Shown: positions 1 to 64,000 of the stretch, one piece after another
How positions within the stretch are numbered: position 1 is the first letter of the stretch
Layout: the number at the start of each line of letters is the position of its first letter
Assembly: GCA_963681505.1 (NCBI GenBank)
Contig: OY811971.1
Coordinates: 7,538,924 to 7,602,923 of the forward strand
Direction: 5' to 3'
From: Eunapius fragilis
Lineage: Eukaryota > Porifera > Demospongiae > Spongillida > Spongillidae
Length of the DNA: 64,000 nt
Notes under the pieces: model-generated
Databases searched by the model: none
The model's input: the letters and a program-made list of their open reading frames with translations, nothing else
What the model was told of the DNA's origin: nothing
Program-made: the position numbers and the translations under genes

Positions 1-300
1 CGATTATGGCAAACTATTTGGGTTCTTGTAGTTCCAATTAACTGGATCTTATAATTCACCGAACTGATCTGTTAATCACAGTATAAGGCCCTCTCCACTG
101 TGAAGATAACTTCCTTGTCTCACCAACCTTTATTGCTGGATTGAAAATCCACACTCTGTCACCAACCTTAAAGTTCACTTCTGCACATGTATCTTTCCCT
201 TCTTTCCTCTTCTGTGCAGCATCCAAATAATCCCGTATCGCATCATAGGCATTCTTGAGTGTTGTCCTGACCTCCTTGATGTACTGGGGAATAGTGCCAT
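1..300 (-). pseudogene. Ty3/Gypsy integrase C-terminal remnant
   Basis: Read on the minus strand, this segment encodes the tail of a Ty3/Gypsy-type integrase. A stretch beginning IPQYIKEV is followed by the beta-rich C-terminal module with FKVGDRVW and WRGPYTVI, the usual GPY/F signature. The frame breaks near position 60: the continuation (YKIQLIGTTRTQIV) lies in another frame, so at least one frameshift is present. No catalytic core, protease or reverse transcriptase is seen. The coding match stops at about 300, exactly where the minisatellite starts, so the rest of the element was lost or replaced there. The low-coordinate side runs off the window. Confidence is high for the family, and the copy is dead. 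Confidence 0.8.
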
Positions 301-301
301 G

Positions 302-1122
302 GGTTCTAAGGTGTGATGGAGACCATAGGTAGGTGTGATGGTGACCATGGATAGGTGTGATGGTGACCATGGGTAGGTGTGATGTAACCATGGATAGGTG
401 TGATGGTGACCATGGGTAGATGTGATGGTGACCATGGGTAGGTGTGAAGGTGACCATGGGTAGATGTGATGGGGACGATGGGTAGGTATGATGGTGACCA
501 TGGGTAGGTATGATGGTGACCATGAGTAGGTCTGATGTAACCATGGATAGGTGTGATGGTGACCATGGGTAGGTGTGATGGTAACCATGGATAGGTGTGA
601 TAGTTACAATAGGTAGTTGTGATGGTGACCATGGGTAGATATGATGGTGACCATGGGTAGGTGTGATGGTGACCATGGGTAGGTGTAATGGTGACCATGG
701 GTAGGTGTGATGGTGACCATGGGTAGGTGTGATGGTGACCATGGGTAGGTGTGATCTGGGGAACATGGGTTCTGTAGGTGTGATTGTGACCATGGGAAGC
801 AGTGATGGTGCCCTTGGGTAGGTGTGATGGGGACCATGGGTAGATGTGATGGTGACCATGGATAGGCGCACAATGGGTACTATGCATACATTGTAGGTAT
901 GATGGTACCATCACCCTACCCATGGTCTCCATCACCCTACCCATGGTCACCATCACCTTCTCATGGTCACCATCATACCTACATGTACCCATGGTCCCCA
1001 TCACACCTACCCATGGCCCCATCGCACCTACCCATGTTCACCATCACACCTACCCATGGTCACCATCACACCTACTCATGGTACCCATCATACCTACGCA
1101 TGGTCACCATGACACCTCCTCA
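302..1122. repeat. Two-armed 21-22 bp minisatellite in opposite orientations
   Basis: About 25 degenerate units of GGTGTGATGGTGACCATGGG run on the plus strand from 302 to about 870. After a short unique spacer (870-900), about ten units of the reverse complement (CCTACCCATGGTCACCATCA) run to about 1122, so the array is a large imperfect inverted repeat. Long open frames across it only translate the repeat into periodic peptides and are not genes. Confidence 0.95.
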
Positions 1123-1124
1123 TT

Positions 1125-1602
1125 ACAGCCACCAATACATCACACCATAACTATAGCCACTAACACATCACACCATCACTATAGCCAATAACACATCACA
1201 CCATCACTATAGCCACCAACACATCACTCCATCACTATAGCCACCAACACATCACTCCATCACTATAACCACCAACACATCACACCATCTATGGCCACCA
1301 ACACATCATACCATCACTATAGCCACCAACACATCACTCCATCACTATAGCCACCAGCACATCACTCCATCACTATAGCCACCAACACATCACTCCATCA
1401 CTTTAGCCAACACATCACTCCATCACTATAGCCACCAACACACCACTCCATCACTATAGCACCAACACATCACTCCATCACTATAGCCACCAACACATCA
1501 CACCATCACTATAGCCACCAATACATCACACCATCACTGTAGTCACCAACACATCACTCCATCCCTATAGCCACCAACACATCACTCCATCACTATTGCA
1601 CT
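1125..1602. repeat. 28-bp minisatellite
   Basis: About 17 tandem units close to ATCACTATAGCCACCAACAC, with an ATCACTCC or ACACC variant completing a 28-bp period. It starts directly where the preceding minisatellite ends, so two unrelated tandem arrays abut. Confidence 0.95.
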
Positions 1603-2330
1603 TGTAAATGGCTGCAATGTCCATCACCTTGTGTCGCCATAGAAACTTGAAGGATTTGCAAGAGTAGTGAAGACCCACTGTATGCCGAATGTGATGGTGA
1701 TGTGATATGGAGGTCATCTGAGGGAGGTGGTGTGAGGGGATATGGAGGTGATGTGATGGGAGGGGGGCGACATGTTAGTAGCACAAGTGGATGTCCACCT
1801 TCCCATTACCTGGATGACTTCAGGGTCACGTATGTTGCTCAATGCCATGAGGTGGGGGAACAGTGTCCAAAGTAAAGGTAGAAGTCTCCCTGTAGGTCAC
1901 GAACTAGCTCTACTGCACGCAAACACCTTACACCATCAAGCACCTTAAGATGAACCAGCAGGTAATCCCTCTCACCTCCAAGTAGAATGTTGCTATATTA
2001 ATAAGCTTACAACTCCACTTAGGGAGATGAGGGAGGGGGTGGGGGGATGGGTTGATGCAATTTAAGGTTTTAATTGATGGTTGCCACGAAAAGTGGCATA
2101 AAGCTGTTCACTTCAAAACAGTTAAAATTCAATTTGTAGAGGATCGTTGCTTAGAACATCCACACAGTTCAACACATGCACGAGGAGGTATCTTTTAATG
2201 GCAACAATCACAAATAATGCACTCATTTTCATACATATATGGGTGATCTTACTCGCCCATCCCACAGCGACAATAATTGGGACTGCGAAGAACTGGGTGG
2301 TGGGGCAATAATAAATCTTCATCTCTACTT
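1603..2330. other. No recognisable gene
   Basis: I see no conserved coding frame, RNA gene or element end here. A short GTGATG-rich stretch (1690-1770) recalls the neighbouring minisatellites, and there is a G-rich patch near 2020-2050. Confidence 0.4.
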
Positions 2331-2334
2331 GGCA

Positions 2335-2640
2335 ATGTTTATCCTCTCTCTTTCCCTCCCCTCCCCTCACCTCTAGATCTCTCTCCCCTTTCCTCTCCCT
2401 CCCTCTCCTCACCTCTCTCTCCCTTCACCTCTCTCCCTCCGTCACCTCTCTCTCAGTTTCACTTCAAACTCTCCTCACCTCTGGTGTCTCTGACACGTGA
2501 CCGATGCGTGCGATTGGTTGCATCACATTTGATGCTCACTAATTTTCTCATTGATTCAAACTAACCAATTGCGAGGCATTGCAAGTTCGCATATTACACA
2601 CCAGCTGGATCTCCAGGCCTAATGGGGATCGACACGACCA
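2335..2640. repeat. Pyrimidine-rich dispersed repeat, copy 1
   Basis: A CT-rich stretch (2339-2480) is followed by TCTGACACGTGACCGATGCG, a segment rich in ATG and CATT, and CTCCAGGCC. The same order recurs at 39210-39445, so the two are diverged copies of one dispersed element. No coding potential is convincing. Confidence 0.6.
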
Positions 2641-2679
2641 TAGATATTATTTTCGTATAGTATCTATGCACATTCTTTC

Positions 2680-3500
2680 AGTAATGTGTGTGCAGTGACA
2701 ATGGTACATGTAGGTGAACATTTGAGAGTACCCTGGGGCATTATGGTACATCATTATAGAGCTGAGATAGCTAACAGTCTACACATCAGACCACACATCA
2801 GACCACAAAAATGCAGCCCTCACCTTGGCATAATGGTTGGCTCCACTACAGAACTCCACCACGTCACAATTGAAACATCTGTAAACGTTTGTATCACACC
2901 CCAAACACCTGGGGGCATAGTTGATAGGACAACTATGTGGTACATAAAAGAATACAGCTCTCACCTTGGGCATTGGCTCCAGGTGTACAAAAGCTTCATC
3001 AGCTGTGTGGTGTGAAGGATGCATTTTAACTGTAACCGTGACAACTATACAAGGAATGCATACGTATATTCATTAAACACACGGATACATGTAAGTGCCA
3101 ATGATGGTGGTGGTGTGACCTGCAGCCAAGACCAGACAGCTGCAGAGAAGACGTAATAATGGTGCGACACAAAGTCAGAGTCTGGGAAGAGTGCAAAGGT
3201 CTGGGGATGAGAGACAGTAACCGTAGACGTCTGCATGTACACGTGTATGGTCTATGAGCTAGAACTACCATGGGAACAAACCTCTGTCAGGCAGTTCATT
3301 GCACCAGAGATAATATATTATCTCTGATTGCACGCTGACGAAGCTACTTCACAGAGTTTGTATCTGGGGAAACAATGCCCATCACAGAGGAGCAAGAACT
3401 AGACAAGGGTGCGTCAGGGAACTTGACAGATATGGGTCAGAGGACTAGACACATGGGTCAGAAGACGAGATACATGGGTCAGGGGACTAGACAGATATAA
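2680..3500. repeat. Segmental duplication block A
   Basis: Sequence from about 2800 to 3490 is similar to 4060-4330: shared blocks include GCAGCTCTCACCTTGGG, AAGCTTCATCAG and the ACATGGGTCAG tandem (3420-3490, again 4280-4320). On the minus strand, short Cys-rich reading segments are followed by AAGGTGAGAG, which could be splice donors (near 2820 and 2960). I cannot link them into a gene. A 20-bp palindrome AGAGATAATATATTATCTCT lies at 3306-3325. Confidence 0.5.
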
Positions 3501-3569
3501 ATGTACAGGTTACAAATGGCTCTAAACCCCATGCACTATCAGGAAGTTGACAGGAACTACTAACTATAT

Positions 3570-3690
3570 TTAGTTTGACCCGGATCGTGAAATCATTATA
3601 AAAATCAACCCGCGATATAACTCGCGTACCAAGAAACGGATAGTTAGCTCGAGTTAACGTCTGGTCGAAAAGGATATCAGCATGAAGAAT
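3570..3690 (-). repeat. Dispersed family 'CCCGAGTTAT', short copy
   Basis: On the minus strand, CTATCCGTTTCTTGGTACGC followed by a GCGGGT block matches 10790-10850, and more loosely 21410-21525 and 34690-34800. This is one copy of a dispersed roughly 300-bp family of unknown class. Confidence 0.55.
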
Positions 3691-4055
3691 GGCAGCAAGT
3701 AAAAATAGCAAACGTAGCAAAAGAAGAGAAACATATACATCCAGCCTGTATTTACTACTTCAACAGGCTTAGAAGAATATTAAGTTATTCATGTTTATAG
3801 CTTCAGTTTATATATTTGAAAGTCTGTTCCTAAAATTCCTCTTCTGCCATAATTTACTCAATCTTAGACTGCTCTACTGGATACTATTTTTTGTCAACAT
3901 TAGAGGACATGGGGTGTGGATGAAGCTATGAACATGAAAATTAAGATTTTTAACATGTTTGACGCAAAATATAGGCGTCTCTTAGTCCAAAAGCAATTAT
4001 TGTTTCATTGTCTACAGCCATTCTTATATAGGTGACAAAGATGGGGGTATAGTGT
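3691..4055. other. No recognisable gene
   Basis: AT-rich sequence without a supported gene, RNA or repeat. Confidence 0.4.
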
Positions 4056-4330
4056 TACATTTGATGGCATAATGATTGGTCCACTATAGAATTCTCTCAA
4101 ATGCAGCTCTCACCTTGGGTATTGGCTCCATGCAGGCAAACAGAAGCTTCATCAGTTGTGTTGGGCACTGGATGCATTCAGACAACTATACACGGAAAGC
4201 AGATGTATCGTCAATAAAAACATGTACACATGGGTCAATGTTGGGTGTGACCTGAGGCCAGAGACCTGCTGCAAAGACGTTAGAGACATAGGTCAGGGGA
4301 CTCTGACATACATGGGTCAGCTAGGGGTAT
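4056..4330. repeat. Segmental duplication block B
   Basis: Diverged second copy of the 2800-3490 block, including the sequence around AAGCTTCATCAG and the ACATGGGTCAG motif. Confidence 0.5.
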
Positions 4331-4593
4331 TGGTTAAGAATGGCATTCAATTTTTAATTATTATGGCCTGATGCACACACCGGCTTACACGTTGACACTA
4401 ACACCAACTCAAACATTGCTCCCCACAAACACCAACAAAGTTACCAGATACATGTGTCACTGGAAGAGCAGCTGAACTCTGGAGGTGAGATTGTGAAGCA
4501 GTTGGAGGAACCCCTGTTGTTTGGGTAGGGAAACCAGAGTCTGCCATGGATTGAGTATACCATGAGGGAGCTCCCGATGGTGGTGGGGAGGGG

Positions 4594-4925
4594 CATAGGC
4601 GGCCCCAGCGCTTACCGAAGGGAGGGGCCAACCCCACGAAGGGCGCCAAAGGGAGAGGGGCCAATCCCACGAAGGGCGCCAAAGGGGGAGGGGCATTATC
4701 GATTTTGCGATCTTAGTCATTTGTTAATCGCTATGTGTACGCTCAGATGAGCTAGTGTTAGTAGCTATATTACACATAGTTACATGTAGTAATCATATTG
4801 CAACGCTACAGCAAAAATTACTTATAGGGGTTGGGGGGCGCCATAACCAGGGGAGGGGGGGGTGCCATGGCCCCCTGGCCCCCCCCCCCCCCCCCCCCTG
4901 GGCCCCCCCCCTGGGGCCGCCTATG
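4594..4925. mobile_element. hAT-like MITE
   Basis: The 13-bp ends CATAGGCGGCCCC (4594-4606) and GGGGCCGCCTATG (4913-4925) are perfect inverted repeats. Both sides are flanked by GGGAGGGG, an apparent 8-bp target duplication, although the G-rich flank makes that less certain. Inside are two roughly 38-bp tandem units with ACGAAGGGCGCCAAAGGG (about 4620-4690) and a long C tract (4879-4899). The termini and duplication length suggest hAT. It is non-coding. Confidence 0.65.
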
Positions 4926-5252
4926 GGGAGGGGTGTGTGTGTGTGTGTGCTCATAATATAATATAAGTACACAACAGTACCACAATAGAGCCTCGTGACT
5001 TACTACAACCTCATGTATGTGGACAAATACACATACACAGCTTTATGTATTCATACACATAGATCACGTATCGCATATGATGCGCAAGAACCAGGATTAG
5101 CTTAACCTCATATGATGGCCCACAGCTTCCAAGGAAACGTAGAACCGCTGATGGAACAGCGGCGTAATTAATTCCGCAGCCCCCTCCTCCCACTTTTTAG
5201 CCGTTTTAAGGCACTGTTAATGTTTAGTTCGAAAATAAATGAGAAGGTGCAG

Positions 5253-5708
5253 CTAAACGTATTCTCTGATTTGGAAGTAAAATGAAATACTCATTTCCGT
5301 AATAATGACGTAGGCGTTTGGTTTAAGAGAATCAGCCGGAGTCAGAAGGTGCCTGAGACGTGATCGCGCAAACGACAAAGTGGATCTATTATACTTGAGT
5401 AAGTCAATGTGTAAGTAAATGATTATAGGGAATTGATCCGCATAAAATAAATAAAAAAACGCAACCGCGAGCACGAACAGACAGCGCGTGATAATTAATG
5501 GGAACAAGCTAGGAGTTAAAAACTCCGTATCTGAATATAAGTTTAAAACGCGCAGCATGGGCTCGCGCATCACGTCTATATATGGACGGGAGTAGGTTTC
5601 ATAGAGGAATGACGCGCGGTATGATAAGGTTTGCCTTTTTATACCATTGAATTTCAGAAATCGAAAGGACCGATACTGCTTTTCATAGCGGTCGCGAAAC
5701 GTATGCAA
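5253..5708 (-). CDS. Unrecognised open frame of 151 codons
   Basis: An uninterrupted frame with a hydrophobic stretch around residues 75-100 and many Arg, Tyr and Phe. I recognise no family, splice partner or repeat. In AT-rich DNA of this kind a frame of this length can occur by chance, and composition gives no support for coding. Listed only because it is the longest frame in 4.9-7 kb. Confidence 0.12.
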   Translation of the reverse strand: MHTFRDRYEKQYRSFRFLKFNGIKRQTLSYRASFLYETYSRPYIDVMREPMLRVLNLYSDTEFLTPSLFPLIITRCLFVLAVAFFYLFYADQFPIIIYLHIDLLKYNRSTLSFARSRLRHLLTPADSLKPNAYVIITEMSISFYFQIREYV

Positions 5709-5709
5709 A

Positions 5710-6290
5710 AAGGAGTTCGTAACTTAGTAAACCCGTAAAAATAGGTGGTAAAATTGGTGGTTACGAACCCCGCCCCTGCTCGTATGCATTTGATAAGCTT
5801 TTTATTTTATTTTTATTTATTTAATTTATGGCAATTACTTCAAATGTAACAGAAGTAAACTATTGGCTATGTATGAGTCAACCAACTAAGTAGAGGTCTG
5901 AGACTTTAGCACGGGGACCTGCCCTTGCAAGAAATGCTCTGGCATTCGAGCGCACAAGGGAAAGGTTTAGTTTGGAATAAATGTGTCCAGAGCGGTGGAA
6001 GTGGAGGAGTTAACCTGGACTGAAAGGCGGGAAGCAAGTTTTCTAGAATGTTTTAGAGGCAGGTTGGCCTCAGGCCCCGAATGATTTAACAACAAGGGGT
6101 ATGCAACTCCAGCCTAGTTCTTCACAAATCCCTGAATTTGCTTGTTGATAAGTAAAATTTCATTCAAATTATTAATAGACGTCCCATTTGTTAGCTACTG
6201 CAAACTATTCAGGGCCGCCAAGAGATAGACCGGCGGAACAAAGTGATTCCCGAGCCCCTAGAATATTTAACGGTCTGGGCCCCAGAAATT
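5710..6290. other. No recognisable gene
   Basis: Non-coding, AT-rich near 5800-5840. Nothing identifiable. Confidence 0.4.
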
Positions 6291-6294
6291 ATGC

Positions 6295-6553
6295 GCCTAT
6301 CATTGTTACGTGAGACACCCCCTTCCCCCCCCCCCCCCCCACCCCTCGGGGCATTGCGAGGAATTTGAAGCAAACTGCCCCAGGTTGGGGGTTAATAACC
6401 GGTCAAATGTCTAAACTACATGTACCGGATAAAAGGTCAAATGCGTGTCCGACTATGGTCATATGTGTTGCCCACTAATGATATTCACGCGTCAAATCCC
6501 CACCTAATCCCGACTTCGCCCCCGGGGGGTGGTCTCACGTAACAATGATAGGT
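6295..6553. mobile_element. MITE with about 27-bp TIRs
   Basis: CCTATCATTGTTACGTGAGA (from 6295) is repeated as its complement TCTCACGTAACAATGATAGG (ending 6552). The interior holds a C17 tract and no coding frame. Target duplications are unclear. Confidence 0.65.
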
Positions 6554-6860
6554 GAATTTAGCTGCCAGCTAGGAACGACGTTACGGCTCGGGGGCGTTGC
6601 CTGACCCCACTTGTAGGGACGTGGCTTTAAATTCCAAGCCTGTTTGTTTAATGGTCCGGGCCCGGGGAAGTTTAGTTTTTTCGGATGATATCACAAATCA
6701 TGGTAAAAGTTTTTATCATTATGAGCATCACATTTAGCTGTTACATAGATAATCAATTTAAAACCATAGGTGACAAGGACATTTTGTACAAACATATTTG
6801 ACAAGTTGTTAAAGGCTCCTATAATATTATAATAATAACCTACATGTTCACTTTCAGTGT

Positions 6861-7193
6861 TTATAATGATGTATTCTTCGATGCACATATATACTTTTGC
6901 ATCAGCCGTGGCTCCAGGGTTTCTTCGGCCACAAAAAGTACGGCTGCATGCATCAACATCAATGTTAAAAATCGTTTACGTACCTCTGGTAAACATCTAA
7001 ATTCGTTAAGCTGCTTTTTTCGGCCATGGCAGTAATTAAGGCAGTGCTCAGACGTTCGCAACGAAGACAGGCAAAGGATAAACGGAAATAGCTTAAAGTT
7101 TAGAACGCATGAAAGAGACCTCAAATAACACATGCGCATAGGCGCACATACTTCTAAAGACGCACGGCCGCGCTGCGCTCTTTTTGAAAGCAA
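6861..7193 (-). other. Open frame without recognisable family
   Basis: A 110-codon frame over sequence with no visible domain. The surroundings (6554-7360) show no splice pattern or repeat I can name. Probably chance. Confidence 0.1.
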
Positions 7194-7367
7194 AGACGGT
7201 GCCCCACAAAGAACAAAAAAGCGCCATCTGAGAGCACAATGCCGGGCTTATTGAAACGTTAGTTTACAGCATTTTCGTAGCAGCCGTAATAGGTCCCAAG
7301 TCTCCTATAATTATGGCAATTTTTGAAAGCATTATTAAGAAAAGGGCGAGAGTATCGTTCGGTTTTG

Positions 7368-7662
7368 CAAGTAAATGAAAACATTCTATTAACGAGAGAG
7401 TTGTTGGTATATAGGATTGACCAATGGTGGTGTAAAAAGCATAGAAACAAGAGTGACAGAAATTTTACTGGAAAATTGAAATAGGCCTATATTTCAGTAG
7501 CCATTACTCAGTCATGCGCTTGTTATATTGTAAGTGTGCTAAATATATAGGCTTATTTCAATTTTCCAGTAAAATTTCTGTCACTCTTGTTTCTGTGCTT
7601 TTTACACCACCATTGGTCAATCCTATATACCAACAACTCTCTCGTTTATTTTTATTTACTTG
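7368..7662. mobile_element. Foldback MITE 'CAAGTAAA', copy 1
   Basis: Two arms of about 130 bp are near-perfect inverted repeats. The element begins CAAGTAAATGAAAACATTCT and ends with the complement TTTACTTG; each arm includes the TTGTTGGTATATAGGATTG and GGTGGTGTAAAAAGC blocks. Related copies lie at 10090, 20751 and 63936. The short loop carries GTGCTAAATATA, which also recurs in the other copies. No transposase frame. No clear target duplication. Confidence 0.9.
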
Positions 7663-7789
7663 TGATTTTTTTTAACCCTGTCATAGCAGTATCATAGTCA
7701 ATGATCAAATGTAGGAAGAGCGTGGACGATCCCCTTTATCTCTTAATGCAAGAACAAATAAACTTTAAGAGCACTGATGGTGGTGGTGG

Positions 7790-7860
7790 GGGCAGCGGCG
7801 GGGGGGGGGGGGGGGGGGTGGGGGGGGGAGGGGGGTAGGGATGATGGTAGTGGTGGCAGG
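7790..7860. repeat. G-rich low-complexity tract
   Basis: Runs of 10-20 G broken by single T or A, forming a purine tract able to fold as a G-quadruplex. Confidence 0.8.
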
Positions 7861-7939
7861 AGGAGCGGTAAAGGAGTCGGAGGATGAATGTACTCTTCCT
7901 CCTCGTTGGTGAAAAACCCGCAAAGGTCGTCAGCCATCT

Positions 7940-8750
7940 TTATGTACGTAACAGAGAGTATGATTAAATTTTTGCCTCTTTCTTTTTAAAGCAAAGTGCA
8001 AAGCTGTTACACATCCACATATAGTATTATTTAGTTTTTACCTCTTTTTGCAAAGTGCACTATTCAGTGGGTGTATAATGACTATAATGCCTGCAAAACC
8101 TTAACACGTGTGCAGACTGTGCTATTGGTTTTATTCCATCATATTAATGACAGGGAGGGAACTCAAGGGGTGTCAGATGTGCTAAAATTATACTGGTCAA
8201 ATTTGATCCAGTAAAAATGCTCTAATCTAAACGTGGAGGTGTAGCCTACATGCAGTTAAGTTGTATAGATGGATAATGTGGACTCAGGAAGTGAACTACG
8301 TGGCAGCATGTAGATCAATCGATGTGAAGTAATATTTGTGGACAGGGCAGAATGTCTGTTTATTTATAAATGTGAGTGTCCTGCTAGAAGTACCTGATTG
8401 GCTTAAACAAGTTGATGCGCAATCTTATGCCCCAATCGCTGCACGGGCAGATCTAACAACCTTTTGAGCTAGCAATGGATGAGACTTACAAATGGCATAA
8501 TTTACTTCACTTAGAAGCTCACTATCCCAAAGAATAGCTTTTTCAAGACCACCATGTACTGTAGTGTCCATTGTTTTAATCTGATAGGGCTTCCTTATGG
8601 CTTCCTTATCCTTGTCTAACCATGTACTATGCTGCAACTGTATGAAATAATTGCACCGAGTTGCAAGGGCTGAGAACTAGATGAATGAAAATGAGTCACC
8701 ATGCACGCTTTACATGTGAAGTGAATGGTTTTGTGCAGATATGTACTGTA
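7940..8750. other. No recognisable gene
   Basis: Short open frames occur, for example 8425-8637 on the minus strand, but none matches a family I recognise. Confidence 0.35.
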
Positions 8751-8824
8751 CATAGTCGGGCGTACTGATAATAGGGCGACAAGCCCGACCAAACACGGTA
8801 GTAGGCCCGCCCCGCCCGACTATG
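8751..8824. mobile_element. 74-bp miniature inverted-repeat element
   Basis: Ends CATAGTCGGGCG and CGCCCGACTATG are perfect 12-bp inverted repeats, flanked on both sides by CTGTA, an apparent 5-bp target duplication. No coding capacity. Confidence 0.65.
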
Positions 8825-8984
8825 CTGTACAAATGTTGCATGCACAGCATTTTAATGTTAATACAATATGCCATAACATACCTTTGGGTGGTAGTGGTAG
8901 TTCTGTGACCACTGCGGTACCAGGTCCTCTCGGCAGCACATTTAACCAATCCGGACAGCGGGGTCATTCCAATACCGACTCCTT

Positions 8985-9170
8985 TCAGATGCTTTAATGG
9001 CAGCTGAATTGTCCTCGCCTTTTATCACTACGGTTCTCTCGAGGTCCGCTTCGTATCGCCGCCTTTTAGCAGATTGCTTAGAATCTCCATTGTCCCTCCA
9101 GACGCTAGTTAAATTTTATTAATGACATTCATCAACCCTCAATCAATCCTATATTGAACCTGCTGCCGCT
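8985..9170. repeat. Dispersed repeat, copy related to 24180-24360
   Basis: The order GAATTGTCCT, GGTTCTC, CTCGAG, TTTAGCAGAT is shared with 24190-24275. Both copies are diverged and non-coding. Confidence 0.45.
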
Positions 9171-9637
9171 GGTTCAGAATTTAATAGATTCAGCGAGTAT
9201 TGTACTAAGGGAGAATGCGTAGTTCAGGACATAAAAATTCATATAGCTCTCGTGTGTTCATTCTTATGAGCTAGCTGATTCACTGTAGTTATTAGTTAGG
9301 GAGCAAAGTGGTATAATCTTCTAGTGGTTCACAGTACGTTAGTAGCTTACCTGTTCCTAAACCATTCATCCAAACTTTAGACTTTGTTTTGTCGTCCATT
9401 CTAAAATGATTAACGCTTTAAACATTCACGTTTATTAACCATACTCAATGGAACGTGGTAATTATTTAAACATGCACAATGTTTACGCCGGATGTATTAA
9501 GAACAGCTGCTAAATTATACACTATGGTCATAAATGGGGATAATAACGATATGTATGCCTAATCTACGTGGATGGAAAAGTAATTACTATGGTTAGAACC
9601 TTATGCCCACACAGAACCAGCTCGCTAGAGTGGAAAC
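9171..9637. other. No recognisable gene
   Basis: AT-rich sequence without a supported feature. Confidence 0.35.
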
Positions 9638-9639
9638 GT

Positions 9640-9899
9640 GACTACATACATACACACACATACAAATAACATATTTTCACACACACATGCACACACACAC
9701 GCACACACGTACATACGTACATACGTACATACATACATACATACTGTACATAAGTACATACGTACATACCTACATACCTACATACATACATACATACATA
9801 CATACATACATACATACATACATACATACATACATTACATACATACATACATGCAAGCATGCATGCATGCATACATACATACATACATACATACATACA

Positions 9900-9930
<31 letters not shown>

Positions 9931-10089
9931 CATACATACATACATACATACATACATACATACATACATACATACATACATACATACATACATACATACA
10001 TACATACATACATACATACATACATACATACATACATACATACATAGATACATACATACATACATACATACATACATTACATACATACA
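9640..10089. repeat. (TACA)n microsatellite array, about 450 bp
   Basis: More than 100 TACA units with a CA-rich left edge and interspersed GCATGCATGCA variants. Every frame across it is open because a tetranucleotide has no stop in most phases, so the frames are artefacts. Confidence 0.98.
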
Positions 10090-10311
10090 CAAGTAAAGAA
10101 AAACATTCTCTAACGAGAAAGTTGGTGGGATATAGGAATTGGATGCAATGGTGGTGTAAAAAGGAAGGGAACAAAGTTTTGAGAAAAGGGTAATGAGACA
10201 AAATTTTTAGCACTTCTTTTGGTTCTGTTACATCTACACGTGCTAAATATAGGATTTTTATCTCATTACCCCTTTCTCAAAACCTCGTTAGAAAATGTTT
10301 TTCTTTACTTG
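10090..10311. mobile_element. Foldback MITE 'CAAGTAAA', copy 2 (asymmetric)
   Basis: Begins CAAGTAAAGAAAAACATT inside the last unit of the (TACA)n array and ends with the complement at 10311. The left arm carries the GGTGGTGTAAAAAG block, but the right arm lacks it, so the copy is internally deleted on one side. The inner arm (GAAAAGGGTAATGAGA) is specific to this copy. Confidence 0.85.
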
Positions 10312-10589
10312 TTTCCTCTATTTTTATTATTTATTGATTATTAATACTGCCCCCCCCCGCTTCAATTACCGCCACGAGCAGACGCCCACTTTTGTTTGGG
10401 ATCACTGTAAGGAACTCTAACTCGTCGTCTCGTTGTTTAGCTCTTTTGTTTGCACAATTCTAAATATACGTAAATGTCGCCATGGGAACGCTTCTATTTA
10501 ACAATACGCATTACGTAATGATTACATATGTCAGTTTTATGACGATGTCCTTCCAGGAGGTTCTAAAGCGATTGGTATAATTGGCGCTC

Positions 10590-10860
10590 TTTAAAACCAT
10601 TCCTATCCCGAGTTATACTCACCCGAGAAGAATAAGACGACGACGATGACGACGGAGAAGAGTTGGCCTGGGGACGAGGAAAACACGATTTTTTTTTTTT
10701 TTGTTTTTGTTCTCTTGAAGGAAACAGTTTGAAGTCTGGAACAAAACATTTAAATGACCGTCTTTGCCTTCTGGTTCGATTGGAACAAAGAGCTAAACTA
10801 TCCGTTTCTTGGTACGCGAGTTATACGCGGGTCGCGTTTTAAAAAAATGATATGCACGAC
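10590..10860 (+). repeat. Dispersed family 'CCCGAGTTAT', copy 2
   Basis: Contains TCCTATCCCGAGTTAT, an acidic or basic codon-rich GAAGA/GACGA stretch, AACTATCCG and GGGTCGCGTTTT, in the same order as 21232-21500 and the reverse of 34690-34985. Confidence 0.6.
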
Positions 10861-10879
10861 CCGGTGTCGTATACGTAGC

Positions 10880-11050
10880 GATGTATGCCCCCCCCCCCCC
10901 CCCCCCCCCCCCTTATAAATGGGTCCCCGGCCCCATTTCCCTAGCGATTTGGGGCCGGCTGACCTATAATAACGCTAGGGAATTGGGACCCCCGCGAGGC
11001 CCCATTTCACTAGCCCCTTCGTGAAATAGGGCCCCCACATTAGTTCAATG
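10880..11050. repeat. GC-rich repeat with C tract, related to 15040-15170
   Basis: A C24 tract is followed by repeated GGGGCC and CCCATTTCACTAG motifs; the same motifs in similar order occur at 15045-15165. Probably two copies of one small non-coding element. Confidence 0.55.
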
Positions 11051-11413
11051 CATATAAGGTACACTTTGAAATAGGGTGCAGGGATATAGGGTGCATGGGT
11101 CTTGAAGCTAGTTACATGTAATTTTCGAACGGTACCTGAGGTTAACCATTGAAGTTTTTAGATAGCAAGTACGAAATAGGGCAAGTGTACTGATATGCAT
11201 ATAAGACACAACTCAGAAACTAGTTGTCTTCCAAAGAACTATTTGTCTTCAAGCACAAAAAACACTTCACCCTTTTTGTGCCTTTTTAATAGATGCACAT
11301 ACATAGTCAGTGGTACCATTGGTAGCAAACTTCACACAGAATTATTTTGCCTAATTCAGGTATTCTGCATGTACAGTGAAGGATAATGACACGATGCCTC
11401 AGTGCACACCTCC

Positions 11414-12034
11414 TTATGGGTAGTTACTAGAGGAAATGCATAGTGTTAGTTCGCTTCGTTCAAAATAGGATAACAGATGGAAACGCATCCTGCCTTGATC
11501 AAAAATAAGAGTCCTTAAGTTGTCTCCTATTGCAGCATGGTAAGCAAATGCAATACTAAAGAGGCCATGCACAGTCTGTGGATCCTGACTGTTGCTGCAC
11601 TGGGTATTGTGTGACAATCAAGGCTGAGTCATTTGCAGCACACTTGTATACAGTGCTAAACTGCTCTTTTAGACTGAATGAAAACGTTTCTGTATTACCC
11701 ACAAGACTACCATAAAGGAAGACACTGCCATCACTTAAGGCTGTTGTAACCCAATGTTCCTCACCAGTGTAATGAATCTGTATGCCTAGACATTGCACAT
11801 GGTAAAGCAGCCATGATTATGTAATTGCAACATACCATCTGTATTCATTGGTTTGAAGCCTTTAACCTGACATAGCACAGTAGGTTGAAAACCAGACATT
11901 GTTGGAAACTGATCTCGAAGAAGTATTAAAGCAGCATAGATTACAAGATCATCCAACAAGCCTCCTTGTTCTAGAATTCTCTTATGATGTTTATTCATTC
12001 CCAAGATCCAAGGAGAACACTGAGAAAAAGGCAT
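11414..12034 (-). pseudogene. Decayed Ulp1/C48-type cysteine protease domain
   Basis: Minus-strand reading gives, in order, LLDDLVIYAALILLRDQF, an EEHWVTTAL segment carrying the presumed catalytic His, and QQQSGSTDC carrying the Gln and Cys of a Ulp1-type triad, then LFSIAFAYHAA. The pieces lie in different frames (breaks near 11570 and 11790), and the usual Asp after the second strand reads Gly. It resembles the protease region of the Ginger-type element at 55719-56216, for example xHW followed by QQxxxSxxCG, so it is probably a relic of a related transposon. No integrase is seen nearby. Confidence 0.65.
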
Positions 12035-12536
12035 GATTTAAAAAGGCAAATAATAAACATTTTTACTTCATTGGATTTTACAGTCCTCTTTACCTTTTTA
12101 CTTTCTTGTTCAGCATTACAGCACATATCTAAGCATATGATTTAAGGATGCATTTTCATCTTATCACTCTATATATATGACCCCTCACTTAATTGTAACT
12201 TCAAATCTGTTGTTTCTTCCTGAGGATTGTCCTTTGAGCATCCATCTAATTATGTATCATCTTAAGTACAAGGCTGCATTTTAAAACACTTAATCATTAT
12301 TTGTATACACTCACCAGATGCAATGGTGCATGACCTTTCTGTAGCTTTGGATTAATCCTTTGACAACGTTCACACGAACTGATCTGGGTGTTGAAGAATA
12401 TCATCTACAGGCATGCTTTAACCATGATTGGAACTTACGTATGAGCACACTTGATTACACTAGTCTCGTACCCAGACCCTCAATCCCACAGCTGCGGATG
12501 GATTACATCACCGCTACGTGGAAAGAGGGTTCTGAC

Positions 12537-13322
12537 TAGGCCTGTCGAAAAAATTCCACCGGAATTTCGGAAATTTTAGGCAGTTTCTAATTTCACAAAA
12601 TGCCAGCATTTTCCAATTATATACACATCGCATACTACCGACAACGGGTCAGTAAACCACAAAAACTAACAGTATGCAGAAATATACGGTTTTTCACTAA
12701 TATGGCGATCAACGAGGTCCCATCGTCCTAATTGGCCAGAAAAAGGTAATCAAAGATGGCTAGACCCAAGGTCACTGTAGCAGCAGCACTGGCGGACGGA
12801 GGGGGGGGGTTGGGGGGGTTGCAACCCCCCCTTTCCTCCTATTACATAATACGCAAAATGCGGCATAAGTAACAAAAACTCGTAATGTTTCATGCATTTT
12901 AGCACACCGAATTAACGTTTTCAAAAGCTTCCGCGCTTCGCGCGGGAGGGGGCACATCCCCCTCCCGCACCCTCCCCCTTTTAGTGATCCCCCTCCACTA
13001 CAACCCCCCCTTTCTTTAAATCCTGCGTCCGCCACTGAGCAGGCATCGCTAACGTGGCTGCTTTGTTGTCGTCTTTTGCAATCCAGCAGCGTACGGGTGT
13101 TGCACTCGAATCGTCGTACTTAGTTGTTGGGTCTTCTCCACTTCCAATTTGTGTGCCTGGCCTTTCCTCTTCTTCTGCCGCCTCTTTGTGCGTTGGACTA
13201 TCGTGACGGTTAAAAAGATAACCGGCATTTTTTGGTGGAATTTGGAAATTTTACGGAGCATTTTTTGCAATTACGGTCGGAATTTTTGAGAATTTTTGTG
13301 TGGCATTTTTTCGACAGGCCTA
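12537..13322. mobile_element. Nested hAT element
   Basis: Ends TAGGCCTGTCGAAAAAATT and its complement (TTTTTTCGACAGGCCTA) are flanked by the 8-bp duplication GTTCTGAC (12529-12536 and 13323-13330), which fits the hAT nTnnnnAn pattern. It sits at the inner edge of the left TIR of the larger transposon. A second small inverted-repeat element (about 12788-13038, ends near CTGGCGGACG and CGTCCGCCACTG, flanked by AGCAG) is nested inside it. No complete transposase. Confidence 0.8.
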
Positions 13323-13339
13323 GTTCTGACTTGTTTTGA

Positions 13340-14356
13340 ATGTTTATGCAATTATTGTGTCGTCATAAGTGTCGTCATCGTGTAATTAATCACTGCAAAG
13401 TCTGTTCGGTGTCTGTGTCGAACTGCTCGCAAAGACGACAATTGGGAAGGCATACGCAGGACTCTAGTCTTTGTACCGCGCAGCTTAGGGTCAAGACGGA
13501 GCGCACACAGCAGCTCTCTCCCCTTGCTCTTCAGACCCTTTCCCGGCCTGTTGCTCGCCGAGCTTTCCAAGAGATCGATACTCTAATAAACGCCCACCAT
13601 GTCCAGAGGGCCGCGGACCTGTCCCACAGCCTCATAGCCCTGTGCAAAGAGGGCATGAGGTACTACCACACCTACCACAGGCTGCCCTTCAAGGTTGCTG
13701 TGACGGCAGGCTTCGTGGGTTGGCTGGCGTGTGTGCTTGTGGCCATCCCCAGGAAAAAGTTCTTGGACAAGATTCCTGCCCAAGATCTTGACCAACTTGC
13801 CCAAGATCTTGTCCAACTTGCCAAGATTATGCCGGCCAAGTTTTGGCCAAGATCTTACCCAAGATATGGCAAGATCTCAGCCTCCTGGCAAGATCTTGGC
13901 CTCCTGCCAAGATCTTGCTCTTCTTGGCAAGAATCTTTCCCAAGAACTTTTTGCTGGGTCTTGGAGGAGAAGTGGCCCGGTTTATGTAGGAGGGTGGGAG
14001 CTAACAGTGGAGGGGTGGGTAACTGTAGCCCTAAGATGGTGCTAGTTCAGGTAGCCACAGTGGTGGCCATTGTTATGGTTGTTTGGTACCACCAATCCTC
14101 CCCCATCCAGTATTACTGGTACTACGCGCTGTCTCTCGTCTGTTGGTCCTATGTGTGGGTGCGGAGGTCCGCGTTCCGTGCCGCCAGGCAAGGGATGGCA
14201 ACCAATCGCGTGCTGCTTTTGAAGGGGACAGTGCACCTGGTGGGTGTGGTGGTGGGCTTGGAGGCCCTTGTCATGAGCTTCTTCTATCGGGAGGTGCTCT
14301 CTGCTGTCCTTGTGGTTGTCTCCATCTTGCAGTCAGTCTTTGGGATGCACGAATAA
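13340..14356 (+). pseudogene. Captured fragment of GPI ethanolamine phosphate transferase 1 (PIGN) membrane domain
   Basis: One uninterrupted 338-codon frame. Residues about 95-135 (EGMRYYHTYHR, FVGWLACVLV) and about 235-335 (IQYYWYYAL, LEALVMSFFYRE) match my recollection of the polytopic C-terminal PigN domain of GPI ethanolamine phosphate transferase 1, an ER membrane enzyme of GPI-anchor synthesis. The N-terminal catalytic domain is absent, so no transferase activity is expected. Residues about 140-225 do not look like PIGN and cover a CAAGATCTTG-rich array (13775-13950), probably a retained intron. The frame sits within transposon ends, so it is a captured gene piece, not the resident gene. 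Confidence 0.7.
13775..13950. repeat. Palindromic CAAGATCTTG array
   Basis: Several close repeats of CAAGATCTTG or GCCAAGATCTTG, a self-complementary 10-mer, inside the captured PIGN fragment. A shorter version is present at 19226-19370 in the second copy. Confidence 0.8.
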
Positions 14357-14589
14357 CAATGGCGTCTAGCGATTCCCCCGACATTCTAATCGCTGCTTGA
14401 CTCATTATGCAATTACAATGTTGCGACCGTGACGTCAGACCGTGCTGCAATCTGATTGGTCCTCCGAAATCGAGTAAAGTCAGAACCAAAATGTTCGATC
14501 TATGCGCCAGACCCTCTTTCCACGTAGCGGTGATGTAATCCACCCGCAGCTGTGGGATTGAGGGTCTGGGTACGAGACTATGATTACAC

Positions 14590-15040
14590 AGCTCAGGCCA
14601 GTAGTATCTGTCGCTGAGTTTTGTCTCTACCCAGATAACCTTCATGAGCGGTCTTTACAATTTTCAGTTGGTCTTCCTCCTTTTCAACGACCATCCTCGG
14701 GCGTTGTTTAGTTTTTCCACCACATTACATAGTACAAATGGCCAGCTTCAACACTGAAAAACGCAGCTCGCTTTCGAAGTCCCCGTTTGTATTCCTTGCT
14801 CACATCCGACGGATAGAGCTCATTTGTGACATATTCAAAAATAGCGCTATACAAGTACTTTGAAGCAGATGCGTCGCACTCTACAGCCTCTCCTGTAACG
14901 CTCATAGCAGTTCATAGCAGCTGGATAACTAGAGAGAGTGTGCAGGTGGCACGCATGCGTGCGTACTTACGTTGTTCATGCAGACTGAATGACATCATAC
15001 ATGCTTCAGACGGGCATGTAATGCTGTGTACTTTATGTTT
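14590..15040. other. No recognisable gene
   Basis: Small frames on both strands, none with a recognisable family. Confidence 0.3.
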
Positions 15041-15185
15041 GCAAAGGGGGCCCTCCTGGGGCCCCAAAACCCTAGTGAAATGGGGCCCATGAGGGGGTCC
15101 AAATCACTAGCGTTTTAGGGCCGGGGGGCCCCATTTCACTGGGGGGGCCCAAATCGCTCCTACACCGGGTCAATTCCTATATAGG
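15040..15185. repeat. GC-rich repeat with CCCATTTCACT motifs
   Basis: Alternating GGGGCC blocks and CCCATTTCACT, related to 10905-11040. It ends beside the short inverted pair GGAACTAC/GTAGTTCC (15184-15202). Confidence 0.5.
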
Positions 15186-15203
15186 AACTACTATCGTAGT
15201 TCC

Positions 15204-15725
15204 TGATACATATATACATACATTCATGCATGCATACATGCATTCATGCATGCATGCATACATGCATGCATGCATACATGCATACATACATACATACATA
15301 CATACATACATACATACATACATACATACATACATACATACATACATACATACATACATACATACATACATACATACATACATACATACATACATACATA
15401 CATACATACATACATACATACATACATACATACATACATACATACATACATACATACATACATACATACATACATACATACATACATACATACATACATA
15501 CATACATACATACATACATACATACATACATACATACATACTACATACATACATACATACATACATACATACATACATACTACATACATACGTATATACA
15601 TACATACATGTACATATACTGCATACATACATACATGATACATGCATGCATGCATACATACACGCACGCACCACACATACATACATACATTCATACACAC
15701 ACACACACACATGCATGCATACATA
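15204..15725. repeat. (TACA)n microsatellite array, about 520 bp
   Basis: Second long TACA array, with GCATGCATGCA interruptions at the left edge and CA repeats at the right. Frames across it are artefacts. Confidence 0.98.
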
Positions 15726-16229
15726 TTTGCATATTATACCCAGGAAGTTAATTCAAAGTTTGACACGATCAATCTACCCCTACCCCACCGCCTCAATAAA
15801 AACTCCTTCCGCTCTCACACTCTGCGCGTAACAAAAACAACTTTCATTCGCCATCTCCAAATTGATACGAGCAAGCCAAACACACACACCTCAAAACAAA
15901 CCTCTCTTACCCCTTTTATGCACGCACATAAATGAAAATTCATGCCACATGATGGACAAACTCCAGTGCGTGAGAAAGACGTTGTATAGGACCTAGCTGT
16001 CTATAAATATAAGTTCCTATTTGCTGCGACGATTCCAAGTTACATGTAAATATCGCGAAATTGTATTGTGATATTGTAAGCATTTCATTGAGCAATAATA
16101 TCATTCTGTGAGATTGCGGCGAAAAAGGAACGGATGCACAAACGTAGTATGTAAAGCTGTAGGGTATGCATGTACGTATATGGTGTTTTAATTCTTTGCA
16201 TATATTGTATTTCAAATTCAGTTGTCAAA
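15726..16229. other. Upstream region of the NIDO-FN3 gene
   Basis: No repeat or gene recognised. It precedes the start codon at 16230 and so presumably holds the promoter, but I see no clear core promoter element. Confidence 0.3.
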
Positions 16230-16418
16230 ATGGCAATGCTTAGCCTATTATTGATCCTGTGCACTCCATTTGGAACTGCGATCCCATTGAGTTCGTTTTA
16301 TCCATTCGGATCATCTGCTGGTGATACTGGACTGGGGCCCACTGACGATGGATCGTCAGCTGCAATATCACTACCAACGTCGTTTTTATTTTATGGAACA
16401 TCATACACATCCATTTTC
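16230..16418 (+). CDS. Exon 1: signal peptide and start of NIDO
   Basis: ATG in AAAATGGCA begins a hydrophobic leader (MAMLSLLLILC) followed by IPLSSFYPFG and GTSYTSIF, the usual opening of a NIDO domain. Donor TTC|GTAAGC ends it in phase 0. Without splicing the frame would run 27 codons further to a stop at about 16498. Confidence 0.8.
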
Positions 16419-19400
16419 GTAAGCTCATTCAGTGCATGCATGAATGGAAATTACTACAGCTATGAGCCTAGCATGTACAGTGTTGAGCATGCCGATTAGT
16501 CATAACAAAAGTGTGATACACATTATAAATAGTCCATTACAATTCGATTGACTGGGCTTCCATTTCTCGTCATCCTTCATGTGCTGCTGACGGATTTGTA
16601 TTCAGTATTGCCAAAATGATAACAATCTCATCGTAACAACCAGGTTCATGTAAAATTATATATAGCATGGCTGGCGCGATATATCTACGATATTGCGATA
16701 TCATAGACTTCTACATATCGCTTGCGGCAGCGAGGATTATTAATTCTCACTCGGGGCTTTTGATTCATAGAAGGTCGCACAATCAGATAATTAATGCAAG
16801 CTGATATAGGATGCCAATCATTAACTAGTCTGCACACATGTTCATACGGTTCATATACATGCAAAGTCTGCCACTGCCACTGCCAAAGACATACACGAAA
16901 GCAACTCAATGAGCTTATAGTGAAAATTGTGCATGATATAGTTGGACGAAAAAAATTGACATCGATTTAATGTTTACTTGAATTTATAACAATAACCACA
17001 TATGGTATTGAAAGTCTAACTGCACAGATGCACAGGCTAAACACTTGTTATCATGTTTGAAAAAAGTTGTGCCATCAGTGACTATCATGTTCTACGACTT
17101 TCGTTTTCAGTGACCCTAGTCTTGTCAACTGATTTTGCTGTATTTCTTCACTCGGGGATAGCGGATCAGGACGAGTATTGGGATGTTGCTTATAAGCACC
17201 AACCCATAAGTCATTTGGCCGAGCTAGATTCTGTACCGTTCGCGTATTTATGACGTAGCTTTCAAGGAATAAAAGTGTTAGGCTTTTTTTTTTTCGAAGC
17301 GGTCGCGATCGGTTCATGCCAAAAGAAGCACCATATTGTTCCGAACGATGATTATTAGTGCATCGTTTGGGTCCTTTTTTTACAATGTAACAGCTCATTT
17401 TTCTGATTGGCAAACATCAGGCTTATAAAATGCACCATGCATTTCCAGGTGAATTTCGTTAAAAAACGATGCTGTTATAACCAGTTATGGTAGAAAAGTG
17501 GGCGGTACATGTAGTAAAAAGCAGTTCTTTTCAGAACCAAGCATCATCCAGCAGCAATCAACAGAGGAGAGCAAGCAAAGGAGCAGATCGTACCTGGGCA
17601 TAGCTGCAGCAGACAAAAGCTCCGAGGGGTACCCCCAGTGCTGGTGCTTCTGCATGGTGGTCGTCATCGAGCGACGCTAAAAAGCATTGCAGGAGAATCA
17701 GCAGTACTATTTGTGAGAGTGCAGCAAAGGAATTGGATTCTCTTGCCGCGCATTTTGCCAGAAGTGGTTGTGATGAATGACACTGATGCATTACACGTGC
17801 ATGCATGCTTTGAGTGAGATGGATAATCGGTGGGACATTCCAAAGGCAGACAATATAATGGTCCATGAAATATATTTCATGACATAAAGCATGCATGTCC
17901 ATGCATTGTGCCGCATACCATCGAGTGGCCTAGATGAGCGGTTCGTGTAGACAATAACAAAGTTCTCAAGTTTCAAGGAAAGATGCAAATGCCACGTTAA
18001 GCCAATGAATGGGGTAGTTTATACTTCGTTACAGACATGCAAGGCAAGAAACTATACGAATGCGGAGCTAAGGTCGAACGTTACGGTCCAGGTATACATG
18101 CATGTAACTACAATGGCATTAAATGGCATACATCAACATCGACAGTGGATCAACTTGTGTAACTTCTTCTCTTCTATATAGAGACTCGTCACAACCGCTA
18201 ACAATCAATTTGGTAAAGCCTCTGCATGTAGGTATGGAACATGAAGTGGCTGAAAGTAGACCATAGTCTTTGTACCGCGCAGCTTAGGGTCAAGACGGAG
18301 CGCACACAAAACAGCTCTCTCCCCATACTCTTCAGACCATTTCCCGGGCATTTGCCCGCCGAGCTTTCAAATAGGATGGCCGAGATTGATACTCTAATAA
18401 ACGCCCACCATGTCCAGAGGGCCGTGGCAGTGCCGTCGAGAGGGGGGGGGGGGGGGGGGGGGGGGGGTAAGGGGGTACACTACCCCGGGCCCCGCGGCAC
18501 AAAGGGGCCCCGCGATCCCTAAGAATAATTTTTTTTTCCAATTGTGTGCGACGACCCTTTCGTGTTCGATCGAGCACTGAATCTTTCACTCACTGCCACA
18601 GTTTAGTCTGTACTGACTGCACAATCCTGACGCAAATGGGATCGTAGTAGAGTATTTATAATATTTTAATGATAAATAGAATTCCGGCAAGGTCTGAACA
18701 ATCTCTGATAGTTTAGGGGCGGATACAGGGGGAGGGGGGGGGGGGGGGATTTGGGGGTTGCAACCCCCCCTTAATGTCCAAAATCCTTTTTTTTTGCACG
18801 CAGTTTTAGGGGTTTTGGAGGTTGCAACCCCCTCTTTTATCCTTTTTTCGCACGTAGTTGTACGCGGACAGCACCCCCCCCCCCCCCCCGCTCGTTGAAC
18901 CGGCCGAAAATGGATATCACCCCCCCCCCCCCCCCCCCCGCTCGTCTTATTATTCATTAACAACCCCCCCTTTTCTGAAATCCTGTATCCGCCCCTATTA
19001 GTTTCAGCCTACAGGGTCAGAGGGGCCCCAGTGAGCGTCCTTCCCCGGGCCCCAACCTGGCTCTCAACGGGCCTGTCACCGTGGACCTGTCCCGCAGGCT
19101 CATAGCTCTGTGCAAAGAGGGCATGAGTACTACCACAGGCTGCCCCTCAAGGTTGCCGTGACGGCAGGCTTCGTGGGTTGGCTGGCGTGTGTGCTTATGG
19201 CCATCCCCAGCAAAAAGTTCTTGGACAAGATTCCTGCCCAAGATCTTGCCCAACTTGCCAAGATTATGCCGGCCAAGTTTTGGCCAACATCTTACTCAAG
19301 ATATGGCAAGATCTCAGCCTCCTGCCAAGATCTTGCTCTTCATGGCAAGAATCTTGCCCAAGAACTTTATTGCTAAGTCTGGGAGGAGACGTTGCCTCCT

Positions 19401-22400
19401 TCTTGTAGGAAGGTGGGAGCTAACAGTGGAGGGGTGGAGTACTGCAACCCTAAGATGGTGCTAGTAGCCACAGTGGTGGCCATTGTTATGGTTCTTTGGT
19501 ACCGATCCACCCCCATCCAGTATTACTGGTACTACTCGCTGCCTCTCGTCTGTTGGTCCTATGTGTGGGTGCGGAGGTCCGCCGCCTGGCAAAGGATGGC
19601 AACGAATCGCGTGCTACTTTTGAAGGGGACAGTGCACCTGGTGGGTGTGGTGGTGGGTTTGGAGGCCCTTGTCATGAGCTTCTTCTATCGGGAGGTGCTC
19701 TCTGCTGTCCTTGTGGTTGTCTCCATCTTGCAGTCAGTCTTTGAGATGCACGAATAATAATGGCGTCTAGCGATTCCCCCGAGTTAGTCCCCGACATTCT
19801 AATCGCTGCTTGACTCAGTATTGCTATGGGATGCAATTACAATGTTGCGACCGTGACGTCAGACCGTGCTGCAATCTGATTGGTCCTCCGAAATCGAGGA
19901 AAGTCAGAACCAAAATGCTTTGCACGTAGTGTAATCCACTCGCAGCTGTGGGATTGAGGGTCTGGGTACGAGACAACTTTTGCACGGTACACTGGTTTGT
20001 TTCCAGACGTTCGGCCATGACGTTCTAAATATCATACGTTCTAAATATCATACATGTACATGTCTCGATTGGCTGCTTTTCATATGCGTGGAGCGGTGTT
20101 CATGAGGTGTCTAGCTGGCACTGCTCAGTACTTATTGAATTGTATAATGAGGGCGAACAATGGATTATTAACTGCCAATTGTGGCGGATGGGTATGATAC
20201 ATGTTTAAGGCATTTTGTACCAGCAAGCTGCGGGATGGACAAACTATTCATTTTCATTTTTATCTCAGTAAACTTAAATCTTACTTCTCCCATTCTGACT
20301 ATGGTAGCGGTGTAACAAATATCTACGTGTTTTTCGGTGAAAAGAAAACAATCCGCCGCCATTGAATCATTGGTTTGGCGTAATATTGGCATGCACATCG
20401 TCCCTGTGGATACTATCTTTGATGTTTTAATGATTTAAAGTTGGCATAAGTAACTGATGAGCAATAAAACTGGCTATACTAGTATTAGACTTGAGAAACT
20501 GTGATTTATCGTGTCATTATTAAGAAAGGACAAACCTGGAAAAACCTAGGTAATCGTTGGGCATTAATATATACTATAAACCTGAAAAATCGATTGGACT
20601 TTTTTTCGTAGTCGAAATAATCGATTTTGATTTATGAAAAGTTTACATGCCCATTCTATAGCTATAGCTATGAGTTGATTTGCGAATTTGTTGGCCTGAA
20701 CGCTGCTACACCATCTCTTAACCTTCTTATACTATGAGTACCATATGTGACAAGTAAATAAAAACATTCTCTACGAGAAAGTTGGTGGGATATAAGATTT
20801 GATTATGACATTGGTGGTGTAAAAAGCAAGGAAACAAGGTCTTATCAGAAGGGAAAATGTCATAGTCCTATATTTAGCACATTTCTAGGGCATGTGTTGT
20901 TTGTGTGCTAAATATAGGACTATGACATTTTCCCTTCTGATAAGACCTTGTTTCCTTGCTTTTTACACCACCAATGTCATAATCAAATCCTATATCCCAC
21001 CAACTTTCTCGTAGAGAATGTTTTTATTTACTTGTTTTCTTAATTTTTTTCATACCCAAGTAACCCAATGACTGTTGTATGGCTGCTTCTCCCTTTTCAT
21101 TTCTTACAATCCATAATTAAATTATACAAGACATAGGAGGCTGATAGTCGATTGTTTATCAAAGTATTATATTATATAAAAGCGAGTCCTCCAGCCGATT
21201 CTGAAGCTACTGGTGAAATTTTCATCGCTTAGAAATGTTCCTGTCCTGAGTTATGCGTTGCCAAGAAGATGGAGGAGAAGAAGAAGAAGACGACCCGCCC
21301 CTTGTTCCGAGACTGGGTACGAGGACGGGCAGTACACTCTTGTTCTCAACAACCACGCGGTTCAGCGACATGAAACAAAAACGAAACTACTCATTTTTGA
21401 CTTCTAGATCGATTGCTAAAACAAGCTACACGATCCGATCGTCACGTCGGGAGTGTTGTTACAGACGGGTCGCGTTTTTTTAATGACATTCATAGTCGTG
21501 GTCAAATCCTATATCGGAAGTTTCGTCGTACTCATAGTATAGAAGAAATTGTTGCCACTGTAACGAATCAATATAGGTTCCTGCTCCACACCCAGGGGCG
21601 GATCCAGGATTTTTGAAAGGGGGGGGGGGGGCTTATTATAAAAAAGTTGTATTCTAAATCTGTGCATGGGGCACTAATTAAATAAATTAACACGACTTGC
21701 CATCCTCTCTGTAATCCAGTGAGTTGCTTTTTTCAGCTTACCCCGAAGCAAAACATAACCAGCAGAGCATCGAATTCCTCAAATAGTGATATTTATAAAT
21801 TCATACGTCTTGAAGGAGACAATGAAATCAGTGCAGTAAAGCATGCTAGTTGTAGTAATTGGTTAACAATAGAACATGCAAGTGGAGCATGCGCAGTGAG
21901 ATGGCAGAATCCGGTAGAACCAGTTTGGGGCATTCTTAAGGCCTAACATTGAAGTAAAGAGTCAGTCTAGACTGGAGAACAATACGAGTCATTGAACTAC
22001 GACCTGTCATTGAACTACGTATGGTGTGATATTGTGTTCGTTGTATTTGTGTTAATTGCTGCCTAAGTAATAATAGTGTGTACCAATTGACCTGTCAGTA
22101 TCAGCTGTTAGGTACTACATTTTGGCGACGAGGGAAAGTAATGGCTCTGTCGGACCGTTTGAAAGGGACACCGACGACTGGACAGCGTACTGTGAGCGGT
22201 TGTAACAGTACTTCGTGGAGAACGAGATAAAAGATGACGGAAAGAAGAGAGCAGTATTGCTGAGCACATGTGGCACTGCCTCTTACCAGCTCATACGCAG
22301 CCTTGTAGCCCCAAGCAAGCCGACAGATAAGTCTGTGGATGAAATTATGAAGTTGGTTAAAGACCATTAGACTCCGCAGCCTTCCAGCATTGTACAGAGG

Positions 22401-25400
22401 TTTAAATTTAATTCTCGTTCTCAGAGCAGGATGCAGAGACCGTGGCTCAGTTTGTGGCGGAGTTAAAGAAGTTGTCAGAATACTGTGAATTCGGTGATAG
22501 TCTGGATAACATGCTGAGAGACCGGTTGGTGTGTGGCCTACGGGACGTGAAGGTGCAGCGCAGGCTATTGGCAGAAGGTAAACTAACCTTTGCGAAAGCG
22601 TTTGAGCTAGCGCAGGTAGCGGAGCTGACGGATAAGAATGTGGCAGACCTTCAGCGTCCTCAGACACCAGAAGCGGTGCACGCAGTTAAGCGGTCTGGGT
22701 CGCCAACTCAAAATTCGTGTTTCCGTTGTCGAGGTAAGCACAAGGCATCCGACTGTAGGTTTAAAGGCGCGGAGTGTTACTGCTGTGGGGAAAAAGGACA
22801 CCTGGCCCGAGCCTGTCGCAAAAAGGTTTCAACAAGCAGCAGGCTTCCTAAGAAGGGTGAAGCCCACCAATTGGAAGCCCATCAATTGCAATCTAGCGAC
22901 CGAGTTCAAGAAGAAGAGGACGCGCAGGGGCCAAACCAGACATACAATTTGTTTAAGTTGGGGGCACGAGATCCCCTGACAGTTGTTGTGACAGTGGACG
23001 ATGCGACACTGGAAATGGAGGTAGATACAGGAGCGGCAGCGTCTGTCATCAGTAAGGAGACGTATGATCGATTGTGGAGGCGCCCTACAAAGCCGACTCT
23101 GAAACCTAGTAGCATGCTACTACGAACATACACAGGAGAAAGGTTAACAATATGTGGCATGATTTCATTAGATGTGAAGTTGGATTTGCTAGTGGTGGCA
23201 GGAGATGCGCCCTCTTTAATGGGCAGAGATTGGTTGGGAGAGTTAATACCAGACCTTACTATCTTACACTCTTCAGCAGATGTTAACCTCCAGAGTCTAC
23301 TGAGGAAATACTCAGAGTTGTTCAAAGAAGAATTGGGATTGGTAAAAGGGCTAACAGTTAAATTGCAGGTAGATCTCAAGGTTCAACCTCAGTTTTACAA
23401 GCCAAGGACTGTGCCATATGCTCTGCGATCAAGAGTGGAAGAAGAATTGGTTAGGCTGGAAAGAGAATTAAGGTATATTGGAGCCAGTGACACACTCTCA
23501 AGACTGAATGAAATCTGCTGTTAGGTACTACACTAGTTATTAAGAAACTTCCACCAGCAAACTGACCTCATCCTTTAGCATGCAGCTCAACAGATTCTCG
23601 GACAACAATGGCACTGGTTTTTTCAGCCCTGGATGGGTCATACCTCAGGTGTAGCACCATTATCCTAAAAAATAGATTCTTACTTTGTTTAGTGTGCAAG
23701 TGATGTTGGGTTTAACATGTAGGAAGTGGAGAGATGGTTGCAGCCATTCTTGTGATTCTTATTTCACCTAGTACTTAATATAGAGTCCGGTTAGGATATA
23801 CATGCAACTAGCCAATTAATTGGCACTGTGAAAAGTAATGCACAAATCAATATTATGAATTAGTGCAAAACTTGCACAGGCAAGCATACAACGTAATCTT
23901 TGACTTACTGTACATCACATAATAGATATTCAACGAACAGGTCACCCTTGCTGTTATGTACATGAATGGTGGGACTGTTTATTTCTACACTTTCTACATA
24001 TCCCTTATAATTTTTGACCAACAGTGTATTACTCACATTGCATGCAATACTATAAAGCCCCTTAGCTTTGAATGCTATGCAATAGATCATGCTAAACATA
24101 GCTTACTGAGGTCCCCTACAATACCATGAGCTATTAAGTACTGGCCTCTGTTTAGCCAATCAGACAACACAACTTTCAGATGGTTTAAAGGCTATTGAAT
24201 TGTCCTTGCACTTTAATCTATACACAGCATGGTTCTCCTCGAGATTCTAGCAGCTGCTATTTAGCAGATCGTCTAGATACATTTCAGCCATCTATTTATC
24301 CTATATTTTCTCGTATTGTTGAATCACTTTTCGCACAAAATTACATACCCTAAGTTAAACGAGTTAGGATTTCTCAGTTGAATGCATGATTATTCATGCA
24401 TTCACTTTAGTTAAGCAGTGCCGATAGTTACATGATAATTACAGCAAAGAAAGATTCACTGATAATCGTTGGGTTTAATTAAGGGTTGCATGTGCTTACA
24501 TAACAGTGCTTACCAAATGCTTTTAAAATGGTAGAATAATTATTCCAGGGGCATATTCTTGTACAATCATGTATTGAAAATAATCTATTATAGGTGAACA
24601 ACAATGGAGATTTGACATTTCGATCTGCTTATGGTAGCACCAGTACTCAGTTTCCCATTTCCAACATTCCAATGATTGCTCCATTTTTTGACGATGTTGA
24701 CACAAGAGGCACAGGCAATGTGTGGTACAGAATTTCAAATGATACATCACTACTAACCAAAGCAATGCAAGATATCCCGAATTTTTCTCCCCTTTGGTTG
24801 TTTATTGCCACATGGGACCATGTTGGCTATTATGATATTCGCATAGATAAGGTAAGTGCCACGTAAAGTTTGTTGTGGTTGTAAAAACATGTGGTGTTCC
24901 AAATGAAGAGACCAAAAAATGAATTCTTTTCGATGTTGCTTGTCATTTTTGAACCTTTTAGGCTACAAGCAAGATAATTGGATTTTCACAATTAGCCAAT
25001 ACTTCTGCAGCAGAAAAAGTTGCTGTGAATAGATTATTAAGGGTAAACAATAGGTGGTGATCATGACAAGTAAACAAATCTTGTTCCAAATCACCTTTTT
25101 CTATTCCAGTTTCCCTAAGGAACGTGGATAAGCGTTCAAATTTTCAACTTTTTAAATAGGTACCTTGCATTTGCATTTGTATCAAAGTGCATGCAAAGCT
25201 TGACATCCTAAGTGTAAGTAAGATCGGTCTTTTTTGTGCCGCGAGGTTTGCCACAATTCGGACAAATAAGGCCTGAAATTTACTGACTACAACATGAAGG
25301 TCCCTGAAGTATTTGTGTATTTAATAATAATGTTAGAATAACTTGGTTTATGCCTTAGCTTGCTTCAAAAGCTGAAAAGCTTAAAAAATTAAGTTTTCAC

Positions 25401-28400
25401 GTTGGAATTTGGTATTTGTGATGGATTGTAAATTAGTGACGTACCCTTTTGCCGTCGCAATACGAGGCGCTGCACGATGATGCATACTGTTCTATGCACG
25501 TACACACACTCACACATACGCGTGCAATATGGGTGAATAACTATGCATAACACATATCATAATGCATCAGATCGAGTTGCCATGCATGACAACATATAGC
25601 ATGCACACGTCAGGTAACAGTATTCGTGAGTTCCTGTTGCCATATGACAGACAATAGCTGCTACCATTACATACTCTGTGATTTCTGTACTTTCACTTGC
25701 TTTTCAACATTCTTTCCACAGCATCATTCATGTTTGTAGTTGGCCATTACCGTGACATTATGCATTAATTTCTTTTAGAAATGCCTATTATTGATAATAT
25801 TATTGATTAAAATAACATGAATATACAGAAACAACACTGATCAAAGTACAGCTCTACAGTACACGAGCTATCCTAGAGAGGATAGCTGTAGCATTAGCTC
25901 TGACCACATTCCCTGCATGTTCTAATTCACTGTGTAAAAAGGGTTGTTATACGCTGTGTATAACATTAATTAGCAGCGTATAACATATGTATAACGGTGT
26001 GTATGGAGACGTTATATGCAATATTACGTATAACGTCTCCATACTCACTGTTATACAGTATCGTATAACAACCCTTTTTACACAGTGTAAAATACTTCAT
26101 TATGGGTTCTTTTGTGCAGCTTTCTCTACACTCTTTCTAGTAGCACTCCTGTTGCCCTACCATCTTCTAAGACCTTACGTTGTATTTCCTAATTCCATAA
26201 TGTGTATCTCTTAAAATAGACTGCTTTCTCCAGGACCAACAGCATTTGGTCATCTGCTATTTTTTTGTGCGATGGAGCATTAAAACTGTCAATGGACGTG
26301 TGTATATTTGGCTTCAAATATGCCCACTGCTTTTTCAACTTGTTCCATCATTAAAGCTCCATCTTTTACATTACATTAACTTTCGAACTACCTTATTGCA
26401 AATATCCATTAAATTCATCAACAAAATCTGACACCATGATATATTGCCAAAGAGATTTTGCTTTAAAAGTTAATTGGTCTCATCACCTTCCCAAAAGTAT
26501 GATTGCATGGTCGCAGTACTCTCATTGTGCACTATTCCAATTAGTGGTCCCACATCATCTTGTGTGTCATAGTATTTTTTTGTCAAACGCTGCATGATAA
26601 TCGAACTAGAAATGTATCTCGATAAAAGACCCAACATCTATAAACGCTCGTGACCATCAAAGTACTCTTCATTCTGGTGATGCATGAGATCAAATCGAAG
26701 GGAACGAAGCCACAATCTAGAAGTCTCAGTATCATGCTTATACTCTAGTCAGCAAACATATTGGTTGTGAAGTTTGGCTGATTTTTCTACTAGCATTACT
26801 CGTAAAAATATAACAGCATTGAGCTTCAATTCTTCATCAAGTAATAAACAATCCTAGTGAGATGAAGGCCCTCTCTCTGATGCCAAAATTTCATGCTAAG
26901 CAGTATCAGTTGCATCATCTTTGCTATTCGATAGCAAGTTTAACATAAGACTGAATAAGTCTGCATCCAGCTTCGGAATTTTATAGCTACTGTATCCTGT
27001 CACATTTGAAGCTTTTTCACTGGCATCACAAATGCTTCCATTCAAACTTGTAATTTCTGTGCTCATTATAACAATGCTAAATGCCTTCTGCAGTTCTATA
27101 GACGCATTTCGTTCTATAAATGTATACTGTATCCCTTTGTCAAATACATTTGTATGATTCTTCAAAATGTCATGGGTTGTGCACCCCGGAAATTGGACTT
27201 GGACTTTGAAAGCCTGCCTTCCCATTGCAAGACTATTATGTCACTTGCCTTTATACCTTGCATGCGCGTTTGCTGAAGCAACCTGGAGCTGAATCGAAGT
27301 GGCTGGATTACAACACTGCCACGAGAGCTGTTCCTTTTGCGAACACTTAATAATACAATGGTTTTTTTGGTTTTGAAAAGAACCAATAGAAGTACAAGCA
27401 CTTGAAGACATCTCGAAACGCTCACGTGTGAAGGACTGATCATACGGCCCGACGCGTAATATATCCTCAGAGACAGGGATACGGCAACTTTAATGCAACA
27501 CTGCGCAAGAATGACTCTATACACAACTATATGCATTTATATAAGCCAACACAATAATGTGGCACAAACAAAAGTGCCCCCATTGCGTTCAGCGCAGGGC
27601 GCTTTCAGCCCGCGCACTAAACAAAAATAGAGCCGAGGGGAAATCCTCCATTACCACATAAATAATTAACAGTTCAGTCCGCCACATCACGATCACGCAT
27701 AGAAGGTTGTAGTCAGCCGCAGCTCCACCCCATGCACTCAAGACTTATGATGTTAGCATTTTCGCGACATTCTAGCTTTTGAAGCAAGATAAAGACAGGT
27801 GTTCAAAAATTATTTTTTAAAAACCACATGTACACGAATACCTTAGGGACCTTTTATCTTGTACCCAGTAATTTCCTGGCCTTAAGTTGAACTAGTTTGT
27901 CCGAATCCTGGCGGACCACTCGTCACCAAAAAAATGTCGTAAATCGGGACCGATGTTCCCAACCACTTACACTTCAGAAGTCAAGTTTTGTTGCAATTGT
28001 TTACCTTTCATAACAATTTTTTCTGGTACAAAAGTGATGGCTAAATGTCAAAACATCGAGTGACCTTGCTTGTAGCCCGAAAGGTTCAAAAGTAAAAATG
28101 AAAGCAAAATATCTTTGGTCTCTTCATTTGGAACACTGTACTCATTGAAAAGTTTGATATGTGTAATGGGGAGTGGTGCAATATTAGGTTGCAATACCAA
28201 TTATTACCAACATGTAACATGAATGTCTTAGAAATGTGCAAGGCTCAGGTCTTAATACTTCATTATTCATCTTTCAACCTTTTTCCTCACCTTCCACCAC
28301 TGCAAAATCTGCCTTACTATATCTCATGATGACTGAACATTATGGATCATCTAACACTATAATTTCCATCGTACGTACGTACGTCCGTGTAACTCATTTA

Positions 28401-31400
28401 TATACTTGGTCTAGCGCCTATTGGTTGCTAGGTATGTACGCGTACCTAGCAACCAATAAAACGACCACCTCCCACACAAAAGTACATAGCAACGCGTACT
28501 TAGCGACCATGCTTGCCATAAAACCTACATGCCTGTACTACAGGATCACAATTAAAGTAACGCTATTGTAGTGGTTCACTCTCAAGTCTCATCGTACAGG
28601 CCGAAAAAATGTACTTACTAATGATTCCATGAAGTATTTGTATTGCGCGGATATGTTTTAGAGGTTGCGTATGTTAGAACAGGTGGTAGATTTTATATGC
28701 AACAATAATTGGTAAAACAGTTAAAAAAAAGAGGAGCTAGGGGGTAGACCATCTGGCAAATGAATAGCGAGACGAATAACAGCGAGACGAATAATCAGCC
28801 CGTGATTTTTTCACAGGGACACGCTAGTTTGTCCACAAATTATCAACAGTAGTTACACCATGCTATATTCACTTTGGTGACCCATACGCACATAGTTACA
28901 CGTACCTCATCAGAAACACATGTGTGTAAGCACATGCCCACAGCAACTGGAACTACTTAGACTTCTAGCTAATCAAAAGCTAATCAATAGCTATTTAATA
29001 ATGTTGTGGAATAGCCTTGATATACGTCATTTATTGCATGTTTTGCCAACTCCGAGGTTGCTGGTATGAATTATTGCTTATATGCAATTTCATTGCTCAT
29101 ATGAGCAATGAATAGTGTATGGCGCCCATGCACTTAGCAAGATAAGTCCTGATGCAACATGCTAGACTTTAAAAATTTGCATATTCTCAAATTGGGTATA
29201 GGCTGCATGCTAATTCCATGTCATAAACATTTCATTATCACCTTCAATACTGGTAACCTCCCTGATATGATACGGAATGACCCTACAGAATACGCTGACT
29301 TAGAAGTTGTGCATGGATGTACGTTCTTCCATGTGAGTGGACCTGCCATCCTGCTCCCGCTATATGTTGGCATGTCATCTCCCTTAATCCCAAAGGTCTA
29401 TAGAGACTCCGGAAATCTTTCAACCATTGACCCAAGTCACGCATGTCACAAATTAATTTATTATTCCTTCATAAACTTGTAGCATTTAGAAAGCATTTAT
29501 CTTATGCAATACAAACATCACACCTATATTATGTTATTAACTTGCATCCGCTCCTACCATTTTCCTTCCATCCACCACAGACTAACACATTTCAATGCAT
29601 CCTGGCAACGAACAACATCCAATCAATTGCCATTCTTCAGTATGCAGATGGTTTGATGCAGTGGACATCAGCTAGTGCAACCAGATATGCACGGGTCGGG
29701 TTCAATGCAGGGGATGGAGTTAAATACACAGCAATTCCAGGTTCAGGGACATCAGCCATAATAAACATTACTAGTACTAGCAATGTTCAAGTACCTGGTC
29801 AGTGGATGTATCAAATACAGAGCACGAAAATAACATCTTTAGGTACAAATTAATGCAACATAATTCGATAATGTTTGATTTTAAATGATAATTTAATTCA
29901 TAACTTTCATTGATCTAGTTCCATCCCCGCCGCTGAACTTTACTTTATCATCTGTGACTAATTCACCCAACCAATTCTCATCAATGTGGTCTGAACCGAC
30001 TTTGCAGTTTGGAATAATCAACTCTTATACAGTGTACTGTAACAAATCAGCCAGCCAAGCATATCCTGAACAAGAAATTGGACCAGATGAGCCTAGCGTC
30101 AGATCTATAGTGAATGGGACAACTTTTACTACTGAGATCAGCTTAGGACATAAACCATTCACTCAATACAACTGTTATGTAACAGCCAATAACACATTTG
30201 GTGAAGGAGCTAATTCTTTAATAGCAAGTCAAAGTACAGTAGAATCAAGTAAGCAGCTAATATATCCATTTTCGGGTAAAGAAACATCTGTAAAAACAAA
30301 ATAACCATGGGTGTCAATGATCACGTAAAAGTATCAAAAAGTAAAATTTATAGCATATGCAGTCATGATGCCACATGCCTATTCCACAGTCCAAAAACAT
30401 TTCTTCGTTCCTGTTATTGGTTCACACAGCCAACTCTCAATTAGTTGAGCTTTTACACAACATTAGAATTTTTACTGCCTAAGGGACCAATGGGGCCGTT
30501 CATAAATTACATCACGCTATATTTGGCAATGATAGCCAAGCTTTATGTTTCTAAATTCACGTCTACCTTTCAGAGTTTACATTGGGGTCGGGTAGAGTGA
30601 ACAAATTAATTGCCGACTTTCATGCTCAACCACACAATAATAATTTCAGGCACTTCAGTTGTTCTTTTAAAAGTATCTTTACACTTTTCTCCCTACTCCA
30701 TCATTTGGTAAAATTTATATAAGAAGTAATACCTGAACATTTACGAAATTGCTCATTTCTATAGTTCCATCATTTCCTCTGGAGTTTTCTGTGTCCCCCA
30801 TTCCTGGCTCACCTAACCAACTATCTGCGACCTGGTCTCCACCCATACCAAAGAATGGCATCATCACTGCATACACTGTGTACTGTAACACCTCTGCCAG
30901 TCAGGCATATCCTGAACAGGTGATTGGACCAAATGTGCCCTCTGTTAGATCTGTAGTGAATGGGTCAACATTGGCAGTTACATTCAATGCTGGACTTAAC
31001 CCATACACTCACTATGACTGCTATGTCACTGCGAACACATCAGTAGGTGAAGGAATGCAGTCAAACATAGTTTCAAACAGAACTGCTGAATCATGTGAGC
31101 AGAATCGAGTATTTTCTGCACAAGGGTTACGTTGTGTGATCATGTTTATTAATCTATTATCCATTACTTACTATATAGTTGCTGGACCTGTTACTTTGCT
31201 GAATCAAATAAGCAATACTTTAACAACTGTTACGTTGATATGGTCTCGACCTGTTGTTCCGAATGGAGTGATCATAGGATATCAGGTGTTATTGGGAACT
31301 GTGATATATAATTCCTCTACCACAAAAATTGTAATATCTGGGCTTAATGTGTCAATGAGCTACAATATCAGTGTTGTTGCTCTAACTGCAAAGGGAAGTG

Positions 31401-33345
31401 GACAACCAACTTACCTTCAAGCAGCTACAGCAACTTTTCGTGAGTATATAATTCTACTCTCAGTGCTAACTATCTCACTGTGCGTCCTCCATTAGCTCAA
31501 GTTCCAATCACCTTACTCCAGGCTCTCTCCAGCACCTCTATCCGACTGCATTGGAACACCACTCTTGGTGTTAGTCAGAACATCATGCTAGGATATGAGG
31601 TATCTTATCGTTCCAAGCTTACCTCACAACGACAATCTCGAGGAGCACTGACTCAAATCTTCCCTTCAAATGCCTCATATGGAGTCATCAGTAATCTGGA
31701 ACCTAGCTACAACGATTTTGAGTTCAGTGTGCAGGTGATCTTAAACATCTCTGGACAGCGAACAGTAAACCCAAACCCACCACAATATGCAGCAGCATCA
31801 GCATTAATGGTACTTACTCCAGGTTGGTCTTTTGTTATGCAGCAGTAATGCTAAATTACCCCCCTACATGTTACTTTCCACAGCCCCAGTGGACCAGACC
31901 TCCCACACAACCATCACAGCCCTTGGAGCAACTCTGGCCACTTTGGTTGTGGTGCTCCTAATCCTGCTTGTGGTTGCTGTCATAGTAACCATTCTAGTCA
32001 TGAGGAAAAAGAGGTAAGTTGGGGGGTTTGGGGTCGATAATATTATTATAGCAGGAAATTAGGCAATCTGCATTGATAGTTGTGAAATCATTAAAAAAAA
32101 CCCTCTTTAACTGCAATGTCGCCTTCGTACGTCCATGCCTGGTGTTCTACATATGAAGTGTTAGCGTGAGCCTGGGAATGGTGTAATTGTACTGTATGCA
32201 GTATTTCTTACAAGAAAAAATACCCTTACAGAAAACCAATCTCATTCTTATGATTATTTTAAGCTGTGCTTCTCTGAATTTAATAATTATTAGGCTTATC
32301 TCATTTTGATACTTCTTGCACTTCTACTGTATAAAAGAATATAGATATCAGGGTTTTATACTGCACAAAGTATTGAAAACAAGTGAGGTGAAATAAATAA
32401 CATGTTCTGTACAAATACACACGTGACCGTTAATGAAATTTAGCAATTAAAAAAATTATAGCTTGTGGAGGTGTTTGAAGGATGCGGAAATGAAGCTTTG
32501 AATGCGCTTTCAACCCTGCAAAAATGTAGCCACTCATCTTTGTCAATCTCTGAATGAGTTATATCCACCATGTATGGTCGCCTCAACTTCACTCACCTTC
32601 ATGAGGCAGAATGCCAGGCCAATGTTGGCCAGATGTGTCCCACCAATATTTATTAGGCTTATCTCATTTTGATACTTCTTGCACTTCTACTGTATAAAAG
32701 AATATAGATATCAGGGTTTTATAATGCACAAAATATTGAAAACAAGTGAGGTGAAAGAAATGACATGTTCTGTATAAATACAATCCTTGCCACACGTGAC
32801 CTTTAATTCAGAGGGTTGCCATCACGGGATGATTAAATTTGTAGTCAATGAAATTTTGCAATTTAAAAATTTATAGGTTGTGGAGGTATTTGGGGGATGG
32901 GGCAAGGAAGCTATCAATGTGCTTTCAACCCTGTCAAGTAAAAGTAGCCACTCAGCTGTGTCAATCTCTGAATGAGTTATATCTACTATGTACAGTTGCC
33001 TCAGCCTCACTCACCCTCATGAGGCAGAATGCCAGGCCTGATGTGTCCCACCAACCACATCTTGTGACTTTTAGTTGTTGTAGTGCTTTAATGTGCATAT
33101 TATTATTATTGCGTTCACTAATTGCATATATTCTTACTTGCATTGATTCCTTCTAACTTTCACAGTAGACCTCAGGCCTACAATATCAGTATCAAGAATT
33201 CCCAAGATGACATTGTTGAAAATAGGTTGGAAAGATATAGTCAATTATACACTGCCAAAAATACATATTTCCCCACATTGATTTCTATAGCTATTCCATG
33301 AATCCTGTTCTTCGTGAGGATGGTATTCGAAAGCATTCCATGTAA
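16230..33345 (+). CDS. NIDO-FN3 single-pass membrane receptor (10 exons)
   Basis: Exons: 16230-16418, 24594-24851, 29581-29842, 29919-30248, 30765-31094, 31179-31439, 31496-31822, 31884-32013, 33166-33225, 33291-33345. All junctions are GT-AG and phases match throughout; the total is 2202 nt (733 residues plus stop). Order: signal peptide (about residues 1-17), NIDO domain (exons 1-3), four FN3 domains (exons 4-7, each a phase 1-1 module), a transmembrane helix (exon 8, VVVLLILLVVAVIVTILV) followed by RKKR, and a short Tyr-containing cytoplasmic tail. NIDO and FN3 suggest extracellular adhesion or recognition; the ligand is unknown. Introns 1 (8.2 kb) and 2 (4.7 kb) are full of transposons, the rest are short. 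The start was chosen for its signal peptide. The last two exons are the least certain, because reading through the last donor also gives a short open tail. Confidence 0.8.
18240..19974 (+). mobile_element. Second PIGN-carrying Pack-MULE-like copy, left end truncated
   Basis: From 18264 the sequence follows the interior of 12461-14580 (TTTGTACCGCGCAGCTTAGG), and it ends near 19974 with the same right terminus (CTGGGTACGAGAC). The left TIR is missing and no 9-bp duplication can be shown. The PIGN-like frame is broken by a roughly 650-bp insertion (18428-19075) with ends CAGTGCCGTCGAGAG and CTCTCAACGGGCC. The 3' part (19392-19757) is still open and ends SVFEMHE, against SVFGMHE in copy 1. It lies in intron 1 of the NIDO-FN3 gene. 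Confidence 0.75.
18715..18996. mobile_element. G-tract MITE 'AGGGGCGGATACAGG'
   Basis: Ends AGGGGCGGATACAGG and CCTGTATCCGCCCCT are inverted repeats, with TAGTTT near both flanks. The inside has long G and C tracts. Related ends occur at about 12790, 21594 and 38969. It is nested in the insertion within the second PIGN-carrying copy. Confidence 0.6.
20751..21034. mobile_element. Foldback MITE 'CAAGTAAA', copy 3 (best preserved)
   Basis: Starts CAAGTAAATAAAAACATT and ends with its complement; arms of about 130 bp are almost perfect inverted repeats around a short loop. The outer roughly 90 bp match the other copies, while the inner arm (CTTATCAGAAGGGAAAATGT) is unique to this one. Confidence 0.92.
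21200..21525 (+). repeat. Dispersed family 'CCCGAGTTAT', copy 3
   Basis: Carries TTCCTGTCCTGAGTTATGCG, a GAAGA-rich stretch, an AACCACGCGGTT block and GGGTCGCG...AATGACATTCAT, the same order as 34690-34985 reversed. Frames through it are open for 60-80 codons but are broken in the other copies. Confidence 0.6.
21947..23540 (+). mobile_element. Truncated Ty3/Gypsy-type LTR retrotransposon
   Basis: A probable 5' LTR end (GCTGTTAGGTACTACA, 22105-22120) is followed by TTTTGGCGACGAGG, then gag-pol. The same 16-bp string recurs at 23517-23532 right after the last coding codons, which looks like the 3' LTR end, so most of pol and of the 3' LTR is deleted. The copy lies in intron 1 of the NIDO-FN3 gene on the same strand. 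Confidence 0.7.
22141..23524 (+). pseudogene. Gypsy gag, protease and pre-RT segment
   Basis: The first 300 nt encode gag-like sequence interrupted by stops and a frameshift near 22420. From 22442 a 360-codon frame is open. It has two zinc-knuckle-like Cys/His clusters (CFRCRGKHKASDC and CYCCGEKGHLARAC, about residues 93-132), an aspartic protease with the DTGA motif (about residue 195) and LMGRDWLG flap-end motif, and the segment preceding reverse transcriptase (LGLVKG, KPRTVPYALR). It ends before any RT catalytic motif, so the copy cannot be autonomous. Family is clear from the domain order. Confidence 0.85.
23541..24170. other. Intronic sequence without recognisable feature
   Basis: Part of intron 1 of the NIDO-FN3 gene. 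No repeat or coding segment identified apart from a dispersed repeat beginning near 24180. Confidence 0.35.
24180..24360. repeat. Dispersed repeat, copy related to 8985-9170
   Basis: Shares the ordered blocks GAATTGTCCT, GGTTCTC, CTCGAG and TTTAGCAGAT with 9007-9080. Non-coding. Confidence 0.45.
24594..24851 (+). CDS. Exon 2: NIDO core
   Basis: Acceptor ATTATAG, then VNNNGDLTF, IPMIAPFFDDVDTR and FIATWDHVGYY, typical NIDO core motifs. Ends AAG|GTAAGT in phase 0. It joins exon 1 across an 8.2-kb transposon-rich intron. Confidence 0.85.
24892..28138. mobile_element. DNA transposon with long (300-430 bp) TIRs
   Basis: The left end (GTGTTCCAAATGAAGAGACC, from about 24894) is matched by its complement ending near 28137. 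Similarity continues inward about 300-430 bp through GGCTACAAGCAAG, GGTAAACAA, ATTCGGACAAA and AAGGTCCCT. The middle holds minus-strand coding-like debris (26896-27536, frames of 110 and 124 codons, and an HNEST-containing segment near 26530) that I cannot assign. A 160-bp MITE is nested at 25928. Target duplications are not clear. It sits in intron 2 of the NIDO-FN3 gene. Confidence 0.6.
25928..26087. mobile_element. 160-bp MITE
   Basis: Ends CACTGTGTAAAAAGGGTTG and its complement are perfect inverted repeats, with further GTTATAC and GGAGACGTTATA inverted blocks inside, so most of the element folds on itself. Nested in the long-TIR transposon. Confidence 0.8.
28368..28835 (+). repeat. Repeat family with TTGGTTGCTAGGTA hairpin, copy without insert
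   Basis: Starts in a CGTA run, then CGTCCGTGTAACTC, a hairpin made of ATTGGTTGCTAGGTA and TACCTAGCAACCAAT, CACAAAAGTACATAGCAACG, and ends near CAGCCCGTGATTTTTTCACA. The same order, reversed, is found at 50165-50945, where a 28S rRNA piece interrupts it. Confidence 0.7.
29581..29842 (+). CDS. Exon 3: end of NIDO
   Basis: Acceptor CCACCACAG, then TNTFQCILAT, DGLMQWTS and VGFNAGDGV, the conserved end of NIDO. Donor TTAG|GTACAA, phase 1. Confidence 0.85.
29919..31822 (+). CDS. Exons 4-7: four FN3 domains
   Basis: Exons 29919-30248 and 30765-31094 (both 330 nt) encode closely similar FN3 domains (NSYTVYCN/TAYTVYCN, SQAYPEQ, YNCYVTAN/YDCYVTAN), so one is a duplicate of the other. Exons 31179-31439 (WSRPVVPNGVIIGYQV) and 31496-31822 (LHWNTTLG, MLGYEVSYR) are more diverged FN3 domains. 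All have phase 1 at both ends, which allows exon shuffling without a frame change. Confidence 0.8.
31884..33345 (+). CDS. Exons 8-10: transmembrane helix and cytoplasmic tail
   Basis: Exon 8 encodes a juxtamembrane segment, about 25 hydrophobic residues and a basic stop-transfer RKK. Exons 9 (33166-33225) and 10 (33291-33345) add about 37 residues ending RKHSM with Tyr in QAYNIS and NSYSMN. These Tyr could be phosphorylated, but the flanks do not match a canonical ITIM or ITAM. Exon 9 splice choice is the weakest part of the model. Confidence 0.6.
32288..33050 (+). repeat. Tandem duplication inside intron 8
   Basis: Two copies about 364 bp apart, each starting ATTAGGCTTATCTCATTTTG and containing AATCTCTGAATGAGTTATAT and ATGAGGCAGAATGCCAGGCC. 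They differ by small indels and substitutions. Non-coding. Confidence 0.85.
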
Positions 33346-33555
33346 TTACAAAGGAATACAAAGGAATACCGGTTTCTGATTTTAAGCTTTAATAAGTGTA
33401 TTATAACCAAAGTGCAATGCAGTTGCATGTGACAGTACAGATATGAATTTTGTATCCTTGTGCAACATGTAAAGTATTTCTAAATGAACTGAACTATAAC
33501 TTCATTGCCTTTGTGTAACAATGGTAATATGCTTGACAACAATTATTTACATCCA
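33346..33555. other. 3' flank of the NIDO-FN3 gene
   Basis: AT-rich sequence presumably containing the 3' UTR. No exact AATAAA signal is apparent. Confidence 0.3.
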
Positions 33556-33559
33556 TAGC

Positions 33560-33716
33560 CTGATACCCCATGTCCCATGATCACCCCATGTCCTGTGATC
33601 ACCTCATGTCCCATGATCACCCCATGCCCAGTGATCACCCCATGTCATGTGATCACCCCATGTCCCATGATCACCCCATGTCCTGTGATCACCCCATGTC
33701 CCGTGATCACCCCATC
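33560..33716. repeat. 17-18 bp minisatellite
   Basis: Eight to nine units of ATCACCCCATGTCCCATG with C/T variants. Confidence 0.95.
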
Positions 33717-34224
33717 GTTCCGAAGATATTCACAATCAACTTAGCAAGATTTCGCCGGCTTCAAGTACAAAACCCTGCAAAATCAAGCCCTTTACTTGAA
33801 TGTGAATATCTTCGGAACGATGCATCGCAAACTAAACCATCTCTGTACTTCTATAGACACAGGACCGCTTTGTAAATATGCAAAATGTAGCTCTATATAC
33901 TGCACAATCAAGAAGATACAGCGTTTTGAAGACCGCATAATTTCGAGTTGTTATGGCCGTTTTTCACGCACAATAACGCGCGATTACACCGTTTTTTTCT
34001 CCCGGGAAACCTGTTGCTGAGGTGGGGAGAGTTTATTGCTGGGCTCAGCGAGGGCCTCTTAATCCTGCAGGCACTGGACAGTAGCTTGTTCAGAGCAGGT
34101 GGCTCTTACGTTGGCGTTGCAACATGGCAGGGAATACAGTGCCCGGCCATTAGAATCATCTTGCACCTGTTGAGATGGTGAGTGTCTGGTGGTTGGGTGC
34201 TGCAAGTACATGCAGATACATGTA

Positions 34225-34680
34225 CATGTATGTAGGAGTGCAATTTCTGACCAAGTCATTAATTTTTTCTATCAACCAACAGTGGCGAGAAATAATCTAC
34301 ACATCTAATATTGTGTGTTTTAAAGCAGATGGGCTAAATGTACGTGTACATACTCTTTTTAGTGATACACATGCACATATGTATGCATTCAATGACCAAA
34401 CATAGATGTTGTTTGAAATGCAAATAAGAAATAAACCTACACGCCATAGTGTACACTGTACATGTACATAGCCCACTTTGTATGCACAGTGTGGTAAAAA
34501 TATAGGCCAACATCATGTCGTATGTTAATTTCCCCTTTCAATGAAACATTCCTCATTCTACTGAAACCACCATTCCTATATGCAACCGACACTCCATAGT
34601 GAAATGTTGGAGGTCACCTATTACACAAAACAGAAAGCTTGTTCTCTAGTCTAAATCCAGCAGCCACATGTGACCACATG
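34225..34680. repeat. Dispersed repeat shared with 49590-50010
   Basis: Starts GTAGGAGTGCAATTTCTGAC and includes TTTTAAAGCAGAT, ATTCAATGACCAAACATA and AACATTCCTC blocks, in the same order as 49598-49960. At 49 kb the repeat follows an hAT transposase relic, so it may derive from an hAT 3' region. Confidence 0.6.
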
Positions 34681-34689
34681 ACACATATC

Positions 34690-34990
34690 GTGAGTTACGT
34701 AACTCTCATATAGGATTTGACCCCGATTATGAATGTCATTAAAAACACGACCCGCTTCTAACAAGACTCCTGACGAGCGGATGGCTTAGCTTGTTGTTGT
34801 CATCGCACAAGGAGGCTACAGCAAGCAGTTTCGTGTTTGTTTTATGTCACAAAACCGTGTGGTTGTAGAGAAAAAAACAATTTTCGAACATCATACCCAG
34901 TCCCACGTCACGTATTTCTCGCTCTTCTTTTCCTTCTTGTTGTTCTTGACCACGCATAACTCGGGATAGGAACACTTAAGAAATGAAAAT
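34690..34990 (-). repeat. Dispersed family 'CCCGAGTTAT', copy 4
   Basis: Minus-strand order TCCTATCCCGAGTTATGCG, AACCACACGGTTTT, AGCTAAGCCATCCG, GGGTCGTG...AATGACATTCAT matches 21232-21500. Confidence 0.6.
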
Positions 34991-35400
34991 CTCGTTGGCA
35001 TTCTCGCTTCTGTGGTCAAAACGTCTCGAGGCTACATTGTACATGACATATATCGGGGGTTGTGTTAGCAAATCACGTATAGTTAAGCTTACTGCATTGA
35101 CACGACTCGGATAGGTCATACTTCGCTCTTTATACGAAGTACTAGAAGTATACATGAAGTGTGTACGGACTGGGCACTACACGTAGCAATAATTAACTGT
35201 GGCATGTATCAGGTTTTGCTTTTAATAACGTGCACGTGCGTACCATAATCATTCTTGTCACTCTTGTGCTTTGATCGTTGTAGGTTTGACGCTCTTTGTA
35301 ACTTAGTGAAGTTGTTTTTCTCAAAATGCCTTCACGTCAGGAAAAAGAGAAAGCCAAACGACGAGCGAAGTACCTCTAAACTCGAGACGACGTGTTATAG
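34991..35400. other. No recognisable gene
   Basis: A short basic frame starts at 35325 (MPSRQEKEKAKRRAKYL) and stops after 17 codons, next to the end of the following transposon. It could be the start of a gene cut by that element. No further support. Confidence 0.25.
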
Positions 35401-35401
35401 C

Positions 35402-36930
35402 AGAGATAATATATAGAGGGATTGGCAACGAGTTCACCTAACGCTAATTAACGCGTGCCATTCGCACGTGAATCCATAGAAATTTCCTGTAGCCTTGTAC
35501 AGGCACTTTGAGTATGAAAAGCTAGACATAAGTCCACTGATCTGACAACCAGTTTTGCTTTATTCCTCAATCAACTATAATCCTATAGGAATGGATTGGC
35601 ATTGACCTTTGGGTGATATGGTTTACTAGCTTAATCCTTGCTAACTTACAAGTTACAAAAGTCATATTTATATCCTGTAGGCTTCACAACCATGCAGCAC
35701 TAATTGCATTGATACAGAGCCACCATAACTTGGTGCACTGTGAACCTTACTAACATGTAGTGGCCTGTTCCAGTAAAAGAAGTGGGGTTTGGGCATGTGG
35801 AGGTGTTGGGGGGGGGGGGGGGGGGGGTTGCTAATTTGGCGGTATTTATAGTTACAGTAAAGAGTGGGAGGAGGGAAGATGAGAGTCACAGGACTGTTTT
35901 TCCTTTTGTGCAGTTATCCAAATTCTACTCGATCCAGACCCCCCTTCACAGTGCACCAGCTCCTGAACCCATTCCATTACATCACAACTGCTCCTGTTGA
36001 ATCCCTTTGTCCCCCCCCCCCCCCCCCCCCCACACACACACACTCTTCCAAGCAACAATAAATCCCATCCCCTCACCACAGATGACAAATGGGATTGTGT
36101 AGGGGGTATTTTAAGGTTACATTCGAGATGGGTGTGAGGAGTAGAGTAGGATCGTTTGAAACCAATTGGACTTTTAAGCAGTAGTGGTTGCATGCTAAAC
36201 TTTTATACACATTCAAGAAGGGAACAACACACTCTTGTCAACGGTAATAAAAGCTGGATAGAGCAGGCTAGTGGTAGTACTCAACGATCAAGAAACAGAC
36301 TATTCTCGCGAGGCTGTGGGCGCTCGCCGTTCTTTTGCGAATAAATTCACCTTCCCTTCGAAAAAATGCAGGTTGTCAACCAAACGCGTGGTGCACATCA
36401 CTATACTTGGACGCTAAAATGTAAGGAATGTGCTACAAGCCAGTATAGGTTTTATAGTACTAGCTTGCTTAGCAATGACTACACTGTCCCACAAGATTTG
36501 CATACACGATATGTTATACGGGTGGTTCTGAGCGCGTTATTGGCAAAACAAGAATGGCACGCTAAAATACAACCTTTTTTAAGTTGGAGTAACGGATTTC
36601 AGAAAGAACAACCCGTCGATTCACTAGATACTGTCCCACAAAAAAGAGCGCACCTAACATTGGAAATTTTCGCTTAACTTGGACAAAAATAAAATGACGC
36701 GGAGAACTCTCGATCCTGAAAAACTTGTTAAAATACACATACACAATAACCTGCTTGCGTACTACAGTGAAACGTGCCTATCCATCTTTGTTCCAAAACG
36801 CCAGCGAATTTTCGTACCCCTTTCACACTTCGATGTACGTGTGATTCACAGCAGGTCGGATGGCACACATAAAATTGCAAATATCTATGGCTCACGTGAC
36901 GCGTTGCCAATCCCTCTATATATTATCTCT
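35402..36930. mobile_element. DNA transposon with perfect 29-bp TIRs
   Basis: AGAGATAATATATAGAGGG begins at 35402; 29 bp are repeated exactly as the complement ending at 36930. Inside are long G (35810-35827) and C (36010-36030) tracts and a 103-codon plus-strand frame (36366-36677) with CKECATSQ, which I do not recognise. No target duplication is obvious. The palindrome at 3306-3325 starts with the same 13 bases. Confidence 0.65.
36366..36677 (+). CDS. Unrecognised frame inside the 29-bp-TIR element
   Basis: 103 codons starting MQVVNQTRG, with CKEC and several aromatic residues; no family recognised. A neighbouring frame of 92 codons (36679-36957) lies in another phase and crosses the right TIR. 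It could be part of an element-encoded protein or chance. Confidence 0.2.
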   Translation: MQVVNQTRGAHHYTWTLKCKECATSQYRFYSTSLLSNDYTVPQDLHTRYVIRVVLSALLAKQEWHAKIQPFLSWSNGFQKEQPVDSLDTVPQKRAHLTLEIFA

Positions 36931-37070
36931 GGTTCACGGTTGTATTGGGGGTACTAAGCTCCAGACGGAACCGGTGAAACGCCTTATGTTAAAAGATACA
37001 ACCAATGCAAATTATAAAAACTGGTACATGTATAATGTATACCTCTTGATCGGATGACGCCATTTCGTAA

Positions 37071-37196
37071 TAGTCTCGTACCCAGACCGTCTATGACGTA
37101 AGCGATTATCGCTGTAAACAGTATAATCACTACGTAGTGATTATACTGTTTACAGCGATAATCGCTTACGTCATAGACGGTCTGGGTACGAGACTA
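37071..37196. mobile_element. 126-bp perfect palindrome MITE with Pack-MULE-like termini
   Basis: The whole element is a perfect inverted repeat: two 63-bp arms with no spacer. It starts TAGTCTCGTACCCAGACC and is flanked by an exact 9-bp duplication, ATTTCGTAA (37062-37070 and 37197-37205). Termini and duplication length equal those of 12461-14580 and 39493-41216, so it is the minimal non-autonomous member of that family. Confidence 0.92.
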
Positions 37197-37205
37197 ATTT
37201 CGTAA

Positions 37206-38800
37206 CGATCTTTTCCCGTCACGTGGAGTGAACAAAGGTGAAGTGGCATTATAAAATTAGGTAGCAGAATTAATATGGTATATTATGGGATTGGGAGACT
37301 GCGAAAAGGCCAGGGCATGATCTTTCATATTCTTAGGCACTGGAAGTTAGTTTGTCCATCATGAAACTACTGACAGTGGCCTGCGTTTTTTTTAAATCAC
37401 GTCTACCTTTTAATTGCTAGCGGCAACTTTGATGGCTCAGTAATGGAAAGATTAATATAGTATGCGCTAGGTCCCTTTTCGCTGCCTCGGCCCCACCTAT
37501 GGTGAACACATTGCTCATTATCACCCACAATCCAATAACCTATACACGTATACCAAATTTTTTCTAAGAAAAACAATGAACAGAATAAAAATAAAAAAAC
37601 AAGCTGCATGTATAGTATACATGTACGCAAAAGACTACGGAAGTAAACCTTTTTAGTGGACCATAGTTTCTGAATAGCTGAACATTGTTGCTTGTCTGCA
37701 TGCATTTAATAAATACTGTAGTTACAATAATTTATTTCCACACCTCCCTAACTTTTCACCAGAGAATTGAAAATGATATGAAGACTTGGAAGCTTAAAAA
37801 GAATGCACCACATCTACATCCCCAGCCCCGGCCTGTGAAGAAATGTGACGTGATTCACAATACGGGACTACACTTACACACGAAAAATCTACACCACACC
37901 TTCTTCACACAAGGGAACATGATAGGAAGAGATAATGAACTGAGATCAATCCCAAATTGCGCTCACCTTATCCCAATGGGGTGGAGTATATACCAGCGCG
38001 AAGCGGAATTAAGCCACGATGCATGACTATGCATTCATAATGCAGCTAACTGGTCCATTTGTTTATTATAAACTTGATGAGATAAAGTGCATACATATAC
38101 ATATACTACATGATTCAAAAGGTCATGCACACATATTCTCAAAATGGAAAAGTACATAGTGCCTGACACATAATATGACGCTAACGGCATGCATGGTCAA
38201 AATAGTTTACATATCAATCATTTATAGTTAATGCAAAAAATACGCAACTGATTTAAATGAGATAACTTAAAATAATTTACCGCGCATATAGCTTACAGTC
38301 TTAATTCATGGTGAGAATTATTTTGGAATCATTGTATTACAGAGAATCACACACAAATCACACGCGTCAGTAAGATCACGCAATGATTTTTCAGAAGATT
38401 TACTGTAAAATTAGAACTTGATTCCACGCGTTTTTCCCCTGTGCTTCGTTGCAGATTGAGCCTCTCATTATTGCGATCTGCAATAGTTTGTCTCCGGCCG
38501 AGATCACGGTCCTCATACCATCGACCATCAACAGCAAATCTTCTTGAAAGTCCAGTTGACCTCATGTGCTCATCCTAGTTTTTATCTATTCTCCGTTTAT
38601 TCACAGCATGTGTATCCTACTGCATTATATTGAATAAATACATGAAATTAATTGTACTTATTATTATAGAGTTAAGTCCTACTAATCATTGTGTTAAAAA
38701 TAGCAACCCGATAGCGTTAGGATACATCGATTTGATTTTTATGTTAAAGAATTAAATCCACAAGACCCATTTTCCTAGAACATTCCATATGATAAACAAT
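37206..38800. other. No recognisable gene
   Basis: Several frames of 70-113 codons occur (37403-37705 minus, 37685-38026 plus, 38347-38565 minus), none with a known domain or convincing splice context. Around 38809-38893 lies a short degenerate element with ends resembling TCGTTCCCAGACC and GGGGACGAGACTA. Confidence 0.3.
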
Positions 38801-39209
38801 ACGATATTGTTTCGTTCCCAGACCATCACACATAGCAGTGGATGGATTACATCACCGCTATTGCGAATGCATATCAGGCTGGGGACGAGACTATATAGTG
38901 TATGAGTCAGCAGAAAATAGATCTCTGAGGGGTCTGCCCTAGCAAGAAATACTTTGGCATATAAGTTCAGAGGCGGATCCACGGGGGGGGGGGGGGGGGG
39001 CCTTCAAGGCTTCGTTAGTGTCCAACAACTGATAAAAACTTGGCATAGTGCATAGATCACACGAATGACGACATGTCATTGCTTGTGACTGAGTAGAATA
39101 AGAAAATATTGTGTCACAAGGATTTTGAATTTTGCGACCATAAGGGATGTATGTTGAATTTTTGGAGCCCAATTTCAAAGGGTTGTAGGGGTGGGAAAAC
39201 TTTGAAATC

Positions 39210-39445
39210 CCCCCCCCCGCCCCCTCCTTATCTCTCTCCCCATCCTCTCCCTCCCTTCCTTCTACTTCGAACCCCCCCCCCCCCCCCCCCCCTCTGGTTC
39301 CTCTGACACGTGACCGATGCGATGGATTACATCTGTCATGATGCTCTCATTGAACGATTCGAACTAAGAATACCAATGGCAAGACAAGTCCGCATATTAT
39401 ACAGGATTAATCCTGGTTCTCCAGGCCCAAATTTGCTCACCCTGA
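39210..39445. repeat. Pyrimidine-rich dispersed repeat, copy 2
   Basis: C tracts and CTCTCCC runs, then TCTGACACGTGACCGATGCG and CTCCAGGCCC, matching 2335-2640. Confidence 0.6.
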
Positions 39446-39680
39446 ACCTGTTCTTGTGTTCAACTTCACCAACTCTGTCTCTGCGCTTCGCCTAGTCTCG
39501 TACCCAGACCCAGATTCCCAACAGCTGCGGATGGATTACATCACCGCTACCTGGAAAGTGGGTCTGGTGTCCTCCTGTACAAATTTCTGTCCAGCTCCCC
39601 CGGAATATTGGGGCGACCAATCAGATTTAAGATATGCATTAATTGCATAATACTCTAGTTATCAATCGAAGTTATTGGTT

Positions 39681-39890
39681 ATGGCGGCAAGGCTAGAGAT
39701 GGATGATGTACAGGTTATACGTGCGATTCAGACGGCAGGTGAACGTATGGGGTATGCCAAAGTTAAGGGCGAACAGTTACGAGTCATCTAAGACGTGGTC
39801 CGTGGTCGGGACACGTTCGTAAGCTTACCAACAGGATAAGGGAAGTCTCTTGTTACGGCTTTCTGGCTACTATGGGTATAAATTTGAGCT
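39681..39890 (+). pseudogene. Captured RecQ-like helicase fragment
   Basis: From an ATG the frame reads GYAKVKGEQLRVI, a stop, then VVRGRDTFVSLPTG, a second stop, then GKSLVTAFWLL. FxxPLxxEQLxAI followed by GRDxxVxLPTGxGKS is the start of RecQ-family helicases, including the Walker A loop. One stop falls inside Walker A and the frame ends soon after, before the DEAH box. It lies between transposon TIRs, so it is a captured, dead piece of a helicase gene. Confidence 0.65.
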
Positions 39891-40376
39891 ATCGGTTCGA
39901 GAGGTACGAAGCAAGTCCCTCACAATCGCGCCAAAAAGTCAAGAGCGAGAAACTTTGCCACAGCCGATCCTCAACTTCGGAGAGCAGCTCAAGCAGCTCG
40001 TAGTCTGAGTCCAGCGACTCCGACGCATGTAAGAAGTTCAAGCCGCGCGAGAGGACCCACCACTCCAGGTCGCAGGAGAGCAGCTTCCTCAACGCCCCCT
40101 TCTGCCTTCACTACCATGTCCCTACCCCCTCGAGGCACGAAGTCAAGAGGGGTTAGCATGCCCACTTTGAAAACTTCCCTCTCCCATAGACGATCCTTCC
40201 TCACTCCCCGTTTGACTGAGAAAAGGTTGATGGAGTGCTTGATTCCTTGGCAGAGTGGTCAGGTTAAATTTGTGACAGAAGGCGTAGTACTTCCTCATCC
40301 CTCCCCTGTATAGGTGGTGGACGTTGAAGGGGCCACAGCTCTGTGGAGGTGGTGTCTCAGGCAACCTTTTAGAGGT

Positions 40377-40673
40377 CTACCAGCTCTTGTGGCACTGGTG
40401 TGGGCAGTTGCCTCTGAACCAGGCCCCATCCAAGTAGGCCCCAAAACCACAGGTGTAAGATGGATAAGGTGGTGGAGCCTCCTCAAAATCTGCATTCAAA
40501 ATGGTTCCAATCCAGGCCTCTGAATGGGAACTCCGTTCAGAGGCCTGGATTGGAACCATTCTGAATGCAGATTTTAGGTCTACCTTGGCCATCATGGCTC
40601 CTTTTTCAAATCTGCTAAGGAGCCCCACCACATTGTCAATTGTGGAGTAATGGACAGTGAAATTAGGTTGCAT
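40377..40673 (-). pseudogene. DIRS-type RT and RNase H-like fragment with foldback junction
   Basis: Minus-strand frame: HYSTIDNVVGLLSRF, AKVDLKSAFRMVPI (reverse transcriptase motif with the first catalytic Asp), then an abrupt switch to GFGAYLDGAWFRG, which resembles an RNase H-like start as found in DIRS elements. The switch lies at a hairpin: about 40 bp at 40495-40535 are repeated inverted at 40536-40580. So the piece is rearranged and inactive. Confidence 0.55.
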
Positions 40674-41225
40674 GCAGTGAAAGGAAAATGAGGTCCGTTG
40701 TAGCCGGTGGACACACCGCCAGGAGATGCAGGTCTTGTCAGGATGATCTTTCAGTTGCTGGAGCTCACGTAGTCTCAGACAAGTGGGCAGGCCTTGGCGG
40801 GGTACTTCTCACCGCAGCCTGTGACACAGCACTTGTGTATAAAAGAATGCAGCATAGCTTACATTTACCTTGTCTGGAGTAGCTTCGCTTGTGAGAGATG
40901 ATTCAAAACGCTGGCGTTTAGGATCAGGTGTATCTAAGGCTAAGTGCACTGATAATCGCTCCCTGACTAGGGGACGATAGAAAGGAAATGTACACAGCTT
41001 GCGTTTCTAATTAAAGCATTAACACACTAATTGCATTCTTGCGGAAGATAATATTATTCATACATGACGTAACTGCATTCCTCCCGACGTTGGAATGTAA
41101 GTATTATGTAATCGCTGGACAGAAATTTGTACAGGAGGACACCAGACCCACTTTCCACCTAGCGGTGATGTAATCCATCCGCAGCTGTTGGGAATCTGGG
41201 TCTGGGTACGAGACTACGCTTCGCC

Positions 41226-42460
41226 ATATTACACGGCCAATTTTTTTACGTTGAATCAGGCCTATCTAATTAACGACACATTGCTGAAACCTCATTATAG
41301 TGAATCATGAACTTCGGAATCAAGACTTATATCATCACCGAGTCGACGATTCACCTTTTAGCTTTACCCACAAATGAATCCACCCTGAAATCAGGCATGA
41401 ATCATTACGTTTTCATTTATTTATTCGCGTACCGTATATATGATGACGTTACGTTATAAAAAATTGTGCATTAAACATTAGAACAATACAATGCAGACTG
41501 TTGTCAGTCGTACGAGAAGCACAATGTCTTTTCTGCCTCTCAGGTTCCATAGAAACATCCTTGTTCTGTAGTGGGCATGAAGGAGTGCATTGGTGACCAC
41601 AGAAACAGGGAGAGTGATGGCAACTGAAGGACAACGTAGATCTGGAGTATGTCTGTGACAACAGAGCCATCACAAATTGCCTCAGAGCCTGCCATGATGG
41701 GTTATAGATGCTGCAAAATGGAATAGGATATTACACTTTGAAAGCAGCTTAGGATGATCCACTGCTGTCTATAAAGTATATCCAAAGCAAACAGCTCAAC
41801 ACTGTTGTAGTGAACAAAGTCACCAACATTAACAATGCTTCCATATGCTCTCACCATTGCTTTACAAAAGAGTGGTTATTGAGCTAAGTATGAGATGAAG
41901 CAACAATGTGAACAGCGTGACTTTCTATTAAACTCACAACAAACTGCTGGTGGAATATGTTGCCCTCGATATCCTGTAGACGAAGCAGTACAGATCCTAG
42001 AGCAATCATTCTTTTGTCAACCTAATAAGTGGTGTATATGGAAATGGGAGACAGGTAATGTGGAGTAATGTTGGGAGGTGTAAACCTCCAACACAGTTGT
42101 GATGATATAGGGGAGCTCTGTAAGCTATGGAGGGATCAGGGGTGGAGCCCAGCCACTTTACAACTTTAACTGGCTACAATTGTATGTGATTATACCAACA
42201 GATTGAATGCAAAATGTAGTTTGCAAGTTTAGCAATTGCAGCCTGGCAATATGATCATGCTATGTGCAATATGCATAACTAATAAAGCACCCTTGGTTGG
42301 GTCACCCTGCCCCCACTTTGCTCCGGATCCATCACACACTGTACATGTTGGAGGACAACACACATTTGCATACCTTATGGAGTGCACCATGGAGATACAT
42401 GAGTTTGCCACATGAGGATGCTCCTCTCAGAAAGTCATCCAGCTTTAAAATTTATCCCCA
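41226..42460. other. No recognisable gene
   Basis: Intergenic sequence with small frames on the minus strand only; no domain recognised. Confidence 0.3.
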
Positions 42461-42689
42461 CATCTAAAATTCAATTCTATAATAACATTCATAATCCAAG
42501 TTGAACAAAGAACAATGGTGGCCTCCAGATATACTTCCTTGAATTGCAAAGATTGTGGCATGCCAGGGCATGTTTGTTGGCATAGATGTTACAAGGATTG
42601 ATGGCAACATTATAGCTTTCACATCTGTAGAACTGTAAACATCTACCAAAACAATATACAATTTCGAACACGAATACCTGCATCCACCC

Positions 42690-43382
42690 CTGGGTGGGGA
42701 TGAAGTTGAAGGTGTCATCGTACATGAACTGGTGGCTGTTGGAGAGGTCCTGCCAGCACGGCAGGCTGAACTGGTTCTCGTCGTATCCCTATCGTGTTGA
42801 TCCTGTAGTGGAAGTACCAGTCGGGCACGTTGAAAAAGATGTTGTGATCATGTTCCAGGAGAGGGTGGAGCCTGGCGGGTTGAAGACCATGGCAAGGCCT
42901 CTGTTTTCAATACGAGGGTTAATGTGAAGGATGCAGTCAAAGTCTGTGGTAGTAGATGCAGAATGAATGCAAAGGTACACTTCGAGGACTGCATTATTAT
43001 AAAACTTACTTCCTTCCAAACGTACTTCCCACCCCTTCCAATTTTCACGTGACCCTACTTACTCTTCCCAAACAGTCACATGACCTTCCCCTCACAGTGG
43101 TCACATGACATCACCACCCCTACAATGGTCACATGGCCTCACCCCCCCACAGAAGTCACATGCCTCATCCCCCACAATGGTCACATGACCTCTCCCCCCA
43201 CCCACAATAGTCACATGCCCTCACCCACTCACCCTGCATGTCAGGTCTCCTGACGTGAACAATGTCACTGATAAGGATGCCGCAATACTGCTTGTAGAAA
43301 TTAACCACAAGGGCCTCAGCCTCGGGACCATCTTAGAGATTGTAGCCACGGTAACAGCCCACCACCCCATACCGAGAGTTTA
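42690..43382 (-). pseudogene. Scrambled fragment of an unrecognised metazoan gene
   Basis: Two exon-like pieces on the minus strand. The first (43382 down to 43233) reads YGVVGCYRGYNL, a stop, then LVVNFYKQYCGILISDIVHVRRPDMQ before a GTGAGT donor. The second (about 42955 down to 42690) follows a CTACCACAG acceptor with DFDCILHINPRIENRGLAMVFNPP. The frame then changes to NIFFNVPDWYFHYRI and later YDDTFNFIPTQGW. The segments look like real protein but in broken order with a stop and frame changes. I do not recognise the family. Confidence 0.45.
43045..43230. repeat. GTCACATG-CCTCACCCC minisatellite
   Basis: Degenerate tandem units containing GTCACATGACCTCACCCC, lying in the presumed intron between the two pseudogene exons. 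Confidence 0.8.
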
Positions 43383-43389
43383 CTGTGCT

Positions 43390-45170
43390 AAGACTTTATA
43401 ATCATGTCCCAAGCTATTAAAAAAACAATTCCTACACTTGTAAAGTGCTGCGACAAAATGACACATAATTTACCATCTTTGGTACACAGTATCCATGTAG
43501 GCAATATTTGACAAGCAGTGAAACAGTGTGTACAATAAATTTCTAGTTGGCATGCCCCTAAAAGTGTAGAAGTTATAATCATCCACACTGTCTATTATAG
43601 CACAAGCAATGTACTTAAACTTACCATTGGGCGTGGGCTGTGCAAGGTAACGGTTTGTATAAGCAACACGTATATATAAAAAATTTGCTCTTACCGAGAA
43701 ATTTCAGCTCCTCTGTAAATTTCTTCATTGCTATACGAACAGGGGTAAAGCTTGTGAGCTATAGGTGTCGTTAGATCCGTCCATATAAGGGTTCAGTTCA
43801 CCAACAGATTACAGCCAATGAAGGTACTGTACGTTCAGCTTTCTTTTACTGATTGCTGTCTTGGACGGGTTTCGCATCACGCTTATCGCCAATTCCTGAT
43901 GAACATGGCTGCACTTGATTCGTTCTCCACACTAACATACAGAGAGTATCTCTGACGGCTTAAGTGTCGTTCCTATCTGCATTTGAAGAGGAGCGGAATA
44001 AAACCCATAACGCATCCATTTCAGTCACGTGCCCTCACTGGACGTGTTCCGTAAATAGCTGTAACTGCAGTGATCGAGGAATCACTACTGATACACGATT
44101 CAATAAAAAAAAGAGCAAAATGTCGCTACTGATTCAAACCACAACCGCGCGGGCTGAATCAAGACAAATTGGCGATAAGACATGATTCGCTTTTTATTTC
44201 ACCGACGTAGCGGAAGTGAAAAAATTTTCAAGCGTGAGTCATTTTGGTAGAAAATTGGTCGTGTAGCAGTCCAGTGACTAACCACACCTTTTTGTAGTTA
44301 ATTATTGGATTTTTTTTTTGCCAGTTTACGTAACCATTGCATGTAAAAGTTCATAACACACTGCGATATTTGAGCCTGGCCTGTTTTTTTCTACAACACA
44401 GTTCTCCTAAGCCTCTCTATTGATGTTTTTACGTATAGCAGTTGTTCAATCGAACGAACTGACAAACTGCTCAAGGCTTCGAAAAAAACGTGCTCTGAAT
44501 TATAATACCAAGTGGTTTGGGAAAGTTTTCCACAGCATTCTGCAGAGTAGATAAAAGCTTGGAACCTTTTTTGTTTGCTTATGCTTATGGTGGCTATCTA
44601 TTTGTATCTATATGAATGTGTAGTTGTGGCAATGAAAAGGGATCTAGCGCATATGATAAAAAATTTCCATCCAAGTTCACATTTGCAATTAAAATGTTCG
44701 CGTATTAAAAATTCAGGGCAGCAGTATTATCTAGTGCGTAAAAAAGAAGTTATAGAGGATATAAGTGCCTCTTATAATTTGAAATCTTGTGCGCTATGCC
44801 CCTTTTCGCTGCCACGATCTAAATGGGACAGTGCCCAGCAAAATCACCCTTTAATTCGGCATGGGTTGTTTTGTGAACTCCAAATTAAAGAGCTTCTACA
44901 GTGTATATCAAACGGTCTTTACGCATCCTTAAGTGGACTATCCTTAGAGTGGACCCACCGCTGAGAAGGGGGAGGGGGGGGGGCAGATATATATAAAGGC
45001 GCCCCCGGCCCCGCCCCCTCCCTCCCAAAGCTAATGCACGTTAGGAGCACGTACATGCATATACGTGTACACATCCATCCATCGCATGACATAGTCACGG
45101 TCGTTTTTACATGCAGCTGAGAAATAATAATCCTTCCAGCCGGCTCTCCTGCACCATCATGGACCTAAAT
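43390..45170. other. Intergenic sequence with unassigned frames
   Basis: Includes an inverted pair around CTTATCGCCAATT (43884) and AATTGGCGATAAG (44168), possibly a small element about 43870-44190. A 129-codon plus frame (44575-44964) has CALCPFSLPRSKW and no family I know. Confidence 0.3.
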
Positions 45171-45174
45171 AAAT

Positions 45175-45570
45175 GATTACATATGACCCTCCCAGACTAC
45201 AGCTAACCCCTCATGATCACACATAACCATCATGACCTCAGATGAAACAGATGACCCTAATGGCCACACATATCCATCATGACCACAGATGATCCTCATT
45301 ACCACACATGACCCACATGACTACAGATGACTCACATGACTACAGATGACCCACATGACTACAGATGACCCACATGACTACCGATGACCCACATGACCCT
45401 CATGACCACTGATGATCCTCATTACTACACATGACCCACATGACTACAGATGACCCTTATGACTACAGATCACCCTGAAGACACAGATCACCCTGAAGAC
45501 ACAGATGACCCTGTTAACCACAAATGACCCTCATGACCACAGAAAACCTTCATGACAACTCATGACCAGA
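45175..45570. repeat. ATGACCCACATGACTACAG minisatellite
   Basis: About 20 degenerate units of 18-20 bp, AT-rich at the edges. Confidence 0.9.
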
Positions 45571-45744
45571 ATGACCATGATTTAAGTTGCTGCAACTTAA
45601 CATGCAATGGTAGCTGTTAATCACTTTAACACTTATGAATCAAAATGATCACTTGTTTGCAGTTACATATTCTGTAATAACATTAAAAGGCAATACTTAA
45701 TCAAAGGTCAAAAACCAGCATATTGAGTGCATAAATGTATAAAG

Positions 45745-46067
45745 TTATAAATGAGATGCATCTACAGTACAACATGTATTGTACACTGCACCAAGGTCTG
45801 ATGCCTGTCTCTCCTTGCCCACTGCAAGTAGAGCTGATGTCAGAGTTTGAAGGGAAGGATAGGGGTGGTCAGGTGGTGCCCAGTCCAACCACCGCCTAAG
45901 CATAGCCCTGTAGTAATCCATTTCCCCATGTCGTCCAGGTTCATGTACGATGGCATCTAGCTGATCTTCAGTGAAGCCTAGCTTCCAGCCAATGGCCCTC
46001 CATCCATCACTTGCAGATTGGGTAGCCTCAAATACTTTTCTATGGTCACTTTCATCAAATGTGGTGT
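45745..46067 (-). CDS. Death domain exon (terminal)
   Basis: After the acceptor CCTTATAG the frame reads RAIGWKLGFTEDQLDAIVHE and YYRAMLRRWLDW, a standard Death-fold pattern (W-x-LG, I-x-x-x-P, A-LL). It ends with TAA at 45747-45745. The reading phase joins the 78-nt exon exactly. Confidence 0.85.
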
Positions 46068-49000
46068 CTATAAGGAAAGGTCAATAACTTCATATGTCCA
46101 ACAAGGCCTTGTCCCCTCTTGTACCAATTCCACATCCCATTTTCCTACTTTGAGACCTACATGCATGTTCAGTACATGTGTGGTGACATATAAGTACATG
46201 TGTGGTGACATATAAGTACATGTGTGGTGACATATAAGTACATGTGTGGTGACATATAAGTATGGTCAGTACATGTGTGGTGACATATAAGTATGGTCAG
46301 TACATGTGTGGTGACATATAAGAATGGTCAGTACATGTGTGGTGACATATGAGTACATGTGTGATGACATATAAGTATGGTCAGTACATGTGTGGTGACA
46401 TATAAGTATGGTCAGTACATGTGTGGTGACACATAAGTATAGTCAGTACATGTGTGGTGACATATTAATATGGTCAGTACATATGTGGTGACATACATGT
46501 ATAAGTATGGTCAGTACATGTGTGGTGACGTGAGGTGGGTGACGTGACATGTTTGAGTGCTATTATTATACTAACCTTCCAAATGTGGCACAGCTTGTCC
46601 TACCAGCTCTGACAATAGCTGGGAAGAAGAGGAGGTGACCACAGAAGTAGACACTGCAAGACAAAGGAGAGGTTACCACATGTAGCCACACCTACCAATA
46701 GCCTCACCTCCAACAAGGTATGGGAGACATGGCTCTATCTTCATCCATTCTCCAATCACCACTTGCTTCTTACGACTGACATCAGCAATAGTCTGTTCTG
46801 ATTTTAGAAGGGCCTTCTTTAATAAGGACAGCTCCACCTTAGTGCCATCAGAGTCATCTGAGATGGCTTCAGGAGGACAGGAGATTACCTCTAACACCTC
46901 TACATGTGGACAGAACTCCTGATATGCCTTCTTGATGAATGCAAGAACAGAGTGTGCTAATTGTAGGTACTTGGGGTCTGTCCTGACAGAGGAGGACATA
47001 GCCATGGAGATAGACTGGAATGTATCACTCATCTCAACAATGGTGGCCACCCCTTCCTCACTAAGCCACTTTAGGCCCCTGCTCCACACATCACAGCAAC
47101 GTTGGATGTGTGGGTGGAGAGGTGTGGCCTGTACTGTGGGCAAAGCAAATTCAAAGGGCAGTCTGCGAAGAAGGACATGAAGAAATCGTGGAGTGAGGAA
47201 CTGGTAGAGAGACCTGACTATCATGGACCAACCAAAACTGTTACTGGGAACTACAGCACCACTTGGCTTCTCAACACATACTAGAGCTGGGAAGAAGAAG
47301 TAAGGACCAAAGTCAGGGCTGAGTGAGCCTTTGGGTACCATGTTTGTATCTACTAGGGATAGGTCCACCTCCTGACATAACTCAAAGTGAATCATAAACT
47401 GAGTTATCATATCAACATTGTACTCTGGAAATGTCTTCTCAAGTATTGCTCTGGATATTATCCCAGTATTGCTAGCTATGTGGGCATATTCCTTAAGAGA
47501 GGGATCTGCAAACAAAGCTCCATTGACCCTCTTTAGGATGGTATCTTTGCGAAGGACTATCCAGCTATTCAAGTGATGTGTAGCTGGAATATAGGAAATC
47601 AAACCTTTTTCTGATAAGGTCCGTAAATGTGAAATAATGCCGAAGATATCAGAACCAATGAGGTTATCCTTATCAGCCTTAATACGTTCATGAAGGTCAG
47701 AGAGGGTTATGGCGTCAATATTAGGAGACAATCTCTCCATTAGAAAGGCAAGTATCATGTGACACATCATGGAAATAGATGGACACATACTTAAGACCTC
47801 CTTGTTTGTTTCATGCAGCAGGCTCATAAATTGATCCATCTCATCCCCGTACATCTTTTTAAGGTTCAGGGATACGACCTTCACTAGATTTTGATGAACA
47901 ATGGCTGTCTTAGCAACCGACTGTAGATGGTTCAGTTTTCTGGCCCTTTCCTGAAGTGTTAGCAGGTCTCCGTGTGTGCCCACTAAAATTGCTGATGACC
48001 GCATGCAACACTTGTGACACACACTATCCATCATTGTAGACCAGTAGTAGAGCTCCTTGGTGATGGCCTCAGAGTCCTTTCTCAGGTCCTGCAGGAGAAG
48101 GAAGATGGCTGGACTGTTGAGTGAGATGGCCTCCAGACATGCAGAGTGGCTGGAGAAGTATTGATGATGTCCTGCCAGGTCGTAGATAACCATATTGCTG
48201 TAGGGACTGTCAACTTGATGGGGAATGATCCCAGCAGTGAGTGGTTCTACCACATCTTGCTGTCCAAAGACACGCTAAAGATATCATGGTTGAAATTATA
48301 TCGTGCAATGAAAAACATTGGTTCTTTTCAATGCATCAATGAATGAAGCAAACCTAAATTCAGCACATCTACTGTATGTTATCTATATGGGATATTTAAT
48401 CATTTCATATCTCCACTTTTACCCCCAATTATTAATTTGTTTTTTGGTTTAAAAAACATACTGTAACTTAGTGATATTCACAGTTAATGTATAAAATAGT
48501 TAGCCTCTCAAAGCTGACAGTGTTAGTTCAGGGGTTCTTTTCACAGCGCTGTCGATATACAACTATATAGTCAGAGGATTTGAAACCTTGCCAGTTAACA
48601 TTTCAGGACAGTAGTTATCATACCCTAGCACTTCATTTCGGCCTAGCATAGACCCTCATTTGGAGATGAAGAATTTGGATACGCAGCCACGACCAAGCAA
48701 TAATGACATCAGGAGGCTATGTACATGTAAAAAGCTCATCTTGAGCCTTACTATTTATTTGTATGTACAGATCTATTCTGAATACTTTATGGCAACCTTG
48801 CTGAAGCTGTTCTTCAATGTAATAATGACCTCCTGTAAACTGTGAATTTGCAGCCAATGGTAACATTACATTGAAGGAAATAGTAACATACATGAAGTTA
48901 AAACCAGTTAGTTTATCTTACTAAAACTGGACTGAATGACAAATAATGTGCACATTTAGGATTTGCAAATCATGATCAATAAAAGCTCACTATGAAGCTA

Positions 49001-50824
49001 CAAGACTAAAGAAACACTTCATGCAATTTACCACCTTATTGCTTAATTCTGACATATTGTTGCCAAACCTGGTTCCACATTCTAGAAATATAATACATGT
49101 ACATTTATTCATCCCTCATAAAAAACAAGGTCATACATGCAAATGTAATAGTAGGGCATTGATGTGCTACCATATACATCAAACATTGAATGGGAAAGAA
49201 CTACATGAAATTATTGATGTTCTGCATGAGCTATCTCTTTTAAGGGTAGCATTTCCCTTGCTAGTGAAGTTACTTCAAACCATAGCAGTTAGTACTGCAC
49301 ATTGTGAGTAATCTTTCTCTGCTCTTAAGCGTATCAAGAGTTATCTACGGTCTACGATGACACAATAACGGCTGGTAGACCTTGCAATCCTACCAAATGA
49401 GAAGGAACTTTCACAAAGTCTTTCTTTAGACAATGTAGTTAACAAATTTGCTTCCCAGGATAAAAACAGAAGAATTATGTTGGTGTAAATTAAAGTGCAT
49501 GTATTATACACAGTGCAGTTTTTGTAATTTTATGTATCAACAAAAGCAATGGGGAACTTGCAGCAGGGGCTGATTCAGGGGGTGTCATTGTGGATATAGG
49601 AGTGCAATTCCTGACCAAGTCATTAATTTTTTCTATCAACCAACATTGGCGTGAAATCATCACATGTTAATTCAATGTGAAGCACACATCTGATTTGGTG
49701 TGTTTTAAAGCAGATACACATGTAGCCTATATACTCTTTCTAGAATGTATGATAGACCCATACATACACATGTATTCAATGACCAAACATAAATGCTGTT
49801 TAAATGCTAAAATGAAATAACCTATATATAACCCACTAGGATGTAAATATAGGTCTACATCATGTTGTATGCCATTTTCCCCTTTCAATCAAACATTTAT
49901 ATATGCAAACAACACACCAGAGTGAAATGTTGGTGGTTGAAAAATACACATAACAGAACGTTTTTTCTCTGATCTAAAGACTACAGCCACATGGTATACA
50001 CACGTGATTATTTCTCACCTTTACAAGGCGACTTGCTGTTGGCTTTGAAAGGTTGATAATGGCCTTTGAATACAGAACAATAAACACAATTGGGAAACCC
50101 AGAATACATGTACAACATTATTATGATATTACCCAATAAGGAGCCTCAGGGCTATGTAATTATATGTAACTAGCTTGCATCTGTGAAAAATCACGGGCTG
50201 CTTATTTATAATTTACTGTACCTCCTGTTCTCGCATACGATTACTACACAACCGTAACATAACAAGTGACAATACTTTGTTCGCGCAATACCAATACTTT
50301 GTGGAATTATTATATTTAGTAACTACATGTTTTTGGCCTGTACGATGCGACAATAGCGTTGCTTTAATTGTTACTGCATGTGATGGCCTGTACAGGCATG
50401 TAGGTATTGTGGGTAAGCATGGTCACTAAGTACGCGTTGCAATTGGTATGTACTTTTGTGAGGTGGTCATCCTATTGGTTGCTAGGTATGCGTACATACC
50501 TTTCAAGTCGTCTACAAGAGATCTTGCCCCGCGGATTGGCCAGCGTTTGATACGCAAGGTCCCGAAAGGCCTCCTACGGACCTTCCGAGAGCCTCGCATC
50601 GCGACATACCGGGAGGTTGCCCTCCCCTCGTGGTGTGCACCTGCAAGCCCGCGGGGAAATGTGTCGTTGCGTTCTAGCGTGGATTCTGACTTAGAGGCGT
50701 TCAGTCATAATCCAGCAGATGGTAGCTTCGCGCCATTGGCTTTTCAGCCAAGCGCAAATGCCAAATGTCTGAATCGACGGTTCCTCTCGTACTGAGTCGA
50801 ATTACTATTGCAACAACGATTCAT

Positions 50825-50879
<55 letters not shown>

Positions 50880-53800
50880 GTTAGCAAGGCTGACTGTATA
50901 AGTTACGCGGACGTATACGTACGGATGAACATGTACATGTACGTACGCACGTAGGAATTTATAGTATTTAATATGTTATAATGGAATACCCACAACAAAG
51001 TTCCATGTAAAAAAGTGTATGCAGCCACCCCTGGGTAGCCCATAGACTGTACATGTAATTCAGCTCACCTGGGTCAGTGTACTCTTCCCCGCTCCTGAGT
51101 GTCCAAATAACACAACCTTTCCATATGAATCAGCAGGAAAGTCACTGCATGTTTTCATCATCTGCTTGAACACACCAAGACATGAATACTCAGCCCCCAT
51201 CATGGCTGTACGTCCTTCATTGTTCTTGATGTTGACATCAATACCAGGAAGGGACAGGAGTGCTCTTACACATTTGACCCTACCATACCTGGCAGCCGCA
51301 TGTAGAGCAGTATCTCCACCCTGGTGGGTGAACAATGACTACAATGACTCTGAAGAACTTGCACACACCATACAAGTATATGTACAACACCACACCCCTC
51401 GATAGCACTGCATACTACTTCTTGTTATACAATCACCACGTACTGCTAAAAAAATAGTGCATAAACAGTGGCTTGTAAGCTATCATACATGGGGGGAGAG
51501 GTGTGGGTGAGGGGGAGAGAATGGGGATGGCAGAAAGTGGCCTAAGTCTCTTCCTAGTCATTAATCATCTGTATTTATATTGCTCATGCATTAATCGACT
51601 AGTTTATCATCCTGTGGTTATGGCAGTACCACACACGTCAGGGTTGAATTGTGTGTGTGTGCGTTGGGGGGGGGGGGGGGGGGGGGGGGGGGGCATCTTG
51701 GCCACATTGGTGTGATCTTACTCACTCTGTGTTACAATTGTACATGTACATATACGGTTCATACTCTAAGTGTGCATAAATGTGCTTTTTAATTAATTAA
51801 GCACATTTCATTCAAACCACAATTGGAGACTTTCATTTATCTAATTCTGTAGCTAATATGATGTGTTGAGTGTGACTTGATATATGCTTCCATCGGTTGA
51901 TTGCAGCAAATTTGATGCGAACTATGCTCCCTCCGGAATCCGGTATATGCACATGACTCATCCACGTGGCAGTATGTAAGTAGACTCTTCTTCAGTCTAA
52001 GCATTCGTGCAGAGCCAGTAACTTTCATTGCAGCGGGATGGAGCAAATACTGGAGAAAATGCGGCGACTGCGCGACGACGTTAAGGCGTCTCAAGAGGAA
52101 GCGGCTCTACAGGTGGCCAGAAGTAGCAGGCGCAATCCCTATACTTTTAAAAGGAAGGGAAATGAGAACCAGCACGCGACATAGAGGACAAGCTGGTGCA
52201 GGCACACCTGGGCAGGGTGGAAGCGGGAGAAGAGGGCACCAGGAGCGCCAGCGCGCTCGCCACGGCGAAGGAAACAATTAAGGAAGGTAGGCAGCTTATT
52301 GCATGCCGCCAGAAGCTGCTGAAGCTGGCGGACCGTTCGGAGTTTGGATGGGCGGTGGTGGAGGAGTACATAGATGATGACCTGACGGAAGACTCGGACG
52401 ATGAAAAAAAGAATCGAAAGAGCGCGGAGCGGGCGGCGGAGAGAACGATTGTTAAGAAGAGGATAATGGAAGAAAAGGGCAGATGGTATGGTACAGCGGG
52501 TGGCAAGGGGGCAGCCTAGAGCCCCAGTATATACGTAGAGAGGCCGCGTGGTGCGGGACCGTGAGGAGCGGCCAACTGGGTTCTCGAGAATCTGCTTCCA
52601 GTGCGGGGAGTTGGGGATGTCACGAAAAATTTGGTCCGGGGAAAAAATCGGTCCGGCCGGACCAATTTTGGCGACCAAAAGTGGTCCGGCCGGACCGAAA
52701 ATGACGCCAAAATTTGTCCGGGCAAACCAAAACTGGTCCGGGCACATAACACCTTGAACACGTGGAGCATTCGTTTTGAAAATGGCTGATTCAAGTGAAG
52801 AGGGAGATGCCAAAAGTGCGGGGGATCTAGTAGAAGAAGCATATGAGTACTTGGTAAGAAATGTGTACCCTGTGGGTGCAAGCGTAGCGCGCAAGCGGTG
52901 CATACGAAGAAAGGCTCAGAAATTTGTTGTGAAAGATGGAGAAATGTACTTTAAGAAGAAGAAGAAAGGCAAGGTTTGTTCATTTTAATTTGGCTAATGC
53001 ACACCTACTGTGTCGTCCGCACGTCATGGGTTGAGCTTAATTATTATAGATAATGGAAATACGATTTGTCGGAGTTAAGGAAGAGCAGCGTCGTATTCTG
53101 AAGGCTTGTCATGTGGATCCGATGTCCGGGCACATGGGAGTGAAGCGCACTTTGAACAGGATCAGCGAGCGGTTCATTTGGCCTGGAATGGTCAAAGATG
53201 TGAATGATACGGTGAGCGGACATGCAACTTAGATTTTTAGTAATAGATTTCTATAAAGTCCATACCTGAATTTAAATAACCGCAGGTCGCCAAATGTGAC
53301 ATCTGCCAGCATGCAAATCGGAAACACATGCATACAGCCCCAGAACTACACCCGGTTCCAGTGAAGTCACCATGGAATCACATTGGCATTGATTTTGTTG
53401 GGCCACTTGTGAAATCTAAGTCAGAAAATCAATACATCCTGACTGTGTGTGACTACTTCTCCAAATGGGTAGAAGCAGTCCCACTTCCATCTAAACATGC
53501 AATTGGAGTTGCCAATGCACTCTACAAGGTAGGTCAATGAAGCAACGTTTTCCTATGTGTAATTACATTATAATTGCATTTACATTGCAACTGAGATATA
53601 TATGTACTTATTAGTTTAGAAATTAAGTTATGGTACAGTAATATAATGCCATGCCCACTCCAGGCCCTTAGCCAGGAAGGGGGGGGGGCCAAGAGGCTGA
53701 GTCCCCCCCCCCCCCCCCCCCCCCCCTCATGCAAGGGAGACCCCACACACATATACACATTCGCATTTGGCTAAATGTGAGGGGACCTCCCCCACTTTCA

Positions 53801-56800
53801 AAAGTCCTGCTATCGATCCCCCCCCCCCCCGTCAAATGTCCTGGCTACGGGCATGCACTCATAGTCTAATTCACTGTATTCTATCCTTGCATATTTTTAT
53901 TAGAATGGGTTTGCCCAAGATCATTACAACAGACAATGGCACTGAATTCAAAAACGAATTAAACAAGCACCTTATGGATCTCCTAGGTATAGATCACCGG
54001 CTGACAACAGCGTACCATCCACAGGTCTGTAATTTGTCTGCATTCATTTTTTCCATGCTACAATAAATTATTGCGTATGTTAAAAAGTAGTGAAGCCATT
54101 TTTGAAGTTAAATCCAATTATTACTTAAAGCAATGAGAAGAAATGTTTAAGGAACAACACTGTAGATTTTATATTTTGTTGTCTCAATACCTAAAAGGAA
54201 GACAGACCGTTTCCATATTTAATAAAGGTTAATGGACTCGTATAAATTTAAATGATTGGTAGAATACCATTAAAATTATGCTTTTATCCAATGCCAACTT
54301 TGCATTCATTTTATAGGCCAATGGTCTTGTTGAAAGACTTAATCAGACCTTGCAAAATATGATTGTCAAATTTTGCAACGTGAAGAAAACCAATTGGGAT
54401 GATGTTCTGAATACCTGTGTTTTTGCATACAACACTTCTTGCCACGAAAGCACACTTTATATGCCATTTGAGATTATGTTTGGGAGAAAGGCAATTCTAC
54501 CAATTGATTTCCAAATGCATGTAGACATAGCAGAGAAAGTTGAGGAACCTTTTAACCCAAATGCTTCTGACATAGAACGAATTACTGATGAAAGAATAAA
54601 GGTACTGAAACAAGCGAAAGCAAATATTCAATTGGCACAAAAGAAGCAGAAGCTAGAATATGACCGGAAACATGCTAACCCAAAAGCCTATGAATTAGGT
54701 GCAAAAGTCCTAAAAAAGGATTTCAAAAGGAAAAAAAGGAGAGGAGGAAAATTGGACTACAAGTATGTGGGCCCATTTACTATAACAAAGTGTCTTGGAA
54801 AAGGTTTGTACTCACTTCAGTCAATTGAAAACCCAGATGTAGTCATCAAGAGCGTAAATGGTGTCCACATCAAACCATATCTTACCCCACACAGTACTTT
54901 TAGTACACATTCAAGCTCAAACTCATCCAGTTACACACCACCAGTAGATAAATCAGTTCTTCATAAGACTGAGGTTGTACTTTCCAGTGGTGATTCATTC
55001 CACAAGAGAGGTGACTCATCAGCAAGTAGTCCTACATCCAAGTCTCAGCACTCCAAAGAATCCGAGGCCACTCTCCAACATCTTAGTGCTAGCAAACAAC
55101 ATATGGAAGAGCATTATTATGCTGATAATCACTTAAGTAATGTTCAAGATGATGGCAATCCGCTTTATGCGTGGAAGTGTGTGACATATACATTAGAAGG
55201 CTGTAAAAGTGAAAGCTTAAATGTCTTTGATCATGAAAGTACTCAAATGGGTGACCTTGCATTTGTATTGGAGTCTTCCAAGCATATCACAGTACCTGAA
55301 TTGCCAAATCCCCATTGTGAGATGGTTACAAGTACTCCAACTTTAAGTGGAGGATATTTTACACCAATGGAAGATGGAAACTTATCTCCAATACCAGTTT
55401 GTAATGTGCTGAGCCACTATAAGGAGAGCTGTATTCAACCTGCACTTTCCACCACTGCCTCTATCCCAAACCCCACATCCTCCCCTGCTTGTCCATCACA
55501 GGTTCCTCAAACTAGCAGCTGTCCACAGAGAGATTTTCCAAAGAGTCCAAATTCACAAATGCAATTAAAAATTGCTATCACAAAGGATAAATGTCATTTG
55601 AAAAGCAAACACCATAAGAGCCACAGTGAAAAACGTGAAGTGATTCCTAGTGAAGAAAGTAAGTGATTATGATTGTATTCAATTTTATAAAAATTATTGC
55701 ATTTGTTTATTTCCACAGAACAAAAGAAATCTCAAGGGTTACAAGTTTGGATACCACAACTGAACCTACTAGCTGAAGACAACCAGGCCATTGAAGAAGG
55801 AAAATGGTTATCAGATCGTGTTATAAATGCTGCACAGGAACTACTGAAATCCATCAATACTTCCATTGGCGGGCTACAAAATGCCTTGTTGGCACAACAC
55901 TTGCAATTCACTATTGAAAGAGACAGGTTTGTACAAATTTTACATGTTTCGGGGAATCACTGGATAACAATAGCAAATAATGGATGCACAGGTGGAGAGA
56001 TAAAGGTTTATGATAGCATGGGACATTCAGATCTTCCAGAGGAGACTAAACAGCAAGTAGCTGCGTTGATTTTTACCTCAGTCAATAAGATCACACTGAC
56101 ATTTCAGACTGTTCAACGGCAACAAGATAGCAGCAGTTGTGGTTTATTAGCGGTTGCTTTTGCTACATCTCTTTGTTTTAGATCAGATCCATGTACCAAC
56201 CCTAAGGTCCCATCTTAAGCATTGTTTTGTATCAGGAATCATGGAGCCTTTCCCAGGCAAGGAAATAAAGGCTCGAAGGCCATATAGCCATGTACAATAT
56301 GATATATTTTGCAGTTGCAGGCTGACAAGAGGAAAGGAAAAGATGGCCAGATGCGACAATTGTCTGGAATGGTTCCACAAATCATGCGAAAAAATTCCTG
56401 GTTGTGTGTTCTCTAAGAGCCAGAAGTGGTTTTGCCACTCTTGTAACTCCTCAACATAAATGTATTTTTAATTCACCATTTATTGCATGCACATGCAGCA
56501 TGCATGCTTTTTGCTTATATATACATCATTCACTAACCATGTACTGTGCATGCACTATGTATTTATTCCATTCATGTATTATACGCTTACGTACATGTAC
56601 ATGTACAAGGCGCCGGCCTCTACTACAGTGTATGTACCCCAGATATTGTATAATTGAGCAATCAAGCCTGAAAAATTGCTAGGACAGGCTTTGCGTGTTG
56701 AACTCATTGGACGAAAAGCGGACCGTTTTTGGCAAGGTAGGACCATTTTTGGCGGACAGATATGGCCCGGGCGGACCACTTTTGGCGACCAAAATCAGTC

Positions 56801-59800
56801 CGGCCGGACCACTTTTAGGTAGGACCACTTTTGCCATGACAGGACACTTGAGACGCGATTGCCCGAAAAAGGTTGCCTGTGGCACCTGCGTATCCTTTGC
56901 GTGAGTTGGATGGGCACATGGCGCATGTTGGGCTATAAGTGGTGATTTGTAGAATGTATCACCTGGTGGTATTGAGGACTGCATGCAGAGGTGCTGGGAA
57001 GTCCAGTCACCTGACTTTGGTGCTGGGTCTGCATGGGGTAGGCTTCGCCAATGTGTGGATTATTGGAGGAAAGAGTTGTGTGCACCTCCATGGGTACTTG
57101 ATACAATAACTAAATGGTATGTTCTCCCCTTATTTTTAGAACCTACGCCCTAACCAGCATTCTGCCCTAGCCAAGCTAAATTTTGTAAATAAAGCAGTCA
57201 GCGAGTTGCTTGTGGGTGGGTACGTAGAGAGGACGGAAAGGCCTCCAATAGTATGTAGCCCTTTGTCCGGGGTTGCTAGTGGGTCAGGGAAGAGTCAACT
57301 TAAGACATGTAAACCAATATTTATCGAAACAGAAGTTCAAATATGAAGATCTCAGAGTTGCAATGATGCTATTCAACCCAGACATCCTCTCAGTGGGGGT
57401 GCTGTCGCTACTGAGGGACTCACAGGACCCGGACTTGAGTCACCTTGCTGCAGAGCTACCCGCAGTTGTGCTCGGCAGCAGAGCAGACAGCACAACAAAG
57501 AAATACCTGGGTGCATTTCAAAGATGGAAGACATGGGCCACAGCACACCAAGGGGTTCCTGGTTTCCCAGTACAGGAGGGTCATCTGGCCTTGTACATTT
57601 TACATCTCAGTGAGTCCACCCAATCAAAGGCAGCAGTCGAATAGATAGTGCATGCGGTATCATGGCTACACAGAGTGTTGGGTCTCAAGCCATCAAATGC
57701 TTCCCCCTTAGTTCATAGCACACTAGAGGGTCTGCAGCGTAAATTAGCCAAGCCTAAGAAAAGTAAAGAACCCATATCTGTTGAAATGCTGAAAGCTATG
57801 ATTGAGGCAGTAGAGCCTTCTCCCTCACTCTAACAGATGTTACGTTGTTGGCTGTGTGCCAAGTTGCTTTTGCGGGTTTTTTATGCGTTGTGATGAACTG
57901 ATAAAGTTGCGATGCAACGACATAGTGTTTAATGAACATGGCATGGTGGTGAAGATAGTATCAAGCAAAACGGACCAGTTTAGAGAGGGTGCATCATTGG
58001 TTATAGCATATACATGTACCTCAACTTGTCCTGTAGGCATGATGGAAAGATACTATACCATGGCAGGGCTGGTACCTGCCTCACCTGAGAAGTTGTTCAG
58101 GGCAATAGTGCGTACGAAAACAGGTAAACGGTTGAGGGAGAGTGGTGGCCTTATATAATTAGTTACTCTAGATTATGGAAATTGCTGTCAGACATGCAGG
58201 ATTCAAGGGTTGGGCATGGACCCCAAGTTGTTTGGCATGCATAGTCTGCGAGCAACAGACGCAGCTAATGCAGGTGTGCCGGGTAGATTATTTAAGAGAC
58301 ATGGTCGCTGGAGATCAGAGTCAGCCAAAGATGGCTATGTTATAGACTCTGTAGAGAGGAGACTCTCTGTTTCCAAGAGTCTTGGTATTTGATGTTGCAA
58401 ATTAATCCTATTATGCCCGTTCTTTGATCTTCTATTGGTGATGTTGTGTGATACTGGCTGCGTGCACAGTCGATGCTGCACAAAGTATGTGGTCAAGTGC
58501 ATGGTACAGCGGTTTAGGAGGAGAGATATATCAAACTTTTACATGCATATCAAAAATGTTTCCATGCTTTGGGGGGCCATCTTGACCATATTGGTGTGAT
58601 CTTTTTTTAAACATGCAATAATTAAAAACACACAAAATCCCAGTATCGTTTCTATTCCATTGTATCAATTCTAAAATGAAGATTACTCACTCTGCATCTT
58701 AAGTACAGACCACAGCAAGACATGTCCATCTAACATCGTACTTCCCAACAACACACCTAAACCCAAGACAACAACTGTTCTTCATTGAATAGATTTTACA
58801 TAATAAACACACTATGCCCTCTTCACACAAGGGAACATAGTATAAAGAGACACTGGGCTGATGCACTCACCCCATTCTGATGGTCAATCAGGGCACCCCT
58901 ATCCAGAAGAAGTTGCGCACACCCATCATGCCCCCTATATGCTGCCACCATCAGTGAGGTATCTCCATACTGTAAAGATAAGTGCATATCACACCAATGT
59001 CCCATACAACATACAACCCAACCCCATTGGTTCACAAACCAGTGAAAAGAGAAGAGGATGGGGAGGAGAGGGGAGTGGTAGGGGTTGGTAAGGTGAGGGA
59101 GTATGAGGAATGAGAGGGGGAGAGGGAGGAGGTTGAAGCAGAGGGGGATGGGAGGAGAGGAGTAGGAAAGGGAGGTGGAGAGGAAGTGCTATATGCTATC
59201 ACATGTACATGTACCTACATATTGCTTTTATAATACTTTTTAATTAATACAAGTATATGCACCAGTACATGTACATACTATTAAGTTATTGTGTGAGTGT
59301 GGGGGTGGGGGGGGGGGGCAATGCCTTCCCTCTGACTAAAGTTTAGCAGCAATTGTCGCGTACATCTACTTCCTTCACCACTGACACCCAACATACCAGT
59401 CCATTTACATGAGTGAAACATACATAAGTGATGACCATGTAGAGGAGACCATGGGATATGATCATACAGTGGAGGTCATGAGTGCATCATTGGAAGCAAT
59501 GAGACATGAGAGACCTGAAAAGTCATACAACCATTTTTGTGCTGATACGATTATGACCAGAGACTACAACTAAAGAAATAGAAAGTAAGTTGGTGAGTAT
59601 TGGAGGGGACGTAAGTACTAGGAAAGTTTTATTTGCAGAAGATGGTGCATTTATTAGATACAATGTAGCCTCTAAACACATCGTATATTGTGCAATGAGA
59701 GCAGGAGATGGAAGCAGAATATCCTGATCTGAGGTCCCACCACCATAGAGCTGAATCATGTACCTTGCCACGTGTTGTAAACATATCGCCCATAAATGTA

Positions 59801-62800
59801 TACATGAATTATTCAAAACATATTGCTTTCAAAGGTATCTGTCCGTAGGGGATGGGGAGGAGGGGAAATAGTATAACAGAAACATGGACCAATGAGGGGA
59901 TATGAGTATGAGCTGCTCGTATTTTAGTTCTCTATGACTGCACATATTTTGTGGAGTCCCACTAGCTAGTTTGGAACAATTTGTTTTTATTTTCAACACC
60001 TCGTTAAATTTCAACCAAATTAAATGTTCCCATGTTTTCATACTCCTTACTCACTATACGATTACTGTCTAATGAGGACATTTGTACCAAAGGCTGTGAA
60101 ATGATTCTGCATTATAGGCTAAATTGAGTACATGTACACGTATGTGAAATACCATAATATTATAATTGACAGCTGGTAACACAAACTGTACATGTAGTTG
60201 GCCATTACTGTGACATTACATTTCTTTATTAATGCGTATAGAGCATTCAAAAAGAAATACATGCATCATAGGGGAAGCCCCTTGAAGTATAGGTCAAAAG
60301 CCATATGTACATGTACATGGATTGCTTGGATCATGATGAGAGACAAATCACCAGTAAGGTCCCACACACCCAACACTCTCCACACACATCATTCACTGAC
60401 ACTATGCCCTCTTCACACAAGGGAACATAATATAAAGAGACACTGGGCTGATCCCTAAATGCACTCACCTTATCCTGATGGTCAATCTGGGCACCCCTAT
60501 CCAGAAGAAGTTGCACACACCCATCATGCCCCCCATGTGATGCCTCCATCAGTGGGGTATTTCCATCCTGTAAAGATATGTGCATATCACACCAATGTAC
60601 CATACAACATACCCCATTGGTTCACAAACAGAAGAGGATGGGGAGGAGAGGGGAGGGGTAGGGGTTATATGGGGAGAGGGGATATGAGTGTGAGCTGCTT
60701 GTATTTTAGTTCTCTATGACTGCACATCTTTTGTGCAGTCCCACTAGCCTGGAACAATTCATTTTCAACACCTCGTTCAATTTTAACCATAATCTACGCT
60801 GTCCATTCAATAGGAGTGTTGCTTATGTTCAAACGTAATTTTGTGTTCACATGTTCTCCTACTCCTTCCTTTACTCACTATTGGATTACTGTCTAGTGAG
60901 AACATGTGTACCAAAGGCTGTGAAATGATTCTGCATTATAGGCTAAATTGAGTACATGTATGTGAATTACTATCGTTTTACATTTGCCAGCTGGTAACAC
61001 AAACTGTACATGTAGTTGGCCATTACCTTGACATTATGCATTTATATGCATCTAATGCGTACAGTATATATTTTGCATATCAAAAAACGTGAATGAGAGG
61101 GAAAGCCCCTTAGAGTATAGGTCATAAGCATACATACATGTACATGTATGGCTTGGATCATGATGAGGGAACTGGGCTGATCCCTAAATGTACTCACCTT
61201 ATTCTGATGGTCAATCTGGGCACCCCTATCTAGAAGAAGTTGCACACACCCAACATGCCCCCCACGGGATGCCTCCCTCAGTGGGGTATTTCCATCCTGT
61301 AAAGATAAGTGCATATCACACCAATGTCGCATACAACATACAACCCAACCCCATTGGTTCACAAACCAGTATAAAGAGAAGAGGATGGGGAGGAGAGGAG
61401 AGGGTAGGAGTGGAGAGGGGATACGAGTGTGAGCTGCTCATATTTTAGTTCTCTATGACTGCACATCTTTTGTGCAGTCCCACTAGCCTAGAACAATTCA
61501 TTTTCAACACCTCATTCAATTTCAACCATAATCTACGCTGTCCGTTCATTAGGAGTGTTGCTTATGTTCAAACGTTATTTAGAGTCCTCCATGTTCTCCT
61601 ATACTCCTTCGTTTACTCACTATAGGATTACTTTCAAATGAGGACATTTGTACCAAAGGCTGTGAAATGCATTATAGGCTAAATTGAGTTCATGTATGTG
61701 AAATACTATCGTTTTATATTTGCCAGCTAGTAACACAAACTGTGCAGGTAGTTTGCCATTACCATGACATTATGCATTTCATGCGTACAGTATATGGCTT
61801 TTTTCTTAACATGAATGGGAGGGGAAGTCCTTGAATTATACATGTACATGTATGGCTTGGATCATGATGAGGGACAAATTACCAATAAGGTCCTACACAC
61901 CCAACACTCTCCACATACATCACTCACACTTAGCCCTCTTCACACAAGGGAACATAATATAAAGAGACACTGGGCAGATCCCTAAATGCACTCACCTTAT
62001 TCTGATGGTCAATCTGGGCACCCCTATCCAGAAGTAGTTGCAAACACCTATCTTGCCCATAAAGTGATGCCCCCATCAGTGGAGTATTTCCATCCTGTAA
62101 AGATAAGTGCATATCATACCAATGTCCCTTACAACATACAACCCAACCCCATTGGTTCACAATCCAGCGTAAAGGGAAGAGGATGGGGAGGAGAGGGGAG
62201 GGATAGGGGTGGGAGGGTGGTGGTAAGGTGAGGGAGGATGAGGGATGGGAGGGGGAGAGGAAGGAAGTTGGAGCAGAGGGGGATGGGAGGAAAGGAATAG
62301 GTAAGAGGAGTAGAAAAGGGAGATGAAGAGGAAATTCTATACACATTGCTTTTTAATAATTGTACATGCACCACTCCAGTACATGTAACACATCCATCCA
62401 GTACATACAACTAGGTTTGTGCGAGAGTGTGGGGGTGGGGTGGCAATGCCTTCCCTCTGACAAAAGTGTGGGAGCAATAGCCGCCATGGACCCCGTACTT
62501 CCTACACTACTGATAACCAACATACCAGTCCAGTTACATGTGTGAAGAATACGTCAGTGACATGGAGGCCATTGGATATGACCATGTAGAGGAGACCGTG
62601 GGATATGAGCATACAGTGGAGGTCATGAGTGCATTACTGGAAGCAATGAGACATGATATACCTCAAAAGACATGCAATCATTCTTGTGCTGATACAATTA
62701 TGACCAGTGACTACAATTACTGATGAAATAGAAGATAAGTTGGGGAGTATTGGAGGGTGACGTATAGGGACTAGGAAAGTTTTATTTGCAGAACATGCTG

Positions 62801-63695
62801 CTTATATTAGACAGCCTCTAAACACATCATATTGTGAGCAGGAGATGGAAGCAGAATGTTCTGATCAGAGGTCCCTCCACCACAGAGCTGAATCATGTAC
62901 CTTGCCACATGACCATATCGTCCATAAATGTATATGAAATATTAAAAAACAAAATATATTGTTTTCAAAGGTATCCTTCGGTAGTGGATGGGGAGGAGGA
63001 GAAAGAGTGCAAATGGTACATGTACCAATGAGGCGATATGAGTGTGAGCTGCTCAGTTATCTAGGACTGCACATCTCTTGTGCAATATAGACCCCACTAG
63101 CCTGGAACAATTCATTTTCATTTTCAACACCTCATTCAATTTTAACCAAATATATAGTGTTCACATGTTATCGTACTCCTTCCTTTACTCACAATAGGAT
63201 TACTTTCTAATGAGGACATTTGTACCAAACGCTGTGAAATGATTCTGCATTATAGGCTAAATTGAGTACATGTATGTGAAATACTATCGCTTTATACATG
63301 TATTTGCCAGCTGGAAACACAAACTGTACATGCAGTTGGCCATTACCATGACATTATGCATTAAAATGCATTTAATGCGTACAGTGTATAGTATTTAAAA
63401 AAAAAAAAACACGAATGAGAGCGGAAACCTCTTGAAACTGTATAGATCAAAAGCATACATGTACATGTACATGTATGGCTTGGATCATGATGAGGGACAA
63501 ATCTCCAGTAAGGCCCCACACACCCAACACTCTCCACACACATCACAAGGGAATATAAAATAAAAAGACACTGGGCTGATCCCTAAATGCACTCACCTTA
63601 TTCTGATGGTCAATCTGGGCACCCCTATCCAGAAGAAGTTGCACACACCTATCTTGCCCATAAAGGGATGCCCACATCAGTGGAGTATTTCCATC
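45745..63695 (-). CDS. Ankyrin-ROC-COR-Death (ROCO family) protein, 5' end beyond window
   Basis: Minus-strand exons in transcript order: five 99-nt ankyrin exons (63695-63597, 62094-61996, 61296-61198, 60567-60469, 58969-58871), 51320-51069 (ankyrin end and P-loop), 48274-46708 (ROC-COR), 46653-46576 (linker), 46067-45745 (Death domain, TAA stop). Phases agree at every junction; about 904 residues are visible. P-loop GHSGAGKST, switch DLAGH and GTHGD mark the ROC GTPase; the COR region follows. No kinase is seen. ROCO proteins with ankyrin and Death domains, like DAPK without its kinase, act in death or immune signalling, so an intracellular signalling role is likely but inferred. Introns carry DIRS, Ginger, hAT and rRNA insertions. 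Confidence 0.85.
46150..46545. repeat. AGTACATGTGTGGTGACATATA minisatellite
   Basis: About 13 units of 21-31 bp, alternating with ATGGTC, in the intron between the Death-domain exon and the preceding exon. Confidence 0.95.
46576..46653 (-). CDS. Linker exon, 78 nt
   Basis: Ser-rich linker (STSVVTSSSSSQLLSELV) between COR and Death exons; acceptor TTGCAG and donor GTTAGT; phase 1 at both junctions. Confidence 0.7.
46708..48274 (-). CDS. ROC-COR exon, 522 codons
   Basis: After the acceptor ATCTTTAG: switch I-like PLTAGIIPH, DLAGHHQYFS (G3, about residues 32-36 of the exon), VGTHGD (G4-like, about 98-103), then about 400 residues of COR including SWIVLRKDTI and LEKTFPEYNVDM. The whole exon is open. 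G4 is THGD instead of NKxD, common in divergent ROC domains. Donor GTGAGG in phase 1. A charged region with a possible coiled coil lies near the end. Confidence 0.85.
49021..49487 (+). pseudogene. hAT transposase C-terminal remnant
   Basis: ELHEIIDVLHELSLLRVAFPLL is followed, after an in-frame stop, by SFSALKRIKSYLRSTMTQ, a second stop, and RLVDLAIL, the hAT C-terminal dimerisation motif. The upstream part of the gene is not recognisable and the copy is dead. It lies antisense in the host ROCO intron, followed by a repeat shared with 34225-34680. Confidence 0.75.
50165..50945 (-). repeat. Repeat family with TTGGTTGCTAGGTA hairpin, copy with rRNA insert
   Basis: Reverse-oriented copy of 28368-28835. 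Its hairpin region is interrupted between GCGTAACTTATAC (about 50905) and GGTATGTACGC (about 50500) by a 28S rRNA segment; about 25 bp of the empty copy are missing at the junction. Confidence 0.65.
50501..50885 (-). rRNA. 28S rRNA 3'-end fragment (orphan copy)
   Basis: On the minus strand it begins CTAACAGGGAACGTGAGCTG and contains ACCGTCGTGAGACAGGTTAG, TACGAGAGGAACCGTC, GACTGAACGCCTCTAAGTCA and a GCGGGG-rich tail ending CTTGTAGACGACTTGAAA. This is the last 385 or so nucleotides of large-subunit rRNA with what looks like the natural 3' end, and no upstream rRNA. It sits inside a dispersed repeat in a ROCO intron, so it is a dead insertion and not part of an rDNA array. Confidence 0.88.
51069..51320 (-). 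CDS. Ankyrin end and ROC P-loop exon
   Basis: Acceptor CCCACCAG, then GGDTALHAAARYGRVKCVR and a second ankyrin-like unit (GIDVNIKNNEGRTAMMGA), then KVVLFGHSGAGKSTLTQ with the Walker A/G1 loop. 84 codons, phase 0 at both ends, so it fits directly between the ankyrin exons and the ROC-COR exon. Confidence 0.85.
51660..51695. repeat. G tract, about 27 nt
   Basis: Long G run followed by CATCTTGGCCACATTGGTGTGATCT; a similar string follows a G run at 58568-58600 on the other side of the DIRS element. Confidence 0.85.
52038..52617 (+). pseudogene. DIRS-like gag, 5' part, split by a Ginger-type element
   Basis: Starts MEQILEKMRRLRDDV, loses frame near 52180, then continues LVQAHLGRVEAGEEG, LADRSEFGWAVVEEY and a D/E-K rich segment (TEDSDDEKK), typical of gag in DIRS-type tyrosine-recombinase retroelements. 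After a stop at 52517 the sequence resumes with ICFQCGEL, the first half of a zinc knuckle, which is cut at 52617 by the inserted transposon. The second half is at 56845. Orientation is antisense to the host ROCO gene. Confidence 0.7.
52776..56459 (+). pseudogene. Ginger transposase gene: integrase, GPY/F, C48 protease, PHD
   Basis: Exons: 52776-52973 (MADSSEEGDAKSAGDL start), 53050-53211 (zinc-binding, HVDPMSGHMG), 53286-53528 (CDICQ; catalytic IDFVGPL), about 53890-54024 (TTDNGTEFKNEL, second Asp), 54317-55658 (VERLNQTL with the Glu; GPY/F near residue 150; Ser-rich linker), 55719-56216 (C48 protease: NHW, YDSMG, QQDSSSCG), then PHD at 56310-56456 (CSCRL, CDNCLEWFH, WFCHSC). Exons 1-3 join in phase 0. 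The acceptor of exon 4 is missing in the needed frame; a MITE sits in that intron. The protease and PHD frames differ by one base near 56205, so the gene is broken. The integrase triad appears intact. Confidence 0.75.
53661..53855. mobile_element. Nested MITE with G/C tracts in a Ginger intron
   Basis: Ends CAGGCCCTTAGCCAGGA and TCCTGGCTACGGGC are imperfect inverted repeats flanked by CACTC; G8, C25 and C13 tracts lie inside. Confidence 0.55.
56842..58392 (+). pseudogene. DIRS-like element, 3' part: knuckle, RT start, tyrosine recombinase
   Basis: Begins with the second half of the gag zinc knuckle (HLRRDCPKK), then pieces of reverse transcriptase N-terminus (NLRHVNQYLSKQKFKYEDL near 57310) that stop abruptly near 57380. 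They are followed directly by a tyrosine recombinase: SRADSTTKKYLGAFQRW (57470), CDELIKLRCNDIV with the first Arg (57890), and MHSLRATDAANAG and KRHGRWRS with the H-R and Tyr region (58230-58390). RT catalytic motifs and RNase H are missing, so an internal deletion joins RT to recombinase. Several frameshifts and stops remain. Confidence 0.75.
58871..58969 (-). CDS. Ankyrin exon E
   Basis: 33 residues, YGDTSLMVAAYRGHDGCAQL..., one full ankyrin repeat. It differs most from the other four exons. Donor GTGAGT, acceptor TTTACAG, phase 0. Confidence 0.85.
59409..59573 (+). other. Short open frame in duplicated ROCO intron, copy 1
   Basis: 55 codons, MSETYISDDHVEETMGYDH start, stop TAA. The second copy at 62538-62723 keeps the same frame and stop position region despite substitutions and an in-frame size difference. 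Function unknown; antisense to the ROCO gene. Confidence 0.3.
60469..61296 (-). CDS. Ankyrin exons C and D
   Basis: Exon D (60469-60567) and exon C (61198-61296), 99 nt each, encode DGNTPLMEASHGGHDGC and DGNTPLREASRGGHVGC starts and an identical LLLDRGAQIDHQ end. Same splice sites and phases as the others. The intervening intron is a copy of its neighbours. Confidence 0.85.
61996..62094 (-). CDS. Ankyrin exon B
   Basis: 99 nt, DGNTPLMGASLYGQDRC start; nearly identical to exon A. Confidence 0.85.
62538..62723 (+). other. Short open frame in duplicated ROCO intron, copy 2
   Basis: 61 codons with YDHVEETVGYEHTVEVM; related to 59409-59573. It contains an internal near-repeat (IGYDHVEE/VGYEHTVE). 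No family recognised. Confidence 0.3.
63597..63695 (-). CDS. Ankyrin exon A (first in window)
   Basis: 99 nt, DGNTPLMWASLYGQDRC start. Acceptor is TTTATAG rather than TTTACAG. Further exons are expected beyond 64000, because the intron unit repeats again after it. Confidence 0.85.
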
Positions 63696-63935
63696 CTATA
63701 AAGATATGTGCATAGCACACCAATGTCCCATACATCATACAACCCAACCCCATTGGCTCACAAACCAGCCTTATGAGAAGAGGATGGGGAGGAGAGGGGA
63801 GGGATAGGGGTGGGAGGGTGGTGGTAAGGTGAGGGAGGATGAGGGATGGGAGGGGGAGAGGGAGGAAGTTGGAACAGAGGGGGATGGGAGGAAAGGAGTA
63901 GGAAAGGGAGATGGAGAGGAAATTCTAAATACCTA

Positions 63936-64000
63936 CAAGTAAATAAAAACATTCTCTACGAGAAAGTTGGTGGGATATAGGATTTGATTATGACATTGGT
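63936..64000. mobile_element. Foldback MITE 'CAAGTAAA', copy 4 (cut by window end)
   Basis: CAAGTAAATAAAAACATT through GATTATGACATTGGT, matching the left arm of copy 3 almost exactly. It interrupts another ankyrin intron unit. Confidence 0.9.

Follow-up and report, generated by a model that had tools for sequence, protein, structure and literature searches.

The 2,120-bp element at positions 12461-14580 of the window, by which we mean the whole 64,000-nucleotide stretch of Eunapius fragilis DNA analysed here (contig C1, 7538924-7602923), is very probably a non-autonomous derivative of a transposon encoding a DUF6589 protein and a RecQ helicase, one that would have captured a piece of a PIGN gene and then been amplified with it. 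The evidence for this consists of the ends, target-site duplications (TSDs), copies and gene content of the family, together with a transposase-gene start retained beside the PIGN piece. From the original prediction, a non-autonomous element with terminal inverted repeats (TIRs) that works like a Pack-MULE in carrying a mobile PIGN fragment is upheld by genome-wide copies with TSDs; its Mutator-like superfamily label is replaced, as full-length relatives with the same ends encode DUF6589 and a RecQ helicase instead.

The PIGN-bearing element and its copies

Comparison of inverted repeats and TSDs delimits the element (Table 1). Its inverted ends are present as predicted, with arms of 70 nt rather than the proposed 68 bp, and the terminal 18-mer begins at 12461 on the plus strand and at 14580 on the minus strand. 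The exact 9-bp duplication that had been claimed is identical on both sides. From its TSD length and ends, the element nested at 12537-13322 appears to be a later, hAT-like arrival. The nested MITE in the cargo is 211 bp long; it is missing from L065, L066, and L068, cargo copies that are joined at its edges, and it would therefore be a later insertion or be absent from some lineages. Inspection by eye also showed MITE-like, AAGATCTTG-rich pieces in two predicted proteins, P0012 and P0013.

Table 1. Features of the PIGN-bearing element and of other family members in the window
Feature	Position	Strand	Remarks
Left TSD copy	12452-12460	strandless	TGATTACAC, exact 9 bp
Left TIR	12461-12530	+	70 nt, opens with TAGTCTCGTACCCAGACC; 99% complementary to right arm
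Putative nested hAT-like element	12537-13322	strandless	TIR TAGGCCTGTCGAAAAAAT; TSD GTTCTGAC, 8 bp
338-codon frame	13340-14356	+	Opens with transposase-gene start; then a PIGN piece, the nested repeat, and a second PIGN piece
Transposase-gene remnant	13385-13444	+	First 20 codons, INHCKVCSVSVSNCSQRRQL in window copy
PIGN piece	13649-13747	+	PF04987 profile positions 1-34 (Pfam profile match); upstream edge approximate
Nested MITE	13748-13958	strandless	TIR CCCAGSAAAAAGTTCTTGG; AAGATCTTG repeats; TSD TC
PIGN piece	14045-14335	+	PF04987 profile positions 56-156 (Pfam profile match)
Probable RecQ helicase gene remnant	14334-14384	-	First codons, MSGESLDAIVIRASQRL; shuffle tests
Right TIR	14511-14580	-	
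Right TSD copy	14581-14589	strandless	TGATTACAC
Decayed second PIGN copy	18264-19976	+	Right end TTGTCTCGTACCCAGACC; left end lost
Perfect palindrome	37071-37196	strandless	126 bp; family ends; exact 9-bp TSD ATTTCGTAA
Family member	39493-41216	strandless	1,724 bp; exact 9-bp TSD CGCTTCGCC

Copies of both the ends and the cargo are found across the genome (219 Mb, 24 contigs). The 18-mer has nine matches in the window at up to three mismatches, against 0.02 expected, and a genome search with it returned 997 + 947 exact copies, the reversed control giving 0 + 0. Searching with the cargo DNA gave at least 97 matches (40 of 353 candidates scored), and 17 of the listed rows cover query positions 3-1036 or more at 81-100% identity. 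The expectation that ends and duplications would recur in other copies was borne out by exact 9-bp TSDs at 11 of 30 excised cargo loci (10 distinct, one being a run of C); among the rest, one has a TSD with one mismatch, and the others are missing an end or match less well. Of the 39 distinct nearest end pairs at loci L001-L073, 22 have a TSD of exactly 9 bp, two of 8 bp, and four of 10 bp; within this set, ATGTCTTGT and ACAAGACAT are reverse complements flanking 133-bp copies and are perhaps not independent, and CCCCCCCCC is uninformative. Median pairwise identity of the cargo copies, nested repeat excluded, is 0.953 (29 of 33 copies with more than 600 aligned positions). Because end and cargo copies with distinct TSDs occur genome-wide, the PIGN piece is mobile together with the element. 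A 47-bp inversion common to L041, L042, and L045, and a 440-bp PIGN-bearing derivative (L073) with its own exact TSD and 97.5% likeness to L069 over 407 bp, suggest that rearranged versions were amplified in turn.

The second copy in the window, reported at 18240-19974 as proof that the cargo had moved, does contain PIGN cargo, in two blocks (18264-18427 and 19079-19854) split by 651 bp of unrelated DNA (18428-19078). It is decayed, however: no left end was found at up to four mismatches (L058), and it therefore has no TSD. Movement is established by the genome-wide copies, for which this copy by itself would be insufficient. Two further family members in the window, the 126-bp palindrome and the 1,724-bp element, go beyond the original prediction. 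The 1,724-bp family member contains a broken frame start from 39681 (+), RecQ-helicase-like as judged by reading, and a reverse-transcriptase-like piece (RVT_1, E 0.0056, below cut-off). Similar reverse-transcriptase-like pieces were read at L001, L002, and L019, in family members or next to a family end, with no RVT_1 listed for the three other frames scanned; the cargo of the family may therefore extend beyond PIGN. C1 also has several 133-bp family members. A plasmid search with the element gave no match, as expected. Elsewhere in the window, a 526-aa frame at 46673-48253 (-) has the appearance of part of a ROCO/COR-type protein, and adjoining integrase-like and ULP1-protease-like frames at 54350-56218 (+) read as perhaps of Ginger or retroelement type.

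Full-length relatives with the same ends

In two short relatives, L005 and L026, one end lies close to a helicase-like start and the opposite end close to a ZAD-like frame; in Pfam, DEAD is matched in L026 (E 1.2e-6) and, below cut-off, in L029 (2.3e-4), with none listed for L005. A genome search with the ZAD-like frame led to L062, L063, and L064. These elements are about 5.3 kb long and have TIRs of 104-123 bp, with arms 97-98% alike and with one or two differences from the window end among the first 18 bases. Two are flanked by exact 9-bp TSDs (CCGCCTACG and TTCGTGGGG), and the third sits in a run of C. On one strand, these elements have a first exon that is ZAD-like and further exons matching DUF6589 (E 1.1e-13, 2.1e-21, and 3.4e-07 in L062; 2.4e-36 in a long L064 frame), and on the opposite strand a RecQ helicase (in L062, DEAD 4.6e-17, Helicase_C 2.4e-12, and, below cut-off, RecQ_Zn_bind 1.4e-4). 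In L062 the DUF6589 frame is interrupted by a stop codon, and in L063 the conserved end motif is partly lost. A 10,469-bp element, L074/L075, has exact 18-bp ends, a TSD matching at 8 of 9 positions, and a helicase with Helicase_C (3.4e-15) and RecQ_Zn_bind (8.9e-6) above cut-off. From its profile matches, the partner gene is predicted to be a RecQ helicase with DEAD, Helicase_C, and RecQ zinc-binding domains. Nested in this DUF6589/RecQ element, at L074:7419-7931, is a piece of a P-type transposase (PF21787, E 2.6e-19). A subfamily seen at L061:193-2270 has ends TAGTCTCGCAAGCCAGACG, an exact TSD TGCATTGCG, inverted arms that measure 119 nt when a few flanking bases are counted in, and ZAD-like and RecQ-like frames, with no DUF6589 match listed. 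Scoring 102 of 215 candidates gave at least 116 DUF6589 matches in the genome, and 602 proteins match DUF6589 at E<=0.001; the named relatives of the protein belong to Ephydatia muelleri, a freshwater sponge.

To judge from predicted structures, the DDE transposase of these elements is most likely DUF6589: the models show an RNase H fold with a helical insertion, and the shapes closest to theirs are those of P-element and hAT transposases. Foldseek returned no fold match to the models at E<=0.001, and a sequence search of the PDB gave no hit up to E 5. Five DUF6589 proteins scanned at E up to 10 matched DUF6589 and, weakly and once, DUF7685, with no P-family Pfam match. The N-terminus is ZAD-like (zf-AD E 0.078, below cut-off), and no THAP family is listed. 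P elements are not known to carry a helicase.

Both DUF6589 models have P-element transposase as their best structural match, and its E531 (residues as given in the available text of PMC7776569) aligns with the conserved E692 of P0138 and falls one residue from E500 of P0155, counting from range ends. This likeness in structure and in placement of the last acidic residue would fit a divergent branch of the P superfamily in place of a separate lineage, making the PIGN element a "Pack-P". We think this unlikely: P elements have a THAP domain and, by the same text, an 8-bp TSD, whereas the TSD here is 9 bp and the N-terminus ZAD-like, a RecQ partner gene is present, and the P Pfam families are silent, although the search readily picks up a P-type protein (PF21787) encoded in this genome. 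Far less probable still is the Pack-MULE reading, in which the element is moved by a Mutator-like transposase whose gene lies at another genomic site. Plant Pack-MULEs have 8-10-bp TSDs, long TIRs, and gene fragments, and the element resembles them in its 9-bp TSD, its fairly long TIRs, and the host gene fragment between them; the genome also has 46 PF10551 matches. Against this, the partner transposase is not a MULE: the full-length elements with the same ends code for DUF6589 and RecQ, and the autonomous MULE-encoding relative that the original prediction called for was not among the partner frames scanned, for which Pfam lists no MULE family. The one MULE locus inspected of the 46 (L067, an 847-aa frame in 5.8 kb) lacks the ends, having two same-strand resemblances with six mismatches. 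On C1 up to 7.58 Mb, where the background is 0.05 within 3 kb and 0.09 within 5 kb, exact ends lie near 3 of 6 DUF6589 loci at either distance (L074 being the one of these three that was read), and near 0 of 4 and 1 of 4 MULE loci, respectively. The Pack-MULE assignment is disfavoured by the gene content of the full-length relatives, and 9-bp duplications by themselves are insufficient to call a MULE.

Identity and origin of the cargo

The profile search proposed as a test of PIGN similarity was passed: the frame at 13340-14356 (338 aa), claimed to resemble the membrane domain of PIGN, matches PF04987 (PigN) with an E-value of 1.9e-23 over two in-order stretches, 1-34 and 56-156 of 456 profile positions. 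Besides PigN, the scan up to E 1 lists SLATT_6 alone (0.19), and the N-terminal phosphoethanolamine transferase domain is absent at that threshold. By these Pfam matches, the frame is a predicted PIGN fragment comprising a partial membrane domain only. Because the frame is built partly from element sequence and repeats, it might be suspected of being an unrelated transposon membrane protein that resembles PIGN by chance, but this is scarcely credible: the E-value lies far beyond the curated cut-off with both stretches in order, PF04987 is precomputed on 10 of the 15 protein matches to the frame, and none of the 78 PF04987 matches in the genome falls inside the fetched full-length DUF6589/RecQ elements, which argues against a protein of the transposon's own. 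Few of the 78 extend past profile position 165, and those have three to four internal stops. No resident PIGN gene was found among these matches and the eight loci inspected (L065, L066, L068, and L069-L073), all of which are cargo-like DNA at 77-100% identity in pieces; no family end was seen within the 1.8 kb of L072. The piece presumably derives from the host's own gene. Variation in the PIGN frame affects 20 of 144 third codon positions versus 11 and 14 at the other positions, and because upstream non-coding DNA varies alike (8/53, 4/54, and 5/53), we make no claim of selection.

Beside the PIGN piece, the cargo copies retain the start of the transposase gene, MNHCKVC in other copies versus INHCKVCSVSVSNCSQRRQL in the window and MNRCKVCGLPVLSCKKRRRL in L064. 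The left part of L047, MNHCKVCSVSVSDCSQRRQL, is identical to the L064 start at 11 of 20 positions, and the window copy, with I for M, at 10 of 20; none of 5000 shuffles reached either score, and none of 2000 random window pieces equalled that of the window copy. The ZAD start shows no significant likeness to the more distant L005 and L026, for which 1784 and 1124 of 2000 shuffles scored as well. Measured from the left end, the start codon is at 168 bp in L041 and L047, at 169 bp in L064, and at 137-157 bp in three other copies. On the opposite strand, the right part of L040, MSGTNSGESLDAIIIRASQRL, bears a weak likeness to the start of the L064 helicase, equalled by 3 of 5000 shuffles; for the window copy 15 of 5000 did as well, and the likeness to E, L026, and L061 is weaker (119, 137, and 57 of 2000); this start lies 188-210 bp from the right end in cargo copies versus 203. 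Since the transposase start and a probable helicase start are retained at similar distances, the PIGN piece would have replaced the gene pair and would occupy the former place of nearly all of it. In predicted proteins P0004 and P0005, the transposase start continues in frame into PIGN.

These features are best explained by descent from a cut-and-paste transposon whose full-length form has ends TAGTCTCG...CCAGACC, makes 9-bp target duplications, and contains two genes in convergent orientation: one, with several exons, codes for a protein with a ZAD-like zinc domain and DUF6589, the other for a RecQ helicase. One ancestral copy would have lost its middle, from shortly past the transposase start codon to shortly past the helicase start codon, and the loss would have been filled by a piece of the PIGN gene, most likely in faulty gap repair after excision. 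Transposase supplied in trans would then have amplified the PIGN element, which would later have gained nested insertions and further deletions. Gap repair would be the simplest mechanism of capture, which we can only infer because the resident PIGN gene was not found. Alternatively, the piece may have come from a spliced (retrotransposed) copy instead of genomic DNA, as the MITE-free L065 might suggest with its single open frame over PF04987 positions 7-101, free of stops and introns. Against this, filler between two truncated element genes is the product expected from gap repair; we regard the retrotransposed origin as doubtful.

Relation to known transposons

The term DUF6589 was not found in the papers searched, an entry confined to Repbase or Dfam being possible; titles and abstract openings yielded no link of DUF6589 to a transposon and no animal transposon with RecQ and 9-bp TSDs, nor did the accessible portions of PMC12730594 and PMC12477816. 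The DUF6589/RecQ family is thus possibly a lineage of superfamily level. We suggest, tentatively and short of an even chance, that DUF6589 is the transposase of such an unrecognised lineage of animal DNA transposons with ends TAGTCTCG and 9-bp TSDs, a ZAD-headed DDE enzyme of P/hAT/RAG-like type with its own RecQ, and that the helicase would promote copying of filler in gap repair, giving a built-in route to host-gene pickup and to fusion frames that begin at the transposase start codon. The family gives a Pfam domain of unassigned function a testable role, and a new branch is probably added to the DDE transposases in the neighbourhood of P, hAT, and RAG1. The PIGN cargo is a marked filler, and its parent gene would reveal how genes are captured by animal transposons.

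A RecQ helicase beside a DDE transposase, here a probable one, is shared with KolobokH and Kolobok-1_CCri, on the opposite strand in one case, according to the available text of PMC9587614. Kolobok is described there as having 4-bp TTAA TSDs, and KolobokH as reported from fungi only; the DUF6589 elements, in contrast, have 9-bp TSDs, and the TSDs of L001-L073 are not TTAA. Animals were already known to have gene-carrying TIR elements. Tan et al. (2021; PMC8277862), as far as the accessible text goes, count 370 Pack-TIRs in 100 animal genomes (208 hAT, 115 TcMariner), with Pack-MULE identified in no animal reference genome, and ascribe multicopy Pack-TIRs to transposition while proposing gap filling for single-copy ones; the words sponge and Amphimedon are absent from the main text as accessed. 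The element described here has TIRs, a TSD, and gene cargo of presumed host origin, and lacks a transposase of its own. It is like the Pack-TIRs of that text in being a TIR transposon with a host-gene piece, and gap filling resembles the capture proposed here; unlike them, it belongs to a DUF6589/RecQ family of DNA transposons, and its gene cargo has dozens of matches within a single animal genome.
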